Source of the DNA: a virus
Strand: one strand, 5' to 3'
IMG/VR virus record: IMGVR_UViG_3300027749_000299
Span: 1-34,769 of that record
DNA length: 34,769 nucleotides
The position numbers and the translations under genes were made by a program. The notes under the pieces were generated by a model that did not search any database, was not told where the DNA came from, and saw only the letters and a list, made by a program, of their open reading frames with translations. Positions 1 to 34,769 of this stretch are shown here, one piece after another. Every line of letters begins with the position of its first letter. Position 1 is the stretch's first letter.

Positions 1-126
1 CTCGTCAATCGTTGTTGATGAAGTTCCTGTTGCGTGGATAGTTGTACCAGTTGAGGCAGTTTGGACAACAGTTATTGGCTGGCCTTGTGATGAGGCTGAG
101 AGAAGTGTCTTTGTATATGTTGCCAT
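1..126 (-). CDS. Virion-associated protein, N-terminal part (cut by window edge)
   Basis: The first 42 codons of a minus-strand gene that runs off the left edge. The visible protein begins MATYTKTLLSASSQGQPITV and is rich in Thr and Ser, with alternating beta-type residues typical of small phage structural or decoration proteins. It starts eight bases after the stop of the collagen-like gene and has an AGGAA ribosome-binding site upstream, so it belongs to the same late operon. The family was not identified; a fibre-associated or head-decoration role is inferred from position only. Confidence 0.6.
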   Translation of the reverse strand, partial: MATYTKTLLSASSQGQPITVVQTASTGTTIHATGTSSTTIDE

Positions 127-134
127 TTATATTC

Positions 135-1560
<1,426 letters not shown>

Positions 1561-1561
<1 letters not shown>

Positions 1562-1854
1562 TATGAAGCCACCTGACGTAGCGCTGCTGCTGGCTCTAGG
1601 CCAGTAGTACCAGCAAGTGCATTACAGATACCGGCTATATCAAGCCATTTATCTGTAGGGGTTGAAGAGTTATAAATGGTATTTAAGATACTTACTGAAT
1701 CTGAATACACTCCATAGTTAACGCCTCTTCGATCTGCCCAATCTGCAGCAGCTCCTGATTCATCAACATATGCAGAAATATTGGGATAGGTGCCACCGTT
1801 GGCTAAACGATTTAACTCATCTACTAGGGTTGAACCATAAATTCCTAATGACAC
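1561..1854 (-). CDS. Hypothetical late-operon protein, 97 aa
   Basis: A 97-residue protein starting at a GTG preceded by a GAGGATCAG ribosome-binding site. The sequence is mixed helical, with an N-terminal segment (SLGIYGSTLVDELNRLANGG), a tryptophan-bearing centre and a C-terminal Ala/Leu-rich helix. No cysteines, membrane segments or known catalytic motifs are visible. It sits between small basic proteins and the BppU-like gene, which suggests a minor virion or assembly protein. The family was not recognised. Confidence 0.75.
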
Positions 1855-1869
1855 CTGATCCTCATTTCT

Positions 1870-2169
1870 TTATTTGTTTTTATTGCGAGCAGATATTGCT
1901 GCCGCTTTTTTCTTAGCATCTGCTTTACTAGATGCACCCCACGCTTGTAAAGATAAAAGCAAGCGGGTTGGTTCTCCATTTGGTTTACGTTCAGGTCCGG
2001 GATTACCTGCTGCGCGAGCAAGGTAACTTGCTCTACGTGGGTTATCACCAGATTTAACAGGTGGCTTTAAATTGCTACCTGCTGCCTTAGCACTAGCACG
2101 GCCTTTAGCATTAAGACCGCCTTTAGGGTTTTGTCCTTCTTTGCGTTGCCACGCTGGAGTCTTTGCCAT
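1870..2169 (-). CDS. Small basic protein, DUF6321-like
   Basis: A 99-residue, strongly basic protein. The arrangement AWQRKEGQNPKGGLNAKGR, then NPRRASYLARAAG, then LLLSLQAWGASSKADAKKKA is the one I recall for proteins annotated DUF6321 in phages; the family name is from memory and not verified here. There are no catalytic motifs. The charge suggests a nucleic-acid-associated or capsid-internal protein. It overlaps the preceding gene's stop by one base (TAATG), so it is part of a tightly coupled set of small basic proteins downstream of the capsid genes. Confidence 0.8.
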   Translation of the reverse strand: MAKTPAWQRKEGQNPKGGLNAKGRASAKAAGSNLKPPVKSGDNPRRASYLARAAGNPGPERKPNGEPTRLLLSLQAWGASSKADAKKKAAAISARNKNK

Positions 2170-2324
2170 TATTTTTTCTTTCTTGATGCTGCCGCATTAT
2201 CTACTAAATTTGGATAAGGTCTTCCTGCTGCTTTAGCACTGGCCTTAGCTTTAGTTTTTTGTGCGGGGGTTAATTTTGAAGAAGTTTTATTAGGATTCTT
2301 TTTATCCCAAAATTCTTTTTTCAT
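2169..2324 (-). CDS. Small lysine-rich protein, 51 aa
   Basis: Fifty-one codons starting MKKEFWDKKNPNKTSSKLT and ending in a lysine run. The middle (AKASAKAAGRPYPNL) resembles the Ala/Lys segment of the neighbouring DUF6321-like protein, hinting at common ancestry. Both ends share single bases with the flanking genes (TAATG at each junction), strong evidence for a real coupled gene. The function is unknown; nucleic-acid binding is suggested by charge alone. Confidence 0.8.
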   Translation of the reverse strand: MKKEFWDKKNPNKTSSKLTPAQKTKAKASAKAAGRPYPNLVDNAAASRKKK

Positions 2325-2512
2325 TACATACCTTTTTTCTGCTTCATTCCGCTAACCTTTTTTAAATTAGGGTTAGCTTTTACAGCAGCAGGTGAAGCCT
2401 TACGAGCACCAGCAGCAAGGATTGCTCCTGCGCGGTCTTTTGAGATTCCCTGCTTAGCAGCAATCTTGGCTTGAACTTTAGCAAACCCTGGGTGTTTTTT
2501 AGCAGCAGCCAT
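2324..2512 (-). CDS. Small basic Ala/Lys-rich protein, 62 aa
   Basis: Sixty-two residues, Ala/Lys-rich, with the arrangement HPGFAKVQAKIAAKQGISKD followed by RAGAILAAGARKASPAAVK. Short proteins with this HPGF...VQ..IA...G.S...AGAILA pattern are frequent in phages beside structural genes. It is probably helical and nucleic-acid binding (inferred). One-base overlaps link it to both neighbours. Confidence 0.8.
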   Translation of the reverse strand: MAAAKKHPGFAKVQAKIAAKQGISKDRAGAILAAGARKASPAAVKANPNLKKVSGMKQKKGM

Positions 2513-2616
2513 TATGCTTCGCTCACCTCTGTTGCTTCTCCAGCAACATCGTTCTTGCCTGCTCCTGTTTCAAGATCTTCATATGCTGCGTATCCGCAAC
2601 CACAGTTAGTACACAT
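2512..2616 (-). CDS. Tiny cysteine-motif acidic protein, 34 aa
   Basis: A 34-codon gene beginning MCTNCGCGYAAYEDLETGAG and ending EVSEA. Three cysteines in the first seven residues (C-x2-C-x-C) form a possible metal-binding knuckle, followed by an acidic tail. ATG and stop each share one base with the neighbouring genes, so it fits exactly into the coupled chain and would be lost by a minimum-length ORF filter. Function unknown. Confidence 0.7.
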   Translation of the reverse strand: MCTNCGCGYAAYEDLETGAGKNDVAGEATEVSEA

Positions 2617-2783
2617 TATTTACCTACTGTCTTTTTTCCTGCTGCAAACTTTGCAGTATTACCAGTTGTGCTTACAGCGAATGAACCGGCTGGTGCTGAT
2701 GCAGGAATCCCCATAGAGGAGCCTGAACCATAGCCCTTGTCATCGGTAGATTCAGCGCTACCCTTATTTGATGTATCTATCAT
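2616..2783 (-). CDS. Small Ser/Gly/Lys protein, 55 aa
   Basis: A 55-residue ORF (MIDTSNKGSAESTDDKGYGS...KKTVGK) with a disordered Ser/Gly/Asp first half and a basic C-terminus. An AAGGAG-type site lies upstream of the start (ACAAGGAGC). It resembles the other Lys-tailed short proteins in this operon, such as 13003-13140. Function unknown; a virion-internal or assembly role is a guess. Confidence 0.65.
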   Translation of the reverse strand: MIDTSNKGSAESTDDKGYGSGSSMGIPASAPAGSFAVSTTGNTAKFAAGKKTVGK

Positions 2784-2798
2784 TTTTGCTCCTTGTTG

Positions 2799-3053
2799 TT
2801 ATATTTTGTGTACATCGAACGCCACGCCCGTATCATTACTGAGACGAACAGCGGCATCAATATCTTTTTTACGTGTTGACGCTGGCTCGATACCTTGACG
2901 CAAAGCGTCATAGTAACTGCCTAATTCTTTATCGTGTGCCTTTGCAGTTTGTATACCATCTACTCGTAGAGATACTTGATTAACCTGTAGGTTTAATGCT
3001 TTACATCCAAAGCAATCTTCTTGTGGTTCTGGGTGATATTCCCAATGTTTCAT
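2799..3053 (-). CDS. Hypothetical 84-aa protein with CxxC
   Basis: Eighty-four residues starting MKHWEYHPEPQEDCFGCKAL. The N-terminal C-x2-C with nearby His and Trp looks like a half zinc-knuckle. The C-terminal half (RKKDIDAAVRLSNDTGVAF) is helical and charged. It begins immediately after the stop of the 108-residue gene. I have seen short proteins with the CFGCK pattern in other actinobacterial phages near capsid genes, but cannot name the family. Confidence 0.75.
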   Translation of the reverse strand: MKHWEYHPEPQEDCFGCKALNLQVNQVSLRVDGIQTAKAHDKELGSYYDALRQGIEPASTRKKDIDAAVRLSNDTGVAFDVHKI

Positions 3054-3380
3054 TTATGCCACCCGTGTTAGATAATCACTATAACCAGCATTGATCAAAA
3101 TTTGTGCTTGAGCATCTGTCAAAGTATATTCGTGACCACCTAGATAATAGGCATCAGCACTTGCTAGTGTGTCTTGATATGGATACAAAGTTGCTTCTAC
3201 TTGTGTGCCATTTACAATCAAAGTCATACCGCGAGCAATGTCGGTAATGAATGTTGGGATTGAACCAGTAAGGCTTCCGCCCTTTATTGGCTTACCCGCT
3301 AGGCGAGAGTATTTATCAGGCCAAGGTTGACCTGCTCCCCAGGTTTGGTTCTCCCAAGGTGTGATTAGTGTGTATGTCAT
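3054..3380 (-). CDS. Hypothetical protein following the capsid gene, 108 aa
   Basis: A 108-residue protein with a Trp/Pro-rich N-terminus (TLITPWENQTWGAGQPWPDK) and a C-terminal helix (LTDAQAQILINAGYSDYLTR). It starts 70 bases after the major capsid gene, with AAGGAGAACAA as a strong ribosome-binding site. The position suggests a capsid-associated, decoration or head-completion protein, but no family was recognised. Confidence 0.78.
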   Translation of the reverse strand: MTYTLITPWENQTWGAGQPWPDKYSRLAGKPIKGGSLTGSIPTFITDIARGMTLIVNGTQVEATLYPYQDTLASADAYYLGGHEYTLTDAQAQILINAGYSDYLTRVA

Positions 3381-3405
3381 TTGTTCTCCTTAGTGAACTT
3401 GCTGA

Positions 3406-3452
3406 TAGGTAGGAGTTGCCCCCTACCTACCCGTAAATCAACTAGGTTGATT
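3406..3452 (-). promoter_or_regulatory. Two hairpins after the capsid gene
   Basis: Two perfect inverted repeats lie in the short gap after the capsid gene: an 8-bp stem (TAGGTAGG 3406-3413 with CCTACCTA 3422-3429, 8-base loop) and a 7-bp stem (AATCAAC 3436-3442 with GTTGATT 3446-3452, 3-base loop) that reaches into the capsid stop codon. There is no T tract, so it is not a classic intrinsic terminator. mRNA 3'-end protection or attenuation, giving more capsid than downstream product, is a plausible role. Confidence 0.55.
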
Positions 3453-4380
3453 AACCGTTTGTTGCGGCAGTTTCGATACGGTAAAGTGCTGCTTGACGTA
3501 GGAGTGAGAATCCTCCGAAGTAGTACCAACCGATTGTATGGAAACGACGCAAGGCGTCAATTTGGGGTCCAATGACAGTTGAGATGTCTTGGCCCATCGC
3601 TTCAGCAAGTGCTTCACGTCCGGCAACAACTGCCTTGTAGACGTTTACAGAACCTGAGTTAGCTGCGTATGGAACGCGAGGTGTTTCTACAACGAACGCA
3701 CCTTCAATTACGCCAACTGCGCCAGCCACGAATGGTGTGCGGTCTACGTACTTTGATAGTTCCTGGAATCCACCGGTGCCTGTTTCAGCGCGAAGATCGG
3801 CTGTCTGGCGTGGGTGTAGGTAAGCAGCATATAATTCGCCGATACGAGGCAAAGCCTTGTTTGTGCGAAGTTCAGTTACTGCTGAACGAAGAAGTGAAAC
3901 AGTCATCTTCTGTGCAGAAGTAATGCTGTTAGTTGATGTTGCTGTACCTGCATAGAGAACGTTAGATCCTCCAGTAAGTACTGATGCAACTACAGAGTCA
4001 ATAGAATCTGCTGCGTTATAAGCGATGATGTCAGCAAGTGCTTGATCAACATCGTTAAAAGAAGTTAGGTTCAACTTCTTGGTTGTTGTTACGGCTGAGC
4101 CGTACTCGTTTAGTGTTACTGATACTTGTGTTGGGTTACCAAGAGCGATAGAAGATACATCTGATGCTTCTGTCAATGTTGAAGTAGCTTGCGCTAAATC
4201 AGAATAGATTGAGAATACAACTGATGAACCTGGCATCGCTTGTTGTACTGGCTTGACATCAGCCAACGAACGCATAACAGGGATTGAACGCAATGCCATA
4301 CGGACATATTGGTCATACGCTGTTTGTACGAGGTTGCTGATTGCCGAGGTGCCAGTAAGGGTTCCGCCTGGAATTGCCAT
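3451..4380 (-). CDS. Major capsid protein, N4-gp56 type
   Basis: A 309-residue protein beginning MAIPGGTLTGTSAISNLVQT and continuing AYDQYVRMALRSIPVMRSLA, then a strand-rich segment with TLTEASDVSSIALGNPTQVS. This is the arrangement of the N4-gp56 family of HK97-fold capsid proteins as I know it. The C-terminal part contains FHTIGWYYFGGFSLLRQAAL. Length and gene order (portal, internal proteins, scaffold, capsid) fit. It follows the scaffold by 24 bases and is followed by paired hairpins. It should be the most abundant virion protein. No proteolytic maturation signal was identified. Confidence 0.88.
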   Translation of the reverse strand: MAIPGGTLTGTSAISNLVQTAYDQYVRMALRSIPVMRSLADVKPVQQAMPGSSVVFSIYSDLAQATSTLTEASDVSSIALGNPTQVSVTLNEYGSAVTTTKKLNLTSFNDVDQALADIIAYNAADSIDSVVASVLTGGSNVLYAGTATSTNSITSAQKMTVSLLRSAVTELRTNKALPRIGELYAAYLHPRQTADLRAETGTGGFQELSKYVDRTPFVAGAVGVIEGAFVVETPRVPYAANSGSVNVYKAVVAGREALAEAMGQDISTVIGPQIDALRRFHTIGWYYFGGFSLLRQAALYRIETAATNG

Positions 4381-4404
4381 TTAGCTTGCCTTTCGGTTGT
4401 TGGA

Positions 4405-4881
4405 TTAGAGTCCAGAACTCCGCATAACCTCAGCTAATTGTTCAGGCGTTTCTGCATTTAGAAGTTTCTTCATAATGTCATCATTAGAATCAGCAGTGAT
4501 TCCATTGTTAACAGCTTGATTCATCTTCTTGTATGCAGCAGCCTGTGCTGGATCTACGTTATCCTGGTTTGATTCAGTGGATAATCCGAAAACATCGCTG
4601 TTATCGTCTAACCACTTAGACAAAGACTCCTCAGTTGGGTCTAGGTCCGATGGAATAAAAGAAGCAATCTTCTTATTTACTCCGCGAGCTTCGAGGACAT
4701 CCTTAATAGCTCGTTCTCTTTGTGCCTTTGAAAGATCACCCATCTTAGCTTGTAGCTCAGCGAGTTCTTTTTCCTTGGCTTTGTTTGCTTTACGCAACTG
4801 TTTGACGAGATCATTATTCGTACTTACAGAAGTATCTTCTGTGGTATCGAACTCATCGTCCTCGTAGTCGTAATTGGACAT
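4405..4881 (-). CDS. Capsid scaffolding protein
   Basis: A 158-residue acidic protein with a disordered acidic N-terminus (NYDYEDDEFDTTED), a central Lys/Glu coiled coil (residues roughly 30-60), and a charged C-terminal helix. These are the usual traits of phage scaffolds, and the gene lies directly before the capsid gene. I chose the ATG at 4881 because GGGAGATGG lies at good spacing before it; an in-frame ATG five codons upstream lacks such a site. Expected to guide procapsid assembly and leave the shell before packaging. Confidence 0.8.
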   Translation of the reverse strand: MSNYDYEDDEFDTTEDTSVSTNNDLVKQLRKANKAKEKELAELQAKMGDLSKAQRERAIKDVLEARGVNKKIASFIPSDLDPTEESLSKWLDDNSDVFGLSTESNQDNVDPAQAAAYKKMNQAVNNGITADSNDDIMKKLLNAETPEQLAEVMRSSGL

Positions 4882-4919
4882 TAGTCCATCTCCCATTCTG
4901 TTAGTTTGATCGCAGACCT

Positions 4920-4995
4920 CATATAGATTTGGGGATTTTCTATATGGCTTCTACTCCTGGTTTTAATTCACTCCTTAGTACCAGTCACTCTAAGG
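4920..4995 (-). promoter_or_regulatory. Paired hairpins in the leader of scaffold-capsid
   Basis: The 129-bp gap before the scaffold gene holds two perfect inverted repeats: CATATAGA (4920-4927) with TCTATATG (4939-4946), and CCTTAG (4973-4978) with CTAAGG (4990-4995). No T tract follows either on the minus strand. This is the only sizeable gap inside the structural operon, placed exactly before the most highly needed products, so an internal promoter with leader hairpins or an RNA-processing site is plausible. No clear -35/-10 pair was identified. Confidence 0.5.
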
Positions 4996-5010
4996 CAGGT
5001 CTATGTTTGT

Positions 5011-6231
5011 TTAGATGGAACCTGCGCCTGGGACGCCGATCATCATTGGGGATATTGCTCTATCGCGGCTAAGCGCGTTCTGGGCAACTCCTGCTGAACC
5101 AGAAAATGCTGCTTGTTCAAGCGAGGTTAATTTATTGCGTTGATTTGTAGCGCTAGTTTGTCCGGCTGTATTAAATACTTCCGCTGTCGCTTGATCTTGG
5201 CCATATGGTTGTTGCTTGTAAATATCAGATAACTGGCTACCGCGTTGTGCTAATTGGGCAACGGTTCCATAACCTTGTTGTGCTTGCGCTCCGGTGATTC
5301 CATAAGAAGCAAGTTGTTCTGCTTGAGCGCGACTATCAAATAGTCCTGCTGCTGCAGCAGCGCCACCGATTTCAGAAGCGGTTACTTTATTCTTGATTGC
5401 GTTAATAGCATTCTTAGGATCAAGGAAGTAAGCCATCATATCGCCGTTGGTAATATCAGGATAGTATTGCTTAAGAGCATTCATAACTTCTGGGTTAGCA
5501 TTCATTACTCGGTTTTGTGCTGTAGTAACTCGGTCTTCAAGTTCTACTGGGCTAACGTCATTAGAAAGAAGTTGATCAAACCCTGGTTGTTTACCAGTAG
5601 AATCTGGTGTGTAGTATGAAGCAGGCAGTCCATACTTACGCATAACATTTTGGTATTGATCTTCCAACCCAATATATGCCGCAGGGCTTAGGGCAGATAA
5701 TCCAGCAGCAATACGAGATTGGTTTGCGCTAAAACGTTTTTTATAAGCATCTGTATTTTGAAGAGCAAGAGCCATTGTTGGACCAGAAGCACCTTGCTGG
5801 ATCATTGCTTTTAATGGTTCTACCAAAGCACCAAGACCGTATTTCTGAAACTCAGCCAGCAATAAATCGTAAGCAGATTGTGATCCTGATGTATCTGGCA
5901 AAAGTTGTTGTTGTTGCGGTGCAGCATATCCTGGAACACCTAATGATGTAAATGCCTGACCAACAGATTGAGTAATTGGATCTGTGTTAGAATTGATTGC
6001 ATTTGTTTGTTGTTCAATACTAGTATTTGCTGCATTATTTACATCAGTAGCAGCAGCATTTGTTTTAATAATATCTGGCGCTGATTGCTGAAGACCTTTT
6101 ACTTGTGCTGCTAGTGCATCAGCAGCTTGTTGTGGTGAGACTTTAGCCGCTTTTACTGGTGTTGTTTTAGTTGAACCCACTGCATTAACAAATGGGTTAC
6201 CAGACATTGGATTATATGTAGTTGCCATCAT
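5011..6231 (-). CDS. Large Ala/Gln-rich virion protein (406 aa)
   Basis: A 406-residue protein, Ala/Gln/Asn-rich, mostly helical, with no membrane segments and no enzymatic motif seen. The N-terminus (ATTYNPMSGNPFVNAVGS) is probably disordered; residues from about 200 onwards form long helices (EDRVTTAQNRVMNANPEVMN, IGGAAAAAGLFDSRAQAEQL). The start directly abuts the upstream stop (tandem ATGATG). Together with the next two upstream genes it forms a block of large Ala/Gln-rich proteins between portal and scaffold, the usual place for internal or ejection proteins of short-tailed phages; that role is inference. Confidence 0.75.
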   Translation of the reverse strand: MMATTYNPMSGNPFVNAVGSTKTTPVKAAKVSPQQAADALAAQVKGLQQSAPDIIKTNAAATDVNNAANTSIEQQTNAINSNTDPITQSVGQAFTSLGVPGYAAPQQQQLLPDTSGSQSAYDLLLAEFQKYGLGALVEPLKAMIQQGASGPTMALALQNTDAYKKRFSANQSRIAAGLSALSPAAYIGLEDQYQNVMRKYGLPASYYTPDSTGKQPGFDQLLSNDVSPVELEDRVTTAQNRVMNANPEVMNALKQYYPDITNGDMMAYFLDPKNAINAIKNKVTASEIGGAAAAAGLFDSRAQAEQLASYGITGAQAQQGYGTVAQLAQRGSQLSDIYKQQPYGQDQATAEVFNTAGQTSATNQRNKLTSLEQAAFSGSAGVAQNALSRDRAISPMMIGVPGAGSI

Positions 6232-7686
6232 TTACCCCATAAACCCAAAGTCTTTTAAGACTTGTTGAATTGAATTAGAAACATCTGTCTTAGCGTTCTG
6301 TGTATATTGCCAACGGTTATCTTTGCGAAGAGCATTTTGATAATCATAAAGGCTCATTGGCTTATCGCTAGCAATAGCCATTTGAAGTGATGGATCTGTT
6401 AATGCTATTTGCTCTGCTGGTATTTCAAGAGTTGATTGCATATATTGCTTATATGGAGATAAAATAGTTCCAAGGTCGTTACCGGCAAGCAGTTGTTTAG
6501 CTATAGCATCTGGACGTCCAATAGAAGCCAAGTTACGGATTTCGTGTTGGATAGTTGCAGCATCTTCACCATTTTTAAGGCGGTTAGTCCAGCCATCAAT
6601 TTGACCCTGAGTTGCAACAATAGAATTATCTTTAGCTGTATTGAGAACACTCTCAAGAGTGGTTGCAACTTTGCCTTCTAATTTCTTTGTAAATTCTGGA
6701 TTTTTCTTAATAAGTGAATCTAAGAATCCTTGAGCATTTAACCCTTGAACTCTAGTAGTATTACCATTAGCGTCTGTAGTTACTTTATCAGGGTTTTTAC
6801 GTTGAGCATCGGTAAGTTGTTTAGTAAGACTAGAGATTTCCGCAGGGGTTGCATCCCGTTTTAAAAATTGTTGAAACTCGCTATTGATATAAAGGGCAGC
6901 ATCTGATGGGCTAAATACAGTTGTACCAGTTGTGGTACCACTTTTTGTTCCGCCAGTTCCACCAACACCGGGTTCTCCTGCTTTAGTTACAAGAAATTCT
7001 GCAAGGGATTGATTAAGACCAAGTTGGCTATTTCTTAACTGATTACCACTAATAGCACTTTGATATGCGGCAGCAAGAGCATCGCTATATTTGCCACTTT
7101 CAGGAACATTAAATCCAGCAGCCTTTAATTGTTTAGATAGAACAAGTCTATCTGAATCTTTCATTGAATAAATAAATTTTGCTGCGCCTGTTAATTCTTT
7201 GGCATAATCACGTGGGGCAATTTCATTGCCTTTACCACTAGGTTTTGTTTCAGGGGTTCCAGCCGCTGCACGTTCTTCGGCTGTTGGGGCAACTTCAGCC
7301 TTTCCACCTTTTACACTTACAGAAGTAGGAGAAGGTGCTTTAGCAAGAATTATATTTACATCTTCAATAGTTTTTTGATATGTTTTATCTGTATTCTTAT
7401 AATCTATTAATAATTTATCAAATTCTTTTTGCTCTGCTGGTCCAAGTTTATCTCCTCGACCAAGGCTAACAGCGTATGTAGTAAGTTTGTTTTCCATTTC
7501 TTTAATGGAGTCATACAAAGCATTTGCATAAGCAAGTTGGTTGGAAACTTGATCTTTAATATCTTTATTAGCCGTTTGAGATGCTCTAAGGGCAGCAGCA
7601 ATTTTGTCAGCTTTTGCTTGATCGGCTTTAGCCTTTTCACGTGCTGCTTTAGCATCGGCAATTAGCTTATCAACATCAAGTGCCAT
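6232..7686 (-). CDS. Coiled-coil virion protein (484 aa)
   Basis: A 484-residue protein. Residues 1-110 form a strong Lys/Ala/Asp coiled coil (DVDKLIADAKAAREKAKADQ), followed by a disordered Gly/Thr/Ser linker with GGTGGTKSGTTTGTT near residue 245 and then a mixed helical C-terminal half. AAGGAGGATGCTAA gives an excellent ribosome-binding site. No catalytic motif was found. Likely an internal or ejected virion component along with its two neighbours; the alternative is a tail-tube-associated protein. Confidence 0.75.
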   Translation of the reverse strand: MALDVDKLIADAKAAREKAKADQAKADKIAAALRASQTANKDIKDQVSNQLAYANALYDSIKEMENKLTTYAVSLGRGDKLGPAEQKEFDKLLIDYKNTDKTYQKTIEDVNIILAKAPSPTSVSVKGGKAEVAPTAEERAAAGTPETKPSGKGNEIAPRDYAKELTGAAKFIYSMKDSDRLVLSKQLKAAGFNVPESGKYSDALAAAYQSAISGNQLRNSQLGLNQSLAEFLVTKAGEPGVGGTGGTKSGTTTGTTVFSPSDAALYINSEFQQFLKRDATPAEISSLTKQLTDAQRKNPDKVTTDANGNTTRVQGLNAQGFLDSLIKKNPEFTKKLEGKVATTLESVLNTAKDNSIVATQGQIDGWTNRLKNGEDAATIQHEIRNLASIGRPDAIAKQLLAGNDLGTILSPYKQYMQSTLEIPAEQIALTDPSLQMAIASDKPMSLYDYQNALRKDNRWQYTQNAKTDVSNSIQQVLKDFGFMG

Positions 7687-7705
7687 TTAGCATCCTCCTT
7701 GTTAA

Positions 7706-10700
7706 TTATCGAAGTAGTGGTGCGAACATAGTATTAAAAGCAGCAAGTGTGCTTGGGTCACCTTGAGCAATATTTTGAATCTGTTGCTTAGCACCCATCT
7801 TCAAAGCATCTTTATATTGTTGTGAAAAATTGGAGCTAGGTTGATTAGCAAAGTCCCTATTAGTTACATACGCATCATATGCTGAAAGCATTTCCCTCAA
7901 CTTAGATTGTACATTTTGTTGAGTGGTTACAGTCTTATCATTAAGCATCAAGCGTAAGTCATTCAAAGCCTTTGTGCGCTGGATAGCAGTAGCACTACCG
8001 GTACCAAGTTGCTCTTGTAGTAATGGGCGAGCACCCTTGAACTCATCTGACCAAGCAGTCCATTGATCGCGGATCTGGCGCTTAGCAGCAGTATCAAGAG
8101 TAATAGACATTTGCTGATCAAACTTATCCTTCATATCATAATATGTTTGGATGTCCTTAGAAGATGCCACCTGACGAACAAAGTCTGTAAGAGTCTTGTT
8201 GGTCTTTAACCCAGCAGTTTGCAATAATTTGTATGCGTTGAAGTCAAACTTACCTGCCTGTGGAATCAGGTAGGCACCGCCTTCAGGGTACTTTTTTAAA
8301 ACATCTTGATTGTTCTTGATCCAGTCAGTAGCACTTGTTACCGCACGAACGTTAGCGTTAACAGTGCTTTCTGTTTCAGAAATTGTATAAGGCATTTCCT
8401 TTGGAAATAGTCTTAGCCATTCTTTAGTAGCCTTATCAATATCACCGTTGTATTGGTTGATAAGGTTGTTAAATACTTGCTTATAAGATACACGTTGGTT
8501 ATCTTTTACCCAGTTTGCCATATCAGACTTTAAGGTAACAGATGGAGTTGCTGGGGATATAAATCCCATAAGGAATCGAAGAGCAAGAACAGTCATTGTA
8601 GAACCCTGTAACTTGTTCTGATAGTCAGCAATTTCACCAGCAGACGGAGGAATTTCTTGTCCGGTCTTTGGATCAATCTTGACATCAAGTCCGTGACCAT
8701 TAGCCTCAAGGTAAGTTGCAGCTTTACGAGCAGCAGAAGCAAACTGAGAATTGCGCTCATCAGTGCTTAGCGCGGCTAGCAAACGGTTAACGTGACCTGG
8801 AAGAATGGCTGAGATCATTGGTTGATCTGGGCCATAGGTACCAGTTAAGTACTGTTCTAAGTCTTTAACCTGTGGAATGATGTTTCCAATAGCCTTGATT
8901 GGGACAGCAGCAACTGGTCCAGAGAATGTTGGGAACAAAGAATCTGGGTTTAAAGATGGGGTAATCATCTTTAATTGTGCGCCAAAATCAACTGGGATGC
9001 CAGTCTTAAATGCGTCCTTGACACCAAATGCTTTCAGCATTTTGTTCATAACATTATATACAGGAGTTAATCCTGGGTAGAAGAAGTATTGGTTACCAGC
9101 ATCATCTGTTTGTATAAAACCTGAGTGTGCTATACCTTCATAGGTAAGTGATGCTCGAGTAAGAGCCTCTGGGTTGTACTTAACCGTGCGGTAAACACGA
9201 CGATAGAAATCTTCAGTAGCGCGGTAGAACCGAGCAAAGTTAGTTATAGAGAAAGCAAGTTGGCTTCGTACTGCTGGGTTATCTACATAAGCAAGAATGC
9301 GTTGTTTAGCCATATCCTCAGATATAGATACTAAGTGTGCCTTAGCATATTCAGTTGCTTTGATTAAATCATCACCAGTTTTGCCAGTAGTCATCAAATC
9401 CATATAATGTTTGTCATAACCACTAGAGATCATATCTTTGCGGATACGAATCATTGCATCTAGTACTGCTGGTTCACGTGAGAAACGTGAGTTAGCCTCA
9501 CCCATATAATCCCAAGTGCGGTCAATAAGCCCTGCTGCTTGGTTAGAAGATTCAGAAACTGGTACAAGTGTTGGACCGTGTACAAATTTAGGAGCAAGAT
9601 CAGTTGTATTAGGCAAATCAGATAAACGAAGATCTGCTGTTGAAACTACACGGTTGCCTGACTTATCAAGTTTAGCAATTTTATTCCATAGATCCGTATT
9701 AAGAGTTCCGTCTGCCTTTGAGTAAAGGTTCTGTACTGCTTGGAAAGCACGCTCTGCGTGCTGTTGGGATGTAACACCCTTAGCAGACATTGATTGGAAA
9801 CGATTGCGAAGAACAGTTGGAAGTTCATCAAGATACTTAGTCATTTCAGCAACAGCAACTTCGGGCTTATCTAAATTCTTTACTGCAATCTTTGCCAAGT
9901 AATCATTAGATGTAATACCAAGTTGAACTAACCAAGAAATACGAGACTGCTTATTAGCTACTGGGTTAAAATCTGTATAGGCTTGGCCACCTGTAGAGGC
10001 TTTGTATTTAACGCCATCAACTTCAATAGCACCCATTTTGCCAAACCGAGATATATCATTAGATGTATTTAGGTATTGATCTCCACCACGAAGGGCATTC
10101 TTTCCGCCTTCTGATACAGCCTTGAGAGTGTCATTCAAGTTTCCATAGTTAGCAATTTCAGAAAGAATCTGGGTTGCTTCTGGATCTAACTTAGAAACAA
10201 TACTATCGTTAAGTACGGCTTCAGCCATTACCTTACGTGCGGCATCAGGTGAACCTGACTCAACAGCATTTGAAATCTTTTGAGCGTATTCTTTAGTTTG
10301 ATTACGTGATACTAATTTTTGAATAAAACCAAGGTTGCCTTGTGCCTGTGCTTGACGGATCTTAGTTGAAAGGAAACGACCTTTAACAATTCCCCAAGTT
10401 GAATCACCGGCAGCAGCGTGCATCATTAGATCTTCTGCAGCGTTACGCACTGGAAATTTAGGTCCAGCAAGTGTACCGATAACCCAAAAGTCGGTCATCT
10501 TACGTGACCATTGACGGTAGTTCTGTCCAAACATACGTGAGTAAAGAGCATCTAGTGCTGGCAACTTACTCAGGTCTTGAATAGATGGAACTGCCATTGC
10601 TGGAGAAAGTTGGTATGGGAACAAAGCAAGCTGTTCACCATCAAAGGATGCAGGGTTATCACGGATAACTTTTGACACACCGTTTTCATCTGTAACAGTA

Positions 10701-12334
10701 CGCTCTACATCAGCAGCATATTGTTTAGCAGCACCGGTGCCAGCAAAGTCTTGCAGGAAAGTCTGTCCTGCTTCACCCTTGGATACTCCACGAGTTTCAG
10801 CAATAGTATTCCAGAGTCCAGTAAAGATTTGTTTTCTTTGACCTTCATCGCCAGCTTGGAAAGCCTCTTGAATAATACGAGAATGGTAACGAGTGTTGGA
10901 TAAACGCGCTAAACGATAGACTTGAGTTGAAGCATTAGCAGCAGAGGTATCAAAGAATCCATCTTTGAAATAAGGTATAGATGTAAACTTAGCAGCAAAG
11001 CGATCTATCTTTCCAGCAATTTGATCAGAAGATAAACGGTATGCTCCGTCTTGCTTTAGTTTTCCAACTTGTCTTTCGGCGCCAGCAATAGCCTCAGCGT
11101 TCTCATTAAGCCCTGTTGTGATATCTTGGTAAGCAATCCTACCATTACCGTAAAGTGCGGATACAAGTTTTTGTCCTACCTCATTTAGATTAAATACTTT
11201 GTCTGATGTTGTTAAAAATGTTACTCGTGCTTTACGAGAAAGATCTAACCTAGGGATCAGCGGAGTCTTACGAGCAGCTTGACCTTGTAGGATCTGTGAT
11301 ATATCAGCGTGGTTCTGTAAGTAATTGCGAGCAGTAGGCGCATCTTTAACACCAGCCTTAATAAATTCATCTTGTGCTGTTGGGCCAAACTCCGGCGCTA
11401 AGCGACGAAGATTAGTTGAGGCTTGTTCTGCCGCTACAATGTTTTTGGCTTTGCGTGCTTGATCTAATTTATCTAATTCAGGACCATAAGCATTAAAAAA
11501 GTTAACTACACCTGGTTTAGAAAAAGCACGATCTACGCCTTCAGCACTACCAGCAATCTTGAATAAAGCATAGTTAGCAACATCGTATGATTTCTTAGCT
11601 TTACCTAAAGCAAGGGTAGGATCAGCAAAGATCCGATATGAAGCATCAAAGAATCCTGAAATACCTTTGTATAAAGCGCCAGAACCTTCCATCGAACCTG
11701 GAAGTAAAAAGTTAGCAATCTGACGTCCTGGGGAATACTTAGCAGCTTGCGCTGCATCTAAAGCATCTTGGAAAAATTTATCAGTACCTTGTGCTGCGGA
11801 TGCAGCAACTTGCTTTTCAGCATCTGTTCCATTAGCAATAATAGAATCTAGTGAAGTTCCGCTAGCAACTTTCATTGCTACAGACATTGTATCTGCGCCA
11901 TATTGTTTCTTGGCAGCATCAATACGTCCTGGACTAAATACCTTATCGCCTTTATCATTTGCTATCTGAAAGGCTTTACCGAGATCAACACCTTGATCTA
12001 CAGCAATAGCACCAGTACGGTAAATGCGGGTCATAAAATCAGAGACTTCATTAAGCGCCTTAAATGGTGCAGCGATTGCTGTCTTTACGCCTTGAGTTAA
12101 ATAGTGAGCCGCGTCACCAAGCCAACCAACAGGGTTCATACCACCGAACAAAGCCGCGTGAGCAATTTGTTGATCTTGTGGCTTACTAGCAAAGGCTACT
12201 TTGGCTTGATCTTCAGGCATAGCCAAAAGAGCACGGTGTGAATCTAAAATTTTATTTAGAGCAGTAACTTGTTCTTGCTCTTTTGGGTTTAATCCGGCTT
12301 GTATGGCCGCGCTTTGTATGTTTGCGTTACCCAA
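7706..12334 (-). CDS. Giant virion protein (1542 aa), possible ejection protein
   Basis: The largest gene in the window: 1542 residues, about 13% of the sequence. It opens at a TTG with AGAGG upstream, directly after the preceding stop. The N-terminal ~250 residues are Ala/Gln/Lys-rich; an ordered region around residues 550-700 includes RMFGQNYRQWSRKMTDFWVI and a Pro/Arg-rich segment; a region near residue 1050 (LAFSITNFARFYRATEDFYR) is aromatic and basic. No transglycosylase, protease or polymerase motif was recognised. Its position between portal and scaffold, and its size, match internal virion or ejected proteins of N4-like and T7-like phages, but a polyvalent or polymerase-like activity is not excluded. 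Confidence 0.75.
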   Translation of the reverse strand: MGNANIQSAAIQAGLNPKEQEQVTALNKILDSHRALLAMPEDQAKVAFASKPQDQQIAHAALFGGMNPVGWLGDAAHYLTQGVKTAIAAPFKALNEVSDFMTRIYRTGAIAVDQGVDLGKAFQIANDKGDKVFSPGRIDAAKKQYGADTMSVAMKVASGTSLDSIIANGTDAEKQVAASAAQGTDKFFQDALDAAQAAKYSPGRQIANFLLPGSMEGSGALYKGISGFFDASYRIFADPTLALGKAKKSYDVANYALFKIAGSAEGVDRAFSKPGVVNFFNAYGPELDKLDQARKAKNIVAAEQASTNLRRLAPEFGPTAQDEFIKAGVKDAPTARNYLQNHADISQILQGQAARKTPLIPRLDLSRKARVTFLTTSDKVFNLNEVGQKLVSALYGNGRIAYQDITTGLNENAEAIAGAERQVGKLKQDGAYRLSSDQIAGKIDRFAAKFTSIPYFKDGFFDTSAANASTQVYRLARLSNTRYHSRIIQEAFQAGDEGQRKQIFTGLWNTIAETRGVSKGEAGQTFLQDFAGTGAAKQYAADVERTVTDENGVSKVIRDNPASFDGEQLALFPYQLSPAMAVPSIQDLSKLPALDALYSRMFGQNYRQWSRKMTDFWVIGTLAGPKFPVRNAAEDLMMHAAAGDSTWGIVKGRFLSTKIRQAQAQGNLGFIQKLVSRNQTKEYAQKISNAVESGSPDAARKVMAEAVLNDSIVSKLDPEATQILSEIANYGNLNDTLKAVSEGGKNALRGGDQYLNTSNDISRFGKMGAIEVDGVKYKASTGGQAYTDFNPVANKQSRISWLVQLGITSNDYLAKIAVKNLDKPEVAVAEMTKYLDELPTVLRNRFQSMSAKGVTSQQHAERAFQAVQNLYSKADGTLNTDLWNKIAKLDKSGNRVVSTADLRLSDLPNTTDLAPKFVHGPTLVPVSESSNQAAGLIDRTWDYMGEANSRFSREPAVLDAMIRIRKDMISSGYDKHYMDLMTTGKTGDDLIKATEYAKAHLVSISEDMAKQRILAYVDNPAVRSQLAFSITNFARFYRATEDFYRRVYRTVKYNPEALTRASLTYEGIAHSGFIQTDDAGNQYFFYPGLTPVYNVMNKMLKAFGVKDAFKTGIPVDFGAQLKMITPSLNPDSLFPTFSGPVAAVPIKAIGNIIPQVKDLEQYLTGTYGPDQPMISAILPGHVNRLLAALSTDERNSQFASAARKAATYLEANGHGLDVKIDPKTGQEIPPSAGEIADYQNKLQGSTMTVLALRFLMGFISPATPSVTLKSDMANWVKDNQRVSYKQVFNNLINQYNGDIDKATKEWLRLFPKEMPYTISETESTVNANVRAVTSATDWIKNNQDVLKKYPEGGAYLIPQAGKFDFNAYKLLQTAGLKTNKTLTDFVRQVASSKDIQTYYDMKDKFDQQMSITLDTAAKRQIRDQWTAWSDEFKGARPLLQEQLGTGSATAIQRTKALNDLRLMLNDKTVTTQQNVQSKLREMLSAYDAYVTNRDFANQPSSNFSQQYKDALKMGAKQQIQNIAQGDPSTLAAFNTMFAPLLR

Positions 12335-12769
12335 TTACATACCTCTTGCTTGTGCTTGTTGATACAAAATACCGATTTCACCGGTAGTATCGTAAGGAAG
12401 CATCTTAGCAAGAGTGTCAGATAGTTTAACGCTTGCGAATTGTGATGTCATACGCAAAGCATTTGCTCCAGCCCCAGCACCAATATTAACTCCGTGAGTA
12501 ATAGGTTCATTAGGACGATCTGATGGAGCATAAAGAGAAGTTACTGGTGTACTTGATTGACTAGGTGCATTACTTGCTGCTTGACGAACTTCGGTATTAG
12601 TTGCACCGCGAACATCAGGAGTTGAAGCAAGTGTGGCACCAGATTTAGTTGCGTCGTATGCTACGCCGCCACCGTATTCTGGAGCCTGATATTGCAAGTC
12701 AGTACGCTTTGACTTATCCCCAGGACCGGAAACACCCTGCATAGGGTTTGTCGCTTCATTAAGCGCCAT
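12335..12769 (-). CDS. Hypothetical virion-block protein, 144 aa
   Basis: A 144-residue protein with a disordered Gly/Ser/Ala/Thr N-terminal two thirds (NEATNPMQGVSGPGDKSKRT) and a helical C-terminus (LAKMLPYDTTGEIGILYQQA). The start shares one base with the preceding stop (TAATG). It is the immediate upstream partner of the 1542-residue gene and may be its chaperone or a minor virion protein. Family not recognised. Confidence 0.75.
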   Translation of the reverse strand: MALNEATNPMQGVSGPGDKSKRTDLQYQAPEYGGGVAYDATKSGATLASTPDVRGATNTEVRQAASNAPSQSSTPVTSLYAPSDRPNEPITHGVNIGAGAGANALRMTSQFASVKLSDTLAKMLPYDTTGEIGILYQQAQARGM

Positions 12770-12978
12770 TATTCCTCCTGTAATGTTTCTAATTCTTGAC
12801 TAAACGCCTCTTGCGCTTTAGTTAACTTGGTTTCTCTGTTAGCGTGGTAGATCGAAATCTCCATTAACTCTTCTGTAAGAGTCATAACGCTAGATGCAAT
12901 GTTGTGTAAGAAACCCGAAAACACAACAAGGAAATCTGCTAAGCGTATTGAGCGTGGTACATAGTCATTGTTATCCAC
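12769..12978 (-). CDS. Hypothetical small protein, 69-71 aa
   Basis: A small protein with an N-terminal hydrophobic segment (LADFLVVFSGFLHNIASSVM) and a C-terminal Glu/Lys coiled coil (ETKLTKAQEAFSQELETLQE). Two starts are possible: TTG at 12984 or GTG at 12978; the GTG has better spacing from AAAGGCGG and is used here. Hydrophobic helix plus coiled coil may mean a membrane-associated or head-tail junction peptide. Family not recognised. Confidence 0.68.
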   Translation of the reverse strand: MDNNDYVPRSIRLADFLVVFSGFLHNIASSVMTLTEELMEISIYHANRETKLTKAQEAFSQELETLQEE

Positions 12979-13002
12979 GCCCAACCGCCTTTCAAAATTG
13001 AT

Positions 13003-13140
13003 TTACTTCTTTACTTTCTTACCTGGCTTAGCTGCACCTGCGAATGGTTGAAAAACCTTTCCGCCTGTAACTACGCTGCCTTCTTTTGAGCCTTCATCTG
13101 GCTTCTTATAAGTTGCTGGAGCTTGTGTACCTTTGTTCAT
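13003..13140 (-). CDS. Small Lys/Gly-rich protein, 45 aa
   Basis: Forty-five codons starting MNKGTQAPATYKKPDEGSKE and ending in KPGKKVKK. Probably disordered and basic. AAAAGGAGGTGCAAA upstream is an excellent ribosome-binding site. It resembles the 55-residue protein at 2616-2783 in composition. It sits 16 bases after the portal stop. Function unknown. Confidence 0.7.
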   Translation of the reverse strand: MNKGTQAPATYKKPDEGSKEGSVVTGGKVFQPFAGAAKPGKKVKK

Positions 13141-13156
13141 TTTGCACCTCCTTTTC

Positions 13157-14929
13157 TTATGCTGCGCCGATTGATGCAAGCAATGATGCTATATCTGGTT
13201 TTCCTTGAGGAACTTGTGGTCCAGCAGCAGGGTTTGCGCCACCTTGGGGTTGTGGAGATTGGGGCTGCGAGGCAGGGGTGGGAAATCCACCTGCTGCTGG
13301 AGACATAGGAGGCTGTCCTGGTGAACCTTGCGGTACTCCACCAGAAGCAGGTTGTTCAGGCGCAAACGCCTTCTCAACTACTGTTTCAATCATAAGGCCC
13401 TTTTGACGGCCCTTGATGACATCTGCAATTCTAGTAATAACTAATGATACATCTTGACCTTGAGAAGCAAGGGTTGGTACGGCTTGTGCGTATTGGGATA
13501 CTGCAAGTCGTAGCGCATCGCGCATCTCTTCGATATCAACCTTTTGTTCTTCTTGGCTGATGTTAATTTCAACTGGTAGTTCACGGCGTACATAGTCACG
13601 TGATACAAGTTTGTCTGAACGCATCTGTAGCAACGCAACGATAGCGTTGTTAGGGTTCATACCGGACATAATTCCATAACGAACATCTACAGAATAATCA
13701 CCAGCGATTGCCTTTGATGGTGTGTACTTCATTGAGAATGGCATACCATCATCAAGTCCACGAATTTCCTTGACCTTATTGCCAAAGATCTTCTCATCAA
13801 CCTTGAAAGCCATTGATAGCAAGTGTGTGAACATCAAAGCAAATTGTGCTTGTGCTGCCTTAATTTGTGAATCAAAGCCAGCCTGTAGTGCTTGTACACC
13901 ACGACCGGTAATAACAGATGCGCTTACATCTCCTGAACGAGTTTCAGGATAACGAGCACCCATACGAAGTTCACGATCAAGTACTTGTGACTCCTGAAAT
14001 ACTCCAGCAGGTAGTTCTAGTGGAACGCGACGAATACCTTGTGGGTTAGATGAACGCATAATTGAATCAGGTCCAAGAGCAAGTTCCTGTACATCCTGTG
14101 GGATAGCAATAGGTGCTTGTACTGATTTCTCAGCGGCTTGAATCTGTAGAACTGCAAAGCGTGCTTTAGCAAGTTGTACTGCTAATACGTCATCGAACTG
14201 ACCGCGTGCTTCACCATCAATAGTTGGGCGTAGTGCAACAGCAACTAGACACTCACCAACTGGGTTTGGAGTGCGGGCTAGGACTAGATCCTTGCGCTCA
14301 GGGCAATAGATAACATCTTGATCCTTGTCGTGATAGCGAACAAGTGAAAGATATGGAGAACCTGGGGTATAAAGATTGCGGTTCATAATCTGATCAGCAA
14401 ACTCTGGGTACATAGATGCTAGTTGTTGTGCATCCATACCTACGATTTGTGTCAAAGATATGCAACGACCAAAGCGATCTACTTCTGGATAAGCGCCGAA
14501 TGGGTTAATCAAAGAAATTGTTGGCTCACCGGTATCGTAATCCATATCAATACGACCAATAAGTTGACCGTAGGTGTTATACCAATCAGCACCGGTATAC
14601 ATTTGAACTTGTAGATTAGAACGATCTACATAGTAGTTAGCAATACGGGTACGGTTATCGGCTGCTTTACGGGCTGTATCAGAAACCATATTAGATGCTG
14701 AGCAGTTGAATGATGGTAGCGGTGCCATTGCTTCTGCAAGGTCACGTGCTGCTACGTCAATCATATTAGCAACTAGAGGCTTTGGGTATTCTTCAGAAAA
14801 CATCGAAGGATATACCTTGGAGATGTCTCCTTGACGTGCCGAAAGCACATCACGCATACGGCCGTCGCGTGCAGAACTTGTAGTCTGCAAACGAGAAACC
14901 TTAGCGGTAATCTCTCTGATGTTTAGCAA
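13157..14929 (-). CDS. Portal protein
   Basis: A 590-residue protein opening at a TTG with AAAGGA seven bases upstream. The N-terminal half reads as a portal: VYPSMFSEEYPKPLVANMID, then VDRSNLQVQMYTGADWYNTY and a segment on INPFGAYPEVDRFGRCISL. The last 70 residues are Pro/Gln/Gly-rich and disordered. Portals form the dodecameric DNA gate at one capsid vertex and dock the terminase. Gene order (terminase, small genes, portal, internal proteins, scaffold, capsid) supports the call. The disordered tail could project into the capsid or contact internal proteins (inference). Confidence 0.85.
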   Translation of the reverse strand: MLNIREITAKVSRLQTTSSARDGRMRDVLSARQGDISKVYPSMFSEEYPKPLVANMIDVAARDLAEAMAPLPSFNCSASNMVSDTARKAADNRTRIANYYVDRSNLQVQMYTGADWYNTYGQLIGRIDMDYDTGEPTISLINPFGAYPEVDRFGRCISLTQIVGMDAQQLASMYPEFADQIMNRNLYTPGSPYLSLVRYHDKDQDVIYCPERKDLVLARTPNPVGECLVAVALRPTIDGEARGQFDDVLAVQLAKARFAVLQIQAAEKSVQAPIAIPQDVQELALGPDSIMRSSNPQGIRRVPLELPAGVFQESQVLDRELRMGARYPETRSGDVSASVITGRGVQALQAGFDSQIKAAQAQFALMFTHLLSMAFKVDEKIFGNKVKEIRGLDDGMPFSMKYTPSKAIAGDYSVDVRYGIMSGMNPNNAIVALLQMRSDKLVSRDYVRRELPVEINISQEEQKVDIEEMRDALRLAVSQYAQAVPTLASQGQDVSLVITRIADVIKGRQKGLMIETVVEKAFAPEQPASGGVPQGSPGQPPMSPAAGGFPTPASQPQSPQPQGGANPAAGPQVPQGKPDIASLLASIGAA

Positions 14930-14943
14930 TTAGAATCCTTTAA

Positions 14944-15357
14944 TTAGTTTGTTGCGCCGTTAGGCCAAACGCCAGTTTTTTTAGCAATAGCAGTTTTTGA
15001 TACACCAATATCTTTTATTTTACCCGCTGCTGCTTGATTTTTTAATTTATTTTCAGCAGTATCAATAGTTTTTGTTTGATCTTTTTCTGTTAATGAAGGC
15101 GTAGAAGTTTGCGTTGGAATTCTTACACTAGTGTTCTGTACTTGTGTTGGTTGTGACGTAATTTGTACGCTTTGAGATACTGGTTTAGTATGGTTTGCAT
15201 TATCAGTAACGTGGTGATCTGCTTGTGTACCTTTATTAACAGTAACTGTTGGTTTTGTTACTGAAAAAGAATTTGCTATACCAGTGTTACTAGTGCTATC
15301 TGATAAACGAATTGTTTTAGATGGTGCTACTGTAGAGGTAATATTAACTTTAGCCAT
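14944..15357 (-). CDS. Thr/Ser/Lys-rich low-complexity protein, 137 aa
   Basis: A 137-residue protein starting MAKVNITSTVAPSKTIRLSD, two bases after the previous stop; a longer in-frame start at 15402 would overlap that gene and is less likely. Composition is Thr/Ser/Gln/Lys-rich with alternating strand-like segments, ending KKTGVWPNGATN. It may be a virion decoration or tail-associated protein, but no family was recognised. Confidence 0.7.
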   Translation of the reverse strand: MAKVNITSTVAPSKTIRLSDSTSNTGIANSFSVTKPTVTVNKGTQADHHVTDNANHTKPVSQSVQITSQPTQVQNTSVRIPTQTSTPSLTEKDQTKTIDTAENKLKNQAAAGKIKDIGVSKTAIAKKTGVWPNGATN

Positions 15358-15359
15358 AA

Positions 15360-15551
15360 TTACATACCCTGATCTGTTTGACCGTGAATAGCTGTTGGCC
15401 ATTCAACATAGTCAGCAGCATTGGCTTGAGTTTCAGCCTCTGTATACTTGCGGTCTGTTTCAACGTTAATCTGTGGCTCAGTAACAGCACCCTTATCGTA
15501 GTACTCTTCTTCACCCTTTGCGTTAGTTCTCCAGCTTGGTGTAACGGCCAT
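15360..15551 (-). CDS. Hypothetical 63-aa protein
   Basis: Sixty-three residues starting MAVTPSWRTNAKGEEEYYDK and ending in EWPTAIHGQTDQGM. Acidic, probably disordered at the N-terminus with a short helix in the middle. It starts two bases after the preceding gene and belongs to the same chain of small genes between terminase and portal. Function unknown. Confidence 0.75.
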   Translation of the reverse strand: MAVTPSWRTNAKGEEEYYDKGAVTEPQINVETDRKYTEAETQANAADYVEWPTAIHGQTDQGM

Positions 15552-15553
15552 AA

Positions 15554-15721
15554 TTATTTACCCTTTTTCTTCATCATTATTTTCATACCAACTTTAGTTT
15601 CACGAGCCTTTTCAGATTTAGACTCGCCTTTTTTCATTTCAGTCTTTTTGGTTTTTGCTGGTTCTGTCTTTTCAAAAGCGGCATATGCTGCCTTTTTGCT
15701 AATTTTCTTTACTGCTGCCAT
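15554..15721 (-). CDS. Lysine-rich small protein, 55 aa
   Basis: Fifty-five codons beginning MAAVKKISKKAAYAAFEKTE and ending in a Met/Lys run. About a third of the residues are lysine. ACAAGGAGAGACA upstream is a strong ribosome-binding site, 12 bases after the terminase stop. The charge suggests nucleic-acid binding or capsid-internal use; there is no recognised domain. Confidence 0.72.
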   Translation of the reverse strand: MAAVKKISKKAAYAAFEKTEPAKTKKTEMKKGESKSEKARETKVGMKIMMKKKGK

Positions 15722-15733
15722 TGTCTCTCCTTG

Positions 15734-17593
15734 TTAGATGAACTGGGTTTGTTGCTCTGCTAATAGCTCATCAATGTTGATGACTATACGTTTTTGTTTT
15801 TCCCTAGTGGAAAGATATGGATTCTTCAAATGGTGCTTTGCGTACTGACCATTGTTTAGCATCTCTCTAGCCCTGATTTCACAGAACCAAAGAGCCATAA
15901 CCATATCGGTCTTGCCTTTAGTATTAGGTGACCAAGTTATCAACTGCTCTATTAGGGCCTTGATGTTCTCGGTTTGATCACTTGGTAGGTGGATCAAATT
16001 ATCGCGGTGGTGTTTGCCATCGGCTTGCTTGGTTCCAAACAACGGACTCATAGCAGATACACCAAAGCCAGCATCCCATTTGTTACTACCAGTATGATGC
16101 TCACGAAGTATGACGCCTCGGTTTGTTAAGAACTGGCGGATGCCTTCGTCTTGAGTTAAGAAAGCCTGAAATGCGTTCTTTTCAATCGTCCACTCTGCCG
16201 GCTTGTAAATCTCAGTCCAGCTAAATATGATCTCGCGGATCTGGGCTGGGGATGGACGGCTAATTTTAATTGCATCTATGATGTAGCGCTTATAGGTTGT
16301 ACGATCAATGGCGTACATAACTGCTGCGGTATCACCGACGATAGCTGGGTCCATACCAGCGATAAAAGTAAAGTTGCTAGTAGTTAAAGGATGACCTGGA
16401 TGACCCGGAGTTAGCGGTCCAGACTTTCGCATACCGTCAATAGAACCTCGAACACATACTGGGTCAAAGGCTGAGTTGTCTGCGACATCTTGTTGCTGAT
16501 AGATTAGCGCCCAAGTTGAAGCATCCATAGCTTGACGTTCATTAAATAAGTTTCGACCAGACCAACGAGGGTATAGTCCATCCTCGTTCTTCTCGTTCTC
16601 TTCTTGTCCATCAAAGGGTTGATCGGATGCTGGCCAAAGAGTTACCCAACTATCGGGGTTCTCGTTTGTTTCAAGAAGCGCTGGCATAGCAAGATACTTC
16701 CAAGGCACTAAGCCACCTGGGTATCTATCTTCACTGCGTAGTTCTCGGTATAGATCCACGTTGGCTACCCGCGTACCAATAATGATTAACTTGCCGGTAG
16801 GGTTAAGACGAGATCTAACATCTTGGGTTAGCCACTTGATCTGGCGTTCAAAGTCATTGGCGTTGCTTAAAGTAACAGCATCGTCTACAATAATCATATC
16901 TGCACGCTTACCATAGATCTGACCACCGATACCTACGGCTTCGATGTTTGGATCTTTTTCACCAGACTCTCTAAGCTCATCACCAAAGGTAACTCGGGTG
17001 GCTTGCCAAGAAGCAGTCTTAGATTTGAACCCAACCCCAGCAGCGTATGCAGATTGTAGCGCCTCATATTGAGGATGTGTTAAGCGTTGCTTAATAGCAT
17101 ACAAGAAGTCTGCCGCTAGGCGCTGAGTTTGGGAAACTATCAGTACTCTAAAGTTTGGGTTCTGACATACTTGCCAGGTAACATAATCCACCGTCACAGT
17201 CATAGACTTGGCGTGGTTTGGTGGGATGTTAATAAGGATGCGGTTCTGAGCTAGACCTGGCTCATACTTCATACTGGGGTGTAACCAGCTTGGCTCACGG
17301 CCTTCAATAACATCTACTAGGTTCTGTTGATGTGGAAAAGTCTTACTATGAAGGAAGCGTTGTCTGAACTCTGCAAAGGTAATGTCGTGGACATCGGATG
17401 AGGCAAAGGCTTTGTCTTTTAGTCCTAGCCTAGTACGATCCATCTTGTCTGCAAATACTTTATCTGTACGGCGGTAGTACTCATAAGTCTTCATAGACTT
17501 ACCGGCGGAGCCTACTGCTGTCTCGACCGTATTGTTTTCCGCGACCGAGGAGAGGATAATTCTTTTAGCAATATCAGCCGAGTTTTCAGCCAT
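15734..17593 (-). CDS. terL: Terminase large subunit with N-terminal HTH-like region
   Basis: A 619-residue DNA-packaging motor. A Walker-A-like loop is IPPNHAKS (about residues 123-130) and Walker B is ADMIIVDDAV (about 238-247). The C-terminal RNase H-type nuclease begins at FIAGMDPAIVGDTAAVMYAI, with the first catalytic aspartate in GMDP. The first 60 residues (IILSSVAENNTVETAVGSAG, then a YRRTDKVFADKMDRTR segment) look like the helix-turn-helix region of small terminases, and no separate small terminase was found, so the two functions may be fused. TAGGAG precedes the ATG. It is the first gene of the minus-strand late operon, adjacent to the putative origin. Confidence 0.93.
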   Translation of the reverse strand: MAENSADIAKRIILSSVAENNTVETAVGSAGKSMKTYEYYRRTDKVFADKMDRTRLGLKDKAFASSDVHDITFAEFRQRFLHSKTFPHQQNLVDVIEGREPSWLHPSMKYEPGLAQNRILINIPPNHAKSMTVTVDYVTWQVCQNPNFRVLIVSQTQRLAADFLYAIKQRLTHPQYEALQSAYAAGVGFKSKTASWQATRVTFGDELRESGEKDPNIEAVGIGGQIYGKRADMIIVDDAVTLSNANDFERQIKWLTQDVRSRLNPTGKLIIIGTRVANVDLYRELRSEDRYPGGLVPWKYLAMPALLETNENPDSWVTLWPASDQPFDGQEENEKNEDGLYPRWSGRNLFNERQAMDASTWALIYQQQDVADNSAFDPVCVRGSIDGMRKSGPLTPGHPGHPLTTSNFTFIAGMDPAIVGDTAAVMYAIDRTTYKRYIIDAIKISRPSPAQIREIIFSWTEIYKPAEWTIEKNAFQAFLTQDEGIRQFLTNRGVILREHHTGSNKWDAGFGVSAMSPLFGTKQADGKHHRDNLIHLPSDQTENIKALIEQLITWSPNTKGKTDMVMALWFCEIRAREMLNNGQYAKHHLKNPYLSTREKQKRIVINIDELLAEQQTQFI

Positions 17594-17607
17594 CTATTCT
17601 CCTATAG

Positions 17608-17690
17608 TTATACACAGGCTGTGGATATCCCTGTGGATAAACATCGGCCGTGATTAAAAATTTTTTTATACTAGGTTAGTAATTTATCTA
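17608..17690. other. Putative replication origin: DnaA-box-like sites and AT-rich tract
   Basis: Within 33 bases there are three sites matching or nearly matching the DnaA consensus TTATNCACA: TTATACACA at 17608-17616 on plus, ATATCCACA as the reverse complement of 17620-17628 (one mismatch), and TTATCCACA as the reverse complement of 17632-17640. Beside them lies an AT-rich tract (17653-17680) that could unwind. A further perfect box (TTATCCACA) lies at 17881-17889. Location at the divergent switch between transcription blocks is typical for origins. Host DnaA use is inferred. Confidence 0.55.
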
Positions 17691-17729
17691 CTGGAGAAGG
17701 GTAGATACAATACACCCGACTAAATGCTT

Positions 17730-17858
17730 GGAGCAGCTCGGGCTTGAGCGCCCGAGGGAGCCACAGCGAACTGAGGGGTAAGTTAGCACTACGCCCTAGG
17801 GGGCTTCGTCAGAAGCCACACGGTAGGGTAAAACTCATCACACCCCGTTTTACGCTCC
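17730..17858. ncRNA. Potential structured RNA or multi-branched DNA element
   Basis: Four nested stems fit one multi-branched fold: closing stem GGAGC (17730-17734) with GCTCC (17854-17858); hairpin CTCGGGC/GCCCGAG (17737-17743, 17750-17756) with a TTGAGC loop; hairpin GGCTTC/GAAGCC (17802-17807, 17812-17817) with a GTCA loop; and GTAAAAC/GTTTTAC (17828-17834, 17847-17853) immediately inside the closing stem. No long ORF fits this stretch. Either strand could be transcribed; TACAAT upstream at about 17706 is a possible plus-strand -10. It is not a tRNA. The strand and the transcript's existence are unproven. Confidence 0.4.
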
Positions 17859-18106
17859 TACTATATATAAGGCAGGAAAGTTATCCACATTCCGACATTT
17901 TCCAAAACTATTTTCTAATTGTGGTGTAACTCACATATAACGGGCGGTATATTGTACATTTTTATATTGCGGTGTCCAATTTAGTCGAAATATATGTTTG
18001 GGGTACACAACATCAACGTTACAGTTATTCAGTAACGGGGGGTGCGTTTTTTGCCGTAATCTGCCCGCCGTCTGCCCGCGTTGCCCCGCCGTACGGTGCC
18101 GAAAGC

Positions 18107-18196
18107 GGGGCGATCGGGGCGGTTGGGTGGTTGGGTGGTGCGGGTAGGCTGCCTAACTATAGGGCAGCACCAACCCAACCTAACCAACCCAACCAA
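18107..18196 (+). repeat. G-quadruplex-capable tract with long imperfect inverted repeat
   Basis: The plus strand has five G3-4 runs spaced by 5-6 bases (18107-18110, 18116-18119, 18125-18127, 18133-18135, 18142-18144), which meets the usual G-quadruplex pattern. The same G-rich half (about 18120-18141, GGTTGGGTGGTTGGGTGGTG) is mirrored by a C-rich arm at 18167-18196 (GCACCAACCCAACC and onward), with an inner GCTGCC/GGCAGC stem. The tract can therefore switch between a quadruplex and a long hairpin. It sits in the non-coding divergent region, consistent with an origin, a transcription barrier or a packaging site. Confidence 0.6.
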
Positions 18197-18202
18197 CCAA
18201 CG

Positions 18203-18266
18203 CTGGCACCAACTGGCACCCAGCTCAGCTCAGATCAGATCAGTCATTACCGGCTGGCACTGGCCA
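18203..18266 (+). repeat. Short direct repeats (CTGGCAC and CAGMT units)
   Basis: CTGGCAC occurs at 18203, 18213 and 18254, with a related CTGGCCA at 18260. Between them, CAGCT CAGCT CAGAT CAGAT CAG (18221-18243) is a five-base tandem series. A CCCAG/CTGGG hairpin follows (about 18268-18283). Iteron-like clusters of this kind are expected near initiator-binding sites, but the units are short and could be sequence drift. Confidence 0.45.
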
Positions 18267-18391
18267 ACTCCCAGCTATTACTGGGTGAAATAGTGAAGGC
18301 CTAACCCGTCGAACTGCACCCAGTTCTGGTAGTAATAAGCTCGACTAAGTGTGAGCCAGATCACCCAAAGAATCTTTCAGATATCTATTGA

Positions 18392-18402
18392 ATACGGTAG
18401 AC
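18392..18402 (+). promoter_or_regulatory. Promoter-like motif ATACGGTAGAC, copy 1
   Basis: ATACGGTAGAC lies 78 bases before the first plus-strand gene. TACGGT fits the actinobacterial -10 consensus TANNNT. Near-identical copies occur in the only two other real gaps of this operon (19542-19552, ATACGGTAGTC; 20956-20966, ATATGGTAGAC), each before a gene. No shared -35 was seen. Promoter function, possibly for the phage sigma-like factor, is inference. Confidence 0.5.
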
Positions 18403-18479
18403 ACACACACTTCTTTACTGTATTTTAATGCTATGGGAACAGCTCCCACGCTTAAAAAATAAAATGGAATGGACACAAT

Positions 18480-18740
18480 ATGAACTCAAAAGAGTACGCG
18501 CAATTAATGAATAACGGCCTACACGTCGAAGACGTTATGAAGTACACAACCCAGCACGATCTAGCGTGCTCTTGGTGCGGTTACCGTATCCCAACCCGTA
18601 AGACTTCCCGTAACACTGAGATTCTTCTCGACTGGCAGTCTGCTGAAGTAATGGGACTATTCTGCTCTGAGTCCCACGCTATCGCTGCGACTAATAACGT
18701 TCAGTGGCGCGAGCAGTACAGCTTCAAAGTAGGTGCATAA
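18480..18740 (+). CDS. Early zinc-knuckle-like protein, 86 aa
   Basis: First gene of the plus-strand operon, 86 residues. A zinc-binding pattern CSWCGYRIP (near residues 30-38) and CSESH (near 62-66) could form one treble-clef or ribbon site, as in actinobacterial phage and MTF-type zinc fingers. It is preceded by the 886-bp regulatory region and followed with a one-base overlap (TAATG) by a membrane peptide gene. Early position suggests a host-interaction or regulatory role. Family not named. Confidence 0.78.
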   Translation: MNSKEYAQLMNNGLHVEDVMKYTTQHDLACSWCGYRIPTRKTSRNTEILLDWQSAEVMGLFCSESHAIAATNNVQWREQYSFKVGA

Positions 18741-18853
18741 TGCGAGCCCTAACCTTAATCATTCGAGCACTGGAGCTTCTAGCCTTCCCAGTCTTAATTT
18801 ATACAGCAGTCAAACTATTCATCATTACTTACAAAGAATCGAAGGAGATCTAA
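18740..18853 (+). CDS. Single-span membrane peptide, 37 aa
   Basis: A 37-codon ORF, MRALTLIIRALELLAFPVLI followed by YTAVKLFIITY and a charged end. It is predicted as one membrane helix (about residues 3-30). The ATG shares a base with the previous stop and its stop shares a base with the next ATG (TAATG both ends), strong coupling evidence. It is too small for most gene callers. Early membrane peptide; function unknown. Confidence 0.65.
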   Translation: MRALTLIIRALELLAFPVLIYTAVKLFIITYKESKEI

Positions 18854-19218
18854 TGACTACCAAAGAAGCGACGTGCGCTGAACGTATAAGCTCCCAGCTC
18901 GCAAGTGAAGAAGAAGCACTGAAGGAGATCTATACCCGCTTGGATAGTGGAGACGATTCAGATCTCGAGGAAGCGCAAGATGAACTTAATGAATACGCGC
19001 TGGGAATAGCTGAACATCAGGAGACAGTGATCACCCTCTCTTGGGGTGGTCCAGCTTCTTATCTTGAAGTCTGCCACCGTGGGACCGATATCTACAGGAT
19101 CACGTACCGATTTTCTGACTGGTTCGATACTGCGACCGAGCAAGTTACCGATGAAGACTCAGCTCTCTATCGTTACGCGCAGGAGATAATCAACGTTCAA
19201 GAATGGGGTAAAGAATGA
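18853..19218 (+). CDS. Acidic early protein, 121 aa
   Basis: A 121-residue acidic protein starting MTTKEATCAERISSQLASEE after a strong GAAGGAGATCTA site. An in-frame start 40 codons upstream would overlap the membrane peptide and is rejected. The N-terminal half is a Glu/Asp coiled-coil-like helix; the C-terminal half is strand-rich (YLEVCHRGTDIYRITYRFSD). Family not recognised; such compact acidic early proteins are often host-protein inhibitors (inference). Confidence 0.78.
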   Translation: MTTKEATCAERISSQLASEEEALKEIYTRLDSGDDSDLEEAQDELNEYALGIAEHQETVITLSWGGPASYLEVCHRGTDIYRITYRFSDWFDTATEQVTDEDSALYRYAQEIINVQEWGKE

Positions 19219-19400
19219 CCAGATATGAGGTGCAGACACGTGTCACCACGTGGGCTTATATTGAAGTCGAAGCTGAAAATGAAGATCAAGCACTGGCAGA
19301 AGCTAATAAGTTACCCTACTCTGAATGGAAACTTGAGACTGACTGGAGCAGTGCAGACTCTCCAGAAGTCCAAGAATTAGAGAATGGGGCTTACTTATGA
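19215..19400 (+). CDS. Small acidic early protein, 61 aa
   Basis: A 61-residue protein with a beta-strand first half (TRYEVQTRVTTWAYIEVEAE) followed by a helix EDQALAEANKL. This strand-helix layout with AEN.DQAL..A is the arrangement seen in many small phage proteins of the DpnD/PcfM-like type, but I cannot assign it with confidence. ATGA overlap with the previous gene. Confidence 0.72.
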   Translation: MTRYEVQTRVTTWAYIEVEAENEDQALAEANKLPYSEWKLETDWSSADSPEVQELENGAYL

Positions 19401-19534
19401 AGCACCCAAAGACTCACGCTCGCTTGGTGGACTCTGACGGTTGGTGCTGGGTCGAATCTGACCTAACTCCTCCAGCTATTAAGCGAATCTTGAAAGAGTA
19501 CCAGCGCAACGGTATCTGGCTCTCAGTTATTTAA
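19397..19534 (+). CDS. Small early protein, 45 aa
   Basis: Forty-five codons, MKHPKTHARLVDSDGWCWVE then a basic helix (PPAIKRILKEYQRNG). The ATG overlaps the preceding stop by four bases. It ends the first plus-strand gene group before a gap with a promoter-like motif and hairpin. No family recognised. Confidence 0.68.
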   Translation: MKHPKTHARLVDSDGWCWVESDLTPPAIKRILKEYQRNGIWLSVI

Positions 19535-19541
19535 GCACTGC

Positions 19542-19586
19542 ATACGGTAGTCTACCTACTGCCTACTGGCTCGCGCTGGTAGGTAG
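19542..19586 (+). promoter_or_regulatory. Intergenic promoter-like motif plus hairpin
   Basis: ATACGGTAGTC (19542-19552) repeats the motif before the first early gene. It runs into an inverted repeat CTACCTAC (19552-19559) with GTAGGTAG (19579-19586). The gap (19535-19636) carries no gene. The hairpin has no T tract. A second start point for the operon with leader structure is a reasonable reading. Confidence 0.45.
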
Positions 19587-19636
19587 TGGGGAGCAGATCG
19601 CTCCAGTTTAATAATCAAGAATGGAAGAGTGAAATA

Positions 19637-20080
19637 ATGGACACGATAGAAGAGACTAAGTTCGAGATCTCCAACTCTTGCGCGTGTATGGACTGCCCTG
19701 AGTGTGGAGTCGGTACTGAATCGCTCCAGTGTGAAGACTGCGATAAGCCAACCACCCCTGCGAATTACTGCGACGGGTACTGCTTCGACTATAAGCTCGA
19801 CTGGCTCAGCGAATCAGTAGAAGAATGGACCGAGCTAATGGGTAACCCTTCAAGCGTTCAGATCAACGGTCGCGCTATGGGTTGGACCCGAGCTAGTGGA
19901 AGCGCAACTATACCCGCTGAATGGAAGGCTATCTTTAATGCGCTCCAGATCAACGGAGACTGGACCCTACGCTTCACCATAGCTGGGGAATCTTTCAAAG
20001 TTATGCGCTATTCACACGATGAGCCTACGGGAGCGAGCTTCGAGATCGTGCCAGCAGTGGAAGAGAGCGACGATGAATAA
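19637..20080 (+). CDS. Zinc-binding early protein, 147 aa
   Basis: A 147-residue protein starting MDTIEETKFEISNSCACMDC. The N-terminal ~60 residues hold a cysteine cluster (CACMDCPEC, CEDC, CDGYC) able to bind one or two zinc ions. The C-terminal part is strand-rich (NGDWTLRFTIAGESFKVMRY). I use the ATG at 19637 with GGAAGAG upstream; a GTG at 19586 would add 17 residues from the hairpin region. Likely a DNA- or protein-binding early factor; family not named. Confidence 0.75.
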   Translation: MDTIEETKFEISNSCACMDCPECGVGTESLQCEDCDKPTTPANYCDGYCFDYKLDWLSESVEEWTELMGNPSSVQINGRAMGWTRASGSATIPAEWKAIFNALQINGDWTLRFTIAGESFKVMRYSHDEPTGASFEIVPAVEESDDE

Positions 20081-20249
20081 AGATCTTGAGCAGTTCTTGA
20101 ACGTTGAAGCTGAATGGGTGCTGGAGAAATTAACTACCAGCACTGAAGCGAATGATCGCAATTATTATCAGGGCAGAATAGATCAGCTCGCGCAAGTAAG
20201 AAGACTATTAGGCCAACCCCAGATTATCAGAGAGAGAGTGAGCGAATGA
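20073..20249 (+). CDS. Small early helical protein, 58 aa
   Basis: Fifty-eight residues starting MNKDLEQFLNVEAEWVLEKL, two amphipathic helices (the second around GRIDQLAQVRRLLGQ). The start overlaps the previous stop by eight bases and has GAAGAGAGC upstream; a longer in-frame start at 20019 would run deep into the previous gene. Resembles small phage proteins that bind host proteins; function unknown. Confidence 0.7.
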   Translation: MNKDLEQFLNVEAEWVLEKLTTSTEANDRNYYQGRIDQLAQVRRLLGQPQIIRERVSE

Positions 20250-20482
20250 ATAAAATAAATAAGCCAGACTTCGTAGAATTATCCCGCAGTTATGCCAGTT
20301 ATTCGGAATGGATAGACGGAATAGATAGCATAGACGGACAGACTACTGATCTCATTCAAAGTCTCTGGAGTCTTAACACTTGGGAATATTCGGACGGAGA
20401 TCTTCTTCAGATGATCGAAGAGATACTCGAGAATTATCGTCTATGGCATAAGCACAACTCAGAAGAGGAGGAGAATAAGTGA
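20246..20482 (+). CDS. Acidic early protein, 78 aa
   Basis: A 78-residue acidic protein with aromatic residues (YSEWIDGIDSIDGQ) and a Glu-rich C-terminus (LWHKHNSEEEENK). ATGA overlap with the preceding gene. No domain recognised. Confidence 0.72.
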   Translation: MNKINKPDFVELSRSYASYSEWIDGIDSIDGQTTDLIQSLWSLNTWEYSDGDLLQMIEEILENYRLWHKHNSEEEENK

Positions 20483-20664
20483 ACGAATACTTGGAAGAAC
20501 ATAACGAACGCGAGCATAACTTCCAGACTGACTGGGAAGATCGCGGGTTCGATATATGTATCGAGTGTGATCTGATTAGGCGCACTGGTGGCTTGCTAAA
20601 CTGGGAAGAGAGCGAGCTAGTCCCTATGGAAGAGTACGCCAAAATATGTAAGGAGCTGGAATGA
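20479..20664 (+). CDS. Small acidic early protein with CxxC, 61 aa
   Basis: Sixty-one residues starting at a GTG with GAGGAGGAG upstream (MNEYLEEHNEREHNFQTDWE). A single C-x2-C (ICIEC, residues 31-35) is probably half of a zinc site. GTGA overlap with the preceding gene and ATGA overlap with the next. Function unknown. Confidence 0.7.
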   Translation: MNEYLEEHNEREHNFQTDWEDRGFDICIECDLIRRTGGLLNWEESELVPMEEYAKICKELE

Positions 20665-20825
20665 AAGTAGGAGAACTATCAGGAGAGATTCAAGTCCCTA
20701 ATTCTTGCTGTAATGCCAACGATCACTGGCTCGACTGCGATCTGCACCCAGAGCAGGAGTGTTTCGCGACCCGTTGCGAGATCTGTTTCAGGGTTAATTA
20801 TAGAGACTGTGAAGGTGAAATATGA
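20661..20825 (+). CDS. Cysteine-rich early protein, 54 aa
   Basis: Fifty-four codons (MKVGELSGEIQVPNSCCNAN and onward) with eight cysteines in 54 residues, including CC, CEIC and spaced Cys/His around HWLDCDLH. This should bind at least one zinc. Four-base overlaps at both ends tie it to the operon. Function unknown; a zinc-dependent regulator or inhibitor is a guess. Confidence 0.7.
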   Translation: MKVGELSGEIQVPNSCCNANDHWLDCDLHPEQECFATRCEICFRVNYRDCEGEI

Positions 20826-20956
20826 CTGAGCCTATGAAGTGTGCCGACTGTGGCAACCGAATCAAGGTAACAATCGAGCCTTATGGCCCGTCGGGGAAGA
20901 TAGCGGTATTCACGTGCCGGAAGTGTGGTATCAGTTATGATGCTGATATAGACTGA
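20822..20956 (+). CDS. Minimal zinc-ribbon protein, 44 aa
   Basis: A 44-residue protein made of one zinc ribbon: KCADCGNRI near residue 6 and FTCRKCGISY near residue 30, two C-x2-C knuckles 19 residues apart with strands between. The length is just enough for a ribbon. ATGA overlap with the preceding gene. Such ribbons bind RNA polymerase, DNA or RNA; the target is unknown. Confidence 0.75.
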   Translation: MTEPMKCADCGNRIKVTIEPYGPSGKIAVFTCRKCGISYDADID

Positions 20957-20966
20957 TATGGTAGAC
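20956..20966 (+). promoter_or_regulatory. Promoter-like motif ATATGGTAGAC, copy 3
   Basis: ATATGGTAGAC begins at the last base of the preceding stop codon and differs from copy 1 at one position. It lies 26 bases before the next start, in a 36-bp gap. A leader this short would fit a promoter whose start point lies a few bases downstream. Confidence 0.45.
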
Positions 20967-20992
20967 TCACGCACCCGAAAGGAGGGTGGAAG

Positions 20993-21118
20993 ATGGAGAT
21001 AGAGCTGGACGATGATTCATACGATGACTCAATCGAGATGGAGAAAATCTTGGAAGAGGAAGATCGAGAACTTGATCGAGAGGACGATAGGGAGATAGAC
21101 TCACTACGCAACCAATAG
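20993..21118 (+). CDS. Very acidic peptide, 41 aa
   Basis: A 41-codon ORF after a near-perfect AAAGGAGGGTGGAAG site. The product is about half Asp and Glu (MEIELDDDSYDDSIEMEKIL and onward). Highly acidic small phage proteins can mimic DNA or block basic host proteins, so a DNA-mimic role is possible but unproven. Real-gene status rests on the ribosome-binding site and operon fit. Confidence 0.62.
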   Translation: MEIELDDDSYDDSIEMEKILEEEDRELDREDDREIDSLRNQ

Positions 21119-21127
21119 GAGGACATT

Positions 21128-21358
21128 ATGGACAAAGGGAAAGATGGCGATAATCTCGCTTTTATTGTCGTTGCCACGCTAACACCAAAGACTAACGACG
21201 CAACTGTTAAGGTCGAAGTATTCGACGCAACCGAGCCAAACTCTGCGATAGCGGTAGCGTTTGCCGGATCATTACGTAACAAAGGACTATCTCGGGCTGC
21301 CAAAAAGGCGTTCGAGAACTTAGAAAAGGGAGCAATAAATGGGAAAACCAACGGTTGA
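21128..21358 (+). CDS. Small early protein, 76 aa
   Basis: A 76-residue protein with a strong AGGAGGACATT site. Strand-rich first half (LAFIVVATLTPKTNDATVKV) and a basic helix at the end (LSRAAKKAFENLEKG). It overlaps the next gene by 20 bases. Family not recognised. Confidence 0.75.
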   Translation: MDKGKDGDNLAFIVVATLTPKTNDATVKVEVFDATEPNSAIAVAFAGSLRNKGLSRAAKKAFENLEKGAINGKTNG

Positions 21359-21521
21359 GTACTACCAGGCTAAGGCTGATCTCTGCGAGAAGCTAGCGAT
21401 CGAGCAGATATGGTCCGGCAATACCGATATGGGTATGAAAAATATAATGCGAATGACTGAAGCACTAACTAACAAAGAAATGCTAATTTGGAAGGGGAAT
21501 AAAGATGAGCAAGATCAGTAA
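21339..21521 (+). CDS. Small helical early protein, 60 aa
   Basis: Sixty residues, MGKPTVEYYQAKADLCEKLA, helical with amphipathic pattern to the end. AAAAGGGAGCAATAA gives a ribosome-binding site inside the upstream gene. It overlaps the following gene by 17 bases. Function unknown. Confidence 0.7.
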   Translation: MGKPTVEYYQAKADLCEKLAIEQIWSGNTDMGMKNIMRMTEALTNKEMLIWKGNKDEQDQ

Positions 21522-21771
21522 TTTTTTAAGCACGGATCCTTATGTAGATTTTTACGAGGTAACCGATACTAATGGCATAGCCATATGGGGTGGCGGAGAT
21601 CCGGTGGAAGCTATCGAGTTTTTTCGTCAGTCCATAGGCTCACGCTTGTTCGTAACCTCTTGGAATGAGGAAGGCGATGACGCTAAGTTGATCGGCGTGC
21701 CTATTGAAATAACCAAACTAATAACCGCAACGATTTCAAACTCAATGGAAAGGGCGCAGCAATGGCGTTAA
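21505..21771 (+). CDS. Early protein, 88 aa
   Basis: An 88-residue protein, strands then helix: VDFYEVTDTNGIAIWGGGDP followed by VEAIEFFRQSIGSRLFVTSW. AAGGGGAATAAAG is its ribosome-binding site. The GGGDP...EA..F pattern resembles small phage proteins of unknown role. Its last ten bases overlap the next membrane peptide gene. Confidence 0.75.
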   Translation: MSKISNFLSTDPYVDFYEVTDTNGIAIWGGGDPVEAIEFFRQSIGSRLFVTSWNEEGDDAKLIGVPIEITKLITATISNSMERAQQWR

Positions 21772-21845
21772 TCATAGGGCTAACAATAACTCTAGCCTTA
21801 TTTGCAGTAATACTAGAACTAGATTGGTCGCTTAATGATAAATGA
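21762..21845 (+). CDS. Single-span membrane peptide, 27 aa
   Basis: A 27-codon ORF with AAAGGG upstream: MALIIGLTITLALFAVILEL then DWSLNDK. This is a near-minimal membrane helix with a short charged tail. It overlaps genes on both sides. It lies just upstream of a membrane-anchored transglycosylase-like gene, so a joint role at the membrane is possible but not shown. Confidence 0.55.
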   Translation: MALIIGLTITLALFAVILELDWSLNDK

Positions 21846-22122
21846 AAAGCGATTAAAGGTAGCAGTAGATCAAGCAATCAGACAAAGGAACTATCGGCGT
21901 GCTCGAGAACGAGCGCTAACTAGGTTGGCTCAAGCCTTCCCGGATATCTATAAAGCCTATCTCAAAGAGGAGAAGCAGAATGATAAATCGCAGGGTAAGA
22001 CTTGGATTGACCTTGACGGTAACACTAATGCTAGTTTGGACGTTCACTCCCGTAGCCCCGAGAGTTTCACTCGGGATACTAACAAAGCACCATCACTCAG
22101 TCAGGACGAAGGCAACCAATGA
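21835..22122 (+). CDS. Basic early protein, 95 aa
   Basis: A 95-residue protein. The first half is a basic helical region (KVAVDQAIRQRNYRRARERA then LTRLAQAFPDIYKAYLKEE), followed by GKTWIDLDGN and a disordered tail. The RRARERAL..LA..FPD..K..L.EE pattern is common among small actinobacterial-phage proteins. The last 143 bases overlap the start of the transglycosylase-like gene in another frame, and its stop overlaps the 97-residue frame by four bases (ATGA). Confidence 0.72.
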   Translation: MINEKRLKVAVDQAIRQRNYRRARERALTRLAQAFPDIYKAYLKEEKQNDKSQGKTWIDLDGNTNASLDVHSRSPESFTRDTNKAPSLSQDEGNQ

Positions 22123-22408
22123 AGAAAAGCGTCACAATAAAGCACTCGCACTCAGTTACGCTGACGTTGGTTATGGGTGGAAAGGAAGAGAAGGCGCCTG
22201 TCTTATCCGCCTTTGGTCCAGTGAGAGCAGGTTTGACAACTACGCAAAGAACCAACGAGGATCGAGCGCTTACGGAATTGCTCAACACCTTGGAGAGAGA
22301 AGTAGCGACCCTGGTATCCAAATCTTACGCGGTCTTAGATACATTCAACACCGATACCTCACACCTTGTCGAGCCGAGCGATTTCATATTCGCAGAAACT
22401 GGTATTAA
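21980..22408 (+). CDS. Membrane-anchored lytic transglycosylase-like protein
   Basis: A 142-residue protein with an N-terminal membrane or signal segment (LGLTLTVTLMLVWTFTPVAP, residues 9-28), then a small SLT-like domain: WSSESRFDNYAKNQRGSSAY (79-98) with the likely catalytic glutamate at 82 and SAYGIAQHLG following, then ILRGLRYIQHRY and a terminal RRNWY. This order (E-S-x-F, N..G..GIAQ, Y...RY, NWY) is the hallmark of truncated soluble transglycosylases found in actinobacterial phages. AGGAGAAGCAGA gives a strong start. It would cleave peptidoglycan at the cell envelope. The gene overlaps two other frames (see findings). Confidence 0.75.
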   Translation: MINRRVRLGLTLTVTLMLVWTFTPVAPRVSLGILTKHHHSVRTKATNEEKRHNKALALSYADVGYGWKGREGACLIRLWSSESRFDNYAKNQRGSSAYGIAQHLGERSSDPGIQILRGLRYIQHRYLTPCRAERFHIRRNWY

Positions 22409-22412
22409 ATGA
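22119..22412 (+). CDS. Possible overlapping gene, 97 aa, inside transglycosylase frame
   Basis: A 97-codon frame (MKKSVTIKHSHSVTLTLVMG ... FIFAETGIK) that lies wholly across the transglycosylase catalytic region in another frame. It has GAAGG six bases upstream and ATGA overlaps at both ends, with the previous gene (22119-22122) and with the methyltransferase (22409-22412). That is the junction style of this operon, but the protein has no recognised family and the domain-bearing frame is the other one. It may be a true overprinted gene or a fortuitous open frame. Confidence 0.3.
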   Translation: MKKSVTIKHSHSVTLTLVMGGKEEKAPVLSAFGPVRAGLTTTQRTNEDRALTELLNTLEREVATLVSKSYAVLDTFNTDTSHLVEPSDFIFAETGIK

Positions 22413-23242
22413 TTACAGGTGTATCTCTATTCGCAGGGGTAGGCGGCTTTGACCTAGCTATGGAACGCAACGGAGTTAATGTCGTTGCTAATGTGGAGAT
22501 TGACAAACATTGTCAGGCTCTATTGGAACGCAAGTTCCCTAATGCAAAACAATTTAATGATGTAACAACAGTAAAAGGAAAGGACTTAATAGATGTCGGA
22601 TTTAATCCAAGCAGAGGAATTATTACAGGAGGATTTCCCTGCCAAGACCTCAGCGTTGCTGGCAAAAGGGCTGGCTTGGCTGGCGAACGAAGCGGGTTAT
22701 TTTGGGAAATTGCCCGAATTGTGGAAGAAACGCAAACAGAGTGGTTCATACTCGAAAACGTCCCTGGTCTGCTATCCAGTAACGAAGGAAAAGATTTTGG
22801 AGTTGTCCTCGGGACGATGGCAGACCTCGGGTATTCTGTTGCCTGGCGCACTCTTGATGCTCAATACTTCGGAGTTCCCCAACGCCGGCGCCGTGTATTC
22901 ATCGTTGGCAGACGTACTGCAGGGCAAGGAGGTCCAGAAGAAGTTTTATTTAAGCCCCAAAGCTTGCGAAGGAATACTAAGACGAGCCAACCGCAGAGGC
23001 AAGACACTTCCACCAGCGCTGCAAAAAGCTTTGGTCAATCAAGTTTCGCAGGATATACCGAAGGAGTAACTACTCTTACTGCTACTTCATATAAAAGACC
23101 TGAAGATAATGTAGTTGTAACTTCATCATCTTTTGGTGGATACGTCGAAGGTGTTGGAACTTTACGAGCTAATGGTGGTGATTTAGGTGGAGGAAGTGAA
23201 AACCTGGTGGTTCACCAAGGGAAGACGAGCGCAGACGAATGA
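22409..23242 (+). CDS. C5 cytosine DNA methyltransferase, N-terminal part (frameshifted)
   Basis: The catalytic portion of a DNA (cytosine-5) methyltransferase, 277 residues. Motif I is LFAGVGGFDLA (residues 7-17), motif IV TGGFPCQDLS with the nucleophile Cys78, motif VI ENVPG (116-120), motif VIII QRRRRVFIVG (158-167). A target-recognition region follows with two related segments (FAGYTEGVTTL and FGGYVEGVGTL). The frame stops at 23240-23242 before motifs IX and X, which continue one frame over. Phages use such enzymes to shield their DNA from host restriction. The frame also overlaps a second ORF (22593-23069). Confidence 0.9.
   Translation: MITGVSLFAGVGGFDLAMERNGVNVVANVEIDKHCQALLERKFPNAKQFNDVTTVKGKDLIDVGFNPSRGIITGGFPCQDLSVAGKRAGLAGERSGLFWEIARIVEETQTEWFILENVPGLLSSNEGKDFGVVLGTMADLGYSVAWRTLDAQYFGVPQRRRRVFIVGRRTAGQGGPEEVLFKPQSLRRNTKTSQPQRQDTSTSAAKSFGQSSFAGYTEGVTTLTATSYKRPEDNVVVTSSSFGGYVEGVGTLRANGGDLGGGSENLVVHQGKTSADE
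22593..23069 (+). CDS. Overprinted 158-codon frame inside the methyltransferase gene
   Basis: A second open frame of 158 codons, shifted one base from the methyltransferase, with GGAAAGGA eight bases before its ATG. Its C-terminal half reads MLNTSEFPNAGAVYSSLADV and then FYLSPKACEGILRRANRRGK and TLPPALQKAL. I recall this LSPKAC.GILRRA..RGK.LP pattern from ORFs annotated next to or within phage C5 methyltransferases. It may be a conserved overprinted protein or a shadow that recurs because the methyltransferase beneath is conserved. No catalytic motif is visible. The memory-based match is not verified. Confidence 0.4.
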   Translation: MSDLIQAEELLQEDFPAKTSALLAKGLAWLANEAGYFGKLPELWKKRKQSGSYSKTSLVCYPVTKEKILELSSGRWQTSGILLPGALLMLNTSEFPNAGAVYSSLADVLQGKEVQKKFYLSPKACEGILRRANRRGKTLPPALQKALVNQVSQDIPKE

Positions 23243-23612
23243 AGATTATGAAACGTGGATCGAGGGGGGGGTAGTGCCAACTTTGAACGCCTTTGATTGC
23301 GGAGATATTAGAGCCACTACTATTATCTTTTACGGTAACCGAGTAGATGATATACGAATACAGGATGACAAGATCAATACACTTCAAGCTAGGATGGGGA
23401 CAGGAGGAAACAATATGCCATTGGTAAATAACAATGAGATTGTCCGTAGGCTCACACCGCTAGAGTGTGAAAGACTCCAAGGCTTTCCTGATGAATGGAC
23501 TGAGGGCCAAGCAGACACTCACCGTTACAAACAAATGGGAAACGCCGTAGCAGTACCAGTAGTTGAATGGATCATCCAAGGTATCTGTGATACATTTACC
23601 CCAGCAGGGTAG
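23187..23612 (+). pseudogene. C5 methyltransferase C-terminal part, displaced by a +1 shift
   Basis: This frame supplies the missing end of the enzyme: NEDYETWIEGGVVPTLNAFD, a segment ending LQARMGTGGNNMPLV, motif IX RRLTPLECERLQGFPDEWT and motif X MGNAVAVPVVEWI. Its own GTG at 23187 has no convincing ribosome-binding site, so it reads as the tail of the upstream gene after a frame change between about 23205 and 23240. Removing one A in the GACGAATGAAGA stretch would restore one continuous protein. Sequence error, recent mutation and programmed +1 shifting are all possible; an 8-G run at 23264-23271 lies just after the break. Confidence 0.8.
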
Positions 23613-23650
23613 ATGATTTGCCCCCCTTTCCGTCACCTGCAATAAGTAAG

Positions 23651-23677
23651 CCCCCACTAGTGTCCGGTGGGGGTTTT
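23651..23677. terminator. Convergent intrinsic terminator
   Basis: CCCCCAC (23651-23657) pairs with GTGGGGG (23667-23673), followed by TTTT on plus. It lies in the 66-bp gap between converging operons, 38 bases after the methyltransferase stop and just before the FmdB stop on minus. The plus direction has the better T tract; on minus the stem may act as well. Confidence 0.8.
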
Positions 23678-23678
23678 A

Positions 23679-23858
23679 CTATTTACCTGGGTTATCGGTT
23701 TTGTAGAAGCCAGCACCCTTGAAGGTGATAGCAGGGGTATCCCATACTCTAGCCATAGTTTCGTGGCAGTCATAGCAAGTAGGGGCATTAGCTTCTTCGT
23801 GGATAGATCTTTCAATCTCAATGGTAGATCCGCACCTACACTTGTAACTATAAATCAT
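23679..23858 (-). CDS. FmdB-family zinc-ribbon protein, 59 aa
   Basis: A 59-residue protein starting MIYSYKCRCGSTIEIERSIH. Two knuckles, CRC near residues 7-9 and CYDC near 28-31, and the C-terminal motif ITFKGAGFYKTDN match the FmdB zinc-ribbon family (Y.Y.C..CG ... C..C ... F.G.G.Y.TD). FmdB-type proteins are small putative regulators, common in actinobacteria and their phages. ATGA overlap with the upstream nuclease gene; last gene of the minus replication operon. Confidence 0.85.
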   Translation of the reverse strand: MIYSYKCRCGSTIEIERSIHEEANAPTCYDCHETMARVWDTPAITFKGAGFYKTDNPGK

Positions 23859-24244
23859 AGAGCAACTCCGCTATCTATATGTATAAACGATACTAACTTA
23901 GTCTTGTTACCGGACCGAGAGAACTCGGTAGATCTAGGTAACCACTTCTCTTCCCATACTGGCTCATCCATAACGCCAAGATTAAATCCCCAAATACCAT
24001 CAGGTGTGGAGTTGATATACCAAGGGGTTAGTTCAAGTTCGGCTGCACCACTCAGTAAAGCCTTATACTTTGGCTCTTCTAATAACAGTTCGTCGTAGTG
24101 AGTGTTGCGTGATTTAAGTTCAACAAACATCTTCTCGCTATCTGAGATGCAATCAAAGGCATCATAAACACCCGGTGCTTTACGCAAATCAGGCCAATGA
24201 AACTCTCTAAGATAGTCAAACAGTTCAGATTCTTTTAAGACCAA
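23855..24244 (-). CDS. PD-(D/E)XK nuclease-like protein, 129 aa
   Basis: A 129-residue protein. The segment GVYDAFDCISDSEKMFVELK gives D...(about 12)...E-L-K, the core of a PD-(D/E)XK nuclease site. Aromatic residues and a basic patch follow. It starts at a TTG with GGGGAAAG upstream, overlapping the end of the sigma-like gene. A role in DNA processing, repair or host DNA breakdown is likely; the exact type is unknown. Confidence 0.62.
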   Translation of the reverse strand: MVLKESELFDYLREFHWPDLRKAPGVYDAFDCISDSEKMFVELKSRNTHYDELLLEEPKYKALLSGAAELELTPWYINSTPDGIWGFNLGVMDEPVWEEKWLPRSTEFSRSGNKTKLVSFIHIDSGVAL

Positions 24245-24870
24245 GGACTTTCCCCGCCCAGTAGATTTACTATCTTTCGGATAGCCATATTACATCGGCG
24301 CTCTGCTGTGGATATAACTACTTCATAATACTGGGAGATCTGCTGGAGAGTTAGAGTATCTACATACCGCATACGAAGTATGTTCTGCTCATCTTCATCT
24401 AACTTCTCATAAGCCTTCTTAATATCAATCATAATGGCAAGCAGGTTGCCACCCTCAGCAGGTGCTGGCGGTTTGCGGGGAGAACTATCATTGATCATAG
24501 TCTGCGCTTGTTCTAAAGCAGTATCATTAACTACACTGACGATCACAAAGGGCAGCAGTTGTGCAATGGTGGTAACGTCGAAGTAGGCTTCATCACCGGT
24601 TTGGTAGCCAGACTTAGCGGCCTTCTCTTTACGAGCATAGCGCTCGCAATGCCGGCGCATTTGGTAGGCAGTACGCTTTTCGTTGATGATACGCTGTTCA
24701 GTATCAGGCTCAGATAGTAATGCGGTTAGTGTTGAACCCCTACTCATTGCCCATAGATAACACTCTTGAATTATATCTTGCTTATCTACCCATAACTTGT
24801 AGCGTCGCATAATAACTACCGCTACGCTGGCTGATATCTCGTAGACAGAATTATGTATTGGGTAACTCAT
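24235..24870 (-). CDS. Sigma-70-like RNA polymerase sigma factor
   Basis: A 211-residue protein with two sigma-like parts. The N-terminal region (VDKQDIIQECYLWAMSRG, residues 28-45) resembles region 2 of ECF-type sigma factors, and a C-terminal helix-turn-helix resembles region 4: KLDEDEQNILRMRYVDTLTL, then QQISQYYEVVISTAERRCN. The 70-residue linker contains a Pro-rich stretch. It overlaps the preceding gene by four bases. A phage sigma factor could direct host RNA polymerase to phage promoters such as the ATAYGGTAGWC motif (inference). A general HTH regulator is the alternative. Confidence 0.7.
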   Translation of the reverse strand: MSYPIHNSVYEISASVAVVIMRRYKLWVDKQDIIQECYLWAMSRGSTLTALLSEPDTEQRIINEKRTAYQMRRHCERYARKEKAAKSGYQTGDEAYFDVTTIAQLLPFVIVSVVNDTALEQAQTMINDSSPRKPPAPAEGGNLLAIMIDIKKAYEKLDEDEQNILRMRYVDTLTLQQISQYYEVVISTAERRCNMAIRKIVNLLGGESPWS

Positions 24871-25268
24871 TCACAATCAATCTGTAATATATCCATAGTG
24901 TGTGCAAAGTTGAGTAACTTGATGGCTAGGAAATCTATATAGTTGCTGGCGTCAGCTAACTCTTCAATCAATTCTTTGATGGTTTCACTTGGAGTAAAGG
25001 CTTCAAACTTCTGGCCCCTCGCGTGCGAGTACTGATCGTGACCAATACCTTTAACCCGCCCAGCCCGAAGAGATGCGAAAGATTCTATGAAAGATACGAG
25101 ATCATCGGTATCAATACCCGCAGCACGATACCCTGTGACGGCAGGGTGATCGGCTAGCGGAGAGGTGGCAGGGTTACTGTTATTGATTCTTGGGTGAAAC
25201 TCACAACTTGGAAACCCACATTCCGAAGTAGAGTGATTGCTAATTCTAACTCCTCCTTCGTCATACAT
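24867..25268 (-). CDS. Hypothetical 133-aa protein, MazG-like helical C-terminus
   Basis: A 133-residue protein. The C-terminal 60 residues (ARGQKFEAFTPSETIKELIE, then ELADASNYIDFLAIKLLNF) have the EEL.D..NY helix of MazG-like nucleotide pyrophosphohydrolases and similar phage proteins, but the full E-x2-E...E-x2-D set is not clear. The N-terminal 45 residues contain CGFPSCEFH. The only in-frame start is at 25268, eight bases before the primase stop, and this N-terminus overlaps a 36-codon frame. Function uncertain. Confidence 0.65.
   Translation of the reverse strand: MYDEGGVRISNHSTSECGFPSCEFHPRINNSNPATSPLADHPAVTGYRAAGIDTDDLVSFIESFASLRAGRVKGIGHDQYSHARGQKFEAFTPSETIKELIEELADASNYIDFLAIKLLNFAHTMDILQIDCE
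25154..25264 (-). CDS. Possible 36-aa protein overlapping the 133-aa gene
   Basis: A 36-codon frame, MTKEELELAITLLRNVGFQV then VSFTQESITVTLPPLR, with an ATGA overlap to the primase stop. It has the look of a compact helix-strand-strand protein and a typical coupled start. It lies across the N-terminus of the 133-residue frame, which has no alternative start after it, so either both are made or one is spurious. Confidence 0.4.
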   Translation of the reverse strand: MTKEELELAITLLRNVGFQVVSFTQESITVTLPPLR

Positions 25269-25908
25269 CTTTTATTCCTAATTGGATGCGGGTATCTTGC
25301 AAGCCCTTAGCCAAATAAAAGTCATTGAGATCCATACCTGCTGGTAATTCTACTACCCTGGTGTTAAGTAAGTCACCAGCGACACGCCTAGAGAACTCAG
25401 CGCCTGGGTTACTACCATCTTCTTTCAAATCGTTATCACCTAATACAAGCACCTCATCAAAACCATTAAATAACTTTGGGTAATGGTTCTTCCAAGCAGC
25501 TACTCCTGGTACACCGATAGCCGGTATACCAAGCACGCCAGAACATATGATGGTGTCGAACTCACCCTCACATATAGCAATAATTCTTGATCGCTCTAAT
25601 ACATCATTAACGTTATACAAGTGTGATTTCTGCCCAGCAGGACTACCATACTTAGGCTTACCTTCATCTATTCGGCGGAACTTAAAGCCAACGCATAGGC
25701 CAAGAGCAGTAATGTAGGGAATAGATATCCAACCCTCGTGGTGCTCGTGTCCTGGGATTGCATCAGTAACAGTACCTAACGAGAACTTCTGTGCTACTGA
25801 CCTAGATATCCCACGTTCGCTTAGCCATAGTTCGCACTCCTCGTTTAGATTTTCCGCGTAGTGGTTCGCCGCTGCCAGCTGTGATTTCAACTGCTCTTGC
25901 GAGTGCAT
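25261..25908 (-). CDS. Primase TOPRIM-domain protein
   Basis: A 215-residue protein carrying the TOPRIM fold: IAICEGEFDTI holds the catalytic Glu and VLVLGDNDLKEDG the DxD pair. The N-terminal half (WLSERGISRSVAQKFSLGTV and a YGSPAGQKSHLYNV segment) is the usual DnaG/gp4-type linker. It lacks the CHC2 zinc finger, which is encoded separately just upstream; the two frames overlap by 107 bases. GGAG eight bases before its ATG supports separate translation. Together the two proteins should lay primers for DNA replication. Confidence 0.83.
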   Translation of the reverse strand: MHSQEQLKSQLAAANHYAENLNEECELWLSERGISRSVAQKFSLGTVTDAIPGHEHHEGWISIPYITALGLCVGFKFRRIDEGKPKYGSPAGQKSHLYNVNDVLERSRIIAICEGEFDTIICSGVLGIPAIGVPGVAAWKNHYPKLFNGFDEVLVLGDNDLKEDGSNPGAEFSRRVAGDLLNTRVVELPAGMDLNDFYLAKGLQDTRIQLGIKDV

Positions 25909-26179
25909 CCTTAAACTCCAAGTTCTCTATGAACTGAATAATATTTACTGCGTTGCCACCCTTACCGCAGGTGTGGCAGAAGTAAAGATTCTCAATCGTA
26001 TTGATTACTGCTGATCTGCGAGAGTCACTATGTATACAACATTTGACTGATGCTGATCTTCCTTCTCTTACTTCCCCGCCGAAGTGAGCAACAATTACCC
26101 CTATGGGGATTGTGTTCGCATCAAGGGAACCCTTGAATTTTTTGTTACGATTAATCCTGGACCAGTCTTGTGCTGACAT
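25802..26179 (-). CDS. Primase CHC2 zinc-finger protein
   Basis: A 125-residue protein with the CHC2-type zinc finger of DNA primases: VKCCIHSDSRRSAVINTIEN, then LYFCHTCGKGGNAVNIIQFI (Cys/His...Cys-x2-Cys). The start chosen is the ATG at 26179 (MSAQDW) with AAGGGG upstream; a GTG two codons earlier is possible. The end runs 107 bases into the TOPRIM gene in a different frame. It should recognise template DNA for the partner TOPRIM protein. Split primases are known in actinobacterial phages. Confidence 0.8.
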   Translation of the reverse strand: MSAQDWSRINRNKKFKGSLDANTIPIGVIVAHFGGEVREGRSASVKCCIHSDSRRSAVINTIENLYFCHTCGKGGNAVNIIQFIENLEFKDALARAVEITAGSGEPLRGKSKRGVRTMAKRTWDI

Positions 26180-26280
26180 ACACACCCCTTATCATCACAC
26201 CTTGAATGATGCTCAACAGCCAGGGCATACTTGCCCTGACCATTGTTAGTTCCAGCGTTAAGACAGTTCTGACAGACCAT
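26101..26280 (-). CDS. Cysteine-rich zinc protein ending QHKTGPG, 59 aa
   Basis: A 59-codon frame: MVCQNCLNAGTNNGQGKYAL, then AVEHHSRCDDKGCVCQHKTG and a basic end. The C-x2-C, HH, C and C-x-C-Q-HKTGPG pattern is one I recall from many small actinobacterial-phage proteins (M.C..C......HH..C....C.CQHKTGPG), so I take this frame as real. It overlaps the end of the 42-residue gene and the start of the zinc-finger primase gene. A zinc-bound structural or regulatory role is likely. Confidence 0.68.
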   Translation of the reverse strand: MVCQNCLNAGTNNGQGKYALAVEHHSRCDDKGCVCQHKTGPGLIVTKNSRVPLMRTQSP

Positions 26281-26386
26281 CTGATACCTCTGGTAGTTCT
26301 TGTTCTACTAGTTCTTCTTTAACTTCTTCTACTGGTGCTACCCATACTTCTGACGTGCTGATTATTCCTTCTGGTGTTGGTGTCAT
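26258..26386 (-). CDS. Acidic peptide, 42 aa
   Basis: A 42-codon frame, MTPTPEGIISTSEVWVAPVE then a Glu/Val-rich stretch ending DGLSELS. The ATG overlaps the resolvase stop by four bases (ATGA). Acidic, with an amphipathic E/V repeat. Function unknown; its existence rests on the coupled junction. Confidence 0.6.
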   Translation of the reverse strand: MTPTPEGIISTSEVWVAPVEEVKEELVEQELPEVSDGLSELS

Positions 26387-26733
26387 TTCTTCTCCTCTAG
26401 CCATTGTTCAAGTTCTTGGATGACCCAAGTCTTGTTGATTCCTTTACGCTTACGCTTCCACAATACGTAGTGTAATGGGATATCCATATCACGTTGCTTG
26501 GCGTAATTCTTAGACTCTGCTTCTATCTGTCTCCAAAACTCATCGAGTTCTAGGCGAGCAGTATTCTTACACTCAAAGAGGTACGTGGTGCCGGCTACTA
26601 CGACAACCACGTCCCCTTCGTCTTCGGACCCAGCTAAGCGCAAGCGCTCGGCTTTGAACCCTAGTGATCTAAACCATTTCATTACATCTATTTCAAAAGC
26701 AGCGCCTTTGATCTTGTTGTACTTAACGCTCAT
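26383..26733 (-). CDS. Holliday junction resolvase-like PD-(D/E)XK nuclease
   Basis: A 116-residue protein with the Hjc-like nuclease layout: KGAAFEIDVMKWFRSLGFKA (glutamate in the first helix), SEDEGDVVVVVAGTTYLFEC (catalytic Asp then E-C-K in YLFECKNT), and a helix QIEAESKNYAKQ. Resolvases cut branched DNA that arises in replication and recombination, freeing it for packaging. ATGA overlaps on both sides place it between the ATPase and the small acidic gene. A general VRR-NUC-type nuclease is the alternative. Confidence 0.75.
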   Translation of the reverse strand: MSVKYNKIKGAAFEIDVMKWFRSLGFKAERLRLAGSEDEGDVVVVVAGTTYLFECKNTARLELDEFWRQIEAESKNYAKQRDMDIPLHYVLWKRKRKGINKTWVIQELEQWLEEKK

Positions 26734-27578
26734 TGGTTAGCCGCCATACCATCTCTCATATACATCCTACCCGTAGCGTCAGCATCACCAATCTGGCAAG
26801 CGCTGAAGTTAACAAAGAGCGTAGCCCATTGCGAAGCATCAGCAGTATGTGGACCAAAGCGGTTCTTAACTGCTGCCACTCGCAGTAATCCTCCTGATGG
26901 ATCGTAACCTAATGTAAGAATCAAGGCCGGAAGCTGGCTCACTTTCCCGTGAATCGCACGTCTGGCAGGTGGCATAGTCGTTGAACCATACTCACTTTGC
27001 TCTGATACGTGGTGCAAAACCAAAACGCAAGCCTCTGTCTTACGGGCCATATCGTGCAACTCCATCATAATTGCACGAAGACCAGCCCATTCATTATCTG
27101 TTTCAGCAGCAATGTTCATTAGGTTATCAATCACTATTAGTTCAGGTGCTACGCCGTATAGTTCAACGTATGCCTTGATCTCTAGTTCAATGTCATCTAG
27201 TGATGGTGAGGAGTCAAATACCCATTGGATATTAGACATCCTGCCTAAATGTTTTTCATAATAGTTCGAGTCATTACTCAGATTAGTTTCTACTGTTATC
27301 TGAGAGTGACCGGATAAATGAGCCGCAGCTCGTATCATTACCGTTGTCGTGTCTGTATCGGCAGAAAAGAAAAGAGTTGGAACATTAGCCTTGATTGCAT
27401 AGATAAGAGAGAACATACTCTTACCCGCGTTTGGTGCCGCAGCAACCATACAAACTTGACCTCTACGAAACTTAATCTGTTGACCCTTTAGGGCAACCCA
27501 CACATCAGGTAGTGGCGTAGCCTTAGTGGATACACCGCCCCAAGCGCGAGTTAGATTAAGCAACTTGATCCCCTTCAT
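26730..27578 (-). CDS. RecA/DnaB-type replication ATPase
   Basis: A 282-residue ATPase. Walker A is VAAAPNAGKS (residues 45-54), Walker B is PELIVIDNLMN (about 144-154), followed by a LHHVSE sensor-like segment and KNRFGPH near the C-terminus, the RecA-fold order of DnaB/RadA-like proteins. It lacks the N-terminal domain of full DnaB. The ATG at 27578 overlaps WhiB by 23 bases; a TTG twelve bases downstream has a better-placed AAGGGG and could be the true start. Likely a helicase or recombination mediator working with the split primase. Confidence 0.83.
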   Translation of the reverse strand: MKGIKLLNLTRAWGGVSTKATPLPDVWVALKGQQIKFRRGQVCMVAAAPNAGKSMFSLIYAIKANVPTLFFSADTDTTTVMIRAAAHLSGHSQITVETNLSNDSNYYEKHLGRMSNIQWVFDSSPSLDDIELEIKAYVELYGVAPELIVIDNLMNIAAETDNEWAGLRAIMMELHDMARKTEACVLVLHHVSEQSEYGSTTMPPARRAIHGKVSQLPALILTLGYDPSGGLLRVAAVKNRFGPHTADASQWATLFVNFSACQIGDADATGRMYMRDGMAANQ

Positions 27579-27825
27579 CCCTTAAAATAATTCGTCTTTG
27601 TTTACGAATAGATCGCATCTGCTGTTGGGTTAAACCACCCCAGATTCCGTAACCTTCATTGTTGATACCCCATTCAGCGCAATCAGATTTATGAATACAC
27701 TTACCGCAAATTGTCCTTGCGTGTTCTGCATAAACCGTAGTGAGACCTGAACTTCGTTCCGCAAAGAATAATTCAGAACCTATTTCACGACATCGCGGGT
27801 CCTCAAAGTTCCAAGGTTCCCGCAC
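27556..27825 (-). CDS. WhiB-family iron-sulfur regulator
   Basis: An 89-residue protein with the WhiB signature: Cys12 (FEDPRC), then ICGKCIHKSDC giving Cys40, Cys43 and Cys49, the four ligands of a [4Fe-4S] cluster, and GIWGGLTQQQMR (from residue 60), the turn that contacts the host sigma factor. A basic C-terminus (IRKQRRIILR) should touch DNA. WhiB proteins occur only in actinobacteria and their phages, so this fixes the host phylum. Phage WhiBs such as TM4 WhiBTM4 can repress host whiB genes. Starts at a GTG with a weak ribosome-binding site. Confidence 0.93.
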   Translation of the reverse strand: MREPWNFEDPRCREIGSELFFAERSSGLTTVYAEHARTICGKCIHKSDCAEWGINNEGYGIWGGLTQQQMRSIRKQRRIILRDEGDQVA

Positions 27826-27830
27826 CTAAC

Positions 27831-28214
27831 TTATCTAACCCAGACGGTATCGCACTTATCTGCTGCACCCTTTGGTGCTGCACACATCCAACCCTTCCAA
27901 GGACCCTTAGTGCCTTGGCCTGAACGGAAACTCATTGTGCCGTGCTTACATTGTGGAGCGCTATCTCCACCTGGAGGTGCTGCTTGTACTGGAGTAGCGT
28001 TGAATTGTGCTGCGATTGATTCAACAGTTGGAGCAGCAGCTTGTACTGCACCACCGGTAAGTTCTTTACCAGTTGACTTAATTAAAGAAGCAACCATTGC
28101 AAGATCAGTTAAACCTGACTCAAGATCTTGTACATCTTTTGCATATAAATTGATAAGAGTTCCATCAAATAACTTGTAATTGATTTGGTACTTTGTTGTA
28201 TCCGGTGCAGCCAT
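27831..28214 (-). CDS. Hypothetical protein with C-terminal zinc-finger-like region, 127 aa
   Basis: A 127-residue protein: strand-rich N-terminus (TTKYQINYKLFDGTLINLYA), helix with AMVASLIKST, Pro/Ala linker, then QCKHGTMSFRSGQGTKGPWK and GWMCAAPKGAADKCDTVWVR, with Cys/His spacing fit for zinc. The C-terminal CKHG.M..R.G....KGW.C..PK....C pattern is frequent in actinobacterial phages beside recombination nucleases. One-base overlap with the Cas4-like gene supports a functional link, perhaps as a single-strand-DNA or recombination partner (inference). Confidence 0.72.
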   Translation of the reverse strand: MAAPDTTKYQINYKLFDGTLINLYAKDVQDLESGLTDLAMVASLIKSTGKELTGGAVQAAAPTVESIAAQFNATPVQAAPPGGDSAPQCKHGTMSFRSGQGTKGPWKGWMCAAPKGAADKCDTVWVR

Positions 28215-29173
28215 TACTTATCTCCTTTTCGTTTAACAGATAATCTAATTGATTCCTGTCCCTGCTTTTGTGGAACAAAACCGAGGAGTCTCTCCACTTC
28301 CTCGGTATCTACTCGAGTAGCACCTGCAGCCGCAGTCCACTTAACCACTACGCCATAGTTAGTTACTCCAGTAAAACCTTCCAGCCCTGACTTTATAGCA
28401 TCCTTCTGTGTTGTCAAATCCTTAATCTTTTCATCTAATTCCAAGTAAAGTAAAGACAACTTATCCACTTCTGGATTATCTATCTTTGGTAATGTCTCAC
28501 CCTTAAACGGTTCTTTTTTTATACCAACGCATCCCATCTCACCTGATGCGTCATAGTACTTACAATAAGACTGGCAGAATGATGCAAACTTTTCTGGATC
28601 TGGTGCTGTATCCATAGCTTTAATATCAGTAAGCCATTTCAAAGCCTCTTCTGCAATAGCAGGATCATAGGCTTCTGAATGTATTAAAACATCTCGTTCA
28701 TCACCATCACGGGCTATGGCTACAAGGTTGACAGTTTGGGGCTTCCCCGTCCCCGACTTTTCTAACAAGTAGCCATAGACCTGCACTTGCCACCGCTGCT
28801 GAATTGAAGGAAAGTAAGACAAGTTAGTTTTCTTAACTGTCTTCCAATCCACAACCGCACCGGATTCTGGTATCCACAAATCAATGTGGGCCTTCATATC
28901 ACCGAACTCTACTTCTTGCTCTACTACATACTTCTCACCAGTCGGATCTTCTAGGGCTAGCGCCTCTTCAATCGTGGCGTGAATGGCAGTTCCCATAATG
29001 GCAGCGAGCTTTAACTCGTTGTTATTAGTTTCTGGTTGATCGTTAAGCCGATACCAAACCTTGCGCCGGCAACCACCCAACTCTGATGGGCCAACCTGCT
29101 TCTGTGTCGAGCGAGATCTAGTTGCATCCTTGGCTCGTAATACTTCTAGTAATAATTCTTTAGGATCTTTCAC
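28214..29173 (-). CDS. Cas4/RecB-like PD-(D/E)XK exonuclease with Fe-S cysteines
   Basis: A 319-residue nuclease. An N-terminal GGCRRKVWYRL cysteine and a C-terminal group (FCQSYCKYYDASGEMGC) give the four cysteines of an AddB/Cas4-like iron-sulfur cluster. The catalytic core is IHATIEEAL (His), AHIDLWIPESGAVVDWKTVK (Asp, then D-W-K) and QVQVYGYLL (Gln/Tyr motif). The GTG at 29173 is chosen because GGAG sits upstream and it overlaps the previous stop (GTGA); a TTG at 29200 would add nine residues. No CRISPR array or other cas gene is present, so recombination or host-DNA degradation is likelier than adaptation. Confidence 0.85.
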   Translation of the reverse strand: MKDPKELLLEVLRAKDATRSRSTQKQVGPSELGGCRRKVWYRLNDQPETNNNELKLAAIMGTAIHATIEEALALEDPTGEKYVVEQEVEFGDMKAHIDLWIPESGAVVDWKTVKKTNLSYFPSIQQRWQVQVYGYLLEKSGTGKPQTVNLVAIARDGDERDVLIHSEAYDPAIAEEALKWLTDIKAMDTAPDPEKFASFCQSYCKYYDASGEMGCVGIKKEPFKGETLPKIDNPEVDKLSLLYLELDEKIKDLTTQKDAIKSGLEGFTGVTNYGVVVKWTAAAGATRVDTEEVERLLGFVPQKQGQESIRLSVKRKGDK

Positions 29174-29310
29174 CAAGATCTCCGTTCGATACCGACCCAA
29201 AAAAATACTAGATCTAAATCTAAACTAAACATAGTTATCTGAAATCCTACTGATATAGAACGATTACGCAAACCTGCGGTAAATAACCATCTACCCTTTT
29301 CAACCCACAT
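29170..29310 (-). CDS. Small aromatic protein, 46 aa
   Basis: Forty-six codons starting MWVEKGRWLFTAGLRNRSIS and ending WVGIERRSW, with GGGGATAATA upstream. Alternating hydrophobic and charged residues suggest a beta hairpin or amphipathic membrane association. A four-base overlap with the Cas4-like start supports its reality. An upstream in-frame start at 29379 would lie inside the peptidase gene and is rejected. Function unknown. Confidence 0.6.
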   Translation of the reverse strand: MWVEKGRWLFTAGLRNRSISVGFQITMFSLDLDLVFFWVGIERRSW

Positions 29311-29312
29311 TA

Positions 29313-29885
29313 TTATCCCCGTTTCTGTAGTTCTACCTGAATTGGTAGCCCTGTGTTTACATCGAAAATAGTCGCACACTTAACTGCATCAGTCAAGAAC
29401 ATTTGTGCCGAGTCCGTGTCCCATTCATATTCAGTCGTGGCATCCTTCATTGCCCATAGGTAGCCCATAGCAAACTGTCCACCGGTTCCAAGTCCATACA
29501 TCCCGTAGTCTGACTGGATAAAGGACATATCGCAAGCTATATGAAATAGGTGACCGTTAAAAGCTATCAGGTAATCAAAGCCTGATTCTTTATCAGCCCT
29601 GTCCCACGTGTAGTTACCATCGCTAAATGCTCGCACAATACTGGGGATAACCTTGCGACCCATATGTTGTACTGGATCATCGGCTGGCTTAAAAGCAGGT
29701 GGGTTCCAGTTGTAAGCAAGGATATCTCCTGGTCTTGAATCACCTACTATGCCTATTAAATACTTACCTCGAGTAAGAATCTTTGGCGTTTTAGTTGAGA
29801 TAGTTATTAGATTATCTTCTGTAATTTGTGAGTCAGCAGCGAGGACAACGAAGCCGTCACCTTGGTATCCTGTAAGTGTGGTCAT
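29313..29885 (-). CDS. HslV/proteasome-like Ntn hydrolase (threonine peptidase)
   Basis: A 190-residue protein that lines up along its length with HslV and proteasome beta subunits. It starts M-TTLTGYQGDGFVVLAAD; removal of Met would expose Thr1, the catalytic nucleophile, with Asp17 at the conserved position and Lys34 (TPKIL) near the Lys33 position. The GLGTGGQFAMG motif (about residues 128-138) matches the family's GSGG loop, followed by a helix and DVNTGLPIQV. The N-terminus is not preceded by a propeptide. It could be a self-compartmentalising peptidase acting on host or virion proteins. First gene of the minus replication operon. Confidence 0.85.
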   Translation of the reverse strand: MTTLTGYQGDGFVVLAADSQITEDNLITISTKTPKILTRGKYLIGIVGDSRPGDILAYNWNPPAFKPADDPVQHMGRKVIPSIVRAFSDGNYTWDRADKESGFDYLIAFNGHLFHIACDMSFIQSDYGMYGLGTGGQFAMGYLWAMKDATTEYEWDTDSAQMFLTDAVKCATIFDVNTGLPIQVELQKRG

Positions 29886-29900
29886 ATGTGAAGTCTAACA
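29884..29900 (-). promoter_or_regulatory. Candidate leaderless promoter of the replication operon
   Basis: On minus, TAGACT TCACAT ATG puts a TANNNT -10 six bases before the ATG of the peptidase gene, and there is no ribosome-binding site in between. That is the usual look of a leaderless actinobacterial transcript whose first base is the A of ATG. No confident -35 was seen. Confidence 0.45.
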
Positions 29901-30014
29901 CGACACGCCACGAAGTCCCTTATTTCTCATACTAGGCGTTTCGGTGATTACAATATGAGCCGTAAGGCGAATTAAACGGTCAGCCCTCTCGGGCTGGTAG
30001 AAGAGAGGCAGTCT

Positions 30015-30239
30015 GTGTGGCTCCGTCTACCATCCCTGCGTAAAACTAAACGCCTTCCAGAGCGTTTTGGAACCGATTTAAGGGCATTCGGTCCAGTCCA
30101 CGCCTGCTCCTGTGGGTCAAAAACATTCTACATTGCAGCAGCTTTTGATGACTATGAGATCGCTTGGTACCACCTTGACGCCGAATGCGTCAACTGTGGC
30201 AACCTAGTAATAGTTCCCTGCCCTTTAGACAAACCGTAA
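30015..30239 (+). CDS. Isolated zinc-ribbon protein, 74 aa
   Basis: The only plus-strand gene in this half of the window. It starts at a GTG with AGAGAGG upstream; the product is MWLRLPSLRKTKRLPERFGT, then FGPVHACSCGSKTFYIAAAF and ECVNCGNLVIVPCP. CSCG and CVNCG form a zinc ribbon separated by a strand pair. A CAGCCC/GGGCTG hairpin (29981-29996) lies in the leader, and TACAAT at 29949 is a weak -10. It ends just before the lysis terminator stem. The solitary opposite-strand position suggests a separately timed regulator. Confidence 0.72.
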   Translation: MWLRLPSLRKTKRLPERFGTDLRAFGPVHACSCGSKTFYIAAAFDDYEIAWYHLDAECVNCGNLVIVPCPLDKP

Positions 30240-30248
30240 AACGGCATA

Positions 30249-30279
30249 AAAAAAGAAGCCCACCCCCGAAGGGATGGGC
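30249..30279 (-). terminator. Intrinsic terminator after the lysis genes
   Basis: On minus, GCCCATCCC (30279-30271) pairs with GGGGTGGGC (30266-30258), one G-U pair, around a UUCG tetraloop, followed by TTCTTTTTTT. This is a textbook terminator after the holin. Its stem starts 18 bases after the plus-strand zinc-ribbon stop, so it may also end that transcript. Confidence 0.88.
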
Positions 30280-30306
30280 CTTTAGTGCCTCGCAGTAAGA
30301 GTTTGG

Positions 30307-30516
30307 TTACTTCTTAACTGTCATTGTGAAATCGTGCTTTGGGTTAGCCCAGGCAATTAGCACCGGTACTACTGCTAGCCAGATTGTGTTGGCTGCGTGA
30401 TGCCAGTCTGATCCTGTGAAATCTATTGGTGACTTGCCAATTACAACTACTGCTGTAATTACATTACCAGCAAACCACTTGGCCCAGATCTCTGCTGCTT
30501 TATTATTGAACTTCAT
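30307..30516 (-). CDS. Holin-like membrane protein, 69 aa
   Basis: A 69-residue protein with two membrane helices (about 14-27, WFAGNVITAVVVIG, and 43-58, ANTIWLAVVPVLIAW), a short linker with DWHH and a charged C-terminus. Size, topology and position right after the CHAP lysin fit a holin, which opens the membrane at the end of infection. AAAAGGAGCAAT is a strong ribosome-binding site. The last gene before the terminator. Confidence 0.78.
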   Translation of the reverse strand: MKFNNKAAEIWAKWFAGNVITAVVVIGKSPIDFTGSDWHHAANTIWLAVVPVLIAWANPKHDFTMTVKK

Positions 30517-30526
30517 ATTGCTCCTT

Positions 30527-31009
30527 TTACCACTTTGGTCTTCCGAAACCAGCTACGTATACTGGTAACTTTCTTTTGTTATCTGCCTTGTAAGCGCGTA
30601 CCTTTAGGCAAACTTCTCCACCGTTGCTTTGATTACCGGCAGGTTTACTATCCGGGCTAGTGTTGCCCTCGACGGTAACAATAGTTCCATCTAAATTATC
30701 TTTTACTACAACTCCAACGTGGTCAATTTTTTGACCTCCTGGAAAATCAAAGAACACAATGTCACCAAGCTCAGGCTTAGCAGTAGCAGGATTTGACCAA
30801 GCACCCTTACCTTGGAACGCCGATGCGCCCGTCGGGGTATATACAAGGTTAGGCATCTTAGTAAAGCCAATTTCTTTTGCACACCAGTTAAGGAAGGCAC
30901 CGCACCAAGCAGCGTGGATCTTTTGGAACTTAGTTTCATTATCCCCTGGACCTTCAATGTAACCGATTTCTGATCTTGCTTTGGTAACAAAGTCTTCTTT
31001 TAATCCCAT
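30527..31009 (-). CDS. CHAP-domain endolysin
   Basis: A 160-residue CHAP-fold peptidase/amidase. The nucleophile Cys36 is in AAWCGAFLNWCAKEIG and the catalytic His97 in KIDHVGVVV, with a polar third residue in VEGNTSP. Between them ELGDIVFFDFPGG is the usual CHAP strand. The domain fills almost the whole protein and no separate cell-wall-binding module is seen, so binding may rely on the catalytic domain alone. The start shares one base with the previous stop (TAATG). No signal peptide, so export should depend on the holin. Confidence 0.88.
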   Translation of the reverse strand: MGLKEDFVTKARSEIGYIEGPGDNETKFQKIHAAWCGAFLNWCAKEIGFTKMPNLVYTPTGASAFQGKGAWSNPATAKPELGDIVFFDFPGGQKIDHVGVVVKDNLDGTIVTVEGNTSPDSKPAGNQSNGGEVCLKVRAYKADNKRKLPVYVAGFGRPKW

Positions 31010-31278
31010 TAGTTTTCCAGTTTTGCTTTAATTATGGCTTGATTAATTCTTAGTTCAATAGTTTCTTCTTCTATGCGATCAATAGAATCTTTCATAGATT
31101 CACCGCCATTGTTATACAACTGATACTTGATCTTAGTCAGGTCTTCGCATATAGGCTCAAGTGCTGTGTTTATTACTGTAAGAATTGTATAGTGAAGCGT
31201 TCTTACAATTCCTACCATAACAGCAAGTCCTACAAAAAAATAGGCATAGACGATGCCTGACCAATCAGCGGGATTCAT
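31009..31278 (-). CDS. Membrane/coiled-coil protein of the lysis cassette, 89 aa
   Basis: An 89-residue protein with one N-terminal membrane helix (VYAYFFVGLAVMVGIV, about 10-25) and a C-terminal coiled coil (KDSIDRIEEETIELRINQAI). AAGGAACAAT precedes the ATG. This N-in/C-coil arrangement resembles phage membrane proteins that accompany holins, such as antiholins or spanin-like parts. The exact role is not shown. Confidence 0.7.
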   Translation of the reverse strand: MNPADWSGIVYAYFFVGLAVMVGIVRTLHYTILTVINTALEPICEDLTKIKYQLYNNGGESMKDSIDRIEEETIELRINQAIIKAKLEN

Positions 31279-31286
31279 ATTGTTCC

Positions 31287-33491
31287 TTAACTTAGAGTAC
31301 GGATAGTTACTAGGAGTAAACCACCATAACCGCTATAGCGCTTATCAGTAGGAGTTCTGTTGATGAAATCAATTTCTTCGATGATTCCAGTAAGCGTTTC
31401 GCTAGTACGGAAATCCTCAATTTTTATAGTATCGCCATTAGATTCAATAGTTTCAAGATCTTTGATGCGATTATAGGCAGAGCCATCGTATCCAGATTTG
31501 TTACCAAATTTATCTGATTCGCTATCGTAGCATTCAAGCGGTAACTGGATAAGGCGTTGGCGTGGTACAGCAAGTAGCACCTTGACTTGGTATCCGGTAA
31601 ATAATGGACCCTTGCTATCATCTGTAACAGATCTAGTAAACTTAAATTGAAAAGATAAATACTGCTGTGACCCAGGCGGATAGGAGATAGAGACATCTCC
31701 GATATCTGTGCCTTGGGAAAAAGATCCAATATTGTATTCAGTACCCATAGCATCTACAGATAAAATATCTAAACCACCATCTGCTGTATTGCAGCGCGGG
31801 GTTAGATACTTAAATATTTTATTTTCTAAGGTATTAAATCGAACATACCCGCCTTGTAATTTTCCTTGTGGGAGCAATCGGCTAACAGCTTGAATATAAA
31901 TCTTGCCATTTGCAACGCCATTGTTTGCTGTGGTAAACACAAGGCGGTTGGTATCACCTAAGAAAGTGCAGGCAGTAGTTGTAAATCCTGTGGTATTAGG
32001 GTCATATAGATCCCAAGCATAAGCAAATACTAGGTTAGATCCTAGTTGGGTTCCTAAATCAATACGGGTTGTGCCAGGGTTGCCGTCAACTCCGGTAACA
32101 CACCATAAGTATTTATCTCTAGCGGTAAAGTCATATACTGGTTGAGATGATTCAAAGATGAGTGGACCATAAGCAACCGAGCCATCGGTTGTGCTGATAT
32201 CTGCTATGCGTACACCTTTGTTGGTGCCGATACATAAATAGTTTAAGTAGAAGAATATCTTATAATTGATTTCACCCGCAGGTAGTTCCGCTGCTGTAAT
32301 AGCGGAAGTGAGGGTAGGCATAGAACCAGTTGAGGTGCTTAGGGTAAACTTTTGTATTGTTGATTGGATGCCGCTATAGCCTGATAAGTAGATAGCAGCA
32401 CCTGATGCGGTAATGCTGGTATATGTAAAGTCAGCAGTTGGGTGTGTATATGTAACACTTGGCAAAGATGAAGCACTTGTGGCAAATTCATATACTTGGT
32501 TATTTACTGCTAGAACTAAACGTTCTTTAACATATTCAATAACAGCATTAACTACAGTAATACCAACTTTGCTAAACATAACAGTCGGTGCTACAGATGG
32601 ACCATCAGAAAGTAACTTCTTTTGTATTTGCAGTTTACCATTAGAAACATCGTTGGTTACCCAATAAGCATATATACCGTCATCACAGATAGAATATACT
32701 GGGTCAGTAACTCCAGAAATATAATCAACAAAGTGAGTATTATCGCTGGTGACAGTACCGGCAGGAGATACAGCGGTGGATGCAATGTTAGCATTTGTTT
32801 TTGCATAACTAAAAGTGTTTGTTGTTACTGCAGTAATTGCGTAAGTTCCATTAAATACTGCATCAACGCCGGTAACAACTATCTCCATACCTACTGAAAA
32901 AGTATGAGCAGTTGCTGTAAGGGTTGCTACGTTGGAGGTTAAAGCTTTGTTGGTAACGGATGCGGTAATAGTTGGATAGATGCGGTCAACATCGTAGCCA
33001 TCAGAAAGCAGTGCGCCTTGATAGGAGTTACCATTTGCTTTCCATTTAATAGATCTTAGATACTGAAATGGGCGCCCGTTGGTCTGCAAAACATTATCAA
33101 CTTCGTGAATGGTATCAGTATCATTGAGCAGAGTTACTTGGCCCTTAGTCCAAATGTTACAACCTTTTGAATAGGTGTATTGGAATCTAAGCAATTCATC
33201 TTGTGATGGCTCGAAGAACTTTATACCTTGGCCAAGGTGGAATGATGATTGAGATCTAAGCCACCATCCGGTAATTGTTTGCTCACCAGGTTCGCGGGAC
33301 ATATCAACTTGGTTCTTGCGATATTGAGCTGTAATTCTGCGGTAAGGATTATTATCATCATTGTTTAAGAAGAACGGTTGACCACCGATAGATACATCGT
33401 AGGCAACACCGGTAAGGGCATATGTCTGGTTAGCTATTGGATTACCAATAGGGGTTGGGATCGCTTCTGTTATTTGATCGCCGTATGCCAC
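31287..33491 (-). CDS. Large tail protein, 734 aa
   Basis: A 734-residue tail protein starting at a GTG with AAGGAGATAGA. The N-terminal region (YALTGVAYDVSIGGQPFFLN, then ITGWWLRSQSSFHLGQGIKF) has the look of actinobacterial-phage tail proteins. An Ig-like insert near residues 180-250 (HTFSVGMEIVVTGVDAVFNG, then TYAITAVTTNTFSYAKTNAN) is a known tail module. A middle region of repeated strand pairs (TIQKFTLSTSTGSMPTL and similar) suggests a beta-propeller or beta-helix. It could be a tail tip, knob or baseplate component. Confidence 0.72.
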   Translation of the reverse strand: MAYGDQITEAIPTPIGNPIANQTYALTGVAYDVSIGGQPFFLNNDDNNPYRRITAQYRKNQVDMSREPGEQTITGWWLRSQSSFHLGQGIKFFEPSQDELLRFQYTYSKGCNIWTKGQVTLLNDTDTIHEVDNVLQTNGRPFQYLRSIKWKANGNSYQGALLSDGYDVDRIYPTITASVTNKALTSNVATLTATAHTFSVGMEIVVTGVDAVFNGTYAITAVTTNTFSYAKTNANIASTAVSPAGTVTSDNTHFVDYISGVTDPVYSICDDGIYAYWVTNDVSNGKLQIQKKLLSDGPSVAPTVMFSKVGITVVNAVIEYVKERLVLAVNNQVYEFATSASSLPSVTYTHPTADFTYTSITASGAAIYLSGYSGIQSTIQKFTLSTSTGSMPTLTSAITAAELPAGEINYKIFFYLNYLCIGTNKGVRIADISTTDGSVAYGPLIFESSQPVYDFTARDKYLWCVTGVDGNPGTTRIDLGTQLGSNLVFAYAWDLYDPNTTGFTTTACTFLGDTNRLVFTTANNGVANGKIYIQAVSRLLPQGKLQGGYVRFNTLENKIFKYLTPRCNTADGGLDILSVDAMGTEYNIGSFSQGTDIGDVSISYPPGSQQYLSFQFKFTRSVTDDSKGPLFTGYQVKVLLAVPRQRLIQLPLECYDSESDKFGNKSGYDGSAYNRIKDLETIESNGDTIKIEDFRTSETLTGIIEEIDFINRTPTDKRYSGYGGLLLVTIRTLS

Positions 33492-33513
33492 TCTATCTCC
33501 TTAGTTTGTTCCA

Positions 33514-33539
33514 ATAAAAAACCCCGCCGTAGCGGGGTT
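33514..33539 (-). terminator. Intrinsic terminator between tail genes
   Basis: On minus, AACCCCGC (33539-33532) pairs with GCGGGGTT (33527-33520) around a four-base loop, followed by TTTTTATT. It separates the fibre genes (33557-34769) from the 734-residue tail gene, so the latter needs its own promoter or read-through. Confidence 0.87.
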
Positions 33540-33556
33540 GGTAATGCTTATGTTAC

Positions 33557-33709
33557 TTAGGCTGTTGGTGCGTTAAGGCTTGTTAAGTAAACTTGATAGT
33601 CAGAGTTGGCTGGGTCGGTTGGAATAATCAAGCCATCTGAACGCACGATTGTATTTTTAGATGGTTCATTTGTGAAAGGGTCATTTGGTGTTGTGTATGT
33701 ATATTCCAT
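33557..33709 (-). CDS. Small tail-fibre-associated protein, 50 aa
   Basis: Fifty codons starting MEYTYTTPNDPFTNEPSKNT. The C-terminal VRSDGLIIPTDPANSDYQVY followed by L matches the short tail-fibre-linked proteins with the pattern DG..IP.DPAN.DYQ.YL found beside many phage fibre genes, where they act as assembly chaperones or tip pieces. It starts directly after the stop of the receptor-binding-like gene. Call rests on the motif from memory plus position. Confidence 0.68.
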   Translation of the reverse strand: MEYTYTTPNDPFTNEPSKNTIVRSDGLIIPTDPANSDYQVYLTSLNAPTA

Positions 33710-34714
33710 TTAGAACTCCGCATCCGTTTTGTAAGTGAATTGATAATAAGCAGCACTGGCAGTAGAAGTAGCCGCATTTGTTCCTAAGAAAGCACCAACT
33801 GTTGCAGTTCCTCCACTGGGTGATGTACCAAAACCCGATACTCCATAGTTTGTAATTGTCAAAGATGGAATAGCCCTCATTTGAACAGGTAATTGAACAA
33901 ATACAGCATAATTGCTTCCGCTAGTTGTATTGCCCTGCCAAGCCACAACTGCGCCTGTTGATTGGTAATACCTTTGGCAAGCAGCAAGTTCTCCCTGAAC
34001 TGTGCCTGTGGCTGTGGTGAAAGCGGTAGCGACTGAGCCTGATTCAAGTTGTACACCCCAAATTTGAAAAGTGTTGTTTTGTAATCCAATTGAAGATGCT
34101 CGCGAAGCATAATTTGTACCAGAACTCAACCATAGAAAAATGCCTAAACAAGATGTATTTGCGGTTGTTCCAATAGTTTTTCCCGTTAAAGAAGGCACTG
34201 TAAACGTAATTGTGTATCTTGTCCACGATGTTGATATCGTAACCGCAGAAATAGCAGTAAGTACATTGGACGAAGGCGAACCACCTGTTCCAAAGGATTG
34301 ATTTATTTCTAAAGCAATTTTTGGCGTTCCGCTGGCAGCCTTTGCCCAAAACGAAATTGTGGCAGTTTGACCAGCAAAAGTCCTAACGTCCTCAATAAAT
34401 TGTTCATAAAGTGCATAAGTATCAACGCTAGCGCCTGCGGCAGTTATACATTGAACAAAATTTGAACTTTCATAACCTGCGACTGGAGCAGCGCCAGCGG
34501 TAAAAACTTGTGGGGTAACTGTTAATGTGCCAGTTGTGCCGCCGTTGACTTGCACCCATCGGTCAAAATTATATATGCTCGTTGTATTGCTGGTAAAATT
34601 TCTTTGATTTATATTGAAATCGCCGTTGATGATTTTGTTCTTACCAGCGGAAAACGGAGCCGCTGCGCCAGCCGAGTTTTGCTCTACCGTACTTGTTAGT
34701 TGTGCGCGTGACAT
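33710..34714 (-). CDS. Tail fibre protein with carbohydrate-binding-like jelly-roll
   Basis: A 334-residue protein. A short N-terminal anchor is followed by KNKIINGDFNINQRNF, then a Trp/Asp motif FDRWVQVNGG; this G-DF...NQR..F...Y..DRW order marks the carbohydrate-binding-like modules of many phage fibres. Strands such as TATISFWAKAASGTPKIALE and TSWTRYTITFTVPSLTGKTI complete the jelly-roll. A second domain begins near LAACQRYYQSTG. It likely binds host surface glycans. The partial upstream gene ends three bases before its start. Confidence 0.8.
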   Translation of the reverse strand: MSRAQLTSTVEQNSAGAAAPFSAGKNKIINGDFNINQRNFTSNTTSIYNFDRWVQVNGGTTGTLTVTPQVFTAGAAPVAGYESSNFVQCITAAGASVDTYALYEQFIEDVRTFAGQTATISFWAKAASGTPKIALEINQSFGTGGSPSSNVLTAISAVTISTSWTRYTITFTVPSLTGKTIGTTANTSCLGIFLWLSSGTNYASRASSIGLQNNTFQIWGVQLESGSVATAFTTATGTVQGELAACQRYYQSTGAVVAWQGNTTSGSNYAVFVQLPVQMRAIPSLTITNYGVSGFGTSPSGGTATVGAFLGTNAATSTASAAYYQFTYKTDAEF

Positions 34715-34769
34715 TTATGCACCTTCCGTTGTTAGTTGAGTTAACTGTGCTTGTTGCTCGTCGTAAGTT
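34715..34769 (-). CDS. C-terminal end of an upstream tail-region gene (partial)
   Basis: The last 17 codons and stop of a minus-strand gene that enters from beyond the right edge; the visible residues are TYDEQQAQLTQLTTEGA. Gln/Thr-rich helical end. The stop directly abuts the ATG of the fibre gene. Too short to identify. Confidence 0.55.
   Translation of the reverse strand, partial: TYDEQQAQLTQLTTEGA

What the first reader, a model, noticed from the sequence alone, without database searches (positions are those of the whole stretch)
29313..29885. Phage-encoded HslV/proteasome-like peptidase with an exposed Thr1
The protein begins Met-Thr-Thr and keeps Asp17, a lysine at the Lys33 region and the GTGG loop, so it looks catalytically competent and needs only Met removal. 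No ATPase partner (HslU, Mpa/ARC) is seen nearby. It sits first in the replication operon beside a nuclease, unlike a prohead protease, which would sit beside the capsid. A role in remodelling host protein turnover is possible.
Basis: partly seen in the sequence, partly recalled or inferred. Interest (0 to 1): 0.75.

Follow-up and report, generated by a model that had tools for sequence, protein, structure and literature searches.

The report
Phage proteasome-like protease in swappable slot
This freshwater virus of actinobacteria carries a single-gene relative of the proteasome's cutting subunit with a fully conserved active site; related viruses that lack it carry an unrelated putative zinc protease in the same spot, as if each virus needs one protease of some kind, although the likely host bacteria have no proteasome at all.

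Summary
The protein (190 aa) is a proteasome-like Ntn peptidase: Thr1, Asp17 and Lys33 are invariant in 298/298 phage homologues diverged to about 22% identity. A confident AlphaFold2 model (pLDDT 91.7) matches BPH first, then HslV and 20S beta. It is not HslV proper: 20.6 bits against a cut-off of 137.

New here. (1) The likely host order, Nanopelagicales, lacks every proteasome-like protein in 118/121 genomes, and Mpa/ARC or HslU reached cut-off in 0/10 each. (2) Relatives without the gene carry a small HExxH putative metallopeptidase instead, in the same slot under the same promoter element. The two families never co-occur (0/43 and 0/18 records), exchange at two sites, and switch at least 5-7 times on a DnaB tree. 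(3) The gene also sits after the portal in related phages, including cultivated Planktophila phage LanE43-AprE7, while Streptomyces relatives with the same capsid genes have neither protease.

Best reading: a self-sufficient Thr peptidase supplying a proteolytic function interchangeable with a zinc peptidase. It is neither a host-proteasome remodeller nor an obligatory capsid protease. The substrate is unknown.

The parts
29313..29885 (-). CDS of the proteasome-like Ntn (N-terminal Thr) peptidase, 190 aa
   Evidence: ORF; PHROG_1040 E 7e-21; AF2 model pLDDT 91.7, best PDB matches BPH/HslV
29880..29882 (-). codon of Thr2 = catalytic Thr1 after removal of the initiator Met
   Evidence: invariant in 298/298 homologues
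29832..29834 (-). codon of Asp18 = catalytic Asp17
   Evidence: invariant 298/298
29781..29783 (-). codon of Lys35 = catalytic Lys33 (TPKI motif)
   Evidence: invariant 298/298
29478..29489 (-). GTGG loop (residues 133-136); Gly133 and Gly135 in 297/298, residue 134 Ser/Thr in 296/298
29901..29909 (-). conserved promoter/operator element GGCGTGTCG
   Evidence: 8-nt core in 121/133 HslV-like and 31/37 metallopeptidase upstream regions against 3/936 control ORFs; positions. In this window alone its copy number is not above chance
29892..29897 (-). -10-like TAGACT 6 nt before the ATG; no Shine-Dalgarno, so probably a leaderless transcript
   Evidence: sequence and relatives with the same layout; start site inferred, not measured
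30245..30280 (-). terminator-like hairpin plus T-run behind the lysis cassette, separating it from the peptidase gene
   Evidence: read from the sequence
30015..30239 (+). small divergent ORF that flanks the slot on its upstream side in most relatives
28214..29200 (-). PD-(D/E)XK (Cas4/RecB-like) nuclease, downstream flank of the slot
   Evidence: Pfam PF12705 2e-9, PF01930 2e-6

Best explanation
The gene encodes a catalytically active proteasome-like peptidase. Host methionine aminopeptidase removes Met1 and exposes Thr1, which with Asp17 and Lys33 cleaves peptide bonds (inferred from fold and invariance). It works without a dedicated AAA+ partner, probably as a self-assembled ring like BPH or as a small specific peptidase (inferred). 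Its task is a phage-provided proteolytic step that a small HExxH zinc peptidase can also supply, so each phage of this lineage keeps one or the other (exclusivity and repeated exchange shown; functional equivalence inferred). The likeliest task is cutting one or a few specific host or phage proteins during infection, rather than bulk ATP-driven degradation or obligatory capsid maturation.
For: Catalytic residues invariant in 298/298 down to ~22% identity. Model pLDDT 91.7, pTM 0.88; BPH rank 1, TM 0.73-0.75; BPH is reported to have no known unfoldase (PMC8665760). Likely host order lacks PF00227 in 10/10 and 118/121 genomes, with the search ringing in 10 of 14 control genomes; Mpa/ARC 0/10 and HslU 0/10 over cut-off. 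One copy in each of 26 records. Displacement: same slot and same flanks in loci L433-L469, same upstream element; metallopeptidase in 0/43 peptidase records with 5/5 positive controls; peptidase in 0/18 metallopeptidase records. Second site: L408 peptidase versus L470 metallopeptidase directly after primase, neighbouring genes 77-88% identical. 7 state changes on the DnaB tree, at least 5 forced by well-supported branches. Portal-ascertained records with the slot covered: 10 peptidase, 4 metallopeptidase, 0 empty.
Against: No activity, expression or oligomer data. The metallopeptidase is called such only from HExxH and weak Pfam hits (DUF6782 just above cut-off; SprT and M78 below it). Exchange at one slot could also happen at an accessory-gene hotspot without shared function. 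The DnaB-tree rows were chosen because they carry one gene or the other, and DnaB may recombine apart from the slot. Streptomyces relatives have neither gene, so the function is dispensable in some hosts. The window phage's own host is inferred, not known.
Confidence: 0.58

Rival explanations
1. Structural-module protease: it processes virion proteins (scaffold, portal or the giant internal protein) during head assembly; the early-module copy is merely relocated.
For: In branch B and in cultivated phage LanE43-AprE7 the gene lies directly after the portal and before the conserved virion genes; sister C loci show the same. Other phages use unrelated proteases for maturation, and zincin-like metallopeptidases have been proposed for this in jumbo phages (PMC7824862).
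Against: Streptomyces phages Immanuel3 and Abafar have homologous TerL, portal and major capsid protein but neither protease. In branch A and at the post-primase site it is among early genes with its own promoter. The metallopeptidase sits only in non-structural positions in the loci seen.
Confidence: 0.17
2. Unrelated cargo at an accessory-gene hotspot: the slot takes up different useful genes and the exclusion of the two proteases is coincidental.
For: The gene is movable (three sites); phage hotspots are common (general knowledge); the Streptomyces relatives have neither protease.
Against: All 14 portal-ascertained records with the slot covered hold one of just two families, both putative peptidases. 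Exclusion also holds when the two genes sit at different sites, and the same two families exchange again at a second site.
Confidence: 0.13
3. It docks onto a general host AAA+ unfoldase (e.g. ClpX or ClpC) and degrades selected proteins processively, a phage-made ATP-dependent protease.
For: HslV-type fold; ClpX-sized partial HslU-model hits are present in the hosts searched.
Against: No docking element shown; a ~110-aa metallopeptidase replacing it would not be expected to form such a machine; HslU and Mpa/ARC were not found in the hosts searched.
Confidence: 0.07
4. Protein-ligase or amidohydrolase activity rather than a protease (as connectase, a proteasome-like ligase).
For: Proteasome-like homologues include the ligase connectase (PMC8665760); no activity is known here.
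Against: The model keeps both helices before residue 90 that connectase lacks; exchange with an HExxH putative peptidase argues for hydrolysis.
Confidence: 0.05

Closest known systems
BPH (betaproteobacterial proteasome homologue, PDB 5OVS/5OVU)
   Same: Best sequence-profile and fold match over the full length; Thr1/Asp17/Lys33 register; no propeptide; no known unfoldase
   Different: About 20% identity; phage-borne; quaternary structure unknown; BPH is a bacterial double heptamer (PMC8665760)
HslV (ClpQ)
   Same: Fold, Thr-Thr N-terminus, GxGG loop, catalytic triad
   Different: 20.6 bits against the NCBIfam cut-off 137; 190 aa; no HslU in the phage window or in the hosts searched
PPH and AAH, phage-associated proteasome homologues (Fuchs, Alva, Lupas 2021)
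   Same: Proteasome-like proteins encoded by tailed phages, compact subunit, no AAA+ partner found
   Different: PPH is ~140 aa and lacks helix H2; this one is 190 aa with H2.
PHROG_1040 'peptidase HslV family'
   Same: Same phage protein cluster (E 7e-21)
   Different: Annotation by name only; no context or function known
DUF6782 / PHROG_1233 HExxH protein (the displacing gene)
   Same: Same slot, same promoter element, same neighbours, mutually exclusive
   Different: Unrelated sequence: putative zinc peptidase of ~110 aa

Membership tests
Proteasome-like (Ntn) family | N-terminal Thr nucleophile with Asp17 and Lys33 in register | tested here: met
   298/298 invariant
Proteasome-like (Ntn) family | beta-sandwich core flanked by helices H1-H4 | tested here: met
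   AF2 model pLDDT 91.7; PDB matches to BPH/HslV/20S
HslV | score above curated HslV equivalog cut-off | tested here: not met
   20.6 against 137 bits and 18.7 against 157.75 bits
HslV | partner HslU | tested here: not met
   none seen in the window; 0/10 host-order genomes over cut-off
BPH | closest sequence and fold similarity | tested here: met
   but only ~20% identity, so not filed as BPH
BPH | double heptameric ring | not testable with these tools
   no multimer prediction available
PPH (phage proteasome homologue) | ~140 residues, lacks helix H2 | tested here: not met
   190 aa; helices 50-58 and 71-89 in the model; definition from PMC8665760
AAH | membership of the AAH sequence cluster | not testable with these tools
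   reference sequences not held; the compact form without C-terminal helix is compatible
20S proteasome beta subunit | paired alpha subunit gene and Mpa/ARC ATPase | tested here: not met
   one copy per record; no Mpa/ARC over cut-off in 10 host-order genomes
Prohead maturation protease | required with its cognate capsid module | tested here: not met
   absent from Streptomyces phages sharing TerL, portal and MCP
Prohead maturation protease | cleavage of virion proteins | not tested
   needs virion proteomics

The most novel reading that the evidence does not exclude
A proteasome-like threonine peptidase and an unrelated HExxH zinc peptidase are functional stand-ins for one another in an abundant freshwater actinophage lineage. 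The phage imports a stand-alone proteasome-like enzyme into hosts that have lost every proteasome-like protein, and uses it to cut a specific target early in infection.
Probability: 0.42. Interest if true: 0.85.

Novelty: new variant of a known kind. Interest (0 to 1): 0.64.

Why it matters
Phage proteasome homologues have been catalogued, but the authors of the main survey found no genomic context or partner that hinted at function (PMC8665760). Here the context does: the gene is interchangeable with a putative zinc peptidase at two sites, under a shared promoter element, in phages of bacteria that lack proteasomes. That makes a testable statement about function (swap and complement). A cultivated phage-host pair that carries a homologue exists (Planktophila phages LanE43-AprE7 and -AprF5 on 'Ca. 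Planktophila' LanE-43, PMC10202952), so the question can be tested directly.

Tried and rejected
Plus-strand reading (stops). HslV proper (below cut-offs). Host proteasome hijack (host order lacks it). Obligatory prohead protease (Streptomyces relatives). Defence or anti-defence family: no PADLOC match for either protein. Narrow-pattern genome scan found nothing; 201 host-order genomes hold no homologue (which had no positive control of its own); 1 of 397 Actinomycetota genomes holds a distant 261-aa homologue (L519). First AF2 model with 15 sequences was poor (pLDDT 44), replaced by the 66-sequence model. Three records that seemed to lack both genes (G239, G241, G244) end before or lack the slot, so they are not counterexamples. 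The metallopeptidase profile matches no PDB chain.

Full report
OBSERVATION. The ORF 29313..29885 is real but runs on the minus strand: 190 aa, starting MTT. PHROG_1040 'peptidase HslV family' matches at 7e-21. The Pfam Proteasome score for this single protein is just below cut-off (21.7 against 22.4 bits), but 60 of 66 relatives match Pfam Proteasome at E<=0.01.

ACTIVE SITE AND FOLD. In 298 homologues from viral contigs, with identity to the window protein down to ~22%, Thr1, Asp17 and Lys33 are invariant (298/298), Gly47 is 295/298, and the G-[ST]-G loop is kept. All begin Met-Thr (or GTG/TTG-Thr; two have ATC at that codon), so Thr1 would be exposed after Met removal; no propeptide is seen. 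The AlphaFold2 model from 66 sequences has pLDDT 91.7 and pTM 0.88. The first PDB match is BPH (TM 0.73-0.75), then HslV and 20S beta subunits; sequence profiles give the same order or nearly so. HslV equivalog cut-offs are missed by far. The known phage homologues are PPH (about 140 aa, no helix H2) and AAH (PMC8665760). This protein is not PPH by size and H2; whether it is AAH cannot be tested here. That survey reported no Actinobacteria-specific phages with AAH, and no genomic context hinting at function.

PHAGE AND HOST. WhiB (PF02467) marks an actinophage. The portal is 50% identical to that of the cultivated Planktophila phages LanE43-AprE7/F5 and about 42% to Streptomyces phages. AprE7 itself encodes a 33%-identical homologue. 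Its host LanE-43 and nine other Nanopelagicales-type genomes have no PF00227 protein at all. In 121 genomes of the order only 3 have one, as alpha/beta-like pairs. Mpa/ARC and HslU models gave only sub-threshold hits in the 10 genomes searched, in open frames of the size of FtsH and ClpX (that identification is my inference). The window phage's own host is inferred, not shown.

LOCATION. In the window's relatives (branch A) the gene lies between the lysis cassette plus a small divergent ORF, and the Cas4/RecB-like nuclease-replication genes. In branch B (including AprE7) it lies directly after the portal. Records carry exactly one copy in 26 of 26; one branch-C record carries two. In the window a terminator-like hairpin (about 30280-30245), a divergent ORF and a promoter with no ribosome-binding site, -10-like hexamer 6 nt before the ATG, make it a separate and probably leaderless unit. 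An element GACACGCC/GGCGTGTC occurs upstream in 121/133 branch-A genes against 3/936 control ORFs.

DISPLACEMENT. Records with a close portal but no peptidase gene carry at the same slot a ~110-130 aa protein with invariant HExxH (DUF6782 'putative metallopeptidase' above cut-off; SprT and M78 weaker). Its upstream region has the same element in 31/37. Among portal-ascertained records with the slot covered there are 10 with the Thr peptidase, 4 with the HExxH protein and none empty. The HExxH profile rings in 0/43 peptidase-bearing records and in 5/5 positive controls. The peptidase profile rings in 0/18 HExxH-bearing records (the same profile rang in 25 of 32 records). Exclusion also holds when the genes sit at different places: after the portal for the peptidase, after the primase for the HExxH protein. 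At the post-primase site L408 has the peptidase and L470 the HExxH gene between neighbours that are 77-88% identical. On a DnaB tree of 81 rows the state changes 7 times, at least 5 forced by strongly supported branches. Caveats: tree rows were chosen for carrying either gene, and DnaB may recombine.

MECHANISM. Shown: fold, invariant catalytic residues, genomic exclusivity, shared promoter element. Inferred: Met removal, peptidase activity, functional equivalence to a zinc peptidase. If a ~110-aa zinc peptidase can stand in, the shared task is probably limited cleavage of specific proteins rather than ATP-driven bulk degradation. A capsid-processing role is less likely because Streptomyces phages Immanuel3 and Abafar share TerL, portal and major capsid protein but carry neither protease. 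Patchy host-directed peptidases, including SprT-like ones, have been proposed in jumbo phages (PMC7824862), which is compatible.

VERDICT. An intact phage proteasome-like peptidase, a new branch of a known kind. The new part is its context: one-or-the-other exchange with a putative zinc peptidase, in phages whose likely hosts lack proteasomes.

Noticed in passing
L416:15159-15557, L418:11923-12264, L433-L469: Small HExxH putative metallopeptidase (DUF6782/PHROG_1233) that replaces the peptidase gene; its own function is unknown.
   Followed up: yes
L470-L512: The same HExxH family sits directly after the primase gene in another phage lineage; L408/L409 have the proteasome-like gene there instead.
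   Followed up: partly
window 29901-29909 and relatives: Conserved GACACGCC/GGCGTGTC element in either orientation upstream of the slot gene, in leaderless-type promoters; the protein that reads it is unknown (phage sigma factor or WhiB are candidates).
   Followed up: partly
L012/L013 (ATC start) and L042, L066, L067, L076 (TTG start): Some homologues have TTG or even ATC where the Met codon of Met-Thr-Thr should be.
   Followed up: no
window 135-1226: Collagen-like protein (Pfam Collagen 2e-34), probably a fibre.
   Followed up: no
window 22409-23242: C-5 cytosine DNA methylase on the plus strand, with a likely second piece at 23187-23612.
   Followed up: no
L338 contig (G246: 5255-5773 and 43658-44221): One 52.7-kb viral contig carries two proteasome-like homologues.
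   Followed up: no
L519:1501-2286: Single Actinomycetota genome with a 261-aa proteasome-like protein starting MTLVVGF, possibly a chromosomal AAH/DAH-type homologue.
   Followed up: no
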